From an uncultured bacterium (lineage in GTDB: Bacteria > Oederibacteriota > PGYV01 > Palsa-1178): 64,000 nt of DNA. The notes beneath the pieces were generated by a model, which saw nothing but the letters and a program-made list of their open reading frames with translations, was not told the DNA's origin and did no database searches. This document shows, piece after piece, positions 1 to 64,000 of the stretch. The stretch is taken from contig CALAOR010000081.1 of assembly GCA_937889595.1 (NCBI GenBank), positions 1 to 64,000 of the forward strand, read 5' to 3'. Both the position numbers and the translations under genes were made by a program. Within the stretch, counting starts at the first letter, position 1. Each line of letters opens with the position of its first letter.

Positions 1-2
1 GG

Positions 3-788
3 ACTTCCACGGTAACGATGACAGTGACAAATACAAGGACGCAGACCGCGACGCCCACCGTGACGAGGACAATAACAGGAACGCCAACAGTGACGCCCAC
101 GCCCATGCCGTCGCCTGTAAACCTGGACATAAGCCTGAAAACATCAGGGGAGACCCCCAAGGCAGGGGCCCTTGTCACGTACACGATAAAGATAGAGAAT
201 AATACGGTATATCCCGTAAATAACATAGCAGTATGGGACACGCTGCCCGTGGACATGACGTTTGTATCGGGTAATATAGGGGGAACACCTGCGCAGACAG
301 GCAATTACCTGTTCTGGGACCTAACAAATTCGGGAACGCCTTTCACACTGAATCCCGGCCAGCAGATAACAATAGAATTCACGGCAAGGATAGTGACCAC
401 GGACCCGTCGAGGCCGCTGCTGGTAAATACGGTAATGACGGATTACAATGACCCGTTTTATATCCCGTCAATAGGCAAACACCCACCGCTGTCGTCGGAA
501 CGGTCAATGTTCCCCATAGGAAAGCCGGTAGTGTTCCCGAACCCGTTTAACCTGGACACGAACAAAGAGGTTGTGTTTGACAATGTGGTGCCCGGCTCGC
601 TCATACAGATATTCACGCTGTCCGGGGAAAGTGTAAGGGCGATATATACCGGGGTAAAAAGGGCAACATGGGACGGTAAGAACAGGAACGGCAGGCAGGT
701 ATCAGCCGGAATATATTTCTATGCGATAAGGAACCAATCGAATGGGGATGTGAAGGCAGGGAAGTTGTTTGTGGTGAGAGGGAATTAA
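3..788 (+). CDS. 3' end of a giant surface protein (Thr/Pro stalk, DUF11, FlgD-like tail), partial
   Basis: The reading frame is open to the left edge of the window, so this is the C-terminal part of a longer gene. Visible in order: the end of a Thr/Pro-rich stalk (TPTVTPTPMPSP), one DUF11-type beta-sandwich domain (VYPVNNIAVWDTLPVDM), then a C-terminal FlgD-like Ig domain with the PNPF motif and a G-x-Y-F-Y-A-I ending. Such tails are used as outer-membrane sorting signals in type IX secretion and related systems; here that role is inferred. It is almost identical to the last 263 codons of the next gene, differing mainly within the DUF11 domain. An ATG at 18 lies inside the stalk and is not a credible start. 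Confidence 0.9.
   Translation, partial: TSTVTMTVTNTRTQTATPTVTRTITGTPTVTPTPMPSPVNLDISLKTSGETPKAGALVTYTIKIENNTVYPVNNIAVWDTLPVDMTFVSGNIGGTPAQTGNYLFWDLTNSGTPFTLNPGQQITIEFTARIVTTDPSRPLLVNTVMTDYNDPFYIPSIGKHPPLSSERSMFPIGKPVVFPNPFNLDTNKEVVFDNVVPGSLIQIFTLSGESVRAIYTGVKRATWDGKNRNGRQVSAGIYFYAIRNQSNGDVKAGKLFVVRGN
353..616 (+). repeat. 264-bp exact repeat, copy 1 (other copy 6148-6411)
   Basis: By eye these 264 bases match 6148-6411 base for base, while sequence on both sides differs, including a 6-nt length difference just upstream. The block spans the end of the DUF11 domain and the start of the FlgD-like tail in two neighbouring genes. Exact identity including third codon positions points to recent duplication or gene conversion. 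Confidence 0.9.
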
Positions 789-840
789 AGGCCGGCCAAT
801 ACCAAACGAAATGCGGAAAGCCGGATTAAAAAATGACCCA

Positions 841-866
841 TGTAGGCGCAACTTTTTTGTTGCGGA
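841..866 (+). repeat. Small TGTAG-type palindromic element
   Basis: TGTAGGCGCAAC is followed by a T-rich loop and GTTGCGGA, giving a GCAAC/GTTGC hairpin between the two giant surface genes. It resembles the elements near 13537-13637. With its T-run in the loop rather than after the stem it is not a typical terminator. Confidence 0.5.
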
Positions 867-901
867 TCTTTAATTGTTAAAAACGAAAGGATCTGGCGGA
901 A

Positions 902-3900
902 GTGAAAAAATGGTATTTTTTGTTTATTGCGGCGCTTGTATCTGCCGGATATTGTTTTTCCGCTATTACGGTTGATATCAATTCATATTACCCTCTGGCT
1001 TCGGGGCCGAAAATGCCGTTTCCACAGTTTAACAACTATACTGCCGGCGGACAGCAGACCTTATATACCTTGTCCGACACAAACCACCAGCCTGACGGTG
1101 TGGCGCACGCCGAGATGGAAAAATGGATACGCGACGCGTGGCAGATAGACGCCAACAGGTTCTCGACAAACGGTGTTGCGAATTATCAGCTCGCCGGAGG
1201 CGGACCTGCACCCGTTACACTCATTGATTATAACTCAACGTGCGGCGACTGTTCCGAGAGCGCCGGGTATTACATGCTGTCTGCCGCGCTTATGGGCGAT
1301 AAAAAAACTTTTGACGGCATATGGTTCAACCTTGTGGAAAACAACCGTCTTATGAACGCCTATAAATATTCCAATAACGTGTGGGTTTCGCGCGGAGTGG
1401 GGCGTGACGCTGAAGGGCTTCATTTTTTATCGGTATACGCGCCTCCGGGCGACTCTGCAACGGATGGCGACATGGATGTGGCCATGGCCATGCTCATCGC
1501 GTGGAAACAGTGGGGCGATTTTACCGGTTACTACGCGTTAGGCGGACAGGGGCCGGAAACAAATACGGGCGGATTAAAAGCCATAAAATACAAGGAAATG
1601 GCGCTGGCCTCGATGAGGTTTTTAGTCGCACTCGGTCTGCAGAACGCGCACGCAACTAATGTAAACGCATGGATGTCCGGCGATATAGGTTTTGATGGCT
1701 ATCATAAAGGCGGCCAGACATGGGCTGAAGTGACAAATTTTTCCATTCCGTCAGGCACAGGCGGAACTTGCGGTCCTGTAAATGGCCCGTTCTATAACGG
1801 CCCCAGGCCGGCAAGTTGGTATGATTATACAGGCCCATCCTATTTGAGGGCATTTGCCAACGCCCTCACCGTGAACGCGGACCCGATCGATATGGCATCT
1901 CCTTTGACCTGGTGCAGCGGCGCGTCAACCGGAAATTGGAACGTGACGCAGTTCCTCAAAGGCGCGGCAGCCAACGCGTGGCTGCAGGGACAGCTGAATT
2001 CATACACTTTTCCCGTGGCAGGAGACATGACTATAAACGGCGCGGCAGCCACTTTTAACGCGACGATAGATTCCGAAGGCGAGGATTTCCGCAGCATATG
2101 GAGGCACAGCCTTGACTACATGCTTTACGGCACGCCGAAGGACAGCTGGGATCCAACGGCACATTCCATAACCGTTGGCCTGGGAAACAGCTTTGACAAG
2201 GCCGGTTCGCTGAAAGTTTACAACTTCCTGAAAAATTACCCCACATGTTTACAACCCGGGACTTACTCACTGCATTTCGGGATCCCTGAAATGATAGCGG
2301 ATAATTATTCCACGGCAGGTGTGCCTGACGGGACCGACCACATCCCGTATCTGCTAGGGTCGGCGACGGCAGCGATAGTGATATCGCAGGATTTTCCGTT
2401 CATGGAAAGGTGGTTCAGGGAACTGTGCACGCTGTGGGACTCGGACACCAGCGGCACGGGATTACAGACCGGATACCTGGCATCGGCTCCGAAATATTTC
2501 CACGATTTTTTCAGGCTTTTGGGGCTCATGATAATAACAGGGAACTATGTAGACCCGATTAATTTTATCCCGCAGCCCAATATGAAAATATATAAAGCCG
2601 TGGATAAGACCTATGCTTTTACGGGGGATTATGTCACTTACTGGCTTAATTACCGTAATTACGGTTCGGTCGATGCCGCAAATGTTGTTATAACCGATAA
2701 TATCCCGCCTGATTTTACTTATGTTTCGGCAACAGACGCGCCGGGCGGGTCGCACAGCGGGGGCCAGACCGTGACATGGAACATAGGGCCCGTGCCGGGG
2801 CTGCATACGCAGAACTATAATACAACAGCAGGCGGGGTTACGCTGGTCGTGCAGGTGAAGAGCAATGCGGGGCAGGGGCGTTCCTGCAATATAGCAAGTA
2901 TTACCTGCTCTAACGGGACAGGGTGGACATCAAATGAGTTCCCGAACGAGGTATCATATATAATGAAAAGGAGCTGTGTCGATATAGTGCCTTCGGCGCT
3001 GACCATCACAAAGACAGCTTCGGTTAACTGGGCAAAGCCCGGGGATACAATAACTTACACGATTAATTACTGTGATTCGTCATCCGCGGGCTGGCTTGAA
3101 GGCGGCAGGTCGGGTGTTATATTCTCGATAGGTGCGGTAAATAATTTCGGGAATAATATGTTCACTTCACTGGTCATGCGCGGCATGCATTCAGCCTCAG
3201 AACCATGGATAGACTGGGGCAATTACAGGCTTTCATATTTTATTTACGGGCAGGGGCAGGGTTTTAACCTTCAACAGAACCGCGTTGAAGGAACCACGGG
3301 GATAATGGTTTCGAACGAAACGCTTGTACCGGGCTGCACGGACATGGTCCTCGGCACGGGATGCTGGGACCAGAGGCTTATCATACAAAATAATCCTTCG
3401 GTATCCATGCCCACCCAGATGCTGATGAAATTTTTTAATAACCTGCCCAACATGCATTACCCTGACGGCATATTGACTTATGGAGGCACCGGGACCCTGA
3501 ATCCGCTTTTATTCCAGCTTGATATATGGACAAATCCGGCCGTAACAACCCATGATTTCACAAAGGATTATTCAGCCCTGCCGAACGCGGGCGCTTATGC
3601 TTATAAAGATGCGGGCGACAATGCCCCGACATGCATACTTTACCCGATAGGTCCGGATTTTACTGATGGGAACCCATTAACTGCCGGGGTTACAGTTCCA
3701 AAAATAGACAGGGACTCATGCGACGGCACAAACCCTATGATAACAAATGTGCTTATAGAAGAATGGGACGGATACTGCTGGCGACGGGTATACGGCAACG
3801 GCCCCCAGCCCGGCAGGGAGCTTACAAACGTGTTTGTTGTGGATTCTTTGCCTACGAACCTTAATTGGGGCGGATTTATAGGGACCCCGGCCGGGACATA

Positions 3901-6583
3901 TACGGCAGGAACAAGGACCATAAAGTGGAACCTGGGTAATATGCTGGTGAACCAGTGCGGCACGGTATCGTACTGGGCAACGGCCGGAGGCGCATGTCCG
4001 TCTGCGGTGACGCTGTCAGCGGTCAACACCGCTTTTGTTTACGCGGACAATGAGTCGCCTGTCGCGGATTCGGCTACCGTGTCCATCAGCTGTTCCGCAC
4101 CGCCGCCTGCGCTCGCGCCTTCATCGATAACCAAGACGGCAAACGCTGCGAATTATAATACCAACGACCCGATAACATACACCATAGCCTATACCAATAT
4201 GAACGGCACGGTTGCTGATTCCGGGGCGGACCCGACAATACTAAGTTCCGGTGCGAATTGGACCAAAGACGGCGCGACCAATTACACTTTCAGCGGGGCC
4301 GGTATTACGCTTCCAAACGGCGCCGGGAAATACCACTACAATTATTCGAATGGGGTTAACGGCGTCATATACGCGAATTTTAATATTACAAATAATTCAT
4401 CCGACTTCGGAGTATATTTCAGGGGAACAATGGCATTTACGTTGAAGGTGCTGGGCGTAGGTGTGTCATGCCCCATAACCATATGGAACGGCACGACCGC
4501 GGTGGCCACAGGCAATGTTTCCTTCAGCTCGCTCACTGATGACATAAGGATCGACTTAAGCGGGGCCGCGGTAAAGGTATATATAAAGGACCATTCAGCA
4601 TCAACCTGGAATGTCCTGCCGACAATACAGTACCTGACCGCGCCGCAGACCGCAGGATACGCCGGTATTATTGACGGAACGCCTGCCGGAGGCAGCCCTA
4701 CGGGCAGCCACGTTGTGACAAAATGGTACACGTCCCTGGACTCGGCTTTCAATGTGCATGTTTATGACCCAATGCCGCCGGGGGTCGGTTTTGTTTCAGC
4801 ATCGAACAGCGGTTCGCTTGCCGCGGGAAGCGTGGATTATCCGCTGGTAGCCATGATGACCTATGGCCAGTCGCTTACATACACCTGGGCCGGCATAGTG
4901 ACCGCAACCTGCACGGATATTTATAATACCGCTTATGCCATACCGCAGGGCGTGACCTACACCGTAGGGGACCAGATGTCGGTGCATGTGAACTGCGTGG
5001 CAACAACGCCGACATTTACGCCTACAAGGACGCCCACGGCGACGTCAAGCGCAACGAATTCATTTACAAATACTTATACACGCACAAACACGCCTTCACC
5101 TACGTTCTCAGGCACCATGACTTACACGCCGTCAGCGTCACCGACGCCTTCCGCGACAAACTCGGTGTCCGTGACGTTCTCCCTGACTCCGACCATGACG
5201 GACACTTCCTCGCGCACAGCATCGCCAACGTATACGTATTCGGTTTCCGTCACCGTGACAAATACCTATACGAATACCAATTCGCCTACGTCTACGAGGA
5301 CCGTCAGCCCCACGCTGACAGTGACGGATACGCAATCGTCAAACACGCCGACATTCACGCTGACGTGGACAAATACGTTCACGGCATCGCCTACGTATAC
5401 GTCGACTTATACGCGGACAGCGTCGCCGACATCCACAAATACGGCGACAGCGACACAGACATTGACAAATACGGGAACGCAGACATATACGCGGACCAGC
5501 ACCGCTACAGTGACGGTGACGGGAACGGACGTGATATTCACCAGGACGATAACACCCACATGGACAAATACGTTTACATACACTGCTACACCCACGCAAA
5601 GCAGCACAGGGACAGGCACACCCACATGGACAAATACGTCCACATGGACCTATACGTTTACATACACTGCCACACCCACGCAAAGCAGCACCGGGACAGG
5701 CACGCCAACATGGACAAATACGCGCACGTATACGCCGACGCCGACCCAGAGCAGCACAGGGACAAACACATCCACAAATACGGCGACGAGGACTTCCACG
5801 GTAACGATGACAGTGACAAATACAAGGACGCAGACCGCGACGCCTACCGTGACGCGGACAATAACAGGAACGCCGACAGTAACGCCCACGCCCATGCCGT
5901 CGCCTGTAAACCTGGACATAAGCCTGGAAACATCAGGGGAGACCCCCAAAATAGGTGCGCTTGTCAAATACACGATAACGATAAAAAATAATACGGCATA
6001 CCCTGTTAATAACATAGCGGTATGGGACACGCTTCCGGTTGACATGGTGTTTGTATCGAATATTATCGGGACAACGACTTCGCAGACAGGCAATTACCTG
6101 TTCTGGGACCTGACAGATTATCTGTCGGGAACGCCTTTCACGCTTACTCCCGGCCAGCAGATAACAATAGAATTCACGGCAAGGATAGTGACCACGGACC
6201 CGTCGAGGCCGCTGCTGGTAAATACGGTAATGACGGATTACAATGACCCGTTTTATATCCCGTCAATAGGCAAACACCCACCGCTGTCGTCGGAACGGTC
6301 AATGTTCCCCATAGGAAAGCCGGTAGTGTTCCCGAACCCGTTTAACCTGGACACGAACAAAGAGGTTGTGTTTGACAATGTGGTGCCCGGCTCGCTCATA
6401 CAGATATTCACACTGTCCGGTGAAAGTGTAACGGCGATATATACGGGGATAAAAAGGGCGACATGGGACGGCAAGAACAGGAACGGCAGGGCAGTATCAG
6501 CCGGTATATATTTCTATGCGATAAGGAACCAGTCGAATGGGGATGTGAAGGCAGGGAAGCTGTTTGTGGTGAGAGGGAACTAA
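902..6583 (+). CDS. Giant secreted protein: GH8 glycosidase domain, DUF11 repeats, Thr/Pro stalk, FlgD-like C-terminal domain
   Basis: 1893 aa. A GTG start follows AAAGGA by about 11 nt, and residues 1-20 form a signal peptide (KKW, hydrophobic core, CFSA). Residues about 60-550 look like glycosyl hydrolase family 8: CSESAGYYMLSAALMGD with the likely acid Glu119, and ATDGDMDVAMAMLIA around Asp188-Asp190, which fits the family 8 signature except for one Val. GH8 enzymes hydrolyse beta-1,4-glucans, xylans or chitosan; the substrate cannot be told here. DUF11 segments begin near 557, 700, 1073 and 1668. A stalk of about 300 Thr/Pro-rich residues (1367-1667) precedes the last one. The tail (1805-1893) has the PNPF motif of FlgD-like sorting domains. 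Inferred: an enzyme displayed on or released from the cell surface. Confidence 0.9.
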   Translation: MKKWYFLFIAALVSAGYCFSAITVDINSYYPLASGPKMPFPQFNNYTAGGQQTLYTLSDTNHQPDGVAHAEMEKWIRDAWQIDANRFSTNGVANYQLAGGGPAPVTLIDYNSTCGDCSESAGYYMLSAALMGDKKTFDGIWFNLVENNRLMNAYKYSNNVWVSRGVGRDAEGLHFLSVYAPPGDSATDGDMDVAMAMLIAWKQWGDFTGYYALGGQGPETNTGGLKAIKYKEMALASMRFLVALGLQNAHATNVNAWMSGDIGFDGYHKGGQTWAEVTNFSIPSGTGGTCGPVNGPFYNGPRPASWYDYTGPSYLRAFANALTVNADPIDMASPLTWCSGASTGNWNVTQFLKGAAANAWLQGQLNSYTFPVAGDMTINGAAATFNATIDSEGEDFRSIWRHSLDYMLYGTPKDSWDPTAHSITVGLGNSFDKAGSLKVYNFLKNYPTCLQPGTYSLHFGIPEMIADNYSTAGVPDGTDHIPYLLGSATAAIVISQDFPFMERWFRELCTLWDSDTSGTGLQTGYLASAPKYFHDFFRLLGLMIITGNYVDPINFIPQPNMKIYKAVDKTYAFTGDYVTYWLNYRNYGSVDAANVVITDNIPPDFTYVSATDAPGGSHSGGQTVTWNIGPVPGLHTQNYNTTAGGVTLVVQVKSNAGQGRSCNIASITCSNGTGWTSNEFPNEVSYIMKRSCVDIVPSALTITKTASVNWAKPGDTITYTINYCDSSSAGWLEGGRSGVIFSIGAVNNFGNNMFTSLVMRGMHSASEPWIDWGNYRLSYFIYGQGQGFNLQQNRVEGTTGIMVSNETLVPGCTDMVLGTGCWDQRLIIQNNPSVSMPTQMLMKFFNNLPNMHYPDGILTYGGTGTLNPLLFQLDIWTNPAVTTHDFTKDYSALPNAGAYAYKDAGDNAPTCILYPIGPDFTDGNPLTAGVTVPKIDRDSCDGTNPMITNVLIEEWDGYCWRRVYGNGPQPGRELTNVFVVDSLPTNLNWGGFIGTPAGTYTAGTRTIKWNLGNMLVNQCGTVSYWATAGGACPSAVTLSAVNTAFVYADNESPVADSATVSISCSAPPPALAPSSITKTANAANYNTNDPITYTIAYTNMNGTVADSGADPTILSSGANWTKDGATNYTFSGAGITLPNGAGKYHYNYSNGVNGVIYANFNITNNSSDFGVYFRGTMAFTLKVLGVGVSCPITIWNGTTAVATGNVSFSSLTDDIRIDLSGAAVKVYIKDHSASTWNVLPTIQYLTAPQTAGYAGIIDGTPAGGSPTGSHVVTKWYTSLDSAFNVHVYDPMPPGVGFVSASNSGSLAAGSVDYPLVAMMTYGQSLTYTWAGIVTATCTDIYNTAYAIPQGVTYTVGDQMSVHVNCVATTPTFTPTRTPTATSSATNSFTNTYTRTNTPSPTFSGTMTYTPSASPTPSATNSVSVTFSLTPTMTDTSSRTASPTYTYSVSVTVTNTYTNTNSPTSTRTVSPTLTVTDTQSSNTPTFTLTWTNTFTASPTYTSTYTRTASPTSTNTATATQTLTNTGTQTYTRTSTATVTVTGTDVIFTRTITPTWTNTFTYTATPTQSSTGTGTPTWTNTSTWTYTFTYTATPTQSSTGTGTPTWTNTRTYTPTPTQSSTGTNTSTNTATRTSTVTMTVTNTRTQTATPTVTRTITGTPTVTPTPMPSPVNLDISLETSGETPKIGALVKYTITIKNNTAYPVNNIAVWDTLPVDMVFVSNIIGTTTSQTGNYLFWDLTDYLSGTPFTLTPGQQITIEFTARIVTTDPSRPLLVNTVMTDYNDPFYIPSIGKHPPLSSERSMFPIGKPVVFPNPFNLDTNKEVVFDNVVPGSLIQIFTLSGESVTAIYTGIKRATWDGKNRNGRAVSAGIYFYAIRNQSNGDVKAGKLFVVRGN
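5000..5905 (+). repeat. Thr/Pro/Ser-rich stalk-coding repeat region
   Basis: About 900 bp of low-complexity coding DNA built from ACG/ACA codons alternating with CCN, TAC, TGG and AAT. The longest internal repeat encodes TATPTQSSTGTGTPTWTNT, seen as two close copies near 5586-5725 and a shorter third just after. It encodes an extended linker between the enzyme/DUF11 part and the C-terminal domains. Long open frames on the opposite strand and in the +1 frame here are by-products of the codon bias. Confidence 0.9.
6148..6411 (+). repeat. 264-bp exact repeat, copy 2 (other copy 353-616)
   Basis: Second copy of the block described at 353-616, in the same coding frame at the end of the GH8 giant. 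Confidence 0.9.
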
Positions 6584-6647
6584 GGATGTAAGAAAATTAC
6601 TAATTACAAATTATCAATGACTAATTAATGAAGCTTTGTTCTTTCTT

Positions 6648-6676
6648 TTGACAATCAAAATCCCACGTGTTATCAT
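6648..6676 (+). promoter_or_regulatory. Sigma-70-type promoter for the solute-binding protein gene
   Basis: TTGACA at 6648-6653, 17-bp spacer, TATCAT at 6671-6676. Transcription would begin near 6683, leaving a leader of about 29 nt with an AGGAGGG site before the ATG at 6712. This excludes an in-frame GTG at 6667, which lies inside the promoter. Confidence 0.85.
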
Positions 6677-6711
6677 ATGTTTATTACATAAACAAATTCC
6701 AGGAGGGAAAA

Positions 6712-7992
6712 ATGGGAACAATTAAGAAAGCGGTTTCGTTGGTTGTTATTTTGTTGTTTGTTTTGACCGGGTGCGGAAATATTTTTGGGGCTAACGTTAC
6801 CCTGCGCTGCGCTTTTTGGGGCGATACAAGCGAGATAGGGATCATAAAACAATCCGTTGATTTGTTTAAAAAAGCAAATCCCGGTATCGACGTAAAACTC
6901 GAACGCCTTCCGGCTGGGGACCCCTATACGGAAAAGATACTTACCCAGATAGCGGGCGGCAACCCGGTGGATGTAATGTTTGTCAATGCGGAGCAGTTCT
7001 ATATTTACGCCAAGAAAAACATACTTCTTCCCTTAAATGATTATGTTGCAAAGGACAAAATGCCCATAGATAAGTTTTATCCAAAAATAATCGAGAAATT
7101 TACAGTTGACGGGAATTTTTATGTATTACCCAGGGACATAGCGCCAGTATGCGTTGTTTTTTATAATAAGGAAATTTTCAACAAGGCGGGGCTGAAATAT
7201 CCGGCGCCTGACTGGAACTGGGACCAGATGCGCGATATGGCTGTAAAGATGACCGTAAAAAATCCGGACGGAACCACAACATTCGGGTTCGCTGATGAAT
7301 GGGGTATATGGGAGCCTTTTGTGCTCTCCAACGGCGGAAAATTTGTTGACGACCTGAAGAAACCGGCAAAATGCCTGCTTGATTCTCCCGAGGCTTTGAA
7401 CGCTTATGAGTACAGGCAGGACCTGATGTATAAGTATAAGGTGATGCCTTCGCCTTCACAGCTCTCCGCCATGGGCGGAGTCGGGGCGTCGGACCTTTTC
7501 ATACAGGGCAAGGCGGCCATGTTCCTTTCGGGTATATGGAAAACCCCGTTCTTCCGCGAAACAATTAAGTTTGACTGGGACGCCACGGCATTTCCCAAGG
7601 GGCCCAAAGGGGGCAGGGGATACCTGATAAGCGGAGGCGGATACGCCATCTTAAAGACCTCAAAACATCCTGGAGAAGCATGGAAACTTTTAACTTTTTT
7701 AGCAGGCGAAGAAGGACAGAAAGCGCTTGCATTAACCGGACTTGCGCAGCCTGCTATCAAGGCAATCGCCGAATCACCGGCATTCCTCGATGGAAAGCCG
7801 CCTGTTTCGAAAAAATTCCTCCTGGACGCCGTAAACTACGGATGTGTCGCGCCCGATACGGACAAGTGGCAGGAATCAATGAATTCTTATTTGCAGCCCG
7901 CGCTTGACAAAGTATGGTCAGGGAATAAAAAGCCGGACGACGTTATACCAAAGGCAGTAAAGGAAATAAACACAAAATTACTTAATAAATAA
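6712..7992 (+). CDS. ABC-transporter extracellular solute-binding protein, family 1 (lipoprotein)
   Basis: 426 aa. The start is set by AGGAGGG 5 nt upstream and by the promoter position. Residues 1-21 form a lipoprotein signal with lipobox LTGC (Cys21), so the protein should be lipid-anchored in the envelope. The rest matches family 1 sugar-binding proteins of ABC importers: VDLFKKANPGIDVKLERLP near the N-terminus, DVMFVNAEQFYIYA, WNWDQMRDMAVKM, and the C-terminal FLAGEEGQKALA and ALDKVWSG segments. The ligand is probably an oligosaccharide or polyol, but this is not readable from sequence. No permease or ATPase gene is adjacent, so it is an orphan here and must use components encoded elsewhere. 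A stem-loop with a T-rich tail (7999-8040) is a weak terminator candidate. Confidence 0.92.
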   Translation: MGTIKKAVSLVVILLFVLTGCGNIFGANVTLRCAFWGDTSEIGIIKQSVDLFKKANPGIDVKLERLPAGDPYTEKILTQIAGGNPVDVMFVNAEQFYIYAKKNILLPLNDYVAKDKMPIDKFYPKIIEKFTVDGNFYVLPRDIAPVCVVFYNKEIFNKAGLKYPAPDWNWDQMRDMAVKMTVKNPDGTTTFGFADEWGIWEPFVLSNGGKFVDDLKKPAKCLLDSPEALNAYEYRQDLMYKYKVMPSPSQLSAMGGVGASDLFIQGKAAMFLSGIWKTPFFRETIKFDWDATAFPKGPKGGRGYLISGGGYAILKTSKHPGEAWKLLTFLAGEEGQKALALTGLAQPAIKAIAESPAFLDGKPPVSKKFLLDAVNYGCVAPDTDKWQESMNSYLQPALDKVWSGNKKPDDVIPKAVKEINTKLLNK

Positions 7993-8058
7993 GTAAAAAT
8001 CTCGGGAGAGCCGGGAGATGTGTATTTGATTTTTATTTTTATCTACTATCTACTCTCT

Positions 8059-8086
8059 CCAGAATTCAGCGAAAGCTGAATTCTGG
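8059..8086. terminator. Perfect 12-bp hairpin at the 3' end of tRNA-Leu
   Basis: CCAGAATTCAGC, a GAAA loop, then GCTGAATTCTGG: a perfect inverted repeat. On the minus strand it starts with the CCA of the tRNA, so the stem contains the tRNA 3' terminus. No strong T-run follows on either strand, so it could be a processing signal or a weak terminator. Confidence 0.5.
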
Positions 8087-8170
8087 TGCGGATAGAGGGA
8101 CTTGAACCCACATAGCCTTGCGGCCACTAGAACCTGAATCTAGCGCGTCTGCCAATTTCGCCATATCCGC
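8084..8170 (-). tRNA. tRNA-Leu (anticodon CAG)
   Basis: The minus strand folds as a class II tRNA: acceptor GCGGATA/TATCCGC, D arm with GCG...CGC, anticodon stem CTAGA/TCTAG with loop TTCAGGT (anticodon CAG, reading CUG), a long variable arm (GGCCGCAAGGC) and a T arm with TTCAAGT. Discriminator A and CCA are encoded. The T stem GTGGG/CCCTC contains one T-T mismatch at its second pair, which is unusual. Confidence 0.88.
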
Positions 8171-8181
8171 ACAACGATAGT

Positions 8182-8210
8182 ATGATATATAAAATGCCGC
8201 TTAAAATCAA
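8182..8210 (-). promoter_or_regulatory. Promoter of tRNA-Leu, abutting an IS target duplication
   Basis: On the minus strand TTGATT (8210-8205), 17-bp spacer, TATCAT (8187-8182), 11 nt before the mature tRNA. The base just upstream of the -35 box is the end of the 16-bp target duplication of the neighbouring IS, so the insertion left the core promoter intact. Confidence 0.85.
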
Positions 8211-8226
8211 CTGTTTTTTAGCTGCC
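8211..8226. repeat. Target-site duplication of IS copy 1, left
   Basis: CTGTTTTTTAGCTGCC, repeated exactly at 9653-9668 on the other side of the element. Read on the minus strand it is GGCAGCTAAAAAACAG, directly followed by the tRNA -35 box. Confidence 0.9.
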
Positions 8227-9652
8227 TGTCAATGCAAAATAAGAATGTCCGGTTTTCTGCAAAATAGAAATGTCCGGTTTTTCATATATATGCCTGAAAT
8301 GAATCCCCGGAATTCCACGGATGGTGCCTGCCGGGTTTATGCTTGGTTTTTCTTGCCAATCTTACTACTTTTTCGCTTTTAAAATCATCAACCTCTTTAG
8401 TTCTTAACTTCATGTCAATCTTTGAGTATTTAATAGGTTCAACTTTGTATTCAATGCGCATTTTTGAGTTTAATTTCTCCACTATGCTGACCTTGCGTCC
8501 TTTGAGCGCCAAAACTGTATCTAATTGGTACAAACTACGTTCATATGCAACCGTATAGTCATTCCTGACGATCCGGTCTGTCTTTATCGCCAGGATATTG
8601 TTCAGATCCTGTCCTTCGCTTAACGGCATATGCATGTCATCATCTTTCACCGGTCTCACACAAAACTTCCTGTTATGCTTTGGCAGATAGTATTCCCTTA
8701 AAAACTTGTTTGCCTCTTCCATCGTATTTATCTTGGCAAGCCTCATCTCTTTTATCAACCTGTCCTGATGAGTTCTAAATGACCGTTCTATCCTGCCTTT
8801 TGCCTGTGGGGAATTGGCATGGATTACTTCTATGCCAAGTTCCTTTAATGCCCTTTCAAATTGACTCATTGGTTTTTCGTTTCTAAGTTGTTCTTCTATC
8901 GTTGCTTCTTTCTGCGATTTGTACGTCGAATGCCTGTCTAAATACACTATTCTTGGCTTTCCGTACTTCTTAATATATGTTTTCATCAGTACCATTGCGG
9001 GTATCGTGCCTTCATAAGCAAAGAACTCCGCATGAACCCGCCCAGTTGCATCGTCTATGAAACTCATCAATACCATTTCAGGCCAGCGTCCCTCAAGCCA
9101 ATCATGATGGCTTCCGTCCAGTTGTTCCATCTCTCCATAACACGCTTTTCTTTCCCGCCACTGCCGGTGCTTACAGCCTTTTCTAACGGGCTCCCACAAA
9201 CCTACCGACATTAATATCGTTCTTAAACTTTCTCGGTTTATTGATATTTTTTCTATCTCCAAGAATTTTTCCTGAGCTAAAGTCAAACTGAAATCCCTGT
9301 ATCTTTCAGCATATAAATCTATAATTTGATCCTTCTTTTCTGCCTTAATCTTTTTATGAGATACTTTGCCTCTCAACCGGTGGATCAAACCTTCTTTGCC
9401 GCCTTCGGTTACTCTTTTTACAAGACGCCTTACTTGTCTTTCGCTTATCCCCAGGTTCTTCGCGGCTTCAATCTGTCTTATCTGTCCCGCCATAACTCTT
9501 TTTATTTCCTCGTACGTTTTTACCTCTTTTGTGCTCATTAAGTTGCTGTCCAATCCGGTCATGGCGCACCTCCAATACCGCTATGCTACCACAACCTCAG
9601 AATAGGACATTTCTATTTTGCATAAATAGGACATTATCACTTTGCGGTTACA
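8227..9652 (-). mobile_element. Complete insertion sequence, ISNCY/IS1202-like, copy 1
   Basis: 1426 bp. Ends are TGT...ACA with imperfect inverted repeats of about 50 bp; each end carries the motif GCAAAnTnAnAATGTCC twice. The end at 8227 starts TGTCAATGCAAAATAA and the end at 9652 (minus strand) starts TGTAACCGCAAAGTGA. It is flanked by an exact 16-bp duplication and holds one intact transposase gene, so it looks complete and recently active. From memory, IS1202-related elements make unusually long duplications, which fits. Confidence 0.9.
8282..9562 (-). CDS. DDE transposase, ISNCY/IS1202-like
   Basis: 426 aa, intact. GGAGGTG lies 4 nt before the ATG. Residues about 28-50 form a helix-turn-helix (AAKNLGISERQVRRLVKR). 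The RNase-H-like catalytic core shows Asp149 (QLDGSHHDWLEG), Asp209 (YLDRHSTYK) and Glu259 (NSPQAKGRIER), the expected DDE triad. The GSHHDWLEGR and HSTYKS strings are shared with the second copy at 42791 and fit the ISNCY-type group. The two proteins have the same spacing of catalytic residues but differ at many positions, so they are related elements rather than recent copies of one another. Confidence 0.93.
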   Translation of the reverse strand: MTGLDSNLMSTKEVKTYEEIKRVMAGQIRQIEAAKNLGISERQVRRLVKRVTEGGKEGLIHRLRGKVSHKKIKAEKKDQIIDLYAERYRDFSLTLAQEKFLEIEKISINRESLRTILMSVGLWEPVRKGCKHRQWRERKACYGEMEQLDGSHHDWLEGRWPEMVLMSFIDDATGRVHAEFFAYEGTIPAMVLMKTYIKKYGKPRIVYLDRHSTYKSQKEATIEEQLRNEKPMSQFERALKELGIEVIHANSPQAKGRIERSFRTHQDRLIKEMRLAKINTMEEANKFLREYYLPKHNRKFCVRPVKDDDMHMPLSEGQDLNNILAIKTDRIVRNDYTVAYERSLYQLDTVLALKGRKVSIVEKLNSKMRIEYKVEPIKYSKIDMKLRTKEVDDFKSEKVVRLARKTKHKPGRHHPWNSGDSFQAYI

Positions 9653-9668
9653 CTGTTTTTTAGCTGCC
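9653..9668. repeat. Target-site duplication of IS copy 1, right
   Basis: Exact second copy of the 16 bp at 8211-8226. Confidence 0.9.
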
Positions 9669-9722
9669 AGAATGCTGTGATCGGCAAACAAGAGACTGGC
9701 CGCAACACCGGCAATCCTCTTA

Positions 9723-9751
9723 TTGGTTATAGCTAATTTTTATGCTATAAT
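9723..9751 (+). promoter_or_regulatory. Promoter of the riboflavin genes, implying a leaderless mRNA
   Basis: TTGGTT (9723-9728), 17-bp spacer, TATAAT (9746-9751). Only TACCCAC separates the -10 box from the ATG at 9759, so the predicted start site coincides with the start codon. There is no room for a Shine-Dalgarno site or an FMN riboswitch. Confidence 0.8.
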
Positions 9752-9758
9752 TACCCAC

Positions 9759-10865
9759 ATGAAAAACAACGATGAATTTTACATGTCTTACGCCTTAGCG
9801 CTGGCAAAAAAAGGCCTTGGCCGCACAAGCCCGAACCCGCTTGTCGGGTGCGTTATTGTCAAAAACAACACTGTTATTTCCACAGGCTGGCATAAAAAAG
9901 CGGGTTTGCCGCACGCTGAGGCGGAGGCGCTTGAAAAGATCAGGCATAAGGCAAAAGGCTCGACTTTATACGTGAACCTGGAACCCTGCTGTCATTGGGG
10001 TAAAACGCCGCCATGCACCGACGCGATAATAAAATACGGGGTAAAAAAAGTCGTATCAGCCATGATTGACCCCAACCCTAAAGTCAATGCCCACGGCCAC
10101 GCTACATTGAAAAAAGCCGGTATTAAAGTGGTAACCGGGATTCTTGAAAGACAGGCAGGGTATTTAAACAGGTTTTTCATAAAGAATACAACAAAAAAAC
10201 AGCCGTATATAATAATGAAGGCAGGGATATCTTTGGACGGCAAAATGGCTCTTTCAAACGGGAACTCACAGTGGATAACGGGACCGCAGGCGAGGGCGCA
10301 TGGCCAGAATTTAAGGAAAGAATGCGACGCTATAGCAGTGGGAATAGGGACCGTGCTCAAAGACAATCCGTATCTTGACTGCAGGATAGACAAGGCTAAA
10401 AAAATAAAAAAGGTTGTTTTTGACACCCTCGGCAAGGTACCCCTGCGGGCCAATATATTCAGGTATTCTGATCCGCAGGATATGTACATATTTTGCGGTT
10501 CCATGGGGGCCGAAAAAATAAAAACACTTTCAAAACGCGGGGTAAATGTTATAATTCAAAAAAGCAAAAGAGCCATGGACCTGAAAAGCGCGGTTGATTT
10601 TCTCTTTGACCGGGGTGTGGGAAGCATGATCGTGGAAGGCGGAGGCGGACTGCACACTTCATTTTTAAAAGAAAAGCTCTATGACGAAGCGATGATATAT
10701 ATGGCCCCCATATTCATCGGCAATGACGGGCTTGCAATTGTGGGAAATACAGGGCTAAACAAACTTAAAGACGCGTTAAATCTTAAAAATACTGAGGCGC
10801 TCAAGCTCGGGCAGGATATACTTATAAAAGGAGAGTTCAACTATGTTCAGCGGGATCGTATATGA
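9759..10865 (+). CDS. ribD: Bifunctional riboflavin biosynthesis deaminase/reductase RibD
   Basis: 368 aa. RibD deaminates and then reduces the pyrimidine from GTP cyclohydrolase II. The N-terminal deaminase (residues 1-140) has the zinc motif HAEAEAL plus PCCHWGKTPPCTDAI. The C-terminal reductase starts near 150 with IIMKAGISLDGKMAL and has DAIAVGIGTVLKDNP and VEGGGGLHTSFL. The ATG at 9759 is chosen because the -10 box ends at 9751; a TTG further upstream would lie in the promoter. There is no Shine-Dalgarno site, consistent with leaderless translation. It overlaps ribE by 23 nt. Confidence 0.93.
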   Translation: MKNNDEFYMSYALALAKKGLGRTSPNPLVGCVIVKNNTVISTGWHKKAGLPHAEAEALEKIRHKAKGSTLYVNLEPCCHWGKTPPCTDAIIKYGVKKVVSAMIDPNPKVNAHGHATLKKAGIKVVTGILERQAGYLNRFFIKNTTKKQPYIIMKAGISLDGKMALSNGNSQWITGPQARAHGQNLRKECDAIAVGIGTVLKDNPYLDCRIDKAKKIKKVVFDTLGKVPLRANIFRYSDPQDMYIFCGSMGAEKIKTLSKRGVNVIIQKSKRAMDLKSAVDFLFDRGVGSMIVEGGGGLHTSFLKEKLYDEAMIYMAPIFIGNDGLAIVGNTGLNKLKDALNLKNTEALKLGQDILIKGEFNYVQRDRI

Positions 10866-11442
10866 TGTCGGCCGCTTAAAATCAATAAGACAGGGAAGCG
10901 GCGTTAAGGTCCTCACTATCGCGCTTTCCAAAGAAATATTAAAGCCGGAAAAAGGCATGAGCATAGCAATAAACGGCGCCTGCCTGACGGCCGTGTCGTT
11001 TAAAGGCGTAAAAGAGTTCTCGGCGGATGTGACCGAAGAAACGCTGGAAAAGACCGTATTAAAAACAGTGAAACCGGGCGATGAAGTAAACGTGGAGTTC
11101 CCTCTTACCCTGAATAAGTTTTTAAGCGGCCATCTTGTGCAGGGGCACGTGGACTGCACGGGAAAAGCGGCTCGCGTGGAAAAGGCAGGGGATAAAATAA
11201 TCCTTACAATTTCCTATCCGGAAGAATTCGGAAAATATATCATAGAAAAGGGTTCGGTTACAGTGAGCGGAATAAGCCTGACAGCCTACAATGTAAAGAA
11301 AAACAGTTTTGATGTCTCCATAATACCGGAAACATGGAAAAGCACGATAGTGAAAAACTTAAAAAGAGGCGATGAAGTAAACCTGGAGTTTGATGTCATA
11401 GGCAAGTACGTGGAGAAGTTTATAAATCAAAAGGCAAAGTGA
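10843..11442 (+). CDS. ribE: Riboflavin synthase alpha subunit
   Basis: 199 aa, normal length. Converts two lumazine molecules into riboflavin plus a pyrimidine. Two tandem lumazine-binding repeats are visible: residues 1-96 start MFSGIVYDVGRL and include NGACLTAV; the second half has VQGHVDCTGKA and VSGISLTAYNV. AAAGGAG lies 9 nt before the ATG, within the end of ribD. The next enzyme expected in a complete cluster, lumazine synthase (ribH), is not found here. Confidence 0.95.
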   Translation: MFSGIVYDVGRLKSIRQGSGVKVLTIALSKEILKPEKGMSIAINGACLTAVSFKGVKEFSADVTEETLEKTVLKTVKPGDEVNVEFPLTLNKFLSGHLVQGHVDCTGKAARVEKAGDKIILTISYPEEFGKYIIEKGSVTVSGISLTAYNVKKNSFDVSIIPETWKSTIVKNLKRGDEVNLEFDVIGKYVEKFINQKAK

Positions 11443-11445
11443 GCC

Positions 11446-11587
11446 TGTAGTGGCCGAATATTATTCGGCCATCCGTTGGTTTGACCATCCTTTGTTTGAC
11501 AAAGGCGTTGATGGCAGCCTTATATGCTGCCTGTATAAAGCAAAAAGCAAATACCTGCATATGGCGGAATGATATTCCGCCACTACA
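11446..11587. repeat. TGTAG...CTACA palindromic element (142 bp)
   Basis: Bounded by TGTAGTGGC and GCCACTACA. Each end is itself a hairpin: GGCCGAATA/TATTCGGCC at 11452-11470 and GGCGGAAT/ATTCCGCC at 11563-11581. It lies in the ribE-yaaR gap and matches the plan of the element at 41488-41565. Confidence 0.8.
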
Positions 11588-11651
11588 AGTGCGATGGGCA
11601 AAAGCATTCAAAGCCCCGGGATATTAACCGAAAAGAAAGGTAATTACAAAA

Positions 11652-12140
11652 ATGAGAATAGAACAGCCATTCCGTTCGCTCGGGGACGATGAAAAAGCCC
11701 GGTTGGGCAAGAACAAGAAAATAGGCGCTAAAAAGGGCGCAGGTGAAGTCAGAAAAGATATGGTGCACGACGCTAATTTCCTGAAGGAACTCGACGGCGC
11801 CGTGGAAGACCAGGTTAAAATGTCCTTAGACCAGCTTGTGGAGGAGATAGACCAGCAGGCAAAGAACCTGGCAAATCACAGGACATTTGAAGAACTCGAC
11901 AAGTATAAAAAACTGGTTAAAAACTTTATGAAACAGGCTGTAACGAAGATATATACTGTAAAAGTCTCTGATTCGTCAAAACTGATGATAAAAAGGAAAA
12001 AAGTATATATCATGGTCCAGCAGGTTGACAAAGAACTTGAAAAACTGACCGTGGAACTCATAGCAAAACAGGCCGAAAGCCTTGATTTATTGTCAGTACT
12101 GGAAAAGATAAGCGGAATGCTTGTGGATATGTACTCGTGA
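11652..12140 (+). CDS. YaaR/DUF327 family protein
   Basis: 162 aa. The C-terminal two thirds (residues about 50-160) fit the YaaR (DUF327) family: helical, with LDKYKKLVKNFMKQ, KVYIMVQQVDKELEKL and a final ISGMLVDMYS. The family's function is unknown. The N-terminal 35 residues are basic and probably disordered (KARLGKNKKIGAKKGAG). It sits between ribE and ribBA, an uncommon position, probably in the same transcript. GAAAGG precedes the ATG by about 10 nt. The stop codon is inside a perfect hairpin (12137-12154). Confidence 0.8.
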   Translation: MRIEQPFRSLGDDEKARLGKNKKIGAKKGAGEVRKDMVHDANFLKELDGAVEDQVKMSLDQLVEEIDQQAKNLANHRTFEELDKYKKLVKNFMKQAVTKIYTVKVSDSSKLMIKRKKVYIMVQQVDKELEKLTVELIAKQAESLDLLSVLEKISGMLVDMYS

Positions 12141-12154
12141 GCGCGTGCGCTCAC
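12137..12154 (+). terminator. Perfect hairpin across the yaaR stop codon
   Basis: GTGAGCGC, GT, GCGCTCAC: an 8-bp perfect stem containing the TGA stop. No immediate T-run follows, although TTTGATTTTTT appears about 17 nt later. It may slow ribosomes, protect the mRNA end, or be a weak terminator before ribBA. Confidence 0.45.
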
Positions 12155-12211
12155 TAAAAGTAATGGCAGTTTGATTTTTTGGAAAGTTAATTTAAAACCC
12201 GAGGTGTTATT

Positions 12212-13426
12212 ATGTCCCGTATCAAGCTCGCAACCGTAGAAACAGGCATTAAGGAACTTCAAAAAGGCAAAATGATAATTGTGGTTGATGATGAAAACCG
12301 CGAAAACGAAGGCGATCTGATCTGCCTGGCCGAAAAAATAACGCCCGTACAGATAACATTCATGGCAAAACAGGCCAGCGGGCTTGTGTGCCTTGCTATG
12401 GAAAAAGAGCAGATAGAAAAACTTAAACTGGACCAGATGGTCGCGCGCAACAAGGAATCCATGAGAACCGCCTTTACTGTATCCATAGACGCAAGTGAGG
12501 GTATAACCACAGGCATATCAGCCGCGGACAGGGCGCTTACCATTAAGAAAGCCGCTTCTAAAGAAGCCCTCCCCGAGGATTTTGTCAGGCCCGGCCACAT
12601 ATTCCCTCTTGAAGCCAAGTCCGGGGGTGTGCTTGAGCGCACCGGGCATACTGAAGCGGCAGTGGACCTCGCAGGGTTTGCGAAGGCAAAGGTCAAAGCC
12701 GGGGTTATATGCGAGATACTCAACGACGACGGCACCATGGCAAGGCTGCCCCAGCTTGTTCCTTTCGCAAAAAAACACGGCATGGTCATCATAAGCGTTG
12801 AAGACATAATAAAGTACAGGAGAAAAAGGGAAGTGCTGATAGAAAGGCTGGTTGAAACCAGACTGCCTACGATATACGGTGAGTTTAAAATAATGATATA
12901 TACGGACAAGCAGGGAAATGACCTTCATGTTGCGCTTGTCAAAGGCGATATAAAGCCGCATGACAATGTTTTAGTCAGGGTCCACTCGGAATGCCTGACC
13001 GGCGATATTTTAGGATCCTTAAAATGCGACTGCGGCGACCAGCTGCACACGGCGCTAACAAACATCAAACACTCGAAAAAGGGGATACTCCTGTACATGC
13101 GCCAAGAAGGCAGGGGAATAGGCCTTGTAAACAAGATTAAGGCTTACAAACTCCAGAACGAACAGGGGCTTGATACGGTCGAGGCAAACCGCGCGCTCGG
13201 GCTGCCAGCAGACATGCGTGATTACGGGATAGGCGCGCAGATACTTTATGACCTTGGCGTGAGAAAAATGAAACTCATGACAAATAATCCCAAAAAACTC
13301 ATAGGCCTGCGCGGGTACGGGCTTGAGATAACAGGCAGGGTCCCCCTGGAGATAAAGGCAAATAACATAAATAAAAAGTATTTAAAGACAAAAAAGGAAA
13401 AAATGGGGCATCTGCTGCACGTTTAA
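12212..13426 (+). CDS. ribBA: Bifunctional DHBP synthase / GTP cyclohydrolase II
   Basis: 404 aa. Makes both precursors of the riboflavin pathway: dihydroxybutanone phosphate from ribulose 5-phosphate and the pyrimidine from GTP. The N-terminal RibB domain (1-200) has DDENRENEGDL and the THxxHxE-like segment EGITTGISAADRA. The C-terminal RibA domain (205-400) has VHSECLTGDILGSLKCDCGD with the zinc cysteines, YMRQEGRGIGL, and the terminal NNPKKLIGLRGYGLEI. GAGGTG lies 6 nt before the ATG. A clear ribH does not follow; the next 480 bp are non-coding. Confidence 0.96.
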   Translation: MSRIKLATVETGIKELQKGKMIIVVDDENRENEGDLICLAEKITPVQITFMAKQASGLVCLAMEKEQIEKLKLDQMVARNKESMRTAFTVSIDASEGITTGISAADRALTIKKAASKEALPEDFVRPGHIFPLEAKSGGVLERTGHTEAAVDLAGFAKAKVKAGVICEILNDDGTMARLPQLVPFAKKHGMVIISVEDIIKYRRKREVLIERLVETRLPTIYGEFKIMIYTDKQGNDLHVALVKGDIKPHDNVLVRVHSECLTGDILGSLKCDCGDQLHTALTNIKHSKKGILLYMRQEGRGIGLVNKIKAYKLQNEQGLDTVEANRALGLPADMRDYGIGAQILYDLGVRKMKLMTNNPKKLIGLRGYGLEITGRVPLEIKANNINKKYLKTKKEKMGHLLHV

Positions 13427-13493
13427 AGCGGGATGAGGAAGACAGAAAGAGTTAAATAGACAAGAGACCGGAGCTTGCTGCGTTAGAACAAAG

Positions 13494-13637
13494 GCCGCAA
13501 CCCTATAGTCCGTATAAGCAAAGCGTTACGGATAAAGGTTGCGCCTACGCGGACAAGCAAGATATAAGCGGTTGGTATTTGATTTTGTAGGCGCAACCTT
13601 GACTTCGGCTGAGCTCAGTCGAAGCCCAGGTTGCGGC
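13494..13637. repeat. Head-to-head pair of GTAGGCGCAACC elements with a nested palindrome
   Basis: Unit 1 runs from GCCGCAACC (13494) to GGTTGCGCCTAC (ends 13548). Unit 2 runs from TGTAGGCGCAACC (13586) to GGTTGCGGC (ends 13637). The units are inverted relative to each other. The loop of unit 2 contains a different near-palindrome at 13603-13624 centred on GAGCTC. Confidence 0.75.
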
Positions 13638-13763
13638 TCTTGTACGTAAGGCGGGGTTTAATACCCCGTCAGCTTGCTGCGGGGTAGTTTATCCGAAACT
13701 TTAAGCCAAAAACGTAAACTCTCATAAAATTTCTCACAAAAAATAGTGTCTTTGTTTTTTATA

Positions 13764-13772
13764 TGGTATAAT
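13764..13772 (+). promoter_or_regulatory. Extended -10 promoter candidate for the histidine kinase
   Basis: TGGTATAAT fits an extended -10 element; no good -35 box lies 16-18 bp upstream. It would give a 5' leader of about 130 nt for the kinase gene. Confidence 0.5.
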
Positions 13773-13907
13773 TGTATGTGTTATTGTATGTATAATTAAA
13801 AGCTCTTTCTAAATCTTTAGCAATAAATAAAATTGACCTGCGGCGATACGAAGGAAAATCAGTCATAATAAAGATGGCTTTTCGACAGTATCATCCAAGG
13901 AGATTAA

Positions 13908-16900
13908 ATGCGCAAAGGTGTTCCAAAAAAAATACATCGTACTGCTTCCGCGGCCAAGTCATTGGGCGCTTTAAAGACTGCCATGGCTCAAATGGACGTG
14001 ATGAGGATCATACCGGAACTTTTCTTAAACAGCCCGGATATTGACACGGTTTTTGAAAAATTGCCGGGAATTATCGCGGACAGGTTCGGGTATCCGTATG
14101 TTGGAGTTGAACTTTATGACGGGGAAAAAGACGAAGTTGTGATTGTCGGGAACCGCGGTATAACCCTGCCGCATGAGATCCTGCGGGTCCCCGCGGACAG
14201 GGCAATGGCGGGTACGGTTATAAAGACAGGCAAACCAATGCTTGTTAAAAATGCCGGAAAAAGAAAGGATTACGCTTTTGAACCGTTAAAAAAACTTAAA
14301 GTCAAAGTGTTCATGGGTGTGCCAATTCTGCTCAACAAAAAAGTTTTCGGTGTAATAATCATGGCTGACAAAAAGGACAGGCCCGATGCCGGCAGGATTT
14401 TTTCGCTGCTGCAGGCAATCACAAACTATCTCGCGCAAAGCATATTGGTAAAACAGTCGGATGATCTAAGAAGAAAAAGCGAGGAAATGTTCAAAACAGT
14501 CGCGGACTTTACACATGACTGGGAATATTGGATGGATAATAAAGGCAATATGAAATACTGTTCCCCGTCATGCATGAGGGTGACCGGTTATACGTCCGCT
14601 GAATTGTTGAAGGACCCGGGACTGCTCAGGTATATGGTGCAGCCCGAAAGCCTGGAAATCTATGACGAGCATCTTAAAAACACCGAAGCAGTCGAGCTTG
14701 ATCTTAAGATAATCAGGAAAGACAACAGGGAGGCATGGATAAGCCATAACTGCGTAATTGTTTTTGATTCTCTGGGTAATCCCGCGGGCAGGCGCGTAAG
14801 CGACAGGGATATTACAGAACGCGTAATGATTGAGAAGTTCTATCAGGAATCAGAGCGGAAGTTCAGGGAAGTGTTTAATGGTTCCAATGACGCCATATTT
14901 CTTCATTCCAGGAATCCGGACGGAACGCCCGGAAAATTCCTCGAGGTCAATGACACTGCCTGTAAAAGGCTCGGCTATACAAAACAGGAGTTTTACATGC
15001 TTTCCTACGCGGATATTGACGCATCCATACAAACGCAGGATAGCCGCAGTAGTATGGACGGCTTAAACAAAACAGGCAGCGTCACACTTGAGAGTGTGCT
15101 TATCGCCAAGAACGGGGTTAAAATTCCCGTGGAAATAAGCGCCAAAATAATTGATATGAATGGGGAAAAAGCGGTTTTGTCGATTGCCCGCGATATAACG
15201 GAAAGAAAGCGGACCGACACGGCCATAAAGCAGAGCGAGGAAAAGTACAGGACATTATTTGAACACATGAAAAGCGCGTTTGCCTATTACAGGCTCATAC
15301 TGGATCAATCGGGAAACGCGGTTGATTATGAATTTATAGAGGTAAACGCGGCTTATGAGGCAATGACGGGCTGGAAAAGGGAAAATGTAATAGGAAAAAC
15401 CAGCATGCTGATAGACCCGGTTAATTTTAAGGGGGGGGTCAACCGGCTGGAATTGTACAAAAATGTGGCGCTCACCGGTATTCCTGCAAAGTTTGAGGCG
15501 TACGAGGAAGGCACAAAAAGATGGTTCTCTGTGACAGCCTACAGCAATAAATCCATGTACTTTGCGGTTTTATATGATGACGTTACGGAAAGCAGGTTAA
15601 GCCAGGAAAAAATAAGGAAACTGTCCGCTGCCGTGGAGCAAAGCGCGAATATGATAGTAATAACGGATACGGAAGGCATGATCGAATACGTGAATAAAAA
15701 ATTTGAAGAAATAACCGGATATACCCGTGATGAGGCCGTAGGTAATAATCCAAGGATGCTCAAATCAGGGCACTTTGACAGGGAAGCCTATGCGGAACTC
15801 TGGCGCAAAATAAAGTCGGGCCATGACTGGCGCGGAGAGTTTCATAACAGGAAAAAAGACGGGTCCCTATTTTGGGATGCGACCGCTATATCGTCTATAA
15901 AGGATGAAAAAGGCGTGATAATCAATTTTATAGCCATAAAGGAGGACATAACAGCCAGAAAAGAAACGGAAAACAAGCTGATGGAGACAAGCCGCACCAT
16001 GCAGGATTTTTTAGACAATGCCAATGAAATAATACATATAGTAAGGTCCGATCTTACATTTGAATATGTCAATAAAAAGTGGATGAACACACTGGGCTAC
16101 ACACCGGAAGAAGTTTTAAGAATAAATCTTCTTGACATAGTCAGGAAAGACTTAAGACAGGAAGTCATGAAAAATTTTGTCGGACGGCGGGCCGGGGAAA
16201 ACATAAATCATGTGGAAGCAGTATTTGTGGCCAAGGACGGTACGGAAATTATTGTCGAGGGAAATGTAATTAACATAATGAAAGACGGAAAACTCGTGTC
16301 AGTAAGGGCGATTTTCAGGGATATAACCGACAAACGCCGTTCGGAGAATGAATTAAAGGAGAGTGTAAGAAAATTAAAGGAGCTTGACGTATTAAAGTCA
16401 AACTTCACCGCCATGATATCGCATGAACTCAGGACGCCGCTTACCGCGATAAAAGGCTTTACTTCATTCCTGCTCGGGGGTGTGAGCGGGCAGCTTAATG
16501 CCAACCAGAAAGAGTATGTTGACATCATAAAAAGCAATTCAGACAGGCTTTTAAAACTTATCAATGAAATACTCGACATATCAAAAATAGAATCGGGGAC
16601 ATTCTCGATCTCAAAAGCCAGGCATGACCTGGTTGAAACGGTGTCAAAAGCCATTGACGACATAGAACCCGTCGCTGTCAGAAAATCCATGAAAGTAGTA
16701 AAGGAGATGCCGCAGAATGCCGTTGCGGCGGAATTTGATGATTACAGGATAGCGCAGGTTGTCATAAACCTGCTTAATAATGCAATAAAATTTTCAGTGC
16801 ATAATTCAAAGATATTTGTGGGGGTTTTGGCGGATATTTCAGAAAAGCCGTTTGTACCCGGCTATGTGGAAAAACAGCCGATACCCGGCATCCGCTATGT

Positions 16901-17129
16901 GGTTTTTTACGTCCGGGATGAAGGAATGGGAATAGACAGGCAAAACCTTTCAAAAATCTTTGACAGGTTCTATCAGGTATCCGACGATGACCAGAGGGTA
17001 TTCAAGGGAGTAGGACTCGGGCTTAATATAAGCCGGAGCATAGTGGAAGCGCACGGCGGCATAATATGGGTGGAGTCGGAAGGCAAGGGTAAAGGCGCCT
17101 GCTTTAAGGTGATACTGCCGGAAGCGTAA
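13908..17129 (+). CDS. Multi-PAS/GAF sensor histidine kinase
   Basis: 1073 aa with no clear membrane segment, so probably cytoplasmic. An N-terminal GAF domain spans about 30-180, followed by at least five PAS/PAC units (starts near 195, 315, 440, 570 and 690; recurrent signatures such as ITGYTRDEAVGNNP and DITERK). The HisKA phosphoacceptor is His839 in SHELRTPLTAIKGF. The HATPase domain has N box NLLNNAIKFS, G1 DEGMGID and G2 GVGLGLNISRSIVEAHGG. It ends without a receiver domain, so it needs a partner regulator; the CheY-like protein at 18830 is the nearest candidate. AAGGAG lies 6 nt before the ATG. The input signal is not known. Confidence 0.95.
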   Translation: MRKGVPKKIHRTASAAKSLGALKTAMAQMDVMRIIPELFLNSPDIDTVFEKLPGIIADRFGYPYVGVELYDGEKDEVVIVGNRGITLPHEILRVPADRAMAGTVIKTGKPMLVKNAGKRKDYAFEPLKKLKVKVFMGVPILLNKKVFGVIIMADKKDRPDAGRIFSLLQAITNYLAQSILVKQSDDLRRKSEEMFKTVADFTHDWEYWMDNKGNMKYCSPSCMRVTGYTSAELLKDPGLLRYMVQPESLEIYDEHLKNTEAVELDLKIIRKDNREAWISHNCVIVFDSLGNPAGRRVSDRDITERVMIEKFYQESERKFREVFNGSNDAIFLHSRNPDGTPGKFLEVNDTACKRLGYTKQEFYMLSYADIDASIQTQDSRSSMDGLNKTGSVTLESVLIAKNGVKIPVEISAKIIDMNGEKAVLSIARDITERKRTDTAIKQSEEKYRTLFEHMKSAFAYYRLILDQSGNAVDYEFIEVNAAYEAMTGWKRENVIGKTSMLIDPVNFKGGVNRLELYKNVALTGIPAKFEAYEEGTKRWFSVTAYSNKSMYFAVLYDDVTESRLSQEKIRKLSAAVEQSANMIVITDTEGMIEYVNKKFEEITGYTRDEAVGNNPRMLKSGHFDREAYAELWRKIKSGHDWRGEFHNRKKDGSLFWDATAISSIKDEKGVIINFIAIKEDITARKETENKLMETSRTMQDFLDNANEIIHIVRSDLTFEYVNKKWMNTLGYTPEEVLRINLLDIVRKDLRQEVMKNFVGRRAGENINHVEAVFVAKDGTEIIVEGNVINIMKDGKLVSVRAIFRDITDKRRSENELKESVRKLKELDVLKSNFTAMISHELRTPLTAIKGFTSFLLGGVSGQLNANQKEYVDIIKSNSDRLLKLINEILDISKIESGTFSISKARHDLVETVSKAIDDIEPVAVRKSMKVVKEMPQNAVAAEFDDYRIAQVVINLLNNAIKFSVHNSKIFVGVLADISEKPFVPGYVEKQPIPGIRYVVFYVRDEGMGIDRQNLSKIFDRFYQVSDDDQRVFKGVGLGLNISRSIVEAHGGIIWVESEGKGKGACFKVILPEA

Positions 17130-17205
17130 GGCGGCAATACGGTTTGGTTTTGCAGGGGCCGCCCTGCATGGCATATGCCGCATCATGCGTCGCATACGAA
17201 ACACC

Positions 17206-17234
17206 TTGCTTATACCCTGTTTTTAGGCTAAAAT
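17206..17234 (+). promoter_or_regulatory. Promoter of the 17265-21768 signalling operon
   Basis: TTGCTT (17206-17211), 17-bp spacer, TAAAAT (17229-17234). The leader is about 25 nt and contains AGGAGG just before the ATG at 17265. Confidence 0.75.
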
Positions 17235-17264
17235 ATATACAGATATATAAATTAGGAGGAAACC

Positions 17265-18047
17265 ATGCAAGGAACAATTAAAAGTATAAGCGTAGCCGGC
17301 ATGCTGAGATTATTATGCAGTTATGGCAGGACAGGCGTGCTTAAAGTGGATTCCGGAAGTATAATAGGCTCAATTTTTATTAAAAACGGTGAAATATTGT
17401 CCGTGAAAACAGAGAAAACCCTTTCCCCGGCAACAAGTTACAGGGAAGGAGTAATACAGCTCCTGCTTGCGGTTGAAGAGGGGGTTTTTTATTTTGATGA
17501 GACTGCCCAGCCTAAGGGCGACCCGGCCGGCATAAGCGTTGAAGACGTGATAATGGAAAGTTCAAGGGAAATATTTTCAAGGTACAGGGGTAAAATCAGG
17601 ATCGACGATATGATATTCCCTGAAAATGAGGTATTAAAGACGGCCCGCATGACAAAGGGCCGTCATATGCTCATATCTTTTGAAGCCGACGAATGGAACC
17701 TGCTCTCGACTTTTAATTCCGATAACAACATATCCGCGGCTATCGAGCAATCAGGCGTGGAAAAGGAAAAAGCGTCCGTGATCCTGTACGGCCTGACTGC
17801 GGCCGGGCTCGTGCGCAGGACGAGGTTTAAGATACCGGAAATATCAAAAATAGCCAGGGTCGAGATCGGGAACATAGGCTCTGCCATAGTGGACAGCGAA
17901 TTTATAAAACAGAAGACCGACCGCAGGGCAATGGGCATGAAAAATTTTATCAGTCTTTTAAACGGACTCGAACTTTCTTTCTCCGAGATTGTCGGCAAGA
18001 CCAGGGCAAAACAGATCATAGAAAAAATATGGAGCGCCACCAAGTAA
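17265..18047 (+). CDS. DUF4388 (PATAN-like) domain protein
   Basis: 260 aa, soluble. Residues 1-100 match the DUF4388 family: GTIKSISVAGMLRLLCSYGRTGVLKV, then IFIKNGEILSVKT and GVFYFDE. DUF4388/PATAN domains sit in response-regulator and motility/polarity proteins, where they are thought to mediate protein contacts. The remainder is a helical region with winged-helix character (LSTFNSDNNISAAIEQSGVE...YGLTAAGLVRR) and a C-terminal helical tail. It is first in a run of six genes with gaps of 3-20 nt or overlap. Function is inferred only as a signalling adaptor. Confidence 0.8.
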   Translation: MQGTIKSISVAGMLRLLCSYGRTGVLKVDSGSIIGSIFIKNGEILSVKTEKTLSPATSYREGVIQLLLAVEEGVFYFDETAQPKGDPAGISVEDVIMESSREIFSRYRGKIRIDDMIFPENEVLKTARMTKGRHMLISFEADEWNLLSTFNSDNNISAAIEQSGVEKEKASVILYGLTAAGLVRRTRFKIPEISKIARVEIGNIGSAIVDSEFIKQKTDRRAMGMKNFISLLNGLELSFSEIVGKTRAKQIIEKIWSATK

Positions 18048-18066
18048 ACGGCGCAAGGGAGAAGAT

Positions 18067-18408
18067 ATGAACGCTGAAAATACGCAGATATATATTAACG
18101 CGGCCGCCATAGCAGGCGGGGTTATTTTTTGGGCGGCGTTCCTGATATTCGGTATGATAGCGAGGCGTTATCATGTGGTGTTCAATAAAAACACCTTTCA
18201 CACCCTTTTGATCGCCGCACCATCCGGGATACTCGCTTACTCGCTTTTGATGGCCGTAAAATCCTCGGTGATCATCAAGACTGTAGCGCTGAATTCAGGC
18301 ATGCAGACCTGCGCATACGTTCTGCTCTTCATTTCCTGTCTTCTGTGCCTGATAAGCATAATAAAATTCGGGATGCTCATAAATGAGCTCCAAAAATACA
18401 AGGGGTAA
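18067..18408 (+). CDS. Small membrane protein, three predicted TM helices
   Basis: 113 aa. Hydrophobic helices lie at about 10-31, 44-63 and 78-102, with the short basic loop ARRYHVVFNKN after the first. The family is not recognised. GGGAGAAG lies a few bases before the ATG. The stop is 3 nt before the next gene, a second small membrane protein, so the two may form a complex. Confidence 0.75.
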   Translation: MNAENTQIYINAAAIAGGVIFWAAFLIFGMIARRYHVVFNKNTFHTLLIAAPSGILAYSLLMAVKSSVIIKTVALNSGMQTCAYVLLFISCLLCLISIIKFGMLINELQKYKG

Positions 18409-18411
18409 ATA

Positions 18412-18810
18412 ATGAACTATGACGCTTTGATCTATGAATCGGCGTTTTTGATCCTGGCAATATCGGGGTTTGCAATGGCCGTTGTCCTTTTTAAGCTTAC
18501 TTCGGTCGCCGGGAGAAAACAGGGCCTATGGATCCTGCCCGTGTTGGCGGGGCTCGCTGTATTGACGGCGGGCGGCGTGCATGTTTACGCCAATTACAAC
18601 CTACTTCCGAAATTATCCGTTACCATGAACACCATGTCCACAAGCGGGGTGCTGTTTGATGCCGTGAAATCCGCCGAAGTAAAGGCAAATGTGATAGCCA
18701 TTCAAAAACATTTAAGCGGAATAAAAGTGCTTTCATTCAGCCTGTTCCTGATGGCTTCAATACTGCTTTTACTATCCACGTCCATTTACCTGCGATGGAT
18801 ATCACAATAA
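18412..18810 (+). CDS. Small membrane protein, partner of the upstream membrane gene
   Basis: 132 aa. Helices lie at about 8-28, 40-60 and 107-128. A periplasmic or cytoplasmic loop of about 45 residues lies between the second and third (NYNLLPKLSVTMNTMSTS...VIAIQKHLSG). The family is not recognised. AAGGGG overlaps the end of the previous gene just upstream of the ATG. Its position between a DUF4388 protein and a CheY protein suggests a sensory or motility-related membrane component, which is inference. Confidence 0.75.
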   Translation: MNYDALIYESAFLILAISGFAMAVVLFKLTSVAGRKQGLWILPVLAGLAVLTAGGVHVYANYNLLPKLSVTMNTMSTSGVLFDAVKSAEVKANVIAIQKHLSGIKVLSFSLFLMASILLLLSTSIYLRWISQ

Positions 18811-18829
18811 TCCTTAAAGGAGGTATTTT

Positions 18830-19207
18830 ATGACTGATAAGATAAAAGTAATGGCTGTTGATGACGAACCGGACATAGTTAAGATCGTAAAGATCGCCAT
18901 GGAGCTCGCGAATTTTGAGGTGATAGAAGCGTATAGCGGCGAGGAGTGCCTGGATAAGATCGCTAAAGGCGCGAAACCGTCCCTGATACTGCTGGATATC
19001 ATGATGCCGGGAATTTCCGGCTATGAAACGTGCGCCAAGATAAGGGAAAACAAGGATTTTAAAGATGTTAAGATCGTCATGCTTACCGCAAAAGGCCAAA
19101 AAGGCGACGCTGAAGACGGCCTAAAAGTCGGGGCCGATGATTACATCATAAAGCCTTTCGACCCGTATGAGCTTATTGAGCAGGTAAAAGAAATCCTTGA
19201 CAGGTAG
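18830..19207 (+). CDS. CheY-like single-domain response regulator
   Basis: 125 aa, receiver domain only. The acidic pocket is VDDEPD (Asp11, Asp12), the phospho-acceptor Asp56 is in LLDIMMPG, the switch Thr in MLTAKG and the conserved Lys in IKPFDPYEL. AAAGGAGG lies 7 nt before the ATG. With no output domain it should act by protein contact. The upstream hybrid-less kinase (13908) and the membrane PAS protein (19218) are plausible partners. Confidence 0.95.
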   Translation: MTDKIKVMAVDDEPDIVKIVKIAMELANFEVIEAYSGEECLDKIAKGAKPSLILLDIMMPGISGYETCAKIRENKDFKDVKIVMLTAKGQKGDAEDGLKVGADDYIIKPFDPYELIEQVKEILDR

Positions 19208-19217
19208 CAGCCTTTAA

Positions 19218-20129
19218 ATGCATACCGTAATTGAGATGAGGAAAAGATACCTCATATACATCAGGGCGCTGCTGTCGCTTACAATCCTGCTGGTCGCCAT
19301 ATATAACTATACCACCACAGTTATATCTCTTTCCGCCGGGCTCGTGTATATAATAGCGCTGCTGTTGAGCAACGTATTTTACATGGCGCTGCCGGCAAAA
19401 TTGTACAAAGGCATCAAGCTACACTATCTGGTTTTTCTCATGGATCTTGCGTTCCTTGTAATTGCCTCTTACATCTTTACCCAGATGAACCTGATATTCA
19501 TCGTGCTTGTATTTTTGACCGTTTTTATTTCAGCTTTGAGCCAGTCGGTGGGTTTAAGCCTGGTCATTGCCATTGTTGTCAATACCCTTTACATATTTAT
19601 CAGCACCATGCAGGGGTCCGCGGGCTATAATTTCCTGGATGACAGGGCGCTGATGAACATCCCTTTTATTTTCATAGTGGCGCTTCACTCCAGTTATCTT
19701 GCCGAAAAAGCAAATGAGGTGCTTCTCGACAGGACAAACCTTGAAAAGATAAATCTTGTCCTTACAAAGAAGGTAATATCAAGGCGCGAGGAGAACGCAG
19801 GGCTTGTTTTGTTTACGGAAAGCCTTTTAAACGGATTCAAGTTCGGGGTGCTTTTGCTTGATCCTGACGGGATAGTTCACATAGTCAATAAAACAGCCGG
19901 AGAAATACTCGGGCTTGAACCAAAAAGAACAGTGGGTTTGGCTGTCAAAGACATAAACATCCCGCAGGAAGTCAAAGACGCCATAATGAACCTTCAGTTT
20001 AAGGGCCAGGGAACCAATGACACGGTGATAAATTCCTGCGCAGTTTCGGTTTCATTCATGACCAGTGAAACCGGCGAGGCGGCGGGAATACTGTGCACCT
20101 TCAGAAGGACGGAAAAAACAATTGGATAA
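19218..20129 (+). CDS. Membrane-anchored PAS-domain protein without kinase domain
   Basis: 303 aa. Six predicted membrane helices fill residues 10-160. A coiled-coil-like segment follows (ANEVLLDRTNLEKINLVLTKK), then one PAS domain (about 200-300; LLNGFKFGVLLLDPDG and IVNKTAGEILGLE). The architecture resembles the sensor half of NtrY/HupT-type kinases, but the protein stops where a HisKA domain would begin. It may sense a membrane signal and pass it through contact with the CheY protein or the ankyrin protein. Its stop overlaps the next gene by 8 nt. Confidence 0.85.
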   Translation: MHTVIEMRKRYLIYIRALLSLTILLVAIYNYTTTVISLSAGLVYIIALLLSNVFYMALPAKLYKGIKLHYLVFLMDLAFLVIASYIFTQMNLIFIVLVFLTVFISALSQSVGLSLVIAIVVNTLYIFISTMQGSAGYNFLDDRALMNIPFIFIVALHSSYLAEKANEVLLDRTNLEKINLVLTKKVISRREENAGLVLFTESLLNGFKFGVLLLDPDGIVHIVNKTAGEILGLEPKRTVGLAVKDINIPQEVKDAIMNLQFKGQGTNDTVINSCAVSVSFMTSETGEAAGILCTFRRTEKTIG

Positions 20130-21768
20130 ATCTTTAAACGACAGGCTGTTTTCAGCCGTATACAGTTCCGATATATCGGCTGTAGTTGAGATGATCGCAA
20201 CCGGCGCGGATGTCAATGCCCACGGTTTCGGAAACTACACTGTGCTCGGGCTGGCCATAGAAAAAAATAATATCGCGATCATACGCGAACTTGTAAAAGC
20301 AGGAGCGAAGACGGAATCAAAACCAGGAGTTAATGAACTCGTCATGGCCATAAAAAAGGGTAACACGCAGGTGGTTACCGAACTTATCAAAGCCGGGTCT
20401 GACGTTAACTCCGAGGATTTTGACCATAATACGGCTTTAATACTCGCCGCTGAAAAAGGCGGAGAGGCGGAGGTAAATGAACTCATCCGCGCGGGCGTAA
20501 ACGTAAACGCGGTTAACAAGGACAATAATACGGCGCTCATAGTCGCCGCGTACAGGGGGCATGTTGAAATATCGAGGATCCTGCTGAAGGCAGGCGCGGA
20601 TTTTAATATAAAAGGATCGGGCAGGAAGACGGCGCTGATAATAGCCGCGGAGCGCGGAAACCCCGTCCTGGCAAAGCAGCTTATCAAGGTTGGAGCCGGT
20701 GTAAACGACAGGGATTATGACGGAAACAGCCCTTTGATACTTGCAGCTGCGGCAGGGGATCTGGAAACGGTAAGGGAACTTATAAAAGGAAAAGCAGACC
20801 CTGATTTTAAGGGGTTTGGAAATTACACTGCATTGATCCTTGCCGTAGAGAACGGGCATTTACAAATAACCATGGAACTTCTTGATATCAAGGCAAAAGT
20901 GGACGAGGAAAATAACGACGGCGAGACTGCCTTGATCGCCGGGGTAAAAAAGGGTTTTACAGACCTTTGCGGACTGCTGATAAAAGCAGGGGCCAATGTT
21001 AACGGCAGGGATTTACACGGGACAAGCCCGGTAATGCTCGCGCTTGACAGGCATTATAACGAAATAGTCCGGATGTTGCTTGATGCCGGCGCTTCTACGG
21101 AGTCGAAGGACAGCAAAAAGAACACGGCGATTATCAGGGCGGCTGAAGCGGGCGACGCTGTTGGCGTCGAAATGCTGATCAAAGCAAAAGCGGATGTGAA
21201 TGCGAGGGGTTTTGGAACATATACGGCGCTGTGTTATGCCGTAAAGAATAACCATCAGGAACTGGCCGAAACGCTCATAGAGGCGGGTTCTGACGTGAAT
21301 ATCAAAGGTTACGGGCGTTACACACCGCTGTATTTTGCCATTGAAAACAGGAGTTACCAGACAGCCATAAAACTCATAAAATCCGGCGCTGATGTAAACG
21401 CAAAGGATCTGTTCGGGCAGACACCGCTTATGATGGCCTCAAAAATCGGGCAAATATTGCTTGTAAAAGAACTTCTGGCAAAAGGCTCCCAACCCAATGA
21501 GAAGGATAATAGCCTGAACACGCCGCTTATTTTGGCGGCGGAGGAAGGCAATGATGATATTGTTCTTGAACTTATACGTAAAGGCGCCTATATAAATGTG
21601 GCAAATAAGGACGGCGATACCGCCCTGATTTTGTCCGCAAGGGCCGGGAAAGAAACAACAGCGAAAAGGCTTATTGCGGCGGGAGCTGATATAAATACCG
21701 CCAATAATCAGGGGCATAAGGCGCAGGACGATGCAGTTGAAGGATTAAAAGGGCTCTTCCGCCAGTAG
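20122..21768 (+). CDS. Ankyrin-repeat protein
   Basis: 548 aa made almost entirely of about 16 ankyrin repeats of 33 residues (typical unit: D-G-x-T-A-L-I-x-A-A-x-x-G-H...L-x-x-G-A-D-V-N). No signal peptide is visible, so it is probably cytoplasmic. Two repeat flavours recur: A-D-V-N-A-R-G-F-G-T-Y-T-A-L and N-N-D-G-E-T-A-L. The start is taken as TTG at 20122 because AAGGACGG lies 9 nt upstream and the residues before it do not fit an ankyrin cap; an ATG at 20065 in the same frame is the alternative. It closes the signalling operon and may be a scaffold. Confidence 0.88.
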   Translation: MDKSLNDRLFSAVYSSDISAVVEMIATGADVNAHGFGNYTVLGLAIEKNNIAIIRELVKAGAKTESKPGVNELVMAIKKGNTQVVTELIKAGSDVNSEDFDHNTALILAAEKGGEAEVNELIRAGVNVNAVNKDNNTALIVAAYRGHVEISRILLKAGADFNIKGSGRKTALIIAAERGNPVLAKQLIKVGAGVNDRDYDGNSPLILAAAAGDLETVRELIKGKADPDFKGFGNYTALILAVENGHLQITMELLDIKAKVDEENNDGETALIAGVKKGFTDLCGLLIKAGANVNGRDLHGTSPVMLALDRHYNEIVRMLLDAGASTESKDSKKNTAIIRAAEAGDAVGVEMLIKAKADVNARGFGTYTALCYAVKNNHQELAETLIEAGSDVNIKGYGRYTPLYFAIENRSYQTAIKLIKSGADVNAKDLFGQTPLMMASKIGQILLVKELLAKGSQPNEKDNSLNTPLILAAEEGNDDIVLELIRKGAYINVANKDGDTALILSARAGKETTAKRLIAAGADINTANNQGHKAQDDAVEGLKGLFRQ

Positions 21769-21817
21769 CCCGGCACAAAGCCGGCGAACTCTAATGCGGA
21801 TTTTTTAAACGGAACAA

Positions 21818-21846
21818 TTGTTTTGCTCTTTTGGTTGTGGTATCAT
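21818..21846 (+). promoter_or_regulatory. Promoter of the O-antigen-ligase-like gene, implying a leaderless mRNA
   Basis: TTGTTT (21818-21823), 17-bp spacer, TATCAT (21841-21846) preceded by TGG. The ATG at 21853 is only 6 nt beyond the -10 box. Confidence 0.75.
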
Positions 21847-21852
21847 AATCCC

Positions 21853-23622
21853 ATGGATATAAAATCAAACTTATCGGATAAATATTTCACGCTGTATTTC
21901 TACATGGTTATATTTCTGCTTCCGCTTGCCTTTATTCAGAGGTGCGAGGATGCCTATTACCTCCCAAAATTCGTCCTCTTAGCCGGGGCCGTGCAGTTTT
22001 TTATACCGGCATTGTTTAACCTAAAGGAACTGAAACTAAGCCTGCCTGATTACGCGGCCTTTATTTTCCTGGTTTTATTCACGGCGGGTGTTATATTTGC
22101 GCCATATAAGATCCGGGCCCTGATGCGTTTGGCGGAGTGGGGCGGTGTTTTTGCCGTTTTCTTTTACGCAAGGCATTTCCTCAACCCGCGGGATATCAGG
22201 CGCGCTGTTTTTCTCATGATTTGCTCGTCATTTTTAGTGGCTTTATACGCCTTATTGCAGGCTTTAAATTTTGATCTGTCCGGGTGGATCACGGATTTTT
22301 CCGGACGCGCGTTCTCTTCGCTTGGCAACCCGGATTTTCTGGGAGGATTTCTTGTCATAACCGCGCCCCTGGCTGTCTACCTGAGCCGGGAAATGAACAA
22401 GGATAAAATATCGGTGTTCCTGTTCGTGTTTTTGTCAATAACGCTTTTTTTAAGCCAGACCAGGAGCTCTATCGCGGCCTATGCGGTGGTTTTTATACTT
22501 ATGTTGTTTTTGTTTTTCGGATATTTCAGGAAAAACCTTATATACCTGCTTGCGGGCCTGGTTATTGCATTATTGATGATAACGGCTACAGGCAGGGGGC
22601 ATGGCTTAATATCCAGGTTTTCCGCCGCGTCCGCGTCCGCAAATCCCGACTTAAACGGCAGGTTTGACATGTGGAAGACGGGATTGAACATGATAAAAAC
22701 CATGCCTTTCACCGGAACCGGAGCCGGAAGCGTGAAAAATGTCTACTGCCTCTATGCCAATGCCGCGCCATACATGGAAACAGACCATCTGCACAATGAT
22801 TTTATTGAGATCGCGGCTGAAAGCGGGGTTTTTGTGTGGCTTGCTTTCATGGTATTTCTTATTTCGGTTTTTTACGGGTTAATCAGAAAAAGGGATACGC
22901 TGGCGCGCATAGCCGCAATATCGTTAACTGCCATGTGCGTTCAGGCTGTGTTTAATTTTCCATTCTTCATAATTGATACCAAACTTTACTTTTTCGCGAT
23001 AGCGGGGATTGGTTTAAATAAAAGCGCGGAAAGTAAAACAGGACGGCATCAGGCCTTTGCGGCCGGCTTGATTTTCATGATAATGTCCGTAATATCCTTA
23101 AGGATGCTCGCGGGAAGCATGTACTTAAATGCCGGGATAAACAGTATGTCGGCCAAAAACACGCCGGCAATTGTTTATAACCTCGAACGCGCGGAAAGGT
23201 TTTATTTTGACGCAAAACCGTATTATTATTTTTCTTCGTTCTTAAGCGGTCTTGGCAGGCCGGCCGACGCCGTTCCATCCTCAAAAAAATACATGGCGGA
23301 TTCGCCGTGCTCAAAAAACGGTTTCATGCAGTATTCCATAAACATGGCTGAAGCCGGGAACATGCAGGAAGCTTTCACTGCGATGGATAAGTTCCTGAAG
23401 ATGTATCCGGCGGACAAGGATGCTTTGAACAACAAGGGGAAGATGCTATACATGGCAGGCCGCGCTGCTGAAGCGCTGGAAATATACAGGCATCTGGCTG
23501 CCCTGTACCCCAATGATGAAACAGCGCACAATAATCTTTACGGTATTTATTTTAATGGTAAAATGTATAAAGAGGCGGAAACGGAAAAGGAACGGTGGGG
23601 CAAAAGGCAGAAGGGCAATTAA
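21853..23622 (+). CDS. O-antigen ligase/polymerase-like membrane protein with TPR tail
   Basis: 589 aa. About 10-12 membrane helices occupy residues 12-450. The Wzy_C/O-antigen-ligase signature is visible: FLSQTRSSIAAYAVVF, a periplasmic loop with GRFDMWKTGLNMIKTMPFTGTGAGS, and TDHLHNDFIEIAAESG with the conserved His. The C-terminal 130 residues are tetratricopeptide-like (NMAEAGNMQEAFTAMDKFLKM...AGRAAEALEIYRHLAALYP). Such proteins polymerise or ligate surface glycans, or glycosylate proteins. The start is ATG 21853, immediately downstream of the promoter; a TTG 30 nt upstream would be inside it. Confidence 0.88.
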   Translation: MDIKSNLSDKYFTLYFYMVIFLLPLAFIQRCEDAYYLPKFVLLAGAVQFFIPALFNLKELKLSLPDYAAFIFLVLFTAGVIFAPYKIRALMRLAEWGGVFAVFFYARHFLNPRDIRRAVFLMICSSFLVALYALLQALNFDLSGWITDFSGRAFSSLGNPDFLGGFLVITAPLAVYLSREMNKDKISVFLFVFLSITLFLSQTRSSIAAYAVVFILMLFLFFGYFRKNLIYLLAGLVIALLMITATGRGHGLISRFSAASASANPDLNGRFDMWKTGLNMIKTMPFTGTGAGSVKNVYCLYANAAPYMETDHLHNDFIEIAAESGVFVWLAFMVFLISVFYGLIRKRDTLARIAAISLTAMCVQAVFNFPFFIIDTKLYFFAIAGIGLNKSAESKTGRHQAFAAGLIFMIMSVISLRMLAGSMYLNAGINSMSAKNTPAIVYNLERAERFYFDAKPYYYFSSFLSGLGRPADAVPSSKKYMADSPCSKNGFMQYSINMAEAGNMQEAFTAMDKFLKMYPADKDALNNKGKMLYMAGRAAEALEIYRHLAALYPNDETAHNNLYGIYFNGKMYKEAETEKERWGKRQKGN

Positions 23623-23743
23623 AAATTAAGAATTAAAAATTTAAAATTATGGTCTATTGCCCGAGGCTGACGCCCGTGCAATATTATAATAGAGCGCAAA
23701 GCGCTTCAATAATTTTTAATTTTGAATTCTTAAATTTTTAATT
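23617..23743. repeat. AT-rich inverted repeat bracketing a short hairpin
   Basis: A 34-nt arm of AATT/AAAAATT runs at 23617-23650 and its imperfect reverse complement lies at 23709-23743. The centre carries GCCCGAGGCTGACGCCCG and GCGCAAAGCGC. The left arm includes the stop codon of the preceding gene. It resembles a miniature element; no T-run terminator is clear. Confidence 0.6.
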
Positions 23744-23762
23744 GATCTTGCGAGGAGACTTT

Positions 23763-24290
23763 ATGGTTTCAAAAAAGCTGAAAAACATCGTTATTGAAAT
23801 CGTCCACGGAGATATAACCAAAGCGTCAGCTGATATACTTGTCAACGCCGCGAATAGCTCCCTGTGGATGGGAACAGGTGTGGCAGGCGCTTTGAAGATA
23901 GCCGGAGGCCCCGGTATAGAACGCGAGGCCATGGCCAAAGGGCCTATCAAGGTCGGCTGGGCAGTGGAAACAACCGCCGGTGCTTTAAGCGCGCGTTACG
24001 TGATACACGCCGCTGTCATGGGACAGGATTTAAAAACAAGCGCGGCAGGCATAGGCCTGGCCGCGTGGAACACTCTCGCTCTCGCGGAGAAACTGAAGAT
24101 GGAATCAATCGCGTTTCCCGCGCTTGGCACTGGAGTTGGGGCTTTTCCCATATCCGCATGCGCGCAGCTGATGTTTGCCATGATAAAAAAGTTTGACGAG
24201 GCAGCGCCGCAGCACATAAAGAGGGTCGTGTTCGTTTTATACTCGCGGAAGGCGTATGAGGAGTTTGAAAAGGTATTCAGAATTTTGTAG
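23763..24290 (+). CDS. Macro-domain protein (ADP-ribose binding/hydrolase type)
   Basis: 175 aa, one macro domain. The ADP-ribose loop is VHGDITKASADILVNAANSS, with WMGTGVAGALKIAGG and the second loop LGTGVGAFP. Family members remove ADP-ribose from proteins or deacetylate O-acetyl-ADP-ribose; which applies here is not readable. GAGGAG lies 6 nt before the ATG at 23763; an in-frame ATG 21 nt upstream has no ribosome site. The gene stands alone between a surface-glycan gene and the rimP operon. Confidence 0.92.
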   Translation: MVSKKLKNIVIEIVHGDITKASADILVNAANSSLWMGTGVAGALKIAGGPGIEREAMAKGPIKVGWAVETTAGALSARYVIHAAVMGQDLKTSAAGIGLAAWNTLALAEKLKMESIAFPALGTGVGAFPISACAQLMFAMIKKFDEAAPQHIKRVVFVLYSRKAYEEFEKVFRIL

Positions 24291-24400
24291 GTAATGAACA
24301 ATAATCCCATATTTTATTAATGTTTTCTAAAAATCCGCAATTTTTGTTTCACATTTTAAAACTCCGCTTTCTTTAACCGCAATAATTCCGTTAAAATCCC

Positions 24401-24429
24401 TTGATTTCTCCCTTTCATTATGATATAGT
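24401..24429 (+). promoter_or_regulatory. Promoter of the rimP-nusA-infB operon
   Basis: TTGATT (24401-24406), 17-bp spacer, TATAGT (24424-24429). The leader of about 100 nt to the rimP ATG includes AAAGCG...CGCTTTTTGATTTTTT (24482-24522), a possible attenuator. Such leaders upstream of nusA operons are often autoregulated. Confidence 0.7.
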
Positions 24430-24538
24430 TGTCTTGTAAATAAAAGACCCAAGAGACACTTACGAGAGCATGATAAAAAGTAAAGCGGGGCAGATTTTAG
24501 TCTCGCTTTTTGATTTTTTACGGCTCAAAAAGGGAATT

Positions 24539-25039
24539 ATGGCGGATATGCACGCGGTTTTAGACAGGATTGAGGCTGTAATCAGGCCTTTTATCGAAGA
24601 AATGCATTTGGAACTGGTTGATCTGGAGATAGCCGGGGCCAATTATCTGCGTATAAGGATAGGCAGGCCTGACGGAAATATGGGACTTGATGAAATAGCC
24701 GACCTTTCACGCAAGATAGAGGAACTGCTTGATATGTCCGATATAATACAGGATAAGTATATCCTTGAGGTTTCTTCTCCGGGCATAGACAGGCCCTTAA
24801 AGAAGAAAGAGGATTTTGTGCGTTTTGCCGGCAAAAAGATACGCGTTTTAACAAGGGAAAAGATAAACGGCACGCACAATTTCACCGGTTTCCTGCGCGG
24901 AATAAACGGGGAAAACGTGCTGGTTGAAGATAACGGGAAAGTGACAGAGATCGCCTTTGGGCTGATCAAAAAGGCCAACATAGATGTCGACGGCAATCTG
25001 GAAAAAAAAGTTGAAGAAGGTGTAAAAAATGAGCAATGA
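24539..25039 (+). CDS. rimP: Ribosome maturation factor RimP
   Basis: 166 aa, normal length. Needed for 30S subunit maturation. The N-terminal half has IEAVIRPFIEEMHLELVDLEI and LRIRIGRPDGNMGLDEIADLSRKI; SSPGIDRPLKKKEDFVRFAGK is the family hallmark at the domain boundary; the C-terminal SH3-like domain follows. The start at 24539 follows AAAAAGGGA and gives the usual length; an ATG at 24470 in frame would add 23 atypical residues. It overlaps nusA by 11 nt. Confidence 0.93.
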   Translation: MADMHAVLDRIEAVIRPFIEEMHLELVDLEIAGANYLRIRIGRPDGNMGLDEIADLSRKIEELLDMSDIIQDKYILEVSSPGIDRPLKKKEDFVRFAGKKIRVLTREKINGTHNFTGFLRGINGENVLVEDNGKVTEIAFGLIKKANIDVDGNLEKKVEEGVKNEQ

Positions 25040-26303
25040 AATCTTACAGATATTCCAACAGGTGGAAAGGCAGAAGAACATACCTGAAGGTGAACTTTTA
25101 AAGGCCTTTGAGCGCGGTATTACGTCCGCCGCGAGAAAAGTATACGGCGGCAAACCCGAGATAAGGGTTGACCTTGACGGCGGCGAGATGCACTTTCACT
25201 GGAAAAAAACCGTTGTTGAAAACGTGGAAAACGAGTATGTGGAAATAAACACAGCCGACGCAATAAAGATAACCCCCGATGTCAAGCTCGGTGATATCAT
25301 AGAAGTCCTTTTTTACCCGAAAGAATTCGGAAGGATCGCCGCCCAGACCACAAAGCAGGTTATCACGCAGAAGATAAGGGAAGTTGAAAAGGAACAGATA
25401 TACCAAGAGTACAAGGAAAAAGAAGGCGACATAATCACGGGCGTGGTTCATGCCGTGGAAAACGGGAACTATGTCATAGACATGGGCATGGTAGAGGGCC
25501 TGCTCCGGGACAAGGAACAGGTATTTAATGAAGAGTATAAGATAGGAGACCGGATAAAGGCTTATGTACTGAAAACCAACAGGGGAAAAGAAGGGGCGAG
25601 GCTGGAACTGTCCCGCACGCACCCGAATTTCATAAAAAAGATATTTGCCATGGAAGTCACGGAAGTTGACCAGGGCATTGTGGAAATAAAATACGTCGCC
25701 CGCGAACCGGGCATAAAAACCAAGGTTGTGGTGGCGTCAAATGACCCGCACGTGGACCCGGTGGGGGCATGCATAGGCGTCAAGGGAAGTAGGATACAGA
25801 CCATAATACGCGAGCTGCACGGGGAAAAAATAGACGTGGTGCTTTACAGCGACAATATAAAAAAATACCTTGAGAGCGCGGTGGCGCCGATCGACATCAA
25901 GGACATATACATAGACGAGCCGAATAAGTACGCCATAATCGCCGTGCCTGACGAACAATTTTCGCAGGTTATCGGAAAGAACGGCATAAACATGAGGCTG
26001 GTCGCGAAAATAACCAAGTGGAAAGTATCGGTGCTGCGGCTTTCCGAGTTTACGCCGGAGAAACTTGATTCCATGAAAAAGAATTTTGACGAGCAGGTGG
26101 AATTTGATCTGTTCAAGCTCAATCCGGACATAGAGATAAAGGACTTAAAAAGGATAAAAGCCGAAGGTATAAAGAACTTAAAGGACTTTGTAATTGCCGA
26201 AGACGCGAAACTCGGCGGGATACTGGGGCTGGACGAACAAAAAATAAAAGAGCTAAAAGCTAAGGCCGAGGAATTCATCAGGCACGGAGAGGAACACGTA
26301 TAA
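25029..26303 (+). CDS. nusA: Transcription termination/antitermination protein NusA
   Basis: 424 aa. Order: N-terminal RNA-polymerase-binding domain (1-125), S1 domain (about 135-200; GDIITGVVHAVENGNYVIDMG), KH1 (about 230-280; PVGACIGVKGSRIQTIIRELHGEKID) and KH2 (about 300-345; FSQVIGKNGINMRLVAKITKW), then one helix-hairpin-helix-like segment (LGGILGLDEQKIKELKAKAEEFI). The start codon is inside rimP. The ylxR gene often found between nusA and infB is absent; infB starts at the next base. Confidence 0.96.
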   Translation: MSNEILQIFQQVERQKNIPEGELLKAFERGITSAARKVYGGKPEIRVDLDGGEMHFHWKKTVVENVENEYVEINTADAIKITPDVKLGDIIEVLFYPKEFGRIAAQTTKQVITQKIREVEKEQIYQEYKEKEGDIITGVVHAVENGNYVIDMGMVEGLLRDKEQVFNEEYKIGDRIKAYVLKTNRGKEGARLELSRTHPNFIKKIFAMEVTEVDQGIVEIKYVAREPGIKTKVVVASNDPHVDPVGACIGVKGSRIQTIIRELHGEKIDVVLYSDNIKKYLESAVAPIDIKDIYIDEPNKYAIIAVPDEQFSQVIGKNGINMRLVAKITKWKVSVLRLSEFTPEKLDSMKKNFDEQVEFDLFKLNPDIEIKDLKRIKAEGIKNLKDFVIAEDAKLGGILGLDEQKIKELKAKAEEFIRHGEEHV

Positions 26304-28496
26304 ATGAGAGTACACGAAGCGGCAAAGAAACTTAATATAGAGTCAAAAGACCTGATAGCGGCGCTCGCCAAGCACGGTGTGGAGGTAAAAAACCACATGA
26401 GCGCGATTACGGACGGGGATTTTGAGAAGGCGAAAAAGGAATTTGTCAAGACCGTTGAGCCAAAAAAGCCGTTGCATGCGGATGTAAAACTCGCAGCAGC
26501 GCCGGCCACGGTTCCCGTAAAACACGAACCAAAACCGGAAGTAAAGCATGAAGTGAAGCATGAAATAAAAAAAGAAGAACCAAAGCCCGTCACTGTTGTA
26601 AAACCCCAGCCAATTCCGGTTATAAAACCGCAGCCGGCTCCGGTAGCGCCCAAGGTTGAACCCGCGAAGCCCGCTGTTGTACAGGCGCCCGCACCGCAGC
26701 CAGAGGTTAAAGCAGAGGAAAAGGCCGTGGAGTTGCCGAGGGAAATCATTGAAGTGGGCAGAAGTTCCACTGTTTCGGAGCTTGCCGTAAAACTTGAGAT
26801 AAAACCCATAGAACTGATCAAAAAACTTTTTTCACTCGGTATGATGGCAACAATGAACCAGACATTGAGCGAAGAGGAAATACATGTTGTAGTCGAAGAA
26901 CTCGGCAAGTCGGTGCTGTTTAAGGATGTTTACGGCGAAGACATATTTGCCGAGGATATTGATAAGCCGGAGGACTTAAAACCCAGGGCGCCCATAGTAA
27001 CTATAATGGGGCACGTGGACCACGGAAAGACCTCGCTTCTGGACGCAATCAGGGAGACTAATGTCGCCGGCGGGGAAAAGGGCGGTATTACCCAGAAAAT
27101 AGGCGCTTACAAAGTCGCAACTTCGCACGGGGAAATTGTTTTTCTTGACACTCCGGGCCACGAGGCTTTCACCGCCATGAGGGCAAGAGGCGCGAAATCA
27201 ACGGACATAGTGGTGCTGATAGTGGCGGCTGATGACGGCATAATGCCGCAGACCGTCGAAGCCATAGACCACGCCAAGGCGGCAGGCGCGCCCATCATAG
27301 TCGCCATCAACAAGATGGACAAGGACGGGGCAAACCCGGAAAAAATAAAACAGGAACTTACGAAATATAACCTTGTTTCCGAAGCGTGGGGCGGTAAGAC
27401 GCAGATAATCCCCATTTCCGCGAAAAAGAGGACGGGCATAAACGAACTGCTCGAGGGCATTCTTCTGGAAGCCGAAATACTTGAACTCAAGACAAATCCT
27501 ACGGCGCAGCCTTTCGGGGTCGTCATAGAAGGAAAGCTTGACAAGGGCCGCGGCCCAGTCGGGACCATACTGCTTCAAAAGGGAAATTTAAAGGTAGGCG
27601 ACTCTTTCCTGACCAATTTTACATACGGAAAAGTAAGGGCATTATTTGACGATAAGGGCGGCAGGATCAAGGAAGCAAAAGCTGTCATGCCGGTTGAAAT
27701 CGTGGGTTTTGAAACGGTACCGAATGCGGGGGATAAATTCAAGGTTTTTGAGAGCGAAAAGGAAGTAAAACAGATAGCGCTCAAACGCTCAAGCGAGGTC
27801 AGGCGTTTTGCGGAAGAAAAGAAGAAAAAGAAAATGACGCTTGAGGACCTGCACAAAAAGATTGTTTCGGGAGCGGAGAAAAAACTGAACCTCATCATCA
27901 AAGGCGACGGCATAGGCTCGATAGAAGCCATAGTTGACTCCATATCCAGGATATCGACGGAGGCAAACATAAGCGCGCAGGTAATACACAGGGACGTCGG
28001 CGACATAACCGAAAATGACGTACTGCTTGCAGACGCGTCAAACGCGGTTATCATAGGGTTCTTTGTCTCGACCCTGCCCGCGGCAAAGGAACTCGCGGCC
28101 AAGGAAGGCGTGGAAATAAAGATATATCACATTATTTATGAAGTTGTTGATTCCATAAAAGCCGCCATGGCCGGCCTGCTCGATCCTGAATATGAAAAAG
28201 TGAAAATAGGCGAGGCTGAAGTAAGGCAGATATTCAAGGTGGAAAGCGAGAACATGACGATAGCCGGCTCGTACATGAGGAGCGGGAAGGGTTATCATGA
28301 CTCGCCATGCACGGTGATCAGGGGAGGGCATGAAATACTCAACACCCAGGTTGCCTCGCTCAAGCGGTTTAAGGACAATGTAAAGGAAGTAAAAGAAGGC
28401 TACGAGTGCGGCGTCGTGATCAATGATTACAAGGAACCCCATGAAGGCGATACAATCATATTTTTTGAAGAAGTCCAGAAGGTGAGAAAACTGTAA
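26304..28496 (+). CDS. infB: Translation initiation factor IF-2
   Basis: 730 aa. Two small N-terminal IF2 domains (1-35, and about 152-205) are separated by a Pro/Lys/Glu-rich linker. The GTPase domain has G1 GHVDHGKTSL, switch region TQKIGAYKV, G3 DTPGHEAF and G4 NKMD, followed by the beta-barrel and C-terminal tRNA-binding domains (IKVYxxIYEVVDSI-like and RGGHEILNTQVASLKRFK). It positions initiator tRNA on the ribosome. It begins directly after the nusA stop and its stop overlaps rbfA (TAATG). Confidence 0.97.
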   Translation: MRVHEAAKKLNIESKDLIAALAKHGVEVKNHMSAITDGDFEKAKKEFVKTVEPKKPLHADVKLAAAPATVPVKHEPKPEVKHEVKHEIKKEEPKPVTVVKPQPIPVIKPQPAPVAPKVEPAKPAVVQAPAPQPEVKAEEKAVELPREIIEVGRSSTVSELAVKLEIKPIELIKKLFSLGMMATMNQTLSEEEIHVVVEELGKSVLFKDVYGEDIFAEDIDKPEDLKPRAPIVTIMGHVDHGKTSLLDAIRETNVAGGEKGGITQKIGAYKVATSHGEIVFLDTPGHEAFTAMRARGAKSTDIVVLIVAADDGIMPQTVEAIDHAKAAGAPIIVAINKMDKDGANPEKIKQELTKYNLVSEAWGGKTQIIPISAKKRTGINELLEGILLEAEILELKTNPTAQPFGVVIEGKLDKGRGPVGTILLQKGNLKVGDSFLTNFTYGKVRALFDDKGGRIKEAKAVMPVEIVGFETVPNAGDKFKVFESEKEVKQIALKRSSEVRRFAEEKKKKKMTLEDLHKKIVSGAEKKLNLIIKGDGIGSIEAIVDSISRISTEANISAQVIHRDVGDITENDVLLADASNAVIIGFFVSTLPAAKELAAKEGVEIKIYHIIYEVVDSIKAAMAGLLDPEYEKVKIGEAEVRQIFKVESENMTIAGSYMRSGKGYHDSPCTVIRGGHEILNTQVASLKRFKDNVKEVKEGYECGVVINDYKEPHEGDTIIFFEEVQKVRKL

Positions 28497-28852
28497 TGCA
28501 TAAGATAAGAAAAGCAAGGGTGGAATCGGTCCTTAAAAGGGAAATTGCCACGCTTATCCTGCAGGAGATAAAGGATCCGCGTTTGGCCTTTACCACGGTG
28601 ACCGGCGTAAGCCTGACATCGGATTTAAAGACCGCTCATGTATACGTCTCCATCATGGGCGATGACGAGGCAAAGAAAAGAAGTATGGAAGCCCTGCAGG
28701 CCGCATCCGGTTTTACCCGCAAGCAGGTCGGGGATAATGTGCGCATGCAGTACACCCCTAAGATAGTCTTTACCCTGGATAACGCGCTGGAAGACAGGGC
28801 GAGGATTGACAGACTCCTAAAAGAAATCGAGGATTCAAAAAAAAATGAGTGA
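28496..28852 (+). CDS. rbfA: Ribosome-binding factor A
   Basis: 118 aa, a single KH-like domain. Signatures: RVESVLKREIATLILQEIKDPRL, FTTVTGVSLTSDLKTAHVYVS and MQYTPKIVFTLDNALEDRARIDRLL. Acts in late 30S maturation with RimP, which shares the operon. Overlaps infB by one base and the next gene by 8 nt. Confidence 0.95.
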   Translation: MHKIRKARVESVLKREIATLILQEIKDPRLAFTTVTGVSLTSDLKTAHVYVSIMGDDEAKKRSMEALQAASGFTRKQVGDNVRMQYTPKIVFTLDNALEDRARIDRLLKEIEDSKKNE

Positions 28853-29825
28853 CGACAGGGTCAAGATCGAGAAGCTAAGCAGTTTCATCAAACAGTCAAA
28901 AAAGATACTGCTGTCCACGCACATCAATCCCGACGGCGACGGCATAGGCTCCGGGCTTGCCCTGGTAAACAAGCTTACCAAGATGGGCAAGAAGGTTGAC
29001 TTCATAAACCGCGACCCCCTGCCGGTCATATATAAATTCCTGCCGGCAAGCAGCATGGTAAAAAATTCGAAAAAGATAACAGGAAAATACGACCTGGCCA
29101 TAGTCCTTGAGTGTCCCGAGCTTGAACGCAACGGCAACATAGTGGACTATACCCGGCATGCAAAAGTGACGGTAAATATAGACCATCATCTCGGCAATAC
29201 CATGTACGGGGATTTGAACATAGTCGACCCGACAGCCGCGGCAGTGGGCGAGCAATTATACAGGATTATGAAGGAATTATGCTGGGAGATAGACAGGGAT
29301 GTGGCGACCTGTATCTATACCGCGATAGTGACCGATACGGGGTCCTTCATGTATTCAAATACGACGCCTGAAGTGCATATCATAGCTTCGGAACTTATAA
29401 AGGCGGGAGCGGACCCACAGTATATCTCGTCACAGGTATACGCTTCAACCGAGGAGGCAGTCAAGCTTTTAACCCAGATGCTTTCAAAACTTAAAGTTGA
29501 AGGAAGGATAGGGTACTCTTACCTCACCAAAAAAATGTTCAGGAATACCGGTGCTTTAGAGTCTGAAACCGATAATTTTATAAACAGCATAAGGGCGATT
29601 AAGACAGTGGAAACAGCTATGCTTTTTAAGGAAACCGGCCCATCGTCGGTCAAGGTGTCCTTCCGCTCAAAGGGAACCGCGGACGTGAACTTGATAGCGC
29701 GCAGGTTCAAAGGCGGCGGGCACAAGCACGCGGCCGGAGCGGTGATCAACCTGCCCATAAAGAGCGCCATGAAAACAGTGCTGTCTGAAGTCAGGAAATA
29801 TTACAGGCTGAAAAGGACAAAATGA
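28845..29825 (+). CDS. DHH/DHHA1 phosphoesterase (NrnA-type)
   Basis: 326 aa. N-terminal DHH domain with THINPDGDGIGSGLAL and the namesake IDHH (VNIDHHLGN), DTGSF motif, and C-terminal DHHA1 domain with FKGGGHKHAAGA. NrnA-type enzymes degrade short oligoribonucleotides and dephosphorylate pAp. The position between rbfA and the RibF gene is the common arrangement; truB, often next, is missing. The start is confirmed by overlap with the rbfA stop. Confidence 0.93.
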   Translation: MSDDRVKIEKLSSFIKQSKKILLSTHINPDGDGIGSGLALVNKLTKMGKKVDFINRDPLPVIYKFLPASSMVKNSKKITGKYDLAIVLECPELERNGNIVDYTRHAKVTVNIDHHLGNTMYGDLNIVDPTAAAVGEQLYRIMKELCWEIDRDVATCIYTAIVTDTGSFMYSNTTPEVHIIASELIKAGADPQYISSQVYASTEEAVKLLTQMLSKLKVEGRIGYSYLTKKMFRNTGALESETDNFINSIRAIKTVETAMLFKETGPSSVKVSFRSKGTADVNLIARRFKGGGHKHAAGAVINLPIKSAMKTVLSEVRKYYRLKRTK

Positions 29826-30760
29826 AGGTTTACACTTCCTTAAACTCCGTGCCGAAGATGAAAAAAAAGTCCTCGGTAACCATAGGCGTTTTTGACGGGG
29901 TTCACGTGGGCCACACCCGCCTGATCGAAAACACGATAGCCTGTGCGCAGAAGCTCTCCGGCCAAAGCGTGGTGATCACTTTTAAGGGCCACCCGGGCAG
30001 GCATCTGGATAAAAATTCTGACATAAAGCTGATCAAATCCACAAAAGCGAAAATTAAAAGAATAAAAAGCCACGGCATAGATATAATGGTGCTGCTGGAC
30101 TTTAAAAAGATACATAACAAAACAGCCGCGGAATTCATAAAGGATATCCTTGTTGACAGACTCAACGCCGGCTGCGTCATCGAAGGCCGGGATTTTGTTT
30201 TCGGCAGGGGCGGGACGGGTAATATCAGTTTGTTAAAAGAAGCCGGCGGGCAATACGGATTCAAGGTTAGCGTTGTGCCGGAAGTTAAAGTCTGCGGGAA
30301 AAGGGTCAGCAGCACCAGCATAAGGGAATACCTGAAATCCGGCGACATAAAAAAAGCCGAGAAAATGCTGGGAAGGCAGTACTCAATAACAGGGCGTGTA
30401 ATGCGCGGACGGCACATAGGTTTTGATTATCCCACGGCCAACCTCAAGCTTGATTACGAAGACATACCGGCAAGGGGCGTTTGGGCCGTAAAAGTGGAAT
30501 ACAAAGGATCAATTTTCACAGGCGCGGCAAATATAGGCTACGCGCCGACCCTTAAGAACGAAACAAAACAGCTTTTAGAGGTCTACATATTTGATTTCAA
30601 TAAAAATATCTACGGGAAGGAAATCAGGGTCATATTCCTGGAGCGCTTAAGGGATGAGATAAAATTCGGGACAAAAGAGGCCCTTATGAAACAGGTGAGG
30701 GAAGACATAAATTATATAAGAAAAAAATATGGAAGCAGATCAAAGGTGGCAAAAAAATGA
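29822..30760 (+). CDS. ribF: Bifunctional riboflavin kinase / FAD synthetase
   Basis: 312 aa. N-terminal nucleotidyltransferase: TIGVFDGVHVGHTRLI, GRDFVFGRGGTGN, and VSSTSIREYLKSGDIKKAEKMLGR. C-terminal kinase: GRVMRGRHIGFDYPTANLKL, TGAANIGYAPT and EVYIFDFN. Converts riboflavin to FMN and FAD. The start overlaps the previous stop (ATGA). The riboflavin synthesis genes are in a separate operon 20 kb upstream. Confidence 0.95.
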   Translation: MKVYTSLNSVPKMKKKSSVTIGVFDGVHVGHTRLIENTIACAQKLSGQSVVITFKGHPGRHLDKNSDIKLIKSTKAKIKRIKSHGIDIMVLLDFKKIHNKTAAEFIKDILVDRLNAGCVIEGRDFVFGRGGTGNISLLKEAGGQYGFKVSVVPEVKVCGKRVSSTSIREYLKSGDIKKAEKMLGRQYSITGRVMRGRHIGFDYPTANLKLDYEDIPARGVWAVKVEYKGSIFTGAANIGYAPTLKNETKQLLEVYIFDFNKNIYGKEIRVIFLERLRDEIKFGTKEALMKQVREDINYIRKKYGSRSKVAKK

Positions 30761-31287
30761 AGATCCAGGCAACCGCGGCCAAAACAATTGTAATGTTCTT
30801 TAAGGACCCATGGACATTTATCCTGGCGTCATTGATCGCGTTGATCCTGACATTTGCGACACTTGGCATACTGGCCCCTGTTTTGTGGCTTGGCATGGGG
30901 GAAATGTTCAGGATGACAAGGGACGGAAAAAAAGCCACATATGACGCGCTTTTTATCCACATGGACAAGGCCATCATGCTCGCTGTAACGGGCTTTATCA
31001 TGGCGGTCTGCATAGTGATAGGAACAGCGCTTCTAGTAGTGCCGGGCGTGCTTATCGCGGCTCTCTGGATGTATTCATCATATTACATGGCGTATAAGGG
31101 TTCAGGCATAGTGGATTCATATAAGATGAGTACATTTACGGTGAATAAAAACAGCCTTATGAATCATGTGTTAATGGCAGTAGGTTTATGGCTGATAATG
31201 GCCTTAGGCTGCCAGATAGTGATAGGGATATTTGTCGCATACCCGTTGTGCGCGGGTTTTATGTCGTTTGTTTTTGAGGAAGTATAA
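30757..31287 (+). CDS. Integral membrane protein of unknown function
   Basis: 176 aa. Hydrophobic segments at about 19-48, 73-110 and 136-172 suggest five or six helices. A conserved-looking loop after the second cluster is SSYYMAYKGSGIVDSYKMSTFTV. Resembles small membrane proteins of the DUF4013/DUF975 kind, but not firmly. Its ATG overlaps the ribF stop, so it is the last gene of the rimP operon. The stop codon lies in a perfect 15-bp hairpin. Confidence 0.75.
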   Translation: MKIQATAAKTIVMFFKDPWTFILASLIALILTFATLGILAPVLWLGMGEMFRMTRDGKKATYDALFIHMDKAIMLAVTGFIMAVCIVIGTALLVVPGVLIAALWMYSSYYMAYKGSGIVDSYKMSTFTVNKNSLMNHVLMAVGLWLIMALGCQIVIGIFVAYPLCAGFMSFVFEEV

Positions 31288-31313
31288 ACTATTCGCCTGC
31301 GAATAGTTTATAC
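31282..31313. terminator. Perfect 15-bp hairpin across a stop codon
   Basis: GTATAAACTATTCGC, CT, GCGAATAGTTTATAC: perfect inverted repeat containing the TAA stop of the membrane-protein gene. The adjacent segment CCCTGCACCCGAGC...GATACAGGGTG (31314-31345) is a second imperfect hairpin. There is no T-run, so rho-independent termination is doubtful. Confidence 0.5.
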
Positions 31314-31430
31314 CCTGCACCCGAGCAAAGCGAGTGATACAGGGTGATTTTGCACCACCCGCGTGGTAATATTTATAGCAAAGATTTAAGAGGCAGGCTC
31401 TTCGTAATTACAACACAACACAACCGCAGC

Positions 31431-32357
31431 CTAATCCTGTATTTCCGCTATCTTGACACAGTTCCTGCCTGCTCTTTTCGCGGCGTAAAGCGCGTCATCA
31501 GCGAGTTTTATGACGGTTTTTGCATCTTTCATTTTTGAATTCCACACACAAACGCCTGCGCTTATTGTAATATGAAACTCCCTGCTTTCGCAGAAAAACG
31601 GCGTGGACTCCACTATCATGCGTATGCGCTCCGCAAAGTACAGCGAGGACTTGTGGTCCGAAATCGGGCCTATGATTATAAACTCCTCGCCGCCGTACCT
31701 TCCTACCACGTTTATGTCCCTTGATTTGCCCAAAAATATGGACGCAAGATTTTTCAGCACCTGGTCGCCGCAGGGGTGCCCGTATGTGTCGTTTACTTTT
31801 TTAAAATGGTCTATGTCTATCATTATAACAGCCATGGGAGAGCCGGTTGTTATTGCTGCTTCAAACTGTCTTTTTATCTCCTCGTTTATAAAGCGTTTGT
31901 TGAAAAGCCCGGTGAGCGGGTCCTTGTTTGCCATATCCTGCAGAAGTTCGGCTTTTTCCTCCAGCACATAGTAGCTTTTGCGGAGCGCGTTTGTGATGTC
32001 CCGGTAGGTTATCAAACCGGCCAGTTTATTGTCCTTTGTAATGGGTATCCTGCGTATCTCGTTTAAGGTCATGAGTATGGCCGCGGAGTCTATATCCTGA
32101 TCGGGGTCCAGCGTGAGGACGGGCGCGCTCATGATGTCCTGGGCCTGCTTTTTGAATGTCTCTTCCTTATATACAACAAGCGCCTGTATGATGTCGCGTT
32201 CTGTTACGATGCCTATGGGCACATTAGCCTTGTTTATTACGACTATGGCCCCTATCCTGTGCTTCTGAAGGCGCTCAAGCATGGACATAACCGTGTCTTC
32301 TTTGCGGGCGGTTAACACGTCTTTTGACATGACCGCGCCGATCTTTACCATTGGCAT
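31431..32357 (-). CDS. Diguanylate cyclase with two CBS domains
   Basis: 308 aa. Two CBS domains (about 8-60 and 75-130; IGAVMSKDVLTARKEDTVM and AQDIMSAPVLTLDPDQ) precede a GGDEF domain (150-305). The active site is RYGGEEF, with DPLTGLFNKR and DIDHFKKVNDTYGH, so synthesis of cyclic di-GMP is expected. CBS pairs usually bind adenosine nucleotides, so activity may respond to energy state. No inhibitory RxxD site is obvious. AAGGGGA lies 7 nt before the ATG. Monocistronic, opposite to its neighbours. Confidence 0.94.
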   Translation of the reverse strand: MPMVKIGAVMSKDVLTARKEDTVMSMLERLQKHRIGAIVVINKANVPIGIVTERDIIQALVVYKEETFKKQAQDIMSAPVLTLDPDQDIDSAAILMTLNEIRRIPITKDNKLAGLITYRDITNALRKSYYVLEEKAELLQDMANKDPLTGLFNKRFINEEIKRQFEAAITTGSPMAVIMIDIDHFKKVNDTYGHPCGDQVLKNLASIFLGKSRDINVVGRYGGEEFIIIGPISDHKSSLYFAERIRMIVESTPFFCESREFHITISAGVCVWNSKMKDAKTVIKLADDALYAAKRAGRNCVKIAEIQD

Positions 32358-32389
32358 TGCATTCCCCTTTCAGTATGATTTTTGATGTG

Positions 32390-32418
32390 ATTCTATAGCA
32401 ACAGTGCGTGATTGTCAA
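32390..32418 (-). promoter_or_regulatory. Promoter of the CBS-GGDEF gene
   Basis: Minus strand: TTGACA (32418-32413), 17-bp spacer, TAGAAT (32395-32390). Divergent from the promoter at 32456. Confidence 0.8.
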
Positions 32419-32455
32419 TAAAATATAACAATTCTGTTTAAAAATAATCCCGATA

Positions 32456-32464
32456 TGATATAAT
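32456..32464 (+). promoter_or_regulatory. Extended -10 promoter of the FAD oxidoreductase gene
   Basis: TGATATAAT, about 55 nt before the ATG; no good -35 box. Confidence 0.6.
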
Positions 32465-32520
32465 TCCGTAATAGACATGCAGGCGTGGTTTGTTTATGCC
32501 TGGTTTAAAGGGAGATTTTC

Positions 32521-33825
32521 ATGAAAATAGGAATAGTAGGCGGAGGAATCGCGGGACTCACGGCGGCTTACAGGCTGGCAAAGGCAGGGCATGTTCCGGA
32601 AGTTTTTGAAGCGTCAGAACAGCTCGGCGGGCTGGCGCGGGCCTTTGATTTTGCCGGCACAAAGCTTGACATTTTTTACAGGCACATATTCACAAGCGAC
32701 CTGGATGTCATAGACCTTATAACCGAACTCGGATTGAAGGACGACCTGATGTGGCTTGAGTCAAAGATGGGGTTTTACTTTAACGGCGTTACATATCCTT
32801 TTTCCAAGCCAATGGACATACTTTTTAAATTCAAGGCGCTTTCATTTTTGGACCGCGTAAGGCTCGGCCTTATGACCGTGTACCTGACAAAGGTCAATAA
32901 CTGGAAAAAATACGAAAAGATCACGGCAAAAGAGTGGGTCATCAAATTTGCGGGGCAAAAAGTGTACGACGTGGTATGGGGCCCGCTGTTGGAACAGAAA
33001 TTCGCGGAAAAAGCCGGCGAGATAGCCATGACATGGCTTTACGGCAGGATACATTCCAGGATAGTTTCCCGCAAGGGCGCGGGCATGAAGGAATACCTCG
33101 GTTACTTAAAAGGCAGTTATCAGAAGATGATAGACGCGCTCGAATCCAAAATACTGGAAATGGGCGGCATGATACATAAAAGCTCGCCTGTGAGCAAAGT
33201 TATAATAAACAATGGAAAAGCAGAAGGCTTAAAAGTGCTCGGCCGGGACCTGCATTTTGACGCGGTTATCGCGACCCCGGCGCCGGCAATCCTGAAAAAG
33301 ATCGTTGATTTTAAGGACCCGGATTATCTGGGCAGGTTTGACAGGCTCGGCTATTTCGCGGCCATGGATATGGTCATGCGCATGAAAAAATCCTTAAGCC
33401 CGGTTTACTGGCTTAACGTGGCGGACAAAAAAAGCCCGTTTGTCGCGGTCGTGGAACACACCAACTTTGTGCCGAAAGAGTGGTACGGGGGGGATGTCAT
33501 CGTGTACGCGGGCAATTACATATCCCCGGACGCGGAACTTTACAAGGCCGACAACGAAACCGTGAAGAAAAGGTTTTTTGATTACTTGAAAAAGATATAT
33601 CCTTCATTTGACGAAAAAGATGTGATAGAATGGAAAATGTTCAGGGAGCCTTTTTCACAGCCTGTCGTGACCAAAGAGTTTTCAAAGATAAAGCTGGATT
33701 ATAAGTCGCCGTATGAGGGCCTGTACATAGCAAATATGTCCATGGTTTACCCCGAAGACAGGGGCATGAGTTACAGCGTAATGCTGGGCAATAAAGTGGC
33801 GGAAATAATAAACAGCAGTTTGTAG
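32521..33825 (+). CDS. FAD-dependent amine-oxidase/protoporphyrinogen-oxidase-like protein
   Basis: 434 aa. N-terminal dinucleotide fold GIVGGGIAGLTAAYRLAKAG with FEASEQLGGLARAF, and a C-terminal closing motif (YEGLYIANMSMVYPEDRGMSYSV). Relatives occur next to polysaccharide and glycosyltransferase genes, where some rearrange or oxidise sugars or lipids. The next gene is a dolichol-phosphate-type glycosyltransferase, supporting an envelope role; the substrate is not readable. AAAGGGAG precedes the ATG. The stop codon TAG forms part of the palindrome at 33821. Confidence 0.85.
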   Translation: MKIGIVGGGIAGLTAAYRLAKAGHVPEVFEASEQLGGLARAFDFAGTKLDIFYRHIFTSDLDVIDLITELGLKDDLMWLESKMGFYFNGVTYPFSKPMDILFKFKALSFLDRVRLGLMTVYLTKVNNWKKYEKITAKEWVIKFAGQKVYDVVWGPLLEQKFAEKAGEIAMTWLYGRIHSRIVSRKGAGMKEYLGYLKGSYQKMIDALESKILEMGGMIHKSSPVSKVIINNGKAEGLKVLGRDLHFDAVIATPAPAILKKIVDFKDPDYLGRFDRLGYFAAMDMVMRMKKSLSPVYWLNVADKKSPFVAVVEHTNFVPKEWYGGDVIVYAGNYISPDAELYKADNETVKKRFFDYLKKIYPSFDEKDVIEWKMFREPFSQPVVTKEFSKIKLDYKSPYEGLYIANMSMVYPEDRGMSYSVMLGNKVAEIINSSL

Positions 33826-33848
33826 AGAGGGGGCCTGCCCCCTCTAAA
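33821..33848. repeat. TGTAG-type palindrome across a stop codon
   Basis: TGTAGAGAGGGGGC, CT, GCCCCCTCT. The TAG of the preceding gene is inside it. It shares its arm sequence with the larger element at 51512-51622. Confidence 0.7.
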
Positions 33849-33910
33849 CCGCAGGCTTTACCGCGTGATTCAAGGATGGATTTAAACGAAAACAATGGAG
33901 GCTTTACAAA

Positions 33911-34606
33911 ATGAAGATTTCCGCTTTTTTTCCGGCTTACAACGAAGAACTTAACATAGTATCCCTTGCTGAAAAGACATCCAAAGTTTTATCCGAAGTC
34001 TGCGAGGACTACGAGGTAATAATCGTAAACGACGGGTCAAAGGATAATACCGCAGGCGTGTCGGCCGAGCTGGCAAAACGCGACAAACACGTGTGCGTTA
34101 TAAATCATGAGAAAAACAGGGGTTACGGCGCCGCGGTCAAGACCGGGCTGAACAGCGGAAAGTTTGAATGGGTATTTTTCACGGACGGCGACGGGCAATT
34201 TGACGTGATTGAGATCAAGAACCTTGTCGCGCTCACCGACAAATATGATTTTATCGTGGGCTACAGGATAAAACGGGCCGACCCGTTCCACCGGAAATTA
34301 AACGCGTTCATGTGGGGTACCATGGTGAAACTGCTGTTTAAGTTCCGGGTAAAAGACGTGGATTGCGCTTTCAAGCTTATGAAAAAAGAGATAATAGAAA
34401 AGGCAAAAGTGGAGTCTGAAGGCGCGCTTATATCGACGGAACTGCTGGCAAAAGCGATCAAAATGGGTTACAAAATAGGGGAGATAGGCGTGCATCATTA
34501 TCCGCGCACAGCCGGGACCCAGACAGGCGCGAAGATAGGGGTAATAGTGAAGGCGTTTGCGGAATTATTTAAATTATACGGGAAAATACAAAAATGGGGA
34601 AAATAG
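33911..34606 (+). CDS. Family 2 glycosyltransferase (dolichol-phosphate mannosyltransferase-like)
   Basis: 231 aa. GT-A fold signatures: FFPAYNEELNIVSLAEK, VIIVNDGSKDNTAG, NRGYGAAVKTGLNSG and the DxD-like TDGDGQFD. There are no long C-terminal membrane helices, so it is the soluble polyprenyl-phosphate type. It should load a sugar onto a polyprenyl phosphate for later transfer by membrane glycosyltransferases; the DUF2723 protein and the O-antigen-ligase-like protein in this window are possible users. TGGAGG lies 9 nt before the ATG. Overlaps the next gene by 13 nt. Confidence 0.92.
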   Translation: MKISAFFPAYNEELNIVSLAEKTSKVLSEVCEDYEVIIVNDGSKDNTAGVSAELAKRDKHVCVINHEKNRGYGAAVKTGLNSGKFEWVFFTDGDGQFDVIEIKNLVALTDKYDFIVGYRIKRADPFHRKLNAFMWGTMVKLLFKFRVKDVDCAFKLMKKEIIEKAKVESEGALISTELLAKAIKMGYKIGEIGVHHYPRTAGTQTGAKIGVIVKAFAELFKLYGKIQKWGK

Positions 34607-35562
34607 CGGCCCTTATATCAGCGCTGTCTTTTTTGTCTGTTGCCATATTCGGCTCAGGCGTGACCGGCGCCGATATACTCAAGGCAGATACCGGGGTCAG
34701 GGCCATCGGATTAGGCTCGGCGTATACGGCCGCGGGTAATGATGTGGAATCCATTAATTTCAACCCCGCGGGAATAGTTTTTGTAAGCGGCAGGGATGTA
34801 AAAGCGTATTATGTGAAGAATTATGCGGGTTCGCTGAATGTGGAGTTATATAATATTTCATTTGCACAGCCCCTGGAAACATCATTTTTGGAAGGTACGA
34901 TTGCCCTGGAAGCCACATACCTGGGCCTTCCGACAATATCAAACCCCGACGCGACAGATCCCGGAGTTTCGTTCAATGACCTTCTGATAAAAGCAGTTTA
35001 CGCCGTAAACGCGGCAAAACTCAGCTACATACCGTGGAGCGAATCAAAATACCTGAATTTGGGCATCGCGGCAGGTATGGTTTTTGAGCAACTCGGGACT
35101 TTCTCGGGTTCAAGTGTAATGTTCGACCTTGGTTCACAGTTTGTGCTGTATGACACGGGATTTATGTTCGGAGCCGCATTGCAGAACATAGGGACCCCGA
35201 TCAAATACATAAGCGAAGCATCGCCCCTGCCTCTGACGCTGCGCCTGGGCGCGTCTTACGATACAAGGATTGACAAACATAACATAATCCTGGTTTCCAT
35301 GGATTACATACAGGATTTTTATGATTACGCAAGGTTTGCGGCGGGTGTGGAAGACAACATTTTGAACCTGTTTTACCTCAGGGCGGGATATAATACCTCG
35401 ATAGACACAAGGAACGCGTCATACATATCTGCCGGGGCAGGCCTGACGGTCAAGCTGCTGGAAACCACTCTGGCGATCGATTATACTTTCAGGCTGCAGT
35501 TCTGGAACGGCTTTAACGGCAGCCAGCAGTCCCAGCTCGTGGGGATCGGCGCAAAGTTTTAA
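34594..35562 (+). CDS. PorV/PorQ-like outer-membrane protein
   Basis: 322 aa with a signal peptide (1-25). Typical N-terminal segment of the PorV/UPF0164 family: ADTGVRAIGLGSAYTAAGNDVESINFNPAG. The rest alternates beta-strands, consistent with a 14-stranded barrel, ending LVGIGAKF. In type IX secretion PorV helps deliver and modify cargo with a C-terminal signal; related proteins occur in phyla without a proven system. It is co-transcribed with the glycosyltransferase. Confidence 0.85.
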   Translation: MGKIAALISALSFLSVAIFGSGVTGADILKADTGVRAIGLGSAYTAAGNDVESINFNPAGIVFVSGRDVKAYYVKNYAGSLNVELYNISFAQPLETSFLEGTIALEATYLGLPTISNPDATDPGVSFNDLLIKAVYAVNAAKLSYIPWSESKYLNLGIAAGMVFEQLGTFSGSSVMFDLGSQFVLYDTGFMFGAALQNIGTPIKYISEASPLPLTLRLGASYDTRIDKHNIILVSMDYIQDFYDYARFAAGVEDNILNLFYLRAGYNTSIDTRNASYISAGAGLTVKLLETTLAIDYTFRLQFWNGFNGSQQSQLVGIGAKF

Positions 35563-35579
35563 AATCGTTTTCTTTTGTT

Positions 35580-36983
35580 CTATGCCAACAACAAATATTT
35601 TATAGGCAATTTTACTATATTATTTTCAACCAGGCTGATTTCCCTTGATCCTATTAATAAACCGTATACTGACGAAGATTTTTTCATCGTGCCGGGAATC
35701 TGATTGATATATTCTTTTGAAGCAGAGACTTCAATAGTGATTTTTGTTCTGTCGGGTCTTTTTATTATATAATCCGCGCTTCCTTCCGCAGAATCAAAAT
35801 ACATTTCTGCGCCAAAACTTCCTACAAAACACCTTCTAAAGGAAGCGGCCAGGACCTCTTCATATTTCCTGCCGGCAACCCTGCCAGGGACCGCACCTTC
35901 TAACAATGCTTCGCGAAAAAGCGGATGGGAAAATAATAGTTTCGGCGCTTTTCTGGTCTGATGATGCCTGCGGCCGTAACTTTTTACCGGAAAAATAAGC
36001 CCGCTCATTACAAAACCATCGATTAGCCCGTAAAGTGTGCGGTTATCCGCAAGTTTCAGACTGTCACTAAGTTTCTCAAGCGTAATTTTTTCAGATTCAG
36101 CTATAAGGCATGCAAGGCTGTACAATTTAGACAAAGCCTGGGCCTTGTATCCTTTCATGGCTGTAATATCCCGCACTATTACACTTTCAACAATGCTTTT
36201 TATGGCATTATTCATAAGGAGCGGTTCGTTTATGTGTTTGAAAACAGGCAGACCGCCGAATGACATGTAATTTTCAACAGCTTTTACCGGCAAGGCTGAA
36301 TAATACCTGTCAACCTCCGCCGATATATCCACAGCCTTTTTAAATATACTTTTTGCATCAACTGAAGAAAAAATAAAGGACGTATCCGGGGCTTTCCTGT
36401 CCGTACTTGCGCCGAATATCCTTGCAAATTCCCTGAAATGCAAAGGTAATATTTCGGTGAAGACCGCCCTTCTGCCGAGATCAGGGTTGATTTTGATTTT
36501 TAAGGCTGATGACCCTGTGGCTACAATCATCAGGTCGGTATTTGATTTGTTCCTGTCAAACATGCTTTTAAGGAACAGGCCCCAATTTTCGTCGTAATGA
36601 ACTTCATCAATGAGCAACAATGTTTTCCTCATCGGGCGTTCTGACTCAAAGGAGGCGTCGTCTTCCCACTTCTTTAAGAAGTCATTGAGATTGAATCCTT
36701 CAAGCATCAGCCTGCCGGCATCGATATACAGGGTTCTTATCCTTTTTTCAGAGGCTGCCGCAAATAATTGGGCAAGAAGGGTGCTTTTTCCAGTTCCGCG
36801 CAAACCGGTCAAGATGCTGATTTTTTCATTTTCGGACAATTTACCGGATAACAACCTTTCCAGCCTGGCACTGAGCACGCTAAAATCATCGCGTGTCGGA
36901 TATGGTTTTCCGGAAGGATCATAAATATGGCTGTCCATTAGCCTTTGAAGTCCTGCAATCCATAGCTTATAGAACTCATCCAT
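35580..36983 (-). CDS. AAA ATPase with DUF4143-like C-terminal domain
   Basis: 467 aa. Walker A is GLRGTGKSTLLAQL, Walker B LLLIDEVHYDENWG, and a sensor-like MIVATGSSALKI. The C-terminal half resembles DUF4143 proteins, with a winged-helix segment and a PD-(D/E)XK-like fold (FGAEMYFDSAEGSADYII...TKITIEVSASK). This large, mostly uncharacterised family is widespread and often mobile. ATG 36983 is chosen because AAAGGA lies 11 nt upstream; a GTG 9 nt earlier is too close to it. It stands alone with its own promoter and operator-like repeats. Confidence 0.87.
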   Translation of the reverse strand: MDEFYKLWIAGLQRLMDSHIYDPSGKPYPTRDDFSVLSARLERLLSGKLSENEKISILTGLRGTGKSTLLAQLFAAASEKRIRTLYIDAGRLMLEGFNLNDFLKKWEDDASFESERPMRKTLLLIDEVHYDENWGLFLKSMFDRNKSNTDLMIVATGSSALKIKINPDLGRRAVFTEILPLHFREFARIFGASTDRKAPDTSFIFSSVDAKSIFKKAVDISAEVDRYYSALPVKAVENYMSFGGLPVFKHINEPLLMNNAIKSIVESVIVRDITAMKGYKAQALSKLYSLACLIAESEKITLEKLSDSLKLADNRTLYGLIDGFVMSGLIFPVKSYGRRHHQTRKAPKLLFSHPLFREALLEGAVPGRVAGRKYEEVLAASFRRCFVGSFGAEMYFDSAEGSADYIIKRPDRTKITIEVSASKEYINQIPGTMKKSSSVYGLLIGSREISLVENNIVKLPIKYLLLA

Positions 36984-36999
36984 ATAAAACACCGTCCTT

Positions 37000-37055
37000 T
37001 CAATTGGTATTGAATTACCAACTGAATTATACTACAAATGACATCAAATTACCAA
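37000..37055 (-). promoter_or_regulatory. ATPase promoter with repeated TTGGTAATT half-sites
   Basis: Minus strand TTGGTA (37055-37050), 18-bp spacer, TATAAT (37031-37026). TTGGTAATT occurs at the -35 box and again downstream of the -10 box, where it forms the palindrome TTGGTAATTCAATACCAA (37002-37019). The repeated half-sites look like operators. Confidence 0.65.
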
Positions 37056-37317
37056 TTAAAAAGTGAGGGTTATATATATGGCGGTTATGAGATAATAATG
37101 GCATTTCACAAAGGCACTACGGACGGGTAATTCGGCCTTCACCGATAAGGTTAATGTGTTCCCATCTTAAAGGGGATAGATATTGTCATAAGTATGAGAT
37201 AAAGCATGTCGATGTTGACTATTTTGGTGACGAACTGGGTTAATTAGCAAGGAAAAGCGGGAGGAAGACAGCGTCACGCCTTACAGCAAAAGCCTGAAAA
37301 TGTGTGATAAGTTGGTT

Positions 37318-37405
37318 TTTTTGGACCGAAAAACCTGGTCTTCATGCACCGAAAAGTCTGGTCTTTTTGCTCCGGAATTCTTGGTTTTTTTGGTCAGAAA
37401 TTTGC
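37318..37405. repeat. Degenerate tandem repeat, about 23 nt, four units
   Basis: Units begin GGTTTTTTTGGACCGAAAA, GGTCTTCATGCACCGAAAA, GGTCTTTTTGCTCCGGAAT and GGTTTTTTTGGTCAGAAAT. Short frames are open on both strands, with an about 8-residue period on the minus strand (KKTKNSGA, KRPDFSVH, EDQVFRSK), but no ribosome site supports translation. Confidence 0.6.
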
Positions 37406-37540
37406 ATTCTGGTAGACCGCCACGCGAAACAGCGCCTGGATCCAACCGGCGCACATCCGCGCAGGGCGTAAGTCGTGCCCTTCCCATCAGCGCGCCGGGT
37501 TTCTAAAAGCACAATCAATTTTAATCGCAATAAAAAGCAC

Positions 37541-37568
37541 TTGACAATATTCTGTAATATAATATACT
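37541..37568 (+). promoter_or_regulatory. Promoter of the AT-rich island
   Basis: TTGACA (37541-37546), 16-bp spacer, TATACT (37563-37568). The leader is about 90 nt to the GTG at 37661. Confidence 0.75.
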
Positions 37569-37660
37569 CCTGCCTGTAAGGATAGACGGCCAATGGGACA
37601 GGCAACCGTTCAAAGCAGGGGATAATTCACGAGACTAAAAAAACAGGGGTTGACATTAGC

Positions 37661-38515
37661 GTGGAGAAGATAACGGGGAAGGGATTTTCACAAAAAACAA
37701 TTCAGCGTTTACATCATAATTATTTCATTTGCCTATTAAATAAAAAATCCGTCTTATTAATTCTGTTTATATTTATAAACCTGCAATTTTCAAATATTCA
37801 CGCATTTGAATTTAAATATGATTCTACTAATTTGGAACTTTCCGGTGGGTATGCCGGAGTGGCAATGACAAAATGGAATAATGTTATTGACAACTCTACA
37901 AATGAAGCTGCTGCAATGGGCTTTAGATCTGTATTTAATCACATTAATAATAGCTTCATCTTTAGTTCAGTCATTGATAACGGTTTTAATTCTAGTATCG
38001 GCAAAATTAATTTATACTTCAAATACGAATATTTGTCGATATTAACGAAGGAAGATATAGAATATTGGCCAAATGGGGTTCTTTTTTATAACTCCACAAA
38101 TGAAATTAGACCATCTTATTTTGGCTTGGGCGGAAAACATCAGATTATTAATTTTTCGACAGTTTATCCAAAATTTTATCTTACAGTAGGGGCGGATTTT
38201 GGAATTTTTTTTACTTATGGTTTTCAAAGAGGGAACAAGTATTTATCGGACGGTAGTTTGTATTATGAATACGAAAAGAAATTTGAAATTGACAAAAGCA
38301 TATTTGTTGGCGGTAATGTTGAGCTGGGGCTGAACCTTTGGTTTAATGATCGTTTAGGAATATTTATTAATGGGGGTTATAGAATAGCAGATGGATCATT
38401 ACATACAAATATGGTTAGCTGTACTGATTTAACACAAATAGGAACAAAAGAATGGTGGAACATGGATTATTCAGGACTATTTGTGAAAATTGGTTTGCTA
38501 ATTGGAATAATATGA
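37661..38515 (+). CDS. Exported beta-barrel-like protein of unknown family
   Basis: 284 aa. A long N-terminal signal region (hydrophobic VLLILFIFINL at about 31-41, cleavage near IHAF) precedes a sequence of alternating strands rich in Tyr, Phe, Asn and Gly, ending in GLFVKIGLLIGII, consistent with an outer-membrane barrel. The family is not recognised. GTG start with CAGGGG about 10 nt upstream, so the start is uncertain. Codon use is strongly A/T-biased compared with neighbours, suggesting transfer. Its stop overlaps the ATG of the next small gene (ATGA). Confidence 0.75.
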   Translation: MEKITGKGFSQKTIQRLHHNYFICLLNKKSVLLILFIFINLQFSNIHAFEFKYDSTNLELSGGYAGVAMTKWNNVIDNSTNEAAAMGFRSVFNHINNSFIFSSVIDNGFNSSIGKINLYFKYEYLSILTKEDIEYWPNGVLFYNSTNEIRPSYFGLGGKHQIINFSTVYPKFYLTVGADFGIFFTYGFQRGNKYLSDGSLYYEYEKKFEIDKSIFVGGNVELGLNLWFNDRLGIFINGGYRIADGSLHTNMVSCTDLTQIGTKEWWNMDYSGLFVKIGLLIGII

Positions 38516-38658
38516 GAATTAACAATTTTAAAATATATAGAAATCTACTAAATATTTTTGTATTCGTAATACTTATTCTTAGCATTTCGAATTGTAAAAA
38601 AAATTCACCTTCACCTGCAGCACTTATGGACGGGGTCAGACCTTGCTTAGAGCATTGA
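38512..38658 (+). pseudogene. Truncated lipoprotein-like fragment
   Basis: 48 codons. The ATG overlaps the preceding stop. It encodes a hydrophobic signal-like stretch (IFVFVILILSIS) ending in Asn-Cys, then KKNSPSPAAL, like the start of a lipoprotein. From 38628 on, the sequence switches to the repeat GGACGGGGTCAGACCTTGC and soon stops. Interpretation: the 5' end of a lipoprotein gene cut off by insertion of the ORF6N cassette. The lipobox is imperfect. Confidence 0.55.
38628..38646. repeat. 19-bp direct repeat, left flank of the ORF6N cassette
   Basis: GGACGGGGTCAGACCTTGC; the right copy at 39399-39417 is GGATGGGGTCAGGCCTCGC, with three mismatches. The GGGGTCAG core is familiar from repeat-associated junctions in other genomes (from memory). 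Confidence 0.65.
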
Positions 38659-38732
38659 CAACTTAAGAGTCATGCTTTTTTTCATTCCGGGTATTCAAGT
38701 ATATCAAAATAATGCAAATTGCATAAAAATTC

Positions 38733-38761
38733 TTGACATAATAGTATACAATGTGTATACT
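38733..38761 (+). promoter_or_regulatory. ORF6N gene promoter with overlapping operator palindrome
   Basis: TTGACA (38733-38738), 17-bp spacer, TATACT (38756-38761). The perfect inverted repeat AGTATAC-aatgt-GTATACT (38743-38761) fills the spacer and -10 box, a classic layout for a repressor site. Confidence 0.8.
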
Positions 38762-38801
38762 TTTTAGCGCAAAGGTTATACACTTAAAATAGGGGGGGCA
38801 A

Positions 38802-39362
38802 ATGGAGGGTTTGATACCAGTTGAAAATATTGCACAAAAGATATACCTGATTAGAGGGCAGAAGGTTATGTTGGACACCGATCTTGCTGTGTTTTATGGG
38901 GTGGAAGTTAAAAGATTGAATGAACAAATCAAAAGAAATATGGAACGGTTTCCTGAAAACTTTTGCTTTCAGTTAAACGAGCAGGAAAATGAGTCTTTGA
39001 GGCGCCAAATTGGCACCTCAAACTTGAAATCACAAAATGTGACTTCGCGTTTGAGGTCGCAAATTGCGACCTCAAAGCGCGGCGGGAGGCGGTATTTACC
39101 GTATGCTTTTACCGAGCATGGTGTTGTTATGCTTTCCAGTGTGCTTAGGAGCAGGAAAGCCGCACAAGTTAGTATTGCCGTGGTCAATGCATTTATCAAA
39201 ATGCGCGAGTATCTTGCGACTCACGGACAAATACTTGAAAAGCTTAAAAAATATGATGAGAACTTTGTGATAATCTTTGATGTACTAAAACAATTGACAG
39301 CCAAACCTAAAACCGCTACCGGCAAGTTTGGGTTTAAAGCCGGTACTGTTAAGCCGACATAG
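38802..39362 (+). CDS. ORF6N-domain protein with internal 9-residue repeats
   Basis: 186 aa. Residues 5-120 form an ORF6N DNA-binding domain (IRGQKVMLDTDLAVFYGVE, RFPENFCFQL, RRYLPYAFTEHGVVMLSSVL), found in phage antirepressor-like proteins and in bacterial chromosomes. Three tandem 9-residue units (LRRQIGTSN, LKSQNVTSR, LRSQIATSK) sit in the middle, encoded by near-palindromic DNA. A C-terminal helix follows (FIKMREYLATHGQILEKLKKYDE). AGGGGGG precedes the ATG. It probably binds DNA; the operator over its promoter suggests autoregulation. No other phage genes are nearby. Confidence 0.9.
   Translation: MEGLIPVENIAQKIYLIRGQKVMLDTDLAVFYGVEVKRLNEQIKRNMERFPENFCFQLNEQENESLRRQIGTSNLKSQNVTSRLRSQIATSKRGGRRYLPYAFTEHGVVMLSSVLRSRKAAQVSIAVVNAFIKMREYLATHGQILEKLKKYDENFVIIFDVLKQLTAKPKTATGKFGFKAGTVKPT
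38996..39076 (+). repeat. Three tandem 27-bp palindromic units inside the ORF6N gene
   Basis: Units at 38996-39022, 39023-39049 and 39050-39076. The third is a perfect 27-nt palindrome around AAATT (arms TTTGAGGTCGC/GCGACCTCAAA); the first is nearly perfect; the middle is degenerate. Each encodes nine residues in frame. Confidence 0.9.
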
Positions 39363-39398
39363 GCGGTTACGGTTAATGGGCCGATAGTTGAGGATTGT

Positions 39399-39417
39399 GG
39401 ATGGGGTCAGGCCTCGC
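39399..39417. repeat. 19-bp direct repeat, right flank of the ORF6N cassette
   Basis: GGATGGGGTCAGGCCTCGC, partner of 38628-38646. Confidence 0.65.
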
Positions 39418-39677
39418 AAATGGACACAAAGATTAGGTTGAAGGTGTTCTCGATTTTCTATTCTCGAACCCGCGCAAATAGAGCAAAATGGCTTGGTTAG
39501 ATTCTTTTTCCTTCCGGTTTGTAAAAACCATAAAACAAGTCAAAAAATCCAACCATGCGTATCCTGCAAACACTGTTCGTGTCCGAGAATCGAGGAATCG
39601 AAAATTGATCAACTGAAGGTTTGGAAGTTATTATATATTGAACCTTATGCCCAATCATATTTGCGTTCCAATCGCAC

Positions 39678-39706
39678 TTGACAACGGCCAAAACCCCATA
39701 TATACT
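39678..39706 (+). promoter_or_regulatory. Promoter of the FG-GAP surface protein
   Basis: TTGACA (39678-39683), 17-bp spacer, TATACT (39701-39706). AGGAGGG lies just before the ATG at 39742. Confidence 0.85.
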
Positions 39707-39741
39707 ATGATAATAAAGCACAACCATTTTAGGAGGGACAG

Positions 39742-41418
39742 ATGAAAAAAATTATCTTGTATCTACTGCTAGTCATGCTTTTTTCTGCCGTAGTCTTTGC
39801 CAACAACTTATCGGAAATAACCACTTTTGGCACAGGCGCCTACCCAAGGGGCATTGCAGCCGCTGACTTAAACGGGAACGGAGTAAAGGAAATCATTGTC
39901 GCGAATTTCGGGGCGCAGACATTGATCGGACAGGACCCTGTAACCCCGGCAAATTCATCGATCTCAATATTTTCAAAGGATGGCGCAGGCTTAAAAAGCG
40001 TCGTTCAGCAGTCTGGAAAATCACCCAGGGGGATCGCGGCAGGCGACTTGAACAATGACGGCAAGGATGAATTCGTTGTATCAAACTATGATGATGGGAC
40101 AGTTACCGTATATAAAGGCAATGCGCCCATGACTTTAACTGCGGGAAAGCACCCTGTGGGTGTCGCGATCGGTGACGTCAATAATGACGGGCTCAATGAC
40201 ATAGCTGTTGCGGTGTATTCTGAGAACAAGGTTGTCCTGTTCCTGGCTGATGCCAAAGGCGGTTACACAAGATATGAAGCTTTGGTTCCGGGTTCGCCCA
40301 CGGACGTTGCAATAGGGGAGATAGGCGGAGCAAAAGTAATAGTCAGCGCCAATTACAGCGCGGCAAGCGTCAGCATATTAAGTTTTAACGGAACCTCCCT
40401 TGAAAAAAGAAACGACATAGCCGTTGGCGGCGGGCCTTGCAAGGTCAGGATAGCGGACGTAACCGGAGATCAGATAAATGACATCATAACCGCGAATTTT
40501 TATGATAACACAGTATCAGTTATACCTTCAGGCACGGGAAAAGCCGTCGCATACGCTTTGGGCGGGATAAGGCCTAACGGCATGACAATTGCTGACGTGA
40601 ATGGCGACAAACTAATGGATGTAATTGTGGCAAACAGGGATGATGACACGGTGGATATACTCCTGCAGAAAAACGGGGTTTTGGTCCTTACAAAAACGAT
40701 CAAGGTCTCGGACGATAAAGACAAAACTTTCGGCCCGGTGGAAGTTGTGGCCGGAGATTTTAACGGCGACGGGCTGACCGATATAGCCTTCACACATATG
40801 AGGACAAACTCGGTGAAAGTAATATACCAGCAGCTGCCAAACGCGCCTGCTGTCATATCATCGACGAATCCCAGCCAGGACGCCTGGTATGCCTCGACAA
40901 AAGCTTCATTTACATTATCAGCCGAGGATTTGAACGGGGTTGACGGGTATCTTTACACAATGTCAAAGGAAAAGGGCGCTTTTTCTCCGGCAACCGCAAA
41001 GCTTTCCGCGGCATCAGTCATAGAAATACCTTCCCTTGAAAGCGGCACATACTACTTCACGGCAGCCACAATTGACAAGGCGGGAAACACAGGCACGGCC
41101 GTGACCGAGTATAAGGTTAATATTACCGAGGAAATAAGCGGTAAAAACGTATATAATTTCCCCAACCCGTGCAGCGGTCCCACGACCTTAAGATTTGCCA
41201 TGTCAAAATCAGAAGATGTGAAACTGATCATCAGCGACGCCAACGGCAGCCTTGTATGGCACAAGGAACTACCCGCGACATCGGTTATCGCGGGGGTTAA
41301 CTATATAGTATGGAACCTGACAAATGACAACGGCGTCAAGGTATCAAACGGGGTTTATAATTTTAAGATAATTACCCCTGAAAAAACAATAAACAAGAAA
41401 ATAGCGGTTGTAAAATAA
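39742..41418 (+). CDS. Secreted FG-GAP/VCBS beta-propeller protein with FlgD-like sorting tail
   Basis: 558 aa. Signal peptide 1-21 (VVFAN). Seven repeats over residues 25-375 carry calcium-binding loops such as DLNGNGVKE, DLNNDGKDE, DVNNDGLND, DVNGDKLMD and DFNGDGLTD, typical of FG-GAP/VCBS propellers. An Ig-like domain follows (STNPSQDAWYASTKASFTLSA). Residues 470-558 form a FlgD-like tail: YNFPNPCSGPTTLRF...NGVKVSNGVYNFKII...KKIAVVK. Probably exported to the cell surface; ligand unknown. It is close upstream of a PorV-like gene. Confidence 0.9.
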   Translation: MKKIILYLLLVMLFSAVVFANNLSEITTFGTGAYPRGIAAADLNGNGVKEIIVANFGAQTLIGQDPVTPANSSISIFSKDGAGLKSVVQQSGKSPRGIAAGDLNNDGKDEFVVSNYDDGTVTVYKGNAPMTLTAGKHPVGVAIGDVNNDGLNDIAVAVYSENKVVLFLADAKGGYTRYEALVPGSPTDVAIGEIGGAKVIVSANYSAASVSILSFNGTSLEKRNDIAVGGGPCKVRIADVTGDQINDIITANFYDNTVSVIPSGTGKAVAYALGGIRPNGMTIADVNGDKLMDVIVANRDDDTVDILLQKNGVLVLTKTIKVSDDKDKTFGPVEVVAGDFNGDGLTDIAFTHMRTNSVKVIYQQLPNAPAVISSTNPSQDAWYASTKASFTLSAEDLNGVDGYLYTMSKEKGAFSPATAKLSAASVIEIPSLESGTYYFTAATIDKAGNTGTAVTEYKVNITEEISGKNVYNFPNPCSGPTTLRFAMSKSEDVKLIISDANGSLVWHKELPATSVIAGVNYIVWNLTNDNGVKVSNGVYNFKIITPEKTINKKIAVVK

Positions 41419-41436
41419 GGTTTCAGGCTTTAATGG

Positions 41437-41474
41437 AAAAAGGGCGTGCTTAAATGCGCGCCCTTTTCTTTTTG
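41437..41474 (+). terminator. Rho-independent terminator after the FG-GAP gene
   Basis: AAAAAGGGCGTGC, loop TTAAAT, GCGCGCCCTTTT, then CTTTTTG: a GC-rich stem with one G-T pair followed by a T-run. Confidence 0.85.
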
Positions 41475-41487
41475 ATAATTTATGTTA

Positions 41488-41565
41488 TGTAGTGGCCGCA
41501 TATTATGCGGCCACCGGCGGATTAACCGAAGACCACAGATGGCCGCATAATATGCGGCCACTACA
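41488..41565. repeat. TGTAG...CTACA palindromic element (78 bp)
   Basis: TGTAGTGGCCGCATATTATG with its own hairpin at the left and the mirrored hairpin ending GGCCACTACA at the right; nearly perfect over both arms (about 26 bp each). It lies 15 bp before the next start codon. Confidence 0.85.
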
Positions 41566-41580
41566 AAACCCCGGGGAAAA

Positions 41581-42504
41581 ATGAAAAAAACATTACTTGC
41601 CATCCTTTTAATATTAGCATCATTTGTGCCGGTGTTTGCCATTTTCGGGACAGCAGGCGGGGCCGCGCCTTTTTTGCGCACCGGAGCCGGAGCCAGGGCT
41701 TTGTCGCTTTCAGGCGCTTTTACCGCATACTATGATGACGCGACCTGCCCGTACTGGAACCCGGCTTCCATAGGACTGTTCAAACAGGCTTCCGTGTCCA
41801 GCATGTTTTCGTGGCTGACCCAGGAACGTTCCTACAGTTTTTTTAACGCGGCTTTCCCGAGCGAATACGGCAGCTTTGCGCTAAACCTCATAAACTTCTC
41901 GGCAGGGCAGATAGAAGGCAGACTGACCGACACATCGAATTTCTATACATTTACAGACTCGGAAAGCGCGTATTTCATGACATACGGCAGGCAGATATTT
42001 AAAAATATATGCGTGGGGCTTAACCTTAAATACATCCGCGAATCGCTTGACACCTACGGCGCGAACGGATTAAGCGCTGATTTGGGGGCGCTGATCAAGT
42101 TCAATGATTTTGTGTCTTTTGGCCTGGTATTCCAGGATTTGGCCGGCAATCTGCTGTGGACGACCGGGTTAAACGAGAAAATCCCACTGTTAATGAGGAT
42201 GGGAACCCTTTTAAGATTTATGGACGGCGATATAAAATGGTCGCTCGACGCGGAAGACAACGAGTTTGAAGGTGTTTCATTTAAATCCGGGATTGAAGCG
42301 GTCATGATAAAAATCATTTCTTTGCGCGCCGGGGTATCATACGGCGCGTCCAGCTATGCGTTTGATTACACTTTCGGAGGCGGATTAAAGTATGCCTTTG
42401 GCAACTTTATTTTCCAACTGGACTACTGTTTTATGAAAGAGGAATTCTACACGGTCTTTGAGGCGAACCATAAAATATCTCTGGATGTGTATTTTGATAT
42501 ATGA
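41581..42504 (+). CDS. PorV/PorQ-like outer-membrane protein, second copy
   Basis: 307 aa. Signal peptide 1-20 (VPVFA). Family hallmark near the N-terminus: GAGARALSLSGAFTAYYDDATCPYWNPASIGL. Alternating strands follow, with GLNLKYIRESL and SADLGALIKFNDFVSFGLVFQDL, and a final HKISLDVYFDI. Weakly similar to the 34594 protein, so not a recent duplicate. No clear Shine-Dalgarno site is visible because the palindromic element lies directly upstream. It may serve export of the FG-GAP protein encoded just before it. Confidence 0.85.
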   Translation: MKKTLLAILLILASFVPVFAIFGTAGGAAPFLRTGAGARALSLSGAFTAYYDDATCPYWNPASIGLFKQASVSSMFSWLTQERSYSFFNAAFPSEYGSFALNLINFSAGQIEGRLTDTSNFYTFTDSESAYFMTYGRQIFKNICVGLNLKYIRESLDTYGANGLSADLGALIKFNDFVSFGLVFQDLAGNLLWTTGLNEKIPLLMRMGTLLRFMDGDIKWSLDAEDNEFEGVSFKSGIEAVMIKIISLRAGVSYGASSYAFDYTFGGGLKYAFGNFIFQLDYCFMKEEFYTVFEANHKISLDVYFDI

Positions 42505-42508
42505 AGAG

Positions 42509-42675
42509 ACTGTCGGAAAAGCCCGCAAGGGGCAGGCAGCATGATATGCTGCCCCTACAAATGCAGGCAGATATTTGTAGGGGCCGAATACGAAGTCCGG
42601 CAACACACAAAGTGTGTTGACAGGATTATTCGGCCCACAACGATGGCTTTTAGGGGTTTTGCGACAGTATCGTTT
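42509..42675. repeat. Nested palindromic repeat between PorV-like gene and IS
   Basis: Outer borders GACTGTCGGAAAAGCC and GGCTTTTAGGGGTTTTGCGACAGTATC are inverted relative to each other. Inside are GGGGCAG...CTGCCCC and TGTAGGGGCCGAATA...TATTCGGCCCACA palindromes. At least two repeat families appear stacked. Confidence 0.7.
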
Positions 42676-42687
42676 TAGTTCCATTTT

Positions 42688-42702
42688 AGTCCTAAAAAAT
42701 AC
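42688..42702. repeat. Target-site duplication of IS copy 2, left
   Basis: AGTCCTAAAAAATAC, exactly repeated at 44110-44124. Confidence 0.9.
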
Positions 42703-44109
42703 TGTAGTCGCAAAGTGGTAATGTCCTATTTGTGCAAAGCAAGAATGTCCTAATCCAGTTATGTTAGCATTGTAGGTATGGAGGTGCTACATGACAGAAA
42801 AGGACGGGTATTTAATGGGAACTATAGACAGACAGAAACTGAAAGTAATATCAGTGGTAGTTGAAAAGAAAATGAAACAATGGGAAGCTGCGGAGAAGTT
42901 AGTAATAAGTGAAAGACAGATCAGGCGATTGGTAAAAAGGTACAGGAAATATGGTGACAAAGGACTGGTTCACCAGTTAAGAGGACGCGAAGCGTCCAAC
43001 AAGATAAGCAAAGAAATAAGAGATAAGGTCGTGGATTTGTATTCGGAAAAATATAAGGGATTTGGTCCTACGTTGGGGCAAGAAAAGATCGTTGAGATTG
43101 AAAAGGTATGTATGAGCAGAGAGAGTTTCAGACATGTTTTGCTTGAAGCCGGGCTGTGGGAATCAAGCAGAAAATCTAAAAAGCACCGGCAATGGCGCGA
43201 ACGTATGAAATACAAGGGCGAGATGGTTCAGATGGACGGAAGCCATCATGATTGGCTTGAAGGACGTGGGCCGTGGCTGGTGTTAATGGGATATATTGAT
43301 GACGCAACAGGTGTTGTGTATGCGGAGTTCCATGATTACGAAGGAACAAAACCGGCAATGATAAGCTTCAAAGGTTATATAAAGAAGCACGGAATACCAA
43401 TGAAACTGTACCTAGATAAGCATAGTACATACAAATCGACAGAAAAAGAAACTGAGGAAGAACAACTGGCTGGTGAAAGAGCACAAAGTCAGTTTGAAAG
43501 GGCTTTATATACTATTGGGGTTGAAATCATACATGCAAATTCACCACAAGCTAAAGGCCGTATAGAACGATTGTTCAAAACTTTTCAAGATAGGGTAATA
43601 AAAGAGATGAGACTAGCAGGAGTTAAGAGCAAAGATGAAGCAAACGAATTTTTGCGTTGGTACTTGCCTGTTTTCAACCGGAAATTCTCAGTAGAACCAG
43701 CAGCAAGCCAGGACATGCATCGTGAAGTTGAATCGTGGGATGAACTGAATAATGCGCTTACAATCAGAACCGATAGAACTGTGAGAAATGATTATACAAT
43801 TTCATTTAAAGGTAAGATGTACCAATTAAAAACTGCTCTGGCTTTGAAAGGCAGGAAGATTACAGTTGTCGAACTGTTGAACGACAGAATGCGGTTGGAA
43901 TATGGTTCTGAACGAATAGAGCATTGGATGATAAATCCCCGGCCAAAGGTTAAAATAACCAAAATTAAGGTTAAAAAGCTGAGCATATTTAGACCGGTGA
44001 AGCCGGCCAAGAACCATCCATGGCGAAGCGGAATGAATGACCATATGGCAATATAAAATAGGACATTCTTGCTTTGCAGAGAATAGGACATTTTAGCTTT
44101 GCATTGACA
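42703..44109 (+). mobile_element. Complete insertion sequence, ISNCY/IS1202-like, copy 2
   Basis: 1407 bp, TGT...ACA ends with imperfect inverted repeats. Left end TGTAGTCGCAAAGTGGTAAT; right end (inward) TGTCAATGCAAAGCTAAAAT. Both ends carry the GCAAA...AATGTCC motif twice. Flanked by a 15-bp duplication. The promoter-distal transposase end faces the next gene, as in copy 1. Confidence 0.9.
42791..44056 (+). CDS. DDE transposase, ISNCY/IS1202-like
   Basis: 421 aa, intact. GGAGGTG lies 5 nt before the ATG. Helix-turn-helix near 31-50 (EAAEKLVISERQIRRLVKR). Catalytic Asp149 (QMDGSHHDWLEG), Asp209 (YLDKHSTYK) and Glu259 (NSPQAKGRIER) align exactly with the transposase at 8282. C-terminal tail PAKNHPWRSG matches the RHHPWNSG tail of copy 1. 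Confidence 0.93.
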   Translation: MTEKDGYLMGTIDRQKLKVISVVVEKKMKQWEAAEKLVISERQIRRLVKRYRKYGDKGLVHQLRGREASNKISKEIRDKVVDLYSEKYKGFGPTLGQEKIVEIEKVCMSRESFRHVLLEAGLWESSRKSKKHRQWRERMKYKGEMVQMDGSHHDWLEGRGPWLVLMGYIDDATGVVYAEFHDYEGTKPAMISFKGYIKKHGIPMKLYLDKHSTYKSTEKETEEEQLAGERAQSQFERALYTIGVEIIHANSPQAKGRIERLFKTFQDRVIKEMRLAGVKSKDEANEFLRWYLPVFNRKFSVEPAASQDMHREVESWDELNNALTIRTDRTVRNDYTISFKGKMYQLKTALALKGRKITVVELLNDRMRLEYGSERIEHWMINPRPKVKITKIKVKKLSIFRPVKPAKNHPWRSGMNDHMAI

Positions 44110-44124
44110 AGTCCTAAAAAATAC
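44110..44124. repeat. Target-site duplication of IS copy 2, right
   Basis: AGTCCTAAAAAATAC; the next base begins the -35 box of the downstream promoter. Confidence 0.9.
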
Positions 44125-44153
44125 TTGAAAAATCCGCCTTTGTGTTATATTAT
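44125..44153 (+). promoter_or_regulatory. Promoter of the small exported protein, abutting IS copy 2
   Basis: TTGAAA (44125-44130), 17-bp spacer, TATTAT (44148-44153). The IS right end supplies an outward TTGACA (44104-44109) 15 bp further upstream, giving tandem -35-like hexamers. Confidence 0.85.
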
Positions 44154-44191
44154 GTATATACCTTTACAGGAAAAAAATAAGGAGGTTTAAC

Positions 44192-44767
44192 ATGAAAAAA
44201 GTCATTTTGTTCGTAGCGGCAGTTATGGTTGTTTTCTCATCGGTCTCGTTTTGCGCGTGGAAAAGCTGGGAGGATTTTAATTCATATAAAGAAGCCAGGA
44301 AAGCGGCTACAGATGCGGAAGCAACGAGCGATACGCCAAATGCTGTTGCAAATTACAAGAAAGCTGCGGATCTTGCGGGAAAATCAGCGACAAAAGACAT
44401 TCAGGCATGGCAGATCAACAATGCTGCTTTTGTCCTGATAAAACAGTTCAAAGCCCTGGTTACCTATGATGAAAAACTCGCGAAACTCACGGAAATGACC
44501 CCGAGCAAGGAAAAGGTGGCTTTCCAGAAGGAAATGGCGGAACTTTTTTCATCCAAGATCGATGTGTTAAATGAGGCAAAAGCCCTGCTTGAATCCGGCA
44601 AAGCCCTGGACGGCGGAGAAGCGCCGACAGCCAAGATACAGAGCAATATTGACTATATTGACTGGGTGTTAAAGTTCGTATCCGACAATTTAGGCGATGC
44701 ACAGGCAGCCGCGCCTGCGGCAGCGGCGCCCGAAAAAGTAACGCCAACAGCCGATACTAAAAAATAA
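44192..44767 (+). CDS. Small exported helical protein of unknown function
   Basis: 191 aa. Signal peptide 1-21 (VSFCA). The mature part is alpha-helical and resembles a TPR/spectrin-like bundle (PNAVANYKKAADLAGKSATKDIQAWQINNAAFVLIKQF), with an Ala/Pro-rich tail (AQAAAPAAAAPEK). The family is not recognised. AAGGAGG lies 7 nt before the ATG. Monocistronic, with a strong terminator. Probably periplasmic. Confidence 0.8.
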   Translation: MKKVILFVAAVMVVFSSVSFCAWKSWEDFNSYKEARKAATDAEATSDTPNAVANYKKAADLAGKSATKDIQAWQINNAAFVLIKQFKALVTYDEKLAKLTEMTPSKEKVAFQKEMAELFSSKIDVLNEAKALLESGKALDGGEAPTAKIQSNIDYIDWVLKFVSDNLGDAQAAAPAAAAPEKVTPTADTKK

Positions 44768-44785
44768 GAAAACAGTGTTTACAAC

Positions 44786-44818
44786 AAAAAGGCGGGCTTT
44801 TAGCCCGCCTTTTTGTTT
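44786..44818 (+). terminator. Rho-independent terminator
   Basis: AAAAAGGCGGGC, loop TTTTA, GCCCGCCTTTTT, then GTTTTG. Perfect 12-bp stem with T-run. Confidence 0.95.
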
Positions 44819-44834
44819 TGGTAAAAATCGCGAA

Positions 44835-44862
44835 TTGATAATTTACCGCTCTATGCTATAAT
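44835..44862 (+). promoter_or_regulatory. Promoter of the M50-trpS-scpAB-rluB-pheA operon
   Basis: TTGATA (44835-44840), 16-bp spacer, TATAAT (44857-44862) preceded by TGC. Leader about 25 nt with AAAGGAG. Confidence 0.85.
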
Positions 44863-44894
44863 ACAGCGGATAATTTGATCCTAAAGGAGCACAT

Positions 44895-45524
44895 GTGGAT
44901 ATATATAAAATAGCTGTACAGATAATAGTCCTTATTTTCGCCGTCATCGTGCACGAGGTCAGCCACGGATATGTCGCGTATAAGCTCGGCGACCCGACGG
45001 CCAAGCAGCAGGGCCGGTTGACATTAAACCCGCTGCCGCATATAGACCCTGTCTGGTCCATACTGATCCCGGCTTTCCTTATTTTTACACATGCCGGATT
45101 TGTTATAGGAGGCGCAAAGCCCGTCCCGATAAACCCGATGTACTTTAAACACCACAGGCGGGATATCATGCTTACGGGTTTTGCCGGGCCCGGTTCAAAT
45201 CTTCTGCTGGCATTGATATCGATACTGCTTATGAAATTGGTGAGGATGATACCCGGTTTTTATTCAGACGGGCTTAATATATTTTTATACTATAACGTTA
45301 TTATAAATGTGGGGCTGGCGGTATTTAACCTGATCCCCATACCGCCGCTTGACGGCTCAAAAGTGCTGGCTTTTTTCCTGCCGGCCAGGATGGAACTTGC
45401 TTACTTAAGGCTTGAACGTTTTGGAATGATAATACTCATCGGGCTTCTGGCGACAGGCCTGCTGGGCTATATATTTACGCCTATATTCGCGGCAGTGATG
45501 AAATTGTTAACTTTATTACTTTAA
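44895..45524 (+). CDS. Site-2-protease family (M50) membrane metalloprotease
   Basis: 209 aa. Zinc motif HEVSH at residues 20-24 in the first helix, the second metal motif in NLIPIPPLDGSKVL near residue 150, and about five membrane helices. It is the short form without PDZ domain, common next to trpS and scpA in many bacteria. Substrate unknown. GTG start: AAAGGAG lies 6 nt upstream, and the ATG two bases earlier is in a frame that stops after 6 codons. Confidence 0.93.
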   Translation: MDIYKIAVQIIVLIFAVIVHEVSHGYVAYKLGDPTAKQQGRLTLNPLPHIDPVWSILIPAFLIFTHAGFVIGGAKPVPINPMYFKHHRRDIMLTGFAGPGSNLLLALISILLMKLVRMIPGFYSDGLNIFLYYNVIINVGLAVFNLIPIPPLDGSKVLAFFLPARMELAYLRLERFGMIILIGLLATGLLGYIFTPIFAAVMKLLTLLL

Positions 45525-45552
45525 TGATATACGGGTCAAATAGGAGAATAAA

Positions 45553-46530
45553 ATGCAGAGCGTATTAAGCGGGATGAGACCCACTGGAAAACTTCACCTT
45601 GGGCATCTCGAAGGCGTATTAAAAAGCTACGTGGAAATGCAGGACAAATACGACTGTTACTTTATGGTCGCTGACTGGCATGCTCTGACCACTGACTATG
45701 AAAAACCGGGACAGATACCGGAGAATACGCTGGAAATGTTCAAAGACTGGCTGTCCGCGGGGCTTAAGCCTGACAAAGCAGTGATGTTCGTGCAGTCGGC
45801 CGTCAAGGAACACGCGGAATTATTCCTTCTGTTGTCACTTATAACGCCTGTGCCATGGCTCGAGAGAAATCCCACTTACAAGGAACAAAGACAGGAACTC
45901 TCCACAAAGGACCTGTCCACTTTCGGATTTTTGGGATACCCGGTGCTGCAGGCCGGCGACATACTCTTATATAAAGCTTCAAAGGTGCCCATAGGCGAGG
46001 ACCAGCGGCCACACCTGGAACTCACGCGCGAGATAGCGCGCAGGTTTAATAATTATTACGGCCAGTATTTTCCCGAACCGCAGGAGATCCTGACTCAGTA
46101 TCCGAAACTGCCGGGCATAGACGGAAGAAAAATGTCAAAAAGTTATAATAACGCCATATACATGTCTGATGATGAAAAAACGGTCAACACAAAGACGGGA
46201 CAGATGTTCACGGACCCGCTAAAGGTAAGGAAAAATGACCCGGGTCATCCGGAGAACTGCGTGGTATGCGCTTTTCATAAGATCTATAACGTGTCAGAGT
46301 GCGCTGCAGTGGAGGCAGAATGCCGCTCAGGCGCGCGCGGCTGCGTGGACTGCAAAAAAGCACTGGCAGTAAAGATAAATGAACGCTTAACCCCGATAAG
46401 GGAAAAGCGTGCGGAAATAGACAAGAGCCCTGATTTGATCAAGGATATGATAGCCGACGGTAACAAACGCGCGGGAATCACGGCGGGGCAGACTATGATT
46501 GACGTGCGCAAACTGATGAACCTGGGATAA
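45553..46530 (+). CDS. trpS: Tryptophanyl-tRNA synthetase
   Basis: 325 aa. Class I signatures: GMRPTGKLHLGHLEG (HIGH-type HLGH) and GRKMSKS. Charges tRNA-Trp. Near the C-terminus it carries CVVC and later C-x6-C-x2-C (CRSGARGCVDC), the cysteine arrangement of the iron-sulfur TrpRS type described from Thermotoga. TAGGAG precedes the ATG. Confidence 0.96.
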   Translation: MQSVLSGMRPTGKLHLGHLEGVLKSYVEMQDKYDCYFMVADWHALTTDYEKPGQIPENTLEMFKDWLSAGLKPDKAVMFVQSAVKEHAELFLLLSLITPVPWLERNPTYKEQRQELSTKDLSTFGFLGYPVLQAGDILLYKASKVPIGEDQRPHLELTREIARRFNNYYGQYFPEPQEILTQYPKLPGIDGRKMSKSYNNAIYMSDDEKTVNTKTGQMFTDPLKVRKNDPGHPENCVVCAFHKIYNVSECAAVEAECRSGARGCVDCKKALAVKINERLTPIREKRAEIDKSPDLIKDMIADGNKRAGITAGQTMIDVRKLMNLG

Positions 46531-46555
46531 AAAAAACTAATAGTGAGGGAATACT

Positions 46556-47305
46556 TTGGCGGAAGAAGATTATCAGCTTAAGCTTGCGGTATTTGAGGGT
46601 CCATTTGACCTTTTACTGTACCTTATAAAAAAGAACCAGATAGATATATACGACATTCCCATCTCCAAGATAACCGAGGAGTACCTGTCTTACATAGATC
46701 TGATGAAAAAATTGAACCTTGATGTGGCAAGCGAGTTCATCATAATTGCCGCGACTTTGATATACATAAAGGCCAAGATGCTGCTTCCCAAAGACGACCT
46801 TATAGAAGGCGATGAAGGGGACCCCAGGATGGAACTGGTACAGCACCTGGTGGAGTACTCCATGTTCAAGGAAATTGCGGAAAAAATGAGGCTTTACGAA
46901 TCAAAGAAAAGGGACCTTTTTGAAAGGCTCTACCCGATTAACGTGGCAAAAGAGGACCAGGAACTGTCTTTGGATGTTTACGCGCTGGTTAAGGCCATGG
47001 ACTCTGTTTTGGACAGGTTAAAAGAAGTCAAGACCATAGTCATATCCGGCGAGCGCGTCAGGGTAAAAGACAGGATTTACGAACTCATAGACAGGCTAAA
47101 GGCCGCCAATGAGGCGGTCAGTTTCTATGAAATGTGCAGTGAGAATAATTCCAAGTTGTATATCATAGCCCTGTTCCTCGGCATGCTCGAACTGCTCAGG
47201 CTCAAGGTTATCAGCGTTTACCAGGACGCGCTGTTTACCGACATAAAAATATACATGAGAAATGACGACTACGACGCGCAAATTCTAAACAACATAGGTG
47301 ATTAA
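46556..47305 (+). CDS. scpA: Segregation and condensation protein A
   Basis: 249 aa. Kleisin of the SMC condensin. N-terminal FEGPFDLLLYLIKKNQIDIYDIPISKITEEYL and AATLIYIKAKMLLPK are diagnostic; a C-terminal winged helix follows (FLGMLELLRLKVISVYQ). TTG start with GAGGGA 6 nt upstream. Pairs with ScpB encoded next. Confidence 0.95.
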   Translation: MAEEDYQLKLAVFEGPFDLLLYLIKKNQIDIYDIPISKITEEYLSYIDLMKKLNLDVASEFIIIAATLIYIKAKMLLPKDDLIEGDEGDPRMELVQHLVEYSMFKEIAEKMRLYESKKRDLFERLYPINVAKEDQELSLDVYALVKAMDSVLDRLKEVKTIVISGERVRVKDRIYELIDRLKAANEAVSFYEMCSENNSKLYIIALFLGMLELLRLKVISVYQDALFTDIKIYMRNDDYDAQILNNIGD

Positions 47306-47306
47306 A

Positions 47307-48197
47307 ATGAAAACAGAAGAAATGGACAGGACCATACAGGCCCTTCTTTTCACGTCTGAAAAGCCGCTGGCCGGAAACGTGATCGCGGGCGTGCTTGAAG
47401 TAAAGGAAAAGGAAGTGGAAGAAGCGGTGGAGCGGATAAACATGCATTTGAGGGAAACGGGTTCGCCTGTGTCGGTTAAGCAGATAGCCGGCGGATTTGA
47501 GTTCTTAACGCTGCCTGAGTACGCGCCGCACATCAAAAAATTATACAAAAACAGGTTCATGACAAGGCTGTCCCGGCCGTCGCTGGAAGTGCTCTCCATC
47601 GTGGCCTACAAGCAGCCAATTACAAAACAGGAAGTGGAGTCCATCAGGGGAGTGAACTCAGACGGGGTCTACCATACCCTGCTCGAAAGGAAACTTATAA
47701 GGATAGCCGGAAGAAAAGAAGCTCCCGGGAGGCCGCTTTTATACGGTACCACGAAGGAATTCCTGCAGTATCTCGGCATCAATTCCATGGAAGATCTTCC
47801 CAAGATAGAGGAAATAAAATCAATACTTGAAAAAGACGAAACTGTCGAGAACTGGGAAGACAGGATCGAAGTGGCAAAAAACCAGGCACAGTTCACTTTT
47901 GACCCGTCAGAAGGGCAGCAGGGGAAGGCTAAGCAGGTATCTTCTTTGACTGAAGATATGGCAGAGCTTAATAAACAGGACGAAGAAGCAAAAGTAGCGG
48001 GGACTTTTGAACAGGGAAAAGATGATGAGGATCCTGAAGACAAAAAACAGGTCGAAGACGATAAAAAAGAAGATGAAAACAAAGAGGATGATGATCCTGA
48101 GGACGAAGACGAAGAAGATGATGATGACGAGGAAGACGATGAGGATGAAGAAGACGACGACGATGAGGAAGATGAGGACGAAGATGAAAAAAAGTAG
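47307..48197 (+). CDS. scpB: Segregation and condensation protein B with a long acidic tail
   Basis: 296 aa. Two winged-helix domains in residues 1-170: TIQALLFTSEKPLAGNVIAGVLEV, then RPSLEVLSIVAYKQPITKQEV and GRPLLYGTTKEFLQYLGI. Binds ScpA. From about residue 205 the protein is mostly Asp and Glu, with runs of up to about 40 acidic residues broken only by Pro or Lys; this tail roughly adds half again to the usual length. AGGTG precedes the ATG at 47307, which is favoured over a GTG 9 nt earlier. Confidence 0.93.
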   Translation: MKTEEMDRTIQALLFTSEKPLAGNVIAGVLEVKEKEVEEAVERINMHLRETGSPVSVKQIAGGFEFLTLPEYAPHIKKLYKNRFMTRLSRPSLEVLSIVAYKQPITKQEVESIRGVNSDGVYHTLLERKLIRIAGRKEAPGRPLLYGTTKEFLQYLGINSMEDLPKIEEIKSILEKDETVENWEDRIEVAKNQAQFTFDPSEGQQGKAKQVSSLTEDMAELNKQDEEAKVAGTFEQGKDDEDPEDKKQVEDDKKEDENKEDDDPEDEDEEDDDDEEDDEDEEDDDDEEDEDEDEKK

Positions 48198-49242
48198 GAA
48201 TACACCGCACGGATTTAAAGCCCCTGCAAAAGGCGGGGCGAATTTTAAGCGGGGCAAGAAAGCACATGGCCCATCCGCCTTCGCTAAAGCTTCGGCGGAC
48301 AAGTCCCATAGCCCATATCCAAAAGCACAGGAAGGCTATAAATCGAAAAGTAACGAACAAAAATACGACGAGCGCCATAAGCCGCAGTTTAAGAAACGTT
48401 TTGAAGAGCCCAAAGAGCCTTTGCCTTATGAAAAAGCCGCGGATGATAAGTACAGCAATAAGGAACAGCGGCCTTATGAACCCGCGCACAAGCCGCCCGA
48501 ACCCGGTACTGACGAGGAATTTGACCAGGGCATGAAGCTCCAGCAGTACCTTGCGCATGCCGGTATAACTTCCCGCAGGAAAGCCGAAGAAATCATAGCG
48601 CAGGGGAGGGTCATGGTTAACGGAAAGACCGTGACCGATGTGACGGCCCGGGTACGCGCCGGACGCGACCACGTGAAGTTTGACGGCAGCCTTGTCCATC
48701 AGGAAAAACCCGTGTATATAGTAATGAACAAACCCGAGGGATATATATCAGCCATTACTGATAATGAAAACAGGAAAACAGTGGTTGATATTTTAAAGCC
48801 ATACATCAAAGCGAGGGTATATCCCGTGGGAAGGCTGGATTTTAATACCACGGGAACATTGTTGCTGACCAATGACGGGGATTTTGCGAATAAAGTCATG
48901 CACCCCAAGTTTGAGATAGAAAAGCGGTATGTGGCCAAGATAAAGGGCAGGATGTCAAGCTTTGCCTTGAAAAAACTGGTGTCCGGGGTTAGAATAGAGG
49001 ACGGCAAGACAGTCAAGGCCTTAAACGCCGGGGTTTACAAGCGCAATGACCAGAACGATCTAGTGTTCATAGTGATAAAAGAGGGCATGAACCATCAGGT
49101 AAAAAGAATGCTCCAGGCGGTCGGCGCCTCGGTGGTGAGGCTGCGCAGGGAAAGCATAGGATTGATAACAGACAAGGGCTTAAATACCGGCCAGTGGCGT
49201 TTTTTGACGCCTGAAGAGATAAAATACCTGACAAGGGGATAA
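48184..49242 (+). CDS. Pseudouridine synthase RluB/RsuA family
   Basis: 352 aa. An N-terminal disordered Lys/Pro-rich part (1-110) is followed by an S4 RNA-binding domain (about 118-165; KLQQYLAHAGITSRRKAEEIIAQGRVMVNG) and the catalytic domain with PVGRLDFNTTGTLLLTNDGD (catalytic Asp) and GMNHQVKRML. Modifies uridine in rRNA. The start at 48184 overlaps scpB; GAGG lies 6 nt upstream. The frame is open another 59 codons upstream through the acid-coding tail of scpB, giving a Met/Lys-rich stretch that is probably not translated. Residues about 31-38 (FAKASADK) derive from a palindromic repeat. Confidence 0.92.
   Translation: MKKSRNTPHGFKAPAKGGANFKRGKKAHGPSAFAKASADKSHSPYPKAQEGYKSKSNEQKYDERHKPQFKKRFEEPKEPLPYEKAADDKYSNKEQRPYEPAHKPPEPGTDEEFDQGMKLQQYLAHAGITSRRKAEEIIAQGRVMVNGKTVTDVTARVRAGRDHVKFDGSLVHQEKPVYIVMNKPEGYISAITDNENRKTVVDILKPYIKARVYPVGRLDFNTTGTLLLTNDGDFANKVMHPKFEIEKRYVAKIKGRMSSFALKKLVSGVRIEDGKTVKALNAGVYKRNDQNDLVFIVIKEGMNHQVKRMLQAVGASVVRLRRESIGLITDKGLNTGQWRFLTPEEIKYLTRG
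48274..48299. repeat. 26-bp palindromic repeat inside the pseudouridine synthase gene
   Basis: Arms TCCGCC and GGCGGA around TTCGCTAAAGCTTC; in frame it encodes SAFAKASAD. The FAKASADK peptide recurs in unrelated proteins of several candidate phyla (from memory), consistent with a mobile repeat tolerated in disordered regions. Confidence 0.75.
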
Positions 49243-49244
49243 GC

Positions 49245-50309
49245 ATGAACAACCTCGGCAAGCACAGAAAAGCCATAGACTATCTGGATAAAAAGATAGT
49301 AACCCTGCTGCAGGCACGGGCGGAACAGGTGAAGAAAATTTCCGATGAAAAGAATAAGTCGGGCAGTGAAGTATATGACCCGGCGCGCGAGGCTGAGGTC
49401 TTAAAGCGCGTTAAAAATATAAAAAAAGGGAAATTTTCGCCTGATGCAATAGGCTCCATATACAATGAAATATTTTCGGCTTCCCGCATGCTGCAGCGCA
49501 GGATAAGCGTGGCATACATGGGGCCGGCCGCGTCTTATACGCACTTAGCCGCCATAAAGAGGTTTGGCAAGTCAACTGATTATATGCCGGTTGCGGGGGT
49601 CAAGGAAGTATTCCTGGAAGTTGAGAAAGGCACGGTTGATTACGGTTGTGTTCCCATAGAAAACTCCACTGAAGGTGCGGTAAATTATACTTATGACTTG
49701 TTTGCGGATTCGGACCTGAAAATATACTCCGAACTTGAACTGGAAATAAAACACTGCTTAATGTCAAAACAAAAAGACATCGCGGACATAAGGATAATCT
49801 ACAGCCACCCGCAGTCGCTTGCGCAGTGCAGGGGATGGATAGAGGCAAACGTTCCTCACGCTGTGTTAAAGGAAGTATCCAGCAACTCAAAAGCGGCCGT
49901 ACTTGCGGCAGGGGATAAGACAGCCGGAGCCGTGGCCGGGGAACTGGCGGCCGAATTAAACGGCCTGAACGTGCTGGCCTCATCCATACAGGACGTACCT
50001 GATAATGTCACGCGGTTTTTCATCATAGGAAAAGGCCAGAGTGGGAAAACCGGGGATGACAAAACATCCATCATGGTATCCATAAAAGACAAGGTGGGCG
50101 CGCTTTACCATCTGTTAAAACCGTTTGAAAAATACAAGGTAAACCTGACAAACATAGAGTCCAGGCCGTCAAAGAAAAAAGCCTGGGATTATTATTTCTT
50201 TGTGGATTTTATGGGCCATAAAGACGAGCCAAAGATAAAAAAAGCCCTTGCCGAGATCGAACGCGAATGCGGCGGTGTGAAGGTGCTGGGAAGTTACCCG
50301 AGGTTTTAA
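49245..50309 (+). CDS. pheA: Bifunctional chorismate mutase / prephenate dehydratase
   Basis: 354 aa. Chorismate mutase type II domain (1-85; IDYLDKKIVTLLQARAEQVKKI), prephenate dehydratase domain (about 88-265; VAYMGPAASYTHLAA, VPIENSTEGAVNYTYDL, VTRFFIIG) and a C-terminal ACT domain (275-354) with the ESRPSKKKAWDYYFFVD phenylalanine-binding motif. Leads to phenylalanine and is probably feedback-inhibited through the ACT domain. Starts 2 nt after the preceding stop. Confidence 0.96.
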   Translation: MNNLGKHRKAIDYLDKKIVTLLQARAEQVKKISDEKNKSGSEVYDPAREAEVLKRVKNIKKGKFSPDAIGSIYNEIFSASRMLQRRISVAYMGPAASYTHLAAIKRFGKSTDYMPVAGVKEVFLEVEKGTVDYGCVPIENSTEGAVNYTYDLFADSDLKIYSELELEIKHCLMSKQKDIADIRIIYSHPQSLAQCRGWIEANVPHAVLKEVSSNSKAAVLAAGDKTAGAVAGELAAELNGLNVLASSIQDVPDNVTRFFIIGKGQSGKTGDDKTSIMVSIKDKVGALYHLLKPFEKYKVNLTNIESRPSKKKAWDYYFFVDFMGHKDEPKIKKALAEIERECGGVKVLGSYPRF

Positions 50310-50316
50310 GGCAGGC

Positions 50317-50450
50317 TGTCATTGCGAGGAGCCGTTTTTGTATTATGGCGACGAAGCAATCCCAGTTCCACTGATAAGCTTTAAAACGTGACAAGCGCGG
50401 CAGGGGCATAGATTGCTTCGTCGCTGAGGAACTCGCTCCTCGCAATGACA
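50317..50450. repeat. 134-bp inverted repeat element between pheA and purM
   Basis: Left arm TGTCATTGCGAGGAGCCG...GGCGACGAAGCAATCCC; right arm GATTGCTTCGTCGCTGAGG...CTCCTCGCAATGACA. A similar CATTGCGAGGAG/GAAGCAATC repeat is widespread in bacterial genomes (from memory). Confidence 0.85.
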
Positions 50451-50470
50451 TTATAACCAACGGAGGAAAT

Positions 50471-51496
50471 ATGGCAAAATCCGACCTTTACAAAAAAGCC
50501 GGAGTCGACATTGACGCTGCGGCAAATGCGTTAAAGAAAGCAAAGGCCTTTATAAAATCCACGTTCAATAAAAATGTGGCGACAGATATCGGTTCATTCG
50601 GCGGAGTTTACAGGATATCAAAGGATAAAATGCTTGTCGCCTCAGCTGACGGAGTGGGGACAAAACTTAAAATTGCGCAGGAATTAAACCTGCACACCAC
50701 GGTAGGCCGGGACATAGTGAACCACTGCACGAACGACATACTTGTCATGGGTGCGAAACCCCTGTTTTTCCTTGATTACTTCGGAACGGGCAAGCTTGAG
50801 TCCAATGTGCTTGTGGATGTCATTGAAGGCATGTCTAAAGCATGCAGGGAAAATAACTGTGTTTTAATAGGCGGGGAAACAGCCGAGATGCCCGGCATAT
50901 ACAAACTCGGGGAATATGACCTGGTCGGGACCATCATAGGCGAGATAAACAACAATAAGATAATAACCGGGGAAAAAGTTAAAGCAGGGGATATTATATT
51001 GGGCCTGGGGTCGGTCGGACTGCACACAAACGGCTTCTCGCTCGCCAGGAAAGTTTTTGAAACAGCTAAAATACCGTATACGATGAAGATCAAGGAACTC
51101 AAAACCACGCTCGGCCTGGCGCTTTTAAAACCGCACAGGTCATATTTAAACTCAATGTTCCCCGCGATTGAAAAGTATTTCCCGTATATTCACGGCATAG
51201 CACACCTGACAGGCGGGGGATTTTACGACAATATTAACAGGGTGCTCCCTGATAACTGCGACGCGGTCTGTTTGCGCGGCACCTGGCCGGTTCTGCCAAT
51301 ATTTGAATTAATACAGAAGACGGGCAATGTCGGCTGGCAGGAAATGCACAGGGTGTTTAATATGGGCATAGGGCTGACAGTGATCGTTGATAAGAACAAG
51401 GCAAAAGACATAGGCGCGTTCCTGGCAAAACGCGGGGAAAAGGTATACGAAATAGGGCAGGTTGTGAAGGGCGGGGGGAAAGTAATAGTGGAGTAA
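50471..51496 (+). CDS. purM: Phosphoribosylformylglycinamidine cyclo-ligase
   Basis: 341 aa, normal length. Fifth step of purine synthesis (AIR synthetase). Signatures: DIGSFGGVYRI, SADGVGTKLKIA, DIVNHCTNDILVMGAKPLFFLDYF, LIGGETAEMPGIY, GSVGLHTNGFSLAR and HLTGGGFYDNINRVLP. CGGAGG lies 5 nt before the ATG. No other pur gene is adjacent. Confidence 0.97.
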   Translation: MAKSDLYKKAGVDIDAAANALKKAKAFIKSTFNKNVATDIGSFGGVYRISKDKMLVASADGVGTKLKIAQELNLHTTVGRDIVNHCTNDILVMGAKPLFFLDYFGTGKLESNVLVDVIEGMSKACRENNCVLIGGETAEMPGIYKLGEYDLVGTIIGEINNNKIITGEKVKAGDIILGLGSVGLHTNGFSLARKVFETAKIPYTMKIKELKTTLGLALLKPHRSYLNSMFPAIEKYFPYIHGIAHLTGGGFYDNINRVLPDNCDAVCLRGTWPVLPIFELIQKTGNVGWQEMHRVFNMGIGLTVIVDKNKAKDIGAFLAKRGEKVYEIGQVVKGGGKVIVE

Positions 51497-51511
51497 TATA
51501 AAAAGGTATGC

Positions 51512-51622
51512 GTAGAGAGGGGGCTTGCCCCCTCTCTCAGTTGGATCTTAATCGAATGAAGCGATTTACGACATCAAGCGATTTACGGCCTGCAGTGAGA
51601 GGGAGCAAGCCCCCTCTCTACA
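51512..51622. repeat. GTAGAGAGGGGGC inverted repeat element
   Basis: Left: GTAGAGAGGGGGC, TT, GCCCCCTCTC. Right: GAGAGGGAGCAAGCCCCCTC ending TCTAC. Related to the half-size palindrome at 33821-33848. Confidence 0.8.
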
Positions 51623-51674
51623 AATATCCGGGCCTTTCATAATAAAATCAAAAACATATTTAAGGGAGGTTCTT

Positions 51675-53321
51675 ATGTCCAAATACCTGATCGTTGGCGG
51701 AGTTGCCGGCGGCATGTCCTGCGCGGCGCGGTTAAGGCGACTTTCGGAAGACGCGAAAATCATTGTATTTGAACGGGGGGAGTTTGTTTCTTTTGCCAAC
51801 TGCGGGCTTCCTTATTATATAGGCGGAAAAATCAGGGAAAAGTCGGCTTTGGTCCTACAGACGCCGGAATCCTTCAAAAACAGGTTTAACGTGGACGTCA
51901 GGGTGTTAAGCGAGGTGGTCAGGATAGATCCTGCGGCAAAAAAAATAACGGTTAAAGACATTTATGTAGGAAGGGAATATGAAGAAACATATGACAAACT
52001 CATATTATCCCCGGGAGCCGAACCTGTAAGGCCGGATATACTTGGTATTGAGCATCCCGCCATATTCACCTTGAGGAACATACCGGACACTTTAAAAATA
52101 AAAAACTTTATTGAAACAAAGAAGCCTTCAACGGCTATTGTAGTTGGCGGGGGATACATAGGGCTGGAAATGGCCGAGAACCTGGTTGAAGCCGGGCTGC
52201 ATGTGACTGTAGTTGAAGCTTTGCCCCAGGTTTTGAACGTTATTGACCCGGATATCGCCGCTATGGCAGGCATTACCTTAAAAAATAATAAGATTATCCT
52301 GAAAACCGGGGTTGGCGGAGTGCTTTCCTTTGACGACAATAACGGAGGGGTCAGGGCGCTGCTTTCAAACGGGCAGGATATCAAGGCTGACCTTGTAATT
52401 TGGTCCGCGGGAGTCAAGCCTGAGATAAGCCTGGCAAAGGACGCCGGGCTTAAGACAAACCGCGGAATTGTCGTGGATGAGTATTTACGCACTTCGGATG
52501 AAAATATTTACGCGGTAGGCGACGCGATCGAGGTGAAAAACCCGGTAACCGGCGTCATGGGGGTCATGCCCCTCGCGGGCCCGGCAAATAAGCAGGGCAG
52601 GTTGTGTGCCGACAACATCATAGAAGGGAACAAACGCAAATATAAAGGCACGCTTGGCGCTTCGGTCCTGAAAATATTCAACGTGACCGTGGCTGCAGTC
52701 GGGCCGCCTTCAAAAGTTTTGGACGCGTTGAAAATACCGTATGAAACTGTGACCGTGCACCCGGGAAGCCACGCCGGATATTATCCCGGCGCCGCATCAA
52801 TGACCCTGAAATTAATATTCTCCCCTTCAGACGGCCGCATACTCGGAGCGCAGGCGGCAGGCGTCGAATTTGTGGACAAAAAGATAGATGTAATATCCGC
52901 GATCATGGGCATGAAGGGCACGGTATATGATCTGATGGAATTTGAACAGTGCTATGCGCCGCCTTATTCATCGGCAAAAGACGCGGTAAATATGGCCGGC
53001 TTTGTAGCGGAAAACGTCCTGTCAGGCAGGATAAAGACGATCACCTGGGAAAAAGTCCTGGCAAACCAGGATGATTTCATCATACTCGACGTGAGGACCG
53101 GCGGCGAGTGCGGCAGAGGCAAGGCGCCCGGGGCGATAAACATTCCCGTGGATGATTTAAGGCAGCGTATAGGGGAAATTCCCAAAGGTAAAAAGATAGC
53201 TGTTCATTGCGGTGTCGGCATCAGGTCCTACATAGCGGTCAGGATACTGATGCAAAGCGGTTTTGAAGAGGTTTTTAACATATCAGGCGGGTATATATCG
53301 TACGCGATATTAAAGGCGTAG
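51675..53321 (+). CDS. CoA-disulfide reductase with C-terminal rhodanese domain
   Basis: 548 aa. FAD-binding IVGGVAGGMSCAARLRR, the single active cysteine Cys43 in SFANCGLPYY typical of the CoA-disulfide reductase/NADH oxidase group, NAD-binding VVGGGYIGLEMAENL and VGDAIEV. Residues about 455-548 are a rhodanese domain with Cys512 in HCGVGIRSY. Such fusions reduce CoA disulfides, persulfides or polysulfide. GGGAGG lies 7 nt before the ATG. Its TAG stop is the start of a palindrome. Confidence 0.93.
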   Translation: MSKYLIVGGVAGGMSCAARLRRLSEDAKIIVFERGEFVSFANCGLPYYIGGKIREKSALVLQTPESFKNRFNVDVRVLSEVVRIDPAAKKITVKDIYVGREYEETYDKLILSPGAEPVRPDILGIEHPAIFTLRNIPDTLKIKNFIETKKPSTAIVVGGGYIGLEMAENLVEAGLHVTVVEALPQVLNVIDPDIAAMAGITLKNNKIILKTGVGGVLSFDDNNGGVRALLSNGQDIKADLVIWSAGVKPEISLAKDAGLKTNRGIVVDEYLRTSDENIYAVGDAIEVKNPVTGVMGVMPLAGPANKQGRLCADNIIEGNKRKYKGTLGASVLKIFNVTVAAVGPPSKVLDALKIPYETVTVHPGSHAGYYPGAASMTLKLIFSPSDGRILGAQAAGVEFVDKKIDVISAIMGMKGTVYDLMEFEQCYAPPYSSAKDAVNMAGFVAENVLSGRIKTITWEKVLANQDDFIILDVRTGGECGRGKAPGAINIPVDDLRQRIGEIPKGKKIAVHCGVGIRSYIAVRILMQSGFEEVFNISGGYISYAILKA

Positions 53322-53374
53322 GGGCGGACCTATGCTTGCACGCTGAAGCTTCAGCGAAAGCGTGTGTCCGCCCG
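53318..53374. repeat. GTAGGGGCGGAC palindrome across a stop codon
   Basis: GTAGGGGCGGACC...GTGTCCGCCC with an inner GCTGAAGCTTCAGC hairpin. The TAG stop of the reductase gene is part of the left arm. Confidence 0.75.
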
Positions 53375-53415
53375 CCGCAGGCTTAATGATAGGTCGTGTC
53401 CGGCACTAAAAAAAA

Positions 53416-53424
53416 TGCTATAAT
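53416..53424 (+). promoter_or_regulatory. Extended -10 promoter of lemA-htpX
   Basis: TGCTATAAT, 19 nt before the ATG at 53444, with GGAGGTG in between. No good -35 box. Confidence 0.65.
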
Positions 53425-53443
53425 ACAAAAAACGGAGGTGGAC

Positions 53444-54004
53444 ATGAGCACAGTTATGATCGCTGTTCTGGTATTTATCGGTTTATTGATCCTTCTTGTT
53501 GTGGGCATCTTTAACAGGCTTATTACACTTAAGGTACGGACAGGCGAGGCCTTGTCGCAGATCGACGTGCAGTTAAAACTCAGGGCCGATCTTGTTCCCA
53601 ATCTTGTGGAAACAGTAAAAGGCTATGCAGCGCATGAAAAAACAACGCTGGAAAATGTCATAAAGGCCCGGAATATGTCGCAGGCAGCCGGCGCTTTGGA
53701 CCCGGCAAAAGCCGCGGCTGCGGATAACATGCTCTCGGGCGCCCTTAAATCCCTTTTTGCAATCACTGAAAACTACCCCGAGCTGAAAGCAAACGCGAAC
53801 TTCATAATGCTTCAGACCGAGCTGGCCGGCATAGAAGCCAAGATAGCTTACGCGAGGCAGTTTTATAACGAGTGCGTGATGGCCTACAACCAGTATCAGA
53901 CATCCATGCCCGCTGTATTTTTCGCCGCGGCATTCGGGCATAAGAACGGAATATTTTTCCAGGCTGAAGAAGCTGATAAAAAAGTGCCGGAAGTAAAGTT
54001 CTAA
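53444..54004 (+). CDS. lemA: LemA family protein
   Basis: 186 aa. An N-terminal membrane helix (5-25) is followed by the LemA helical domain: GEALSQIDVQLKLRADLVPNLVETVKGYAAHEK, YPELKANANFIMLQTELAGIEAKIAYARQFYNECV. The periplasmic helical bundle has no known enzymatic role but is usually paired with an M48 protease or TPM proteins. GGAGGTG lies 5 nt before the ATG; an in-frame ORF extension upstream lies inside the promoter. Confidence 0.94.
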   Translation: MSTVMIAVLVFIGLLILLVVGIFNRLITLKVRTGEALSQIDVQLKLRADLVPNLVETVKGYAAHEKTTLENVIKARNMSQAAGALDPAKAAAADNMLSGALKSLFAITENYPELKANANFIMLQTELAGIEAKIAYARQFYNECVMAYNQYQTSMPAVFFAAAFGHKNGIFFQAEEADKKVPEVKF

Positions 54005-54026
54005 CGACCGGCGGAAGGCTTAAATC

Positions 54027-54899
54027 GTGGTATACGAGGAAATATCCAGGAACAAGCGGAATACTTTTATTCTTATATTCATGTTTATTGCGGTGATATC
54101 GGGTTTGGGTTATATCATAGGGGTGCTGTACGGCAACCCTTATACCGGCCTTATTTTGGCATGTGTTATTTCCGTCATATCGGCATGGACCTCCTATTAT
54201 TACAGCGACTCTATCGTGATGGCAGTAAGCGGCGCTGTGTACGCAGACAGGGCCATGTACACCCAGTATCATTTATCCGCTGAAGGGCTCGCGCTTGCAG
54301 CCGGCATCAAACCTCCCGGTGTGTATGTGATTGAAAGCGGGGCCATCAATGCGTTTGCCACGGGGCGCGACCCTGACCACTCGGCAATCGCGATAACCAC
54401 GGGCGCGTTTAAGAAGCTTGACAAGCTTGAACTCGAAGGCGTGATAGCGCACGAGATGAGCCACATAAAAAATTACGATATTTTGACAGGAACACTGGCA
54501 GTGGTGCTTGTGGGCATGGTCGGCATCCTGGCGGGTATGATCAATAGGAATATTTTCAGGAGTTCCATGCGCCGGGCCGGCGGAAGGAACGGGATAGTGT
54601 TTGTTGTCATAGCGATAGCAGCCGCTGTCATAGCGCCGGTTGTCGCGCTGATCATTAATTTTGCCGTATCAAGGCAGAGGGAATACCTGGCAGACGCGCA
54701 GGCAGTGCTGCTGACAAGGTATCCCAAAGGCCTGGTGGACGCGCTGGTTAAAATCAAAGCTGATTACGCTCCTGCAGGCGAACTCAACAGCGGTATGGAA
54801 AATCTGTATTTTTCATCCCCGGATAAAATGGACGTTGAAAATCTGTTCTCCACCCACCCGCCGCTTGAAGCAAGGATTGAACGCCTGAAAGGCATGTAA
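54027..54899 (+). CDS. htpX: M48 family membrane metalloprotease (HtpX-like)
   Basis: 290 aa. Two N-terminal helices (14-33, 40-57), zinc motif HEMSH at 142-146, helices near 155-175 and 190-215, the third zinc ligand region REYLADAQAV, and a final FSTHPPLEARIERL. Degrades misfolded membrane proteins in Escherichia coli. Directly follows lemA, a common pair. GTG start; GGCGGAAGG lies about 9 nt upstream. Confidence 0.94.
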   Translation: MVYEEISRNKRNTFILIFMFIAVISGLGYIIGVLYGNPYTGLILACVISVISAWTSYYYSDSIVMAVSGAVYADRAMYTQYHLSAEGLALAAGIKPPGVYVIESGAINAFATGRDPDHSAIAITTGAFKKLDKLELEGVIAHEMSHIKNYDILTGTLAVVLVGMVGILAGMINRNIFRSSMRRAGGRNGIVFVVIAIAAAVIAPVVALIINFAVSRQREYLADAQAVLLTRYPKGLVDALVKIKADYAPAGELNSGMENLYFSSPDKMDVENLFSTHPPLEARIERLKGM

Positions 54900-55053
54900 A
54901 GGATATTTTTAATCCAATATTCCCCATTTGAATCCTGTCGGAAAGGTATGCCATGTACCTTAAGTTACTGCGATCTGAAATAGCCGATAAAACTACATAT
55001 CCCTATAAAAATGGTAGCATTAAGCGCTTTCGCGGCACAGCATGACAAAATAA

Positions 55054-55082
55054 TTGACAAACAGGCCAGGTTCTGATACTAT
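55054..55082 (+). promoter_or_regulatory. Promoter of the 91-aa unknown gene
   Basis: TTGACA (55054-55059), 17-bp spacer, TACTAT (55077-55082) preceded by TGA. Confidence 0.65.
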
Positions 55083-55102
55083 TGCCGTAAGGTCCAAAAT
55101 TG

Positions 55103-55378
55103 ATGAATGATGCAGAGATGAAGGCAAATAAAAGGATGGTCGCGCTTATGACTGAGACGGCTCAAAGAGTCCTTGAAATTGCTATAAAGTACTTAGGTCC
55201 TGGCGCGGAGAAATTTCTTGACAGGCAGACAAAAGGGCATATGGATGATCTGGCTTTTGAGCTGATCGAACCTTTTCATCTTGAAAAACTTTCGTTCTGG
55301 ATAGGTGTTTCGGCAAAACTTATGCTGGACAAGAATAAGGCCTCTGAATTTGCAAAAAAAGTCGCGCAGGTAAAATAA
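55103..55378 (+). CDS. Small helical protein of unknown family
   Basis: 91 aa, predicted all-helical and soluble: TETAQRVLEIAIKYLGPGAEKFLDRQTK, then DLAFELIEPFHLEKLSFWIGVSAKLMLDKNKASEFAKKV. The family is not recognised. The ATG at 55103 follows AAGG by 10 nt; a TTG one codon earlier is the alternative. It has its own promoter and a terminator. Confidence 0.7.
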   Translation: MNDAEMKANKRMVALMTETAQRVLEIAIKYLGPGAEKFLDRQTKGHMDDLAFELIEPFHLEKLSFWIGVSAKLMLDKNKASEFAKKVAQVK

Positions 55379-55399
55379 AACAAAATAAAATACATAAAT

Positions 55400-55423
55400 C
55401 CGCGGTGCAAGCCGCGGTTTTTC
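55400..55423 (+). terminator. Rho-independent terminator
   Basis: CCGCGG, TGCAAG, CCGCGG, then TTTTTC. Confidence 0.85.
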
Positions 55424-55451
55424 TATTCTAAAGGTTTTCCAACAGTATCAC

Positions 55452-55480
55452 TTGACAAACAGGGTTTAATCCAGTATAAT
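55452..55480 (+). promoter_or_regulatory. Perfect-consensus promoter of the NifU-like gene, with hairpin at the start site
   Basis: TTGACA (55452-55457), 17-bp spacer, TATAAT (55475-55480), the consensus in full. ATATCAC...GTGATAT (55479-55499) overlaps the -10 end and the predicted start site and could be an operator or a 5' stem-loop. The leader is about 85 nt. Confidence 0.88.
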
Positions 55481-55570
55481 ATCACTAAGAAGGTGATATA
55501 CAAACAAAAAGCCTTGAAAGTTTCAGACTGATGTTATAAAGTATTTAAACTAAATTTACGGAGGCATATC

Positions 55571-55795
55571 ATGGTGGAAAAAGTTAAAAAAGTAATCGAT
55601 GAGTTAAGGCCGTTTCTTCAGGGGGACGGCGGGGATATAGAGTTTGTGTCTTTTGACGAAAAATCAGGCGAAGTTCAGGTAAAACTGACCGGCGCCTGCA
55701 GCGGATGCCCTATGGCAACCGTGACTTTAAAGCAGGGTGTTGAGGCCAAACTGATGGAAGAAATTCCGGAAGTAAAATCTGTCGTGGCTGTTTAA
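55571..55795 (+). CDS. NifU-like iron-sulfur scaffold domain protein
   Basis: 74 aa, a stand-alone NifU C-terminal domain: LRPFLQGDGGDIEFVSF and the cluster-binding GACSGCPMATVTLKQGVE with Cys-x2-Cys. Stores or transfers Fe-S clusters. GGAGG lies 6 nt before the ATG. Followed 18 nt later by a small Cys-rich gene. Confidence 0.95.
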   Translation: MVEKVKKVIDELRPFLQGDGGDIEFVSFDEKSGEVQVKLTGACSGCPMATVTLKQGVEAKLMEEIPEVKSVVAV

Positions 55796-55813
55796 CTTTC
55801 CGGAGCTTATGCC

Positions 55814-55966
55814 ATGCAAAGTTCTTTTTGCCGGCATGAAAAAAACGGGGACTGCGTGTCCCTGGGGAATAAATGCGTCCCCGGGCAAAAGGGATGTGTA
55901 ATTGTAAAAGCCGGATATAAAATCACGGAGTTTAAGTCAAAGTATAAAACAAACGCTCCAAAATGA
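55814..55966 (+). CDS. 50-aa cysteine-rich protein downstream of NifU-like gene
   Basis: 50 aa: starts MQSSFCRHEKNGDCVSLG, with Cys at 6, 14, 21 and 28 (spacing 7, 6, 6), one His at 8, and a basic C-terminal tail. CGGAG lies 8 nt before the ATG. The gene ends just before the shared terminator, in the same transcript as the NifU-like protein. The four Cys suggest a metal or Fe-S site; the family is not recognised. The reading frame and ribosome site are good, but its short length keeps confidence moderate. Confidence 0.65.
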   Translation: MQSSFCRHEKNGDCVSLGNKCVPGQKGCVIVKAGYKITEFKSKYKTNAPK

Positions 55967-55978
55967 TATTTAAAGATT

Positions 55979-56024
55979 GCCGGACACTGCTTTAAAAAAC
56001 AGCGGTCCGGCTATTTCTTTTTAT
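55979..56024. terminator. Terminator between convergent genes
   Basis: GCCGGAC...GTCCGGC with inner CTG/CAG pairs, then TATTTCTTTTT on the + strand. The stop codon of the minus-strand epimerase gene lies in the right arm. Confidence 0.8.
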
Positions 56025-56928
56025 AAGTCCCCGGGTTATCTATCAGGAACTCCACATGAGCCTTAACCTGCGCAGCCGAGTTGAATGACAGCCCAAAGTG
56101 TTTTTTGATCTTATTGACGTTGAAATAGGATGGTTTGTCTCCCCAGCCTAAATTTTTGAGCCTTATCCTGCTTTTGCTCCCGGTATATTCTATGGCCCAC
56201 TTTGCTATCTGTTCCCATGTCACAAAGTTTTTTGCCAAACCGTAGAAAGTTTCGTTTGTAAAGGGGCTTTGCAGGACTTTTGTGTATATGCTGGCAAGGT
56301 CGCCTGCCCAGATGAACTGCGTGCCGTCATTTTTTATAAGTTCTATGTTTTTGCCGGTCTTGGCTTTATCGCAAATATCAAAAAATCTCCTGTCGTTTTC
56401 CATGCTGGCGCCGGTTACGACAGGGTCGCCAAACGTGTAGCCGGGCCTGATCGTATTAAACCGTATGTTTTTATTATAATTGGAATAAGCCGACATGAAA
56501 AGTTCCACGGACCCTTTTGTGGCGCCGTAAAAATCATTGGGCCGCGGTTTTACCGACTCATCGGAGGTTTTTAAAAGGCTGCCGTGGGCCGCGGTGGATG
56601 AAGTATATATGAAATGCCCGGCTCCGGCCTTAATCGAAAGGTCGATCAATCCAACTGAAGCCAGTGTTTCATTTTTTATCATATCGGGCCCGGTATCCCC
56701 CCAGCAAAGCGCGACATGTATGACTGCGTCGGGTTTTTTTATGGTGCGCTTTAAGGCGGCCATGTCTTCCATGGGGGCCCGGACTATCCTGACGCCGGGC
56801 AATAAAGCCAAAGCAGGGACCTTTTGCGGCTCCCTCGCAAGCAGGATTATCTCATGTTTTGATTCGCTTAATGCCTTTACAACATAAGACCCTATAAAAC
56901 CCGTTCCACCGGTTATGTATATTCTCAT
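56011..56928 (-). CDS. NAD-dependent epimerase/dehydratase (extended SDR)
   Basis: 305 aa. N-terminal TGGTGFIGSYVVKALSES binds NAD(P); the catalytic Ser lies in YTSSTAAHG and the YxxxK motif in DFYGATKGS. Extended SDR proteins act on nucleotide sugars, sterols or isoprenoid-like substrates. The upstream partner gene is a geranylgeranyl-reductase-like flavoprotein, so a lipid substrate is possible. GGAGG lies 9 nt before the ATG; TGTTATAAT (minus strand, 56969-56961) is an extended -10 promoter candidate. Confidence 0.9.
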   Translation of the reverse strand: MRIYITGGTGFIGSYVVKALSESKHEIILLAREPQKVPALALLPGVRIVRAPMEDMAALKRTIKKPDAVIHVALCWGDTGPDMIKNETLASVGLIDLSIKAGAGHFIYTSSTAAHGSLLKTSDESVKPRPNDFYGATKGSVELFMSAYSNYNKNIRFNTIRPGYTFGDPVVTGASMENDRRFFDICDKAKTGKNIELIKNDGTQFIWAGDLASIYTKVLQSPFTNETFYGLAKNFVTWEQIAKWAIEYTGSKSRIRLKNLGWGDKPSYFNVNKIKKHFGLSFNSAAQVKAHVEFLIDNPGTYKKK

Positions 56929-57037
56929 TATACCGAAACCTCCGTTTATTTATTTTGTTCATTATAACATAAAATAATTTCCGGTGAATATTTTAAATTA
57001 TACGAACACTCCCGGGCTGTCCTCGCGTCCGGCAGTA

Positions 57038-58180
57038 TCACCACAGGTGGTTTATCTTATCTTTCAGCAGCTTCCTGTTTTTCAGCAGCGGGATCAAGTA
57101 TCCGAATATTACAGGATGTTTAAAGGCGAGCTTTACGAACGCCAGGACATCCTTTGTCTTGAAATGCCTTCCTGAAAAATACTCGCCTGTAAAATCCAGG
57201 ACTTCCTGCGGCAATGAAAAGCAGTGCTTGGCGGCGTATTTCAAGTCATTGGACGCGAAGTACTGTTTTCTCACGGCCTTTTCATACAGGGCAGGGGATT
57301 CTTTTTTGCCCATTTTAACCTCCCCGTAAATCGAATACGCGCAGATCTTGGCGCTTAAGATTGCTGTATAGATGCCGGCAAAGGTGACCGGGTTGGTCAG
57401 GCCCGCGGCGTCGCCGATCAAGAAGGCGTTTTGGCTGAAGATTTTGTCTTTTATACCGCTTATTGGAATTGAACCCCTGCAAAAGCCCTTGTATTTGAAA
57501 TCTCCGCCAGGAACATGCTTTTTAATAAACTCAATTAAGACTTCCTTGTTTTTGACAAGGCCGCCTGCATTTATCTCCCTGGTTTTTTCAAATATCCAGA
57601 AGTAGTAGTTTGACAGGGTATCATAATAGAAATCCAGGTAATCCGTGGAGTTGTAATGATAGTTGGTTTTCGGTAGCTTGTATTGCGCGGCTTGCGCCAA
57701 AACAGCGCGGTTATTGAAAAACAGGGCGTCTACCAGGGATTCGGGGCCGTCGGCACCTATCAGGTATTTGCAGGCAAACGATCCTTTGTTTGTCAACACT
57801 TCAAAGCCGGTGTCTGTCCTTTTTATTGTCCCTGCTTTGTGACTTAAAAAGGTATTTGCCCCGTTTTTTACGGCAAGGGCAAACAGATATTGGTCAAATT
57901 TGTCCCTGTTTATTATATAGCCCGGGGAATTTACGAAGAAGTGTTTGTTATTTGGGAAGAAAATCCTGAACCCGTTTATTTTCCTGTCCACGTATGAACC
58001 GTGCAAAAGGCCCGCGGCTTTAAGCGACGCTTCGCTCACGGCTTCTCCGCAGCAGACCGGTTTGCCGGGTGTTTTTTTCTGCTCTATGACGGCGCAGGAT
58101 ATACCCGATTTGGCCAGCGTGTACGCGGCAGTGGAACCAGCCGGGCCGGCGCCTATGATTATTACATCAAAGTTATTCAC
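57038..58180 (-). CDS. Geranylgeranyl reductase family flavoprotein
   Basis: 380 aa. FAD-binding VIIIGAGPAGSTAAYTLAKSG, PVCCGEAVSE (the CG motif of this family), and GDAAGLTNPVTFAGI near residue 270. Members saturate isoprenoid chains of lipids or quinones, or halogenate and hydroxylate. GTG start with AAAGGCGG 6 nt upstream. Lies 109 nt before the epimerase gene on the same strand. Confidence 0.9.
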   Translation of the reverse strand: MNNFDVIIIGAGPAGSTAAYTLAKSGISCAVIEQKKTPGKPVCCGEAVSEASLKAAGLLHGSYVDRKINGFRIFFPNNKHFFVNSPGYIINRDKFDQYLFALAVKNGANTFLSHKAGTIKRTDTGFEVLTNKGSFACKYLIGADGPESLVDALFFNNRAVLAQAAQYKLPKTNYHYNSTDYLDFYYDTLSNYYFWIFEKTREINAGGLVKNKEVLIEFIKKHVPGGDFKYKGFCRGSIPISGIKDKIFSQNAFLIGDAAGLTNPVTFAGIYTAILSAKICAYSIYGEVKMGKKESPALYEKAVRKQYFASNDLKYAAKHCFSLPQEVLDFTGEYFSGRHFKTKDVLAFVKLAFKHPVIFGYLIPLLKNRKLLKDKINHLW

Positions 58181-58241
58181 GTAAAACCGCCTTTGAAAGG
58201 TTTTTATTGTGCCATTTCAGCCAAAAAATAAGAGAAAATCA

Positions 58242-58269
58242 TTGAAAAAAAAGCCTGCTACGTTATACT
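58242..58269 (+). promoter_or_regulatory. Promoter of the GH5-like gene
   Basis: TTGAAA (58242-58247), 16-bp spacer, TATACT (58264-58269). Confidence 0.7.
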
Positions 58270-58323
58270 ATTATATATGCTTAACGTAAAACAGCAATAA
58301 AAAAATAGCCTTGCGGAGAATAA

Positions 58324-60510
58324 ATGAAAACCATGTCCGTAATGAAAATTTTAGGGGTGATGCTCATGTCTTTTACGGTACAGGCGGCTGATAACGCAGC
58401 CATGGAAAAAATACCCATTCACTCAAAGTTTGAGGTGAAAGCCGACTATGACTTTGCCGGTATTAATCCTTATAACTACGACAAAATAAACTGTCAGGCA
58501 GTGGTTACCTCGCCTGATAACAGGACATATATGCTCGACGGGTTTTATTCGGCTGATTTTGATTACTCTTATGATACCAATGTTTATAAGGAAAAGAAGG
58601 GTTCTTTCAAAGTCAGGATCGCGCCATGGAAGACAGGCAAGTGGAAGTATTTTCTCAAAGTCACAAAGGACGGAAAAGAAGTTTATAAGACCACGCTGAA
58701 AAGCTTTACGGCAGTGGCCGACAAAAATCAAAAGGGTTTCCTAAGGGTCAGCAGGACGGACCCTTTGTTCCTTGAGTTTGACGACAAGGAATCTTTTTTC
58801 GGCATAGGCATGAACCTAGCCTGGCCCAAAGACCGCGGGCTTTTGGATTATAAGGACTGGTTTAAGAAACTTAAGGACAACGGGGGAAACCTGACCAGGA
58901 TATGGATGGCGCCGTGGAGCCTCGGTATAGAGTGGGACACGGAACTCGGCAACTATGGAGGCAGGCAAAAGCAGGCTTTTATGCTTGATAAGATACTGGA
59001 AATGGCGGGAGAGAGCGGTCTTTACATCATGCTTACCCTGGTGGCGCACGGGGAATTTTCCACAAAAACAAATCCCGAGTGGGGCAAAAATCCTTACGGC
59101 GCGATAAATGACGGGCTGCTTGACTCTCCCGAAGAGTTTTTTGTCAACCCGGCGGCAAAGAAAGCTTTTAAGAACAGGCTGCGCTACATAATCGCCAGAT
59201 GGGGGTTCTCCGACAGGATCCTGGCGTGGGAATTATTTAACGAAGTGGATCTGACCGATAATTATGCGGCGGCCCCGGTTGCCGACTGGCACTCGGAAAT
59301 GTTTGATTATATAAAAGCGCATGACACGTACAGGCACTTGCTGACAACTTCATTTTCAAACCCGAACAAGGACCCTGAAATATGGAACCTAAGCCAGATA
59401 GATATAATACAGACACACATATACAACCTGCGCGACGAGGCGGAGCAGATATATGAGGCGTGCAAGCTTAAGATAGACAACTATGCCAAGCCGCATATAG
59501 TGGGCGAGTACGGCATAGAAACCGGCACGGATTTCATAACCAATAAAACGGATATGACGGGCATACACATGCATAACGCGATGTGGGCGGGCGCTTTTAC
59601 CCTGTCCATGGGCGCGCCGATGCAGTGGTACTGGTGGGATTATACGGACAGGTACAATCTCTACCCGATTTTCAGGCCCCTGCGCGAATTTACCAAAGAC
59701 ATAAAGTGGGACAAGGAAAGTTTTAATGATATCCAGAAAAAGGATGTTTACTATAAAAAACAGCCTGAAGACGCGCGCGGCGGGGATGTCACCATATTCC
59801 CGGTGGATACCTGGGAGAAAGCGGCGAAGGAAGAGTTCATGATAAAGGCCGACGGCGTTGTGACCAATAAAAATTATTTCAACGCTTTTCTTTTCGGAAA
59901 GTCAAAACCGGAAATGAGGACGGCTCCTGTCATCTCGCTGAGAAATGAACTGCCTGTGAAGATGGTTATAAAACTGAACAAAGTCTCGGACGACAATGTA
60001 CTGCGTGTTTCCATAAATAATACGCAGGTGACGGCCGTGTCGGTTAATGCCAAGGACTTTGAAACAAAAAAATATCTTGAGAATTTCAAAATATACCAGG
60101 CGGATATAAACCGTGAATATACGGTGGATGTGCCGGCCGGCGATAATGAAATATTGCTGGAAAATACGGGCAAAGACTGGATGAAGATAGAGTCGGTAAA
60201 GATCGAGAATTTTTTAAGCCCGGCAGTGGCGCCTGTTTTTGTATCCGGGATGCAGGGTAAAAAGTCGGCATATATATGGCTGAAAAACAGGAATTACGGA
60301 TTTAAGAACCCCGACCCGCCCGCCGTGCCCGAAACTTATATGGATATAGACGGTTTCATCCCGGGCAGGTATGTCATAGAGTTTTATGACACGTATGAAG
60401 GCGTAACGATCAGCAGGAAGGATTACATAGTGGATGAGGACAATATAAAACTTGACATACCGGAATTGCCCAAAGACACGGCTGTAAGGATAACGAAGTA
60501 CAAAAAATGA
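58324..60510 (+). CDS. Secreted GH5-like glycosidase with N-terminal DUF5060 domain
   Basis: 728 aa. Signal peptide 1-21 (TVQA). Residues 28-125 resemble DUF5060, a beta-sandwich found before glycosidase domains. The catalytic (beta/alpha)8 domain spans about 145-480, with the acid/base Glu307 in WELFNEVD, the nucleophile Glu395 in VGEYGIE, and aromatic WYWWDYTD. A C-terminal beta-rich part follows. Retaining beta-glycosidase activity is expected; the substrate is unknown. GCGGAG lies 5 nt before the ATG. With the GH8 giant it is the second secreted glycosidase in the window. Confidence 0.9.
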   Translation: MKTMSVMKILGVMLMSFTVQAADNAAMEKIPIHSKFEVKADYDFAGINPYNYDKINCQAVVTSPDNRTYMLDGFYSADFDYSYDTNVYKEKKGSFKVRIAPWKTGKWKYFLKVTKDGKEVYKTTLKSFTAVADKNQKGFLRVSRTDPLFLEFDDKESFFGIGMNLAWPKDRGLLDYKDWFKKLKDNGGNLTRIWMAPWSLGIEWDTELGNYGGRQKQAFMLDKILEMAGESGLYIMLTLVAHGEFSTKTNPEWGKNPYGAINDGLLDSPEEFFVNPAAKKAFKNRLRYIIARWGFSDRILAWELFNEVDLTDNYAAAPVADWHSEMFDYIKAHDTYRHLLTTSFSNPNKDPEIWNLSQIDIIQTHIYNLRDEAEQIYEACKLKIDNYAKPHIVGEYGIETGTDFITNKTDMTGIHMHNAMWAGAFTLSMGAPMQWYWWDYTDRYNLYPIFRPLREFTKDIKWDKESFNDIQKKDVYYKKQPEDARGGDVTIFPVDTWEKAAKEEFMIKADGVVTNKNYFNAFLFGKSKPEMRTAPVISLRNELPVKMVIKLNKVSDDNVLRVSINNTQVTAVSVNAKDFETKKYLENFKIYQADINREYTVDVPAGDNEILLENTGKDWMKIESVKIENFLSPAVAPVFVSGMQGKKSAYIWLKNRNYGFKNPDPPAVPETYMDIDGFIPGRYVIEFYDTYEGVTISRKDYIVDEDNIKLDIPELPKDTAVRITKYKK

Positions 60511-60550
60511 CGCCGCGTAAGGCGCGGCAGCGAACGAACGGGGAAAAATA

Positions 60551-61291
60551 ATGCGCAGGGATATTATTGAATTACTAAAGGATAAAAAAACACTGAAAGA
60601 CAACGGCATGTTCATAGTGGACACTGAAAAAATACTCGGGGAAGCCATAGAAGCCGGTTTCGAAGTAACAAACCTCCTGTACTGCGAACAGGGGCTGAAA
60701 GTAGTGGATAAATACGGCGACAGGGTGGGGCACGGGGTCTGCGAGACCACAAAGAACAGTTTTATAGACAGGTTCGCCAACGTGAAGAGCCACCAAGGGT
60801 TTATAGCCGTGGTCAAATCGCTAAATAGGGAAATAAAAGGATACGAAAATATAAGATCCATGGTTCTTCTTGATAATATACAGGATCCGTCAAACGTAGG
60901 CGCCATAATAAGGAGCGGGGCAGCCTTTGGATTTAACGATTACCTGCTTTTAAACTGCGCGGGAATATATTCGGACAAGGTGATCCGCGCGTCGGCGGGC
61001 ACGGTATTCTTCATAAATTACAGTAACATAGATTTCAGGCAGCTGACGGAACTATCAAAGGATTTTCAGGTAATCGCGGCCGACGTGGCAGGCGGGGAGG
61101 ATCTCCGCAGCATGAAACAGAAGTTAAAAAATAAGTTCATAATAGCGCTCGGAAGCGAGGGCCAGGGACTGTCGGTGGAGGTAAAGTCAATATCGAAGGA
61201 ACTGGTTAAGATAAATTACACGGGCAAGGTGGAATCCTTAAACGTCTCGGCCGCGGCAGCTATCATATTTTACGAACTTGGCGGCAGGTAG
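60551..61291 (+). CDS. TrmH/SpoU family RNA 2'-O-methyltransferase
   Basis: 246 aa. An N-terminal substrate-binding domain (1-95; KDNGMFIVDTEKILGEAIEAG) is followed by a SPOUT domain with the three motifs LDNIQDPSNVGAIIRSG, ALGSEGQGLS and SLNVSAAAAIIFYEL. Methylates rRNA or tRNA; the specific target cannot be given. Lies 40 nt after the glycosidase gene and 8 nt before the next. Confidence 0.95.
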   Translation: MRRDIIELLKDKKTLKDNGMFIVDTEKILGEAIEAGFEVTNLLYCEQGLKVVDKYGDRVGHGVCETTKNSFIDRFANVKSHQGFIAVVKSLNREIKGYENIRSMVLLDNIQDPSNVGAIIRSGAAFGFNDYLLLNCAGIYSDKVIRASAGTVFFINYSNIDFRQLTELSKDFQVIAADVAGGEDLRSMKQKLKNKFIIALGSEGQGLSVEVKSISKELVKINYTGKVESLNVSAAAAIIFYELGGR

Positions 61292-61299
61292 CGCAATTA

Positions 61300-63327
61300 A
61301 TGAAAATAATCCTTACAGCCTTTATCCTCCTCGTCTTAGCCGCGTTTATTTCAACCGCCGCGCCCACGGTTTTTTTGGGTGACAGCGGGGAGATCATATC
61401 AGCGGCGTATACGCTCGGCATCGGACACCCGCCCGGGTATTCGCTTTATATGCTTTTCTCAAAGATATTCACGTACATTCCTGTTGGGGATATCGCATTC
61501 AGGGCAAATCTGCTGTCCGTGTTTTTCGCCGCCCTTGTTTTTCTGGCTTTTTATTTTACCGCTTCTTACCTGCTGAAGGCGGTTTATTCGGAAAAAAAAT
61601 CCTGGCCGCTGGAAATGTCGGCGGTCCTTTTCTCATGCATATATGTTTTTTCCTATATTTTCTGGTTCCAGTCGGGAAATGCCAAGGGCGGGATATATAT
61701 TATGACCCAGTTTTTTGAGCTTTTGGCCGTACTTGCCTGCATGAAGTTTGTTTTTGACAGGAAGATACAATATTTTTACCTGGCCGCTTACTTAGCCGGG
61801 TTCCTGCCTGTTGTCCACCATTCCTCAGCGTTAGCCGCATTGTTCATAATAGCGGCGCTCGGCTTAAATATGAAAAAGCTTAAGTTCCGGCAGATTGCCC
61901 TTTGCGCGGGTTTTTTCCTGCTTTCCCTGCTTACGCCTTACCTGTATCTATTTATAAGGGCAAAAGCTTCGCCAATAGTGCACTGGGGCGGCATAGAAAC
62001 TTTTGGGCAGGTAATGAACCACATAATTAGAAAAGTATACTTCAGCCTGCCCCGCGGGCCTTTCACAACCGGAGTCATGATGTTTAAACTGAAAAAATAC
62101 CTGGGCCAGTTTATCTATTGCTACAGGCCGGGAATTATATTTGCGGGAATCGGGCTTGTTTTTTTATTTATAAAAAAACGGGGTTTTTTTTACTTTGCGG
62201 CCTCTTTCCTGGTTTTAAACCTCGCGGCCGTCATATTTTTTACGGGCCGTTCATTCGCGCCGATCAGCGTTTATATGAATTCCAACTTTTACCTCATTGT
62301 CGATATAGCGGCGATCCTGGCGGCAGCAGCCGGTTTTTACGGGCTGCTTGGCGTTTTAAAAGGCGGATTAAAAACGTACGTGCCTGCTGTTGTGATATTG
62401 TGTTTTGTATTTCCGGCTTCAGAGTTCATAACGAATTACCCCGTAAATAACCAGTCCGGGAAATTCCTCGCGTATGACAACGCAAACAATGACCTGAAAA
62501 CCCTGAAAGACGGGGATATACTTTTCGCGGAAGAGGATTTCCAGGTATTTAACCTGTTGTACTTAAAATACGTAAAACATATGTATCCGGGCATAACAGT
62601 TTACGACAGGTCTACAAATTTTTTTGATACCGGCCTTTTTAAACCGTTTAAGGAGGCCGGGCTGGATTCCAGACTGACCATAAAAGCTGGGAATGCCGAA
62701 GAACTGGATTTTTTGAGGATGCAGGTCACGCAAAAGCTGGAACGCGCCGCCGAATATAAGGCCATAGTGGAGAACCCGGGCAGGGTTTATTACACGACTA
62801 TCGAGGGGTTCGCAAGCGCCAAAGTTTCGACAGTGCCGTACGGGATAATTTTCAAGATGGCCCGTGAAGATGAAAAACATCACGATTATATGCCGCTCAT
62901 GCAGATTTATTCCATCCGCGACTACTATAACAGCCGCATGCTCGACATTTATTACAGAGAAGTGGCGGCGCGGTATTTTGTGCAGATTGCCAGGTACGAG
63001 GCGATGAAAAACAATATGGAATACTTCAGGTATTTTAAGGACTGGTCCGAAAACACAGCGTCCGACAGCGGCCCTGTTTTGAACCTGATAAGCGGGATAT
63101 ATTATTATGAATTAAAGGACATACCTTCGGCCATAAGTTATATGGAAAAGATAGTGAAATTAAACCCTTATGATTACGGCGCGCTTGATGTGCTGGTGCA
63201 ATTCTGCCTCCTGTCTGACAGGCCGAGGGCGGCCCAGTGGCTGTCTTATTATTACACGATAGCGCCGAATAAAAGGATGCAAAATGAAATACTTGTCCAG
63301 CTGGAAAAGCTCAAAGACGGCAAATAG
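61300..63327 (+). CDS. DUF2723 family multi-pass protein with TPR-like tail
   Basis: 675 aa. The N-terminal hallmark of DUF2723 is clear: GDSGEIISAAYTLGIGHPPGYSLY. About ten helices fill residues 3-370, followed by a soluble region ending in TPR-like units (IPSAISYMEKIVKLNPYDYGALDVLVQF). DUF2723 proteins are GT-C-fold glycosyltransferases, some of which O-mannosylate surface proteins, so the Thr/Pro stalks encoded at the start of the window are tempting substrates (inference). Confidence 0.9.
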   Translation: MKIILTAFILLVLAAFISTAAPTVFLGDSGEIISAAYTLGIGHPPGYSLYMLFSKIFTYIPVGDIAFRANLLSVFFAALVFLAFYFTASYLLKAVYSEKKSWPLEMSAVLFSCIYVFSYIFWFQSGNAKGGIYIMTQFFELLAVLACMKFVFDRKIQYFYLAAYLAGFLPVVHHSSALAALFIIAALGLNMKKLKFRQIALCAGFFLLSLLTPYLYLFIRAKASPIVHWGGIETFGQVMNHIIRKVYFSLPRGPFTTGVMMFKLKKYLGQFIYCYRPGIIFAGIGLVFLFIKKRGFFYFAASFLVLNLAAVIFFTGRSFAPISVYMNSNFYLIVDIAAILAAAAGFYGLLGVLKGGLKTYVPAVVILCFVFPASEFITNYPVNNQSGKFLAYDNANNDLKTLKDGDILFAEEDFQVFNLLYLKYVKHMYPGITVYDRSTNFFDTGLFKPFKEAGLDSRLTIKAGNAEELDFLRMQVTQKLERAAEYKAIVENPGRVYYTTIEGFASAKVSTVPYGIIFKMAREDEKHHDYMPLMQIYSIRDYYNSRMLDIYYREVAARYFVQIARYEAMKNNMEYFRYFKDWSENTASDSGPVLNLISGIYYYELKDIPSAISYMEKIVKLNPYDYGALDVLVQFCLLSDRPRAAQWLSYYYTIAPNKRMQNEILVQLEKLKDGK

Positions 63328-63410
63328 TGATATTTTGGTGCTGCATGGAATATGCGGTTTTAACGTGACGATAAAAACCGGTTAATTATGTACTATTTTT
63401 ATAGTATTAA

Positions 63411-63439
63411 TTGACTTTACTGTTTTTGAGGATTATAAT
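63411..63439 (+). promoter_or_regulatory. Promoter of the last, partial gene
   Basis: TTGACT (63411-63416), 17-bp spacer, TATAAT (63434-63439). An in-frame ATG at 63446 is only 6 nt downstream. Confidence 0.85.
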
Positions 63440-63445
63440 GTATAT

Positions 63446-64000
63446 ATGCGGAAGAATCTAAACCCGCCTGAAGGTGTCAGAATGAATCCTGTAATTAGCG
63501 GCAGAGATTCAAAAAGCACTGTACTGACTTTTTTGACACTAAGGAAAAGATGCCTGTTATTTCTCCCAATCATAATCTTATTAAACGTTTTACCTGTTTT
63601 TGGAGCCACCTGCACGCCTCAATCTGCCGTGCTCTGCGCGTCTGTTGACGATGTGGCCGAGATATATTTAAACGGGACGGATTTGGGCGGGTTTACATAC
63701 GTCAACTGGAACCAGACAGGCGTATATCCAAAGTGTTTGACTTTAAGCTTGGCGCAGCTCGCGCTCCTGACCGCGACAGGCAACGTGCTTGCGGTGAAAG
63801 ATTACAATTCAAACTGCTGCGAAATATGGGCATCGTGGACGCTTGATATCAAATGCACAACGGGAAATGATCATGCTTATATATCCAGTGGCAGCGGCGC
63901 GGGGATACAATTCTGGAGAAGCGCGCCGTCGTCTTGCCCGGTAGTGGACCCGGCGAACGATGGAAGCGGACGTACATGGTACAACCCGCTTTACACCGGG
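63446..64000 (+). CDS. Exported protein, partial (runs off the window)
   Basis: 185 codons visible without a stop. A hydrophobic segment (LLFLPIIILLNVLPVFGA) ends a long signal peptide, then a Cys-containing beta-sandwich-like domain (VAEIYLNGTDLGG, GNVLAVKDYNSNCCEIWASW) of the kind found in large surface proteins. Two starts compete: ATG 63446, leaderless relative to the promoter, and ATG 63482 with GAAGGTG 5 nt upstream. The style matches the giants at the start of the window, but the C-terminus is not visible. Confidence 0.8.
   Translation, partial: MRKNLNPPEGVRMNPVISGRDSKSTVLTFLTLRKRCLLFLPIIILLNVLPVFGATCTPQSAVLCASVDDVAEIYLNGTDLGGFTYVNWNQTGVYPKCLTLSLAQLALLTATGNVLAVKDYNSNCCEIWASWTLDIKCTTGNDHAYISSGSGAGIQFWRSAPSSCPVVDPANDGSGRTWYNPLYTG

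What the first reader, a model, noticed from the sequence alone, without database searches (positions are those of the whole stretch)
902..6583. GH8-like glycosidase fused to DUF11 repeats, a 300-residue Thr/Pro stalk and a sorting-like tail
The N-terminal 550 residues carry the GH8 acid motif (CSES, Glu119) and a near-complete GH8 signature (ATDGDMDVAMAMLIA). Downstream are several DUF11 domains, a very long Thr/Pro stalk and a FlgD-like tail. It looks like a cellulosome-free way to display a polysaccharide hydrolase far from the cell surface. I do not know of a described protein with this arrangement.
Basis: partly seen in the sequence, partly recalled or inferred. Interest (0 to 1): 0.7.

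Follow-up and report, generated by a model that had tools for sequence, protein, structure and literature searches.

The report
Stalked surface cellulase-like enzyme
A little-known bacterium makes a very large exported protein whose head is a divergent member of a known cellulose- and xylan-cutting enzyme family, held out on a long threonine-rich stalk and ending in a tag that resembles the export signal of a secretion system so far described mainly in the Bacteroidota and their relatives.

Summary
ORF 902-6583 (1,893 aa) has a signal-like start, a GH8 head, DUF11 domains (two with large insertions), a 335-residue Thr-rich stalk, another DUF11 and an Ig-like tail. GH8 homology is firm by profile comparison (99.9%; CelA E 3e-13), though weak for this member alone (24.3 bits, cut-off 24). 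The head belongs to a clade seen only in its phylum (Goldbacteria/FCPU426; 14 of 384 genomes). In 17 of 17 members the column of the usual catalytic base, Asp278 of CelA, holds Glu. The tail resembles a type IX secretion sorting domain more than FlgD: its model fits PorZ and PorU best, dozens of proteins share it, and the genome has SprA-, PorV- and PorU-like proteins but no detected GldL/GldM motor. Tandem copies have heads 44-52% identical but tails 83-98% identical, pointing to homogenisation of the display module. Fold prediction of the head failed and no activity is shown.

The parts
902..961 (+). signal-peptide-like N-terminus, residues 1-20, GTG start
   Evidence: read by eye from the translation; no signal-peptide program was available
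962..2581 (+). GH8 head, about residues 21-560
   Evidence: PF01270 24.3 bits against cut-off 24 when scanned alone; profile to CelA 1cem E 3.3e-13; hhalign against canonical GH8 of the phylum 99.9%, E 4.8e-34
1256..1258 (+). Glu119, aligned with the catalytic acid Glu95 of CelA
   Evidence: invariant in 17 of 17; alignment to 1cem, and 1kwf shows Gln there
1463..1471 (+). Asp188 and Asp190 (Asp188 aligned with Asp152 of CelA)
   Evidence: invariant; alignment; CelA numbering is chain index + 32, recalled and consistent for three residues
2081..2083 (+). Glu394 at the column of CelA Asp278, the GH8a catalytic base
2585..2908 (+). first DUF11 domain
   Evidence: (562-669)
2999..4126 (+). second DUF11 domain split by an insertion of about 230 residues
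   Evidence: insertion without a PDB sequence match; borders approximate
4127..4966 (+). third DUF11 domain split by an insertion of about 170 residues
   Evidence: no convincing PDB sequence match; borders approximate
4967..5971 (+). Thr-rich stalk, residues 1356-1690, no Pfam match
5972..6301 (+). last DUF11 domain
   Evidence: 36.4 bits
6302..6583 (+). Ig-like T9SS-type C-terminal domain and stop codon
3..788 (+). stalk end, DUF11 and C-terminal domain of an upstream tandem copy cut by the contig end
   Evidence: 92.6% DNA identity to 5790-6583
4988..6583 (+). tract near-identical with the tandem copy (homogenised display module)
   Evidence: 92.5% DNA from 4988 against the C75 copy over 133 bp; 92.6% to the upstream copy from 5790 on; the part between is not covered by either contig
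6667..7992 (+). sugar ABC importer substrate-binding protein, next gene downstream
   Evidence: SBP_bac_1 170 bits; relative beside the GH8 gene in 1 of 14 other loci

Best explanation
The gene encodes an exported glycoside hydrolase of family GH8, most likely an inverting endo-beta-1,4-glycanase acting on cellulose, mixed-linkage glucan or xylan. Steps: (1) an N-terminal signal takes it to the periplasm (inferred). (2) The C-terminal Ig-like domain is recognised by a SprA/PorV-type translocon and the protein crosses the outer membrane (components shown, transport inferred). (3) The Thr-rich stalk, possibly O-glycosylated, and the DUF11 domains hold the head away from the cell (inferred). (4) Glu119 protonates the leaving group and Glu394, in place of the usual Asp, activates water (columns shown, chemistry inferred). 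(5) Oligosaccharides enter through ABC importers (weak inference). Tandem copies keep different heads, while recombination homogenises the tail and, in two of three genomes, the stalk too.
For: GH8: (17 of 17 members match PF01270 at E <= 1, best E 1.1e-11). Clade: (100/100). Glu column: 17 of 17, against 8 Asp and 1 Asn in 9 canonical GH8 rows; a tenth, L039, has Asn, read by eye from its sequence printed. Tail: PorZ E 2.1e-5; PorZ Z 9.8, PorU Z 9.6, best FlgD 7.6. Machinery: SprA-like 186 bits, E 5.7e-55; SprA hits in 40 of 45 genomes of the phylum and 0 of 14 controls at E <= 1e-10; PorV family 31 genes over the cut-off; C25 peptidase E 7e-42 with a sorting tail; 14 of 38 PorV-family genes start within 600 bp downstream of a tail on the same strand, 0.24 expected. 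Homogenisation. Goldbacteria genomes carry GH5/8/9/44 cellulases (PMC7031533, passages).
Against: The scan of the whole ORF listed no PF01270 hit; alone the domain is 0.3 bits over the cut-off and only residues 116-206 align. The head model failed. GldL and GldM were not found, and the SprA-like protein is 14 bits under its cut-off. No PorV-family gene pair was found at the window's GH8 gene. The sugar-binding protein neighbour recurs in only 1 of 14 other loci. The tail model has mean pLDDT 63, and a Z under 10 for an Ig-like sandwich is not specific by itself.
Confidence: 0.7

Rival explanations
1. The head is a catalytically dead GH8 relative that serves as a carbohydrate-binding adhesin, the Asp-to-Glu change at the base column marking loss of catalysis.
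For: The base column differs from Asp in all 17 members; the protein is built like an adhesin, with DUF11, stalk and tail; the genome has other GH8 proteins, one with Asp at that column.
Against: Glu119, Asp188, Asp190, Glu394 and Arg397 are invariant in 17 of 17, which suggests selection on a working site; Glu is a carboxylate; in GH8 the base is known to differ in position between subfamilies (PMC5407803 and PMC6173055, passages).
Confidence: 0.2
2. The tail is a plain FlgD-like structural Ig domain and the protein is exported or anchored by another route.
For: FlgD_ig also scores on the upstream copy's tail (22.1 bits, cut-off 27); FlgD chains are among the Foldseek matches; no GldL/GldM.
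Against: PorZ and PorU C-terminal domains rank first by both aligners; tails lie directly upstream of PorV-family genes 14 times with 0.24 expected and 0 in both controls; SprA-like protein present.
Confidence: 0.15
3. The near-identical tails of tandem copies are assembly artefacts.
For: Many contigs break inside the stalk, a repeat.
Against: The copies are not identical (92.6% DNA in the window, 83% aa in G013), both copies lie on one contig in G004 and G013, and the pattern recurs in three genomes with different tails.
Confidence: 0.07

Closest known systems
GH8 endoglucanase CelA of Acetivibrio (Clostridium) thermocellus, 1CEM (GH8a)
   Same: profile match over three collinear stretches, acid Glu95 and Asp152 conserved
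   Different: Glu instead of base Asp278; insertions; CelA is a cellulosomal dockerin enzyme (recalled), this one a stalked tail-bearing protein
Bacillus-type GH8 chitosanases and glucanase (7CJU, 1V5C, 5XD0)
   Same: best single-sequence PDB matches, E 1.1e-5 to 2.7e-4
   Different: 5XD0 has Asn at the base column; a base Glu in an inserted loop of GH8b is recalled (Adachi 2004, not read)
T9SS cargo glycoside hydrolases of Bacteroidota (such as the Flavobacterium johnsoniae chitinase ChiA, seen only as a reference title)
   Same: sorting domain of the T9SS kind on a secreted polysaccharide hydrolase
   Different: host outside the phyla listed for T9SS in PMC11285876 (passage); DUF11 plus long Thr-rich stalk; no GldL/GldM found
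Type B cargo with SprF-like shuttle encoded directly downstream, F. johnsoniae (PMC12618676, passages)
   Same: cargo and shuttle as neighbours, as in 14 tail/PorV pairs here
   Different: here the neighbour is of the PorV/PorQ family, and the window's GH8 gene has no such neighbour

Membership tests
GH8 (PF01270) | sequence similarity above the curated cut-off | tested here: met
   24.3 bits, cut-off 24, domain alone; 17 of 17 members match at E <= 1; 29.1-37.5 bits in four other near-complete proteins; no hit listed for the whole window ORF
GH8 (PF01270) | catalytic acid Glu in the SEGxGY region | tested here: met
   Glu119 invariant
GH8 (PF01270) | (alpha/alpha)6 barrel | tested here: inconclusive
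   AlphaFold2 model pLDDT 30.9 with four sequences
GH8a | Asp at the CelA Asp278 position as base | tested here: not met
   Glu in 17 of 17; definition from PMC5407803 (passage)
GH8b | Asn at that column and base Glu elsewhere | tested here: not met
   column holds Glu; the definition is recalled, with Asn seen in 5XD0
GH8 | beta-1,4-glycan hydrolysis with inversion | not testable with these tools
   needs an assay
T9SS cargo | C-terminal Ig-like sorting domain | tested here: met
   upstream copy of the tail (97% identical over 95 residues) 26.6 bits against TIGR04183 cut-off 23; window tail itself below the Pfam cut-off; fold match to PorZ/PorU
T9SS | SprA/Sov translocon in the genome | tested here: inconclusive
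   2,131-aa protein, E 5.7e-55, 186.3 bits against cut-off 200; 3 of 45 genomes over the cut-off, 40 of 45 at E <= 1e-10
T9SS | PorV-family shuttle | tested here: met
   31 genes over the NF033709 cut-off; none of six scanned reaches the PorV or PorQ equivalog cut-offs
T9SS | GldL/GldM motor | tested here: not met
   no hit at E <= 1; divergent motors could be missed
DUF11 protein | PF01345 domains | tested here: met
   74.4 bits, five stretches

The most novel reading that the evidence does not exclude
A GH8 lineage confined to one candidate phylum has replaced the family's catalytic base Asp by Glu and is displayed by a motor-less or divergent T9SS-like route, with dozens of PorV-family shuttles, in a phylum outside the FCB group; recombination keeps one shared display module alike under diverging catalytic heads.
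Probability: 0.45. Interest if true: 0.7.

Novelty: new variant of a known kind. Interest (0 to 1): 0.5.

Why it matters
A Glu at the base column gives a direct test of how GH8 tolerates a change of its base, whose place is called less clear than that of the acid (PMC6173055, passage). A T9SS-like export route in Goldbacteria would widen a system that a 2024 paper lists only for Bacteroidota and possibly other FCB phyla (PMC11285876, passage), and would suggest how these uncultured cellulose degraders hold their enzymes. The paired heads on homogenised display modules are a natural experiment in modular enzyme display.

Tried and rejected
Structure of the head: AlphaFold2 with the window and L023-L025 gave pLDDT 31, not used. 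To deepen the alignment I scanned viral contigs twice: 1 and 2 loci, fragmentary or distant, not used. Insertions in the DUF11 domains: no usable PDB sequence match. Spread outside the phylum: none in 72,556 plasmid records and none among the genomes outside the phylum in the 384 searched. The genome-contig scan gave 3 loci, all with the contig lengths of genomes already in the set (G001, G011, G006). G009 contig C24 seemed to hold two copies, but its two ends share the same stretch, so I did not count it as a tandem pair. A 294-bp 100% match is my own overlapping extraction of the same DNA and was ignored. Cellulosome membership: no dockerin among the Pfam hits. The taxonomy look-up for Candidatus Goldbacteria found no such name. 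Papers: searches listed no report of this GH8 lineage or of a T9SS in Goldbacteria; this covers only the open-access library held, and most listed papers were seen as titles and abstract starts only. PMC10202324, PMC13363691 and PMC4793230 were searched for terms and gave little that is used here.

Full report
What is there. ORF 902..6583 (+) encodes 1,893 aa. Pfam finds five DUF11 stretches and a weak CHU_C tail. Scanned alone, the first 563 residues match GH8 at 24.3 bits, cut-off 24, over residues 116-206; the scan of the whole ORF did not list it. Single-sequence search of the PDB finds only GH8 enzymes at E below 0.01: four distinct sequences, best E 1.1e-5. The profile of 17 relatives finds CelA at 3.3e-13 in three collinear stretches, and hhalign against six canonical GH8 sequences of the phylum gives 99.9%, E 4.8e-34, 366 columns. 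I regard GH8 homology as settled and the fold as untested here (pLDDT 31).

Active site. Glu119 aligns with CelA Glu95 (the entry 1kwf has Gln there), Asp188 with Asp152, and Glu394 with Asp278. At that last column all 17 members have Glu, followed by Asp or Thr, then Phe or Leu, then Arg, while the nine canonical GH8 rows of the phylum in the alignment have Asp (8) or Asn (1); a tenth, L039, has Asn by eye from the sequence printed. Asp395, the neighbour, is Thr in one member, so Glu394 is the better candidate for the base. Papers describe subdivision of GH8 by the place of the base (PMC5407803, PMC6173055, passages). The family therefore sits in GH8 but meets neither the GH8a nor the GH8b feature.

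Spread. The clade is one side of a 100/100 branch against ten canonical GH8 rows of the same phylum (two truncated members of the 17 were left out). Of 384 genomes, 14 have it at E <= 1e-20, all in the phylum; of the 14 genomes of the order, counting the window's own, 11 have it. One of the 14 matching genomes, G044, has only a partial match of 88 bits. PMC7031533 treats FCPU426 as Goldbacteria, with Firestonebacteria and Elusimicrobia as nearest neighbours, and reports GH5/8/9/44 cellulases in most Goldbacteria genomes (passages).

Tail and export. The tail recurs in the genome in 50 matches at E <= 0.01, and the tail part of the PorU model in 50; merged, 73 places. The predicted tail (mean pLDDT 63; blocks of 76-83 over residues 41-100) best fits the C-terminal domains of PorZ and PorU, ahead of FlgD. 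A 2,131-aa SprA-like protein (E 5.7e-55, 186 bits, cut-off 200), a C25 peptidase with a sorting tail and 38 PorV-family genes, 31 over the cut-off, are present. SprA hits occur in 40 of 45 genomes of the phylum. GldL and GldM were not found. Fourteen of 38 PorV-family genes begin within 600 bp downstream of a tail on the same strand; 0.24 are expected by uniform placement, and both controls (tail downstream of the PorV gene; opposite strand) gave 0. So the route works like a T9SS; I do not file it as a full T9SS because the motor was tested and not found.

Tandem copies. In G004, G013 and the window's genome, heads of the two copies are 52%, 52% and 44% identical (for the window's genome the second head is on contig C75). 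The last 205 residues are 98%, 83% and 92% identical within a genome (in the window's genome the second tail is the piece at 3-788). Tails between less related genomes are 36-51%; closer relatives are higher (G013/G005 87-94%, G006/G011 82%, G000/G001 60%). The G004_A head is 78% identical to that of G006 but its tail only 43%. In G004 identity jumps from about 45% to 98% near the stalk start. In the window's genome DNA identity to the C75 copy rises to 92.5% at 4988, in the first bases of the stalk. In G013 the rise comes only near the end of the stalk (DNA identity 82% from about residue 1310 of the first copy). C75 and C81 are probably two halves of one tandem locus broken in the stalk; this is inference.

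Reading. A stalked, exported GH8 glycanase with a changed base residue, one of a pair with a shared display module. GH8 homology and export are well supported; the exact route and the catalytic chemistry are inferred. It is a new variant of known kinds, not a new category.

Noticed in passing
window 39742-41418 and 41581-42504; genome-wide pairs listed: Genes for proteins with a T9SS-type tail are followed directly by a PorV/PorQ-family gene, 14 times in the genome against 0.24 expected. A further pair seen by eye at L080 (2418-3815 and 1476-2402, minus strand) was not in the tail list, so the count is a lower bound.
   Followed up: partly
L035:4759-11151 (G000:C76): SprA-like 2,131-aa protein in a phylum not in the list of T9SS phyla given in PMC11285876; SprA hits in 40 of 45 genomes of the phylum.
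   Followed up: partly
L035:18072-20000: A PorV-family barrel fused to an OmpA domain; several other PorV hits lie in ORFs of 500-800 aa and may be alike.
   Followed up: no
window 34594-35562: A second PorV-family gene in the window (113.9 bits, cut-off 90), next to a family 2 glycosyltransferase gene.
   Followed up: no
window 8282-9562 (-) and 42791-44056 (+): Two transposase-like ORFs with helix-turn-helix and, in one, an integrase core match; the first lies just beyond the sugar-binding protein gene and a tRNA (8087-8170, minus strand).
   Followed up: no
window 38802-39362 and 35580-36992: An ORF6N phage-type gene and an AAA_14/DUF4143 ATPase gene, possibly a small mobile insertion.
   Followed up: no
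residues 700-1355 of the ORF (window 2999-4966): Two DUF11 domains are split by insertions of about 230 and 170 residues without a database match; they could be carbohydrate-binding.
   Followed up: partly

Follow-up and report, generated by a model that had tools for sequence, protein, structure and literature searches.

Two insertion sequences (ISs) in the window analysed here, a stretch of 64,000 nucleotides (positions 1 to 64,000 of contig CALAOR010000081.1) from an uncultured bacterium of the Oederibacteriota, each lie against the -35 box of a predicted promoter. The locus raises the question of whether such elements select promoters as targets and, if so, how a promoter is found. IS copy 1 (8227..9652, minus strand, 1426 bp; ends TGTAACCGCAAAGTGATAATGTCC / GGACATTCTTATTTTGCATTGACA) carries a transposase gene at 8282..9562 (minus strand, 426 aa). 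It is bounded by a perfect 16 bp target duplication on the promoter side (8211..8226, minus strand; GGCAGCTAAAAAACAG in the transposase sense) and on the distal side (9653..9668, minus strand). IS copy 2 (42703..44109, plus strand, 1407 bp; ends TGTAGTCGCAAAGTGGTAATGTCC / GGACATTTTAGCTTTGCATTGACA) encodes its transposase at 42791..44056 (plus strand, 421 aa), and its perfect 15 bp duplication lies at 42688..42702 (distal, AGTCCTAAAAAATAC) and 44110..44124 (promoter side), both given on the plus strand.

At the IS 1 site the -35 box TTGATT (8205..8210, minus strand) starts at the edge of the duplication with no gap. A spacer of 17 bp separates it from the -10 box TATCAT (8182..8187, minus strand), and the promoter leads to a tRNA-Leu (CAG) gene (8084..8170, minus strand). 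The IS 2 site has the same arrangement on the plus strand: TTGAAA (44125..44130) begins directly at the duplication edge, and the -10 box TATTAT (44148..44153) follows after 17 bp. A Shine-Dalgarno-like AAGGAGG comes next, and then the ATG at 44192 of a plus-strand gene (44192..44767) whose 191 aa product gave no Pfam or NCBIfam match. Both promoters were also called by a consensus scanner. The initial annotation had placed both ISs directly upstream of a -35 box with the transposase pointing toward the promoter; the perfect duplications and the coordinates bear out both statements. The same annotation spoke of two copies of one IS, which does not hold, as the two transposases are 54-55% identical and belong to distinct elements. 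A third copy of either IS was not found in the 3.42 Mb genome. In a sister genome of the same genus, IS 2 has a counterpart of 95% identity, the other end of which lies beyond the contig edge, with the promoter side outside the assembled sequence.

Other repeats were seen in the window. A 166 bp MITE-like repeat (42506-42671), whose inverted ends are 19 bp long (GAGACTGTCGGAAAAGCCC / GGGGTTTTGCGACAGTATC), stops 16 bp short of the distal IS 2 duplication. Stretches of 300 bp are repeated between 1-788 and 5790-6583 at 89% and 98% identity, and a 256 aa secreted protein (DUF11 plus a CHU_C-like sorting domain) is almost a duplicate of the C-terminus of the adjoining 1893 aa surface protein.

Both window elements are members of the IS1202 family, long-duplication group. 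Their transposases scored 394 (IS 1) and 392 bits (IS 2) against the NCBIfam ISNCY/IS1202 model NF033594 (cut-off 250). Residues E259 and Q266 were invariant in our transposase alignment A1, the Q being the seventh position past the catalytic E, and a Q at this position is a criterion of the IS1202 family (PMC10132070). The protein lengths (421 and 426 aa) and element lengths (1407 and 1426 bp) lie within the family ranges of 394-507 aa and about 1.3-1.75 kb. The family has been defined and split by duplication length (Harmer et al., 2023; PMC10132070); the long-duplication group has about 16-28 bp, the window elements have 15 and 16 bp, and their relatives mostly 16-17 bp. The window ISs end in TGT...ACA with imperfect terminal repeats (18/24 and 16/24 matches), as is usual in the family, where these repeats measure about 24-26 bp. 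They share transposase family and size with IS1202, ISTde1, ISCARN53/62/63, ISHahy13 and ISShha1, as well as the TGT...ACA ends, terminal repeats of about 24 bp and a duplication length of about 16-17 bp. A conserved target of the 16-28 bp group was sought and none was reported, and the authors asked for more data (PMC10132070), whereas here the elements are found to target promoters, at the edge upstream of the -35. It was noted previously that IS1202-type duplications fall into classes one helical turn apart (PMC10045372).

The IS 2 transposase was modelled with AlphaFold (mean pLDDT 74), and the model is similar to MuA, to IstA from IS21 and to TnsB from CRISPR-associated transposons, the best structure matches being IstA and TnsB. 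Tn7 (TnsABCDE) and IS21 (IstA/IstB) likewise have a DDE transposase of this fold. Unlike these systems, the window ISs encode no TnsA, TnsC, TnsD or IstB, and so lack the combination of TnsA, TnsC and a target selector that marks Tn7-like elements; on its transposase strand each IS has a single open reading frame of at least 100 aa, the transposase itself. Their targets are promoters, not attTn7.

Two window cases alone prove nothing about target choice, so the claim has to be carried by enrichment among relatives. We gathered relatives by transposase homology only, ignoring promoters, from ∼1,380 whole genomes, viral contigs, plasmids and phages, and defined the IS boundaries by terminal repeats and duplications, again with promoters not consulted. 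This collection contains neither IS1202 itself, with its 27 bp duplication, nor ISSeq2. A profile search of the viral contigs with alignment A1 gave no relatives, and searches with the A3 and A2 profiles gave ISAjo2-type elements or elements with undefined ends. The test set comprised 35 insertions, all non-redundant and each flanked by a clear duplication. Promoters were predicted as sigma-70-like with a score of at least 8, using a weight matrix of approximate E. coli frequencies.

Such a promoter, its -35 box starting exactly at the duplication edge on one side, was present in 28 of the 35 insertions, compared with 0.42 expected from the flanks (P about 1e-47), and the -35 and -10 were left intact. 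At a score of at least 14 the numbers were 22 observed and 0.01 expected. The offset profile showed 28 insertions at offset 0 and at most one at every other offset, with no enrichment elsewhere. The edge promoters read TTGACA-17-TATAAT in three genomes (G598, G208 and G709), TTGACC-17-TATAAT in the Paenibacillus cellulosilyticus megaplasmid and TTGCCG-18-TACAAT in a GC-rich genome. Besides IS 1, five relatives (L067, L072, L082, L089 and L223) hit promoters of tRNA or tmRNA genes, which argues that the targets are real promoters that predate the insertion. The elements from G598 (1327 bp, 17 bp duplication) adjoin a TTGACA promoter in all three copies, and the published length and duplication of ISTde1 indicate that this IS is probably ISTde1. 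We did not recover an empty target site in a close relative.

These counts bear on coincidence, a reading that the initial annotation had left room for. With only two copies in the genome, and those of different elements, chance might have accounted for the window; the recurrence of the same register in relatives of many phyla makes it the least probable of the explanations considered. Long-duplication IS1202-family transposases insert at promoters in a fixed register at the -35 edge, and of this we are virtually certain.

Seven insertions deviate from the rule. Five (L094, L197, L205, L212 and L213) have perfect duplications and lie inside open frames longer than 300 codons with no promoter, and because of them we describe the promoter targeting as strong, not absolute. 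L218 is 2 bp off register, and L025 belongs to another family. L025 and L026 (both from G061) are far more distant integrase-type ISs with 18 bp duplications and a long tree branch; L026 adjoins the promoter TTGTAA-17-TATAAT and L025 does not. Both were counted among the 35, and dropping them leaves the conclusion unchanged.

The copies of a single IS within one genome gave the same picture. In G709, which has many copies, 14 of the 21 analysed loci had a promoter (score of at least 10) 14-18 bp from the IS end, one of the 14 (L221) being ambiguous since its apparent -35 is a stray IS end; the background is 1.9% per copy (P about 6e-20). One locus of this genome, L222, has an outward -35/-10 promoter 15-16 bp from both IS ends and no duplication, perhaps because two copies inserted at promoters have recombined.

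Random insertion followed by selection has also been considered: the space upstream of a promoter is safe, and only gene-sparing insertions would persist. The promoter insertions do keep the -35 and -10 intact and mostly avoid genes. However, selection cannot yield a single-base register such as the one at offset 0, nor the fixed 5 bp spacing of the unrelated element described below, and insertions inside genes do survive. We regard this explanation as highly improbable.

What the transposase responds to could be the -35 motif, the whole promoter or the DNA upstream of it. The logo of the aligned sites displayed a full promoter, TTGACA plus TATAAT, and was nearly flat upstream of the -35 (at most about 0.5 bit). 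All 29 sites that scored at least 6 at the edge had an invariant TTG. Of the TTG-edge sites, 93% carried a good -10 after 16-18 bp, vs. 6% of the TTGs in non-coding flanks (P about 6e-19), with a spacing of 17 bp in 27 sites and 18 bp in two. The -10 is therefore equally required and the target is the whole promoter; the TTGACA motif alone as a target is ruled out by this comparison.

The initial annotation had proposed recognition of an A-tract together with the -35 region. In the corresponding rival reading, A-tract or bent DNA containing CTAAAAAA would be the target and the -35 incidental. Both window duplications contain CTAAAAAA, and the duplications are somewhat AT-rich (68% vs. 60% in the flanks). 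Yet CTAAAAAA was absent from all 26 other promoter-edge duplications, which leaves 2 of 28, and A6 occurred in 3 of 28. Together with the flat logo upstream of the -35, this makes A-tract targeting very improbable. A single orientation as a general rule was likewise not upheld: the transposase points toward the promoter at 14 of the 28 sites and away from it at 14. Orientation is lineage-specific: in the G208/G598 group every transposase points toward the promoter, in the G709/G185 group almost every one points away, and one IS in G293 occurs in both orientations within a single genome.

The best rival to docking on RNA polymerase is direct reading of the promoter DNA by the transposase, which would recognise a TTGACA-like sequence, with or without the -10, and need no polymerase. 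The invariant TTG speaks for it, as does the resemblance of the target motif to the terminus of the IS itself, since one terminus is TGTCAA/TTGACA in most members. On the other side, the first base of the -10 is 23 bp from the cut, and the -10 is nevertheless conserved like the -35, whereas ordinary TTG or TTGA sites lack it. TTGATT, TTGCCT and TTGTTT are among the many targets that deviate from TTGACA and still have good -10 boxes, and promoters adjoin either IS end, whatever its terminal letters. We consider direct reading unlikely, though the most credible of the rivals. As a separate observation, one IS terminus is in most members an outward TTGACA, for example at 44104-44109 of the window, and at L221 such an end has TATAAT at a distance of 18 bp; the IS may occasionally supply a -35.

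A second promoter-targeting element, here called X, is repeated in G208, often beside IS1202-like copies. It is about 1.4 kb in length and was found at L241 (4861-6273), at about 40 more positions in L249-L308 of the same genome, and in G293 (L238), where it also lies 5 bp from a -35. Its integrase-core transposase (408 aa) aligns along 91% of its length, as the query, with the Leptospira biflexa protein annotated as ISLbi1 transposase, at 40% identity, and this homology places X in the ISLbi1 group. BLASTP detected no similarity between the transposases of X and of the window ISs. We surveyed every right end of X in 1.19 Mb of contiguous tiles of G208; tandem copies, IS-disrupted copies and duplicate flanks were excluded. 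At all 37 independent sites the right end was exactly 5 bp upstream of a -35, compared with 0.11 expected (P about 1e-93), and the orientation was the same throughout. A perfect 5 bp duplication flanks 17 of 31 full-length copies. The promoters at 34 of the 37 sites lead to a ribosome-binding site with a reading frame, or to a tRNA, within 300 nt; for random positions the value for a ribosome-binding site plus reading frame is 39%. Head-to-tail tandem arrays of X were also seen at the same 5 bp. These statistics cover G208, and the ISLbi1-group members on plasmids had no definable ends. No description of promoter targeting by the ISLbi1 group was found in the open-access literature. X and the IS1202-type elements have the promoter-side cut in common, at the upstream -35 edge, and differ in the distal cut, which is 5 vs. 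about 16 bp away.

The short-duplication half of the IS1202 family offers a comparison with a known target. Elements with 3-5 bp duplications (ISAjo2 type) insert at the edge of dif XerC sites in a fixed orientation (PMC10132070). We found a dif-like sequence at the expected edge in short-duplication relatives from IMG/VR (L124, L126 and L128), Vibrio plasmids (L184, L186 and L187), Acinetobacter (L243), Paraburkholderia (L244) and Ensifer (L246), while no promoter was found at the duplication edge of the ISAjo2/ISAba32 group. These known targets at the dif edge emerged from an analysis of the same kind and serve as its positive control. The dif-labelled and promoter-labelled members of a maximum-likelihood tree, which held 47 transposases, were on opposite sides of a fully supported branch. 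The ISAjo2/ISAba32 elements, which hunt dif and pdif, have a transposase of the same superfamily as the window ISs and an edge that adjoins the site of a host protein, XerC. They differ in their 5 bp duplication, dif-like target and separate clade; the window elements have duplications of 15-16 bp and adjoin promoters. A dif-like target for the window elements was rejected, as dif sites were seen solely in short-duplication relatives.

Where the insertions lie, how precise their placement is, that both -35 and -10 are needed and that the pattern recurs across many phyla are matters of direct observation. The target geometry further suggests how the site may be found. On the promoter side, strand transfer coincides with the edge where the -35 element begins, and the second cut lies 15-17 bp further upstream, so that the region just upstream of the -35 is duplicated while the -35 and -10 remain intact. 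This region is the place of UP elements and of the RNA polymerase alpha C-terminal domains. The transposase would reach the site by docking on the promoter-bound holoenzyme, with region 4 of sigma, which covers the -35, as the probable contact; the sister ISAjo2 group offers a parallel in its insertion at the edge of the XerC site of dif. Docking is favoured because the -10 lies beyond the normal reach of a transposase at the cut, because transposases of the IS1202 and ISLbi1 types have converged on one edge and, as the main reason, because the insertions of the sister clade adjoin the XerC site.

We judge it reasonably likely that the transposase docks on promoter-bound RNA polymerase or sigma, and give similar credence to the broader proposal that at least two distinct transposase families dock on the holoenzyme and cut at the upstream -35 edge. 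Promoter-edge insertion combined with docking on promoter-bound RNA polymerase is, in our assessment, quite probably the best overall explanation of the data. The yeast elements Ty1, Ty3 and Tf1 dock on Pol III or promoter factors. They resemble the present ISs in that their integration position upstream of transcription starts is fixed, tRNA genes included, and the gene is spared; they are eukaryotic retroelements, and no homology is claimed at the targeting step. If docking by two families is true, the yeast Ty elements, with their use of the transcription machinery, would have a counterpart among prokaryotes.

No earlier report of ISs that target sigma-70 promoters as a class was found in the open-access literature. 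ISs of this type would map active promoters in uncultured bacteria, and such an element would offer a single-protein tool for promoter-directed insertion. For the IS1202 family, the target of the long-duplication half, left open in 2023 (PMC10132070), is now given at single-base precision. The two halves may follow a common logic of landing at the edge of a host-protein footprint, XerC on dif in one and probably sigma or RNA polymerase in the other. Landing upstream of an active promoter would seldom harm the host, which is the likely benefit, and insertion at the promoter edge could explain the benign persistence of these elements.
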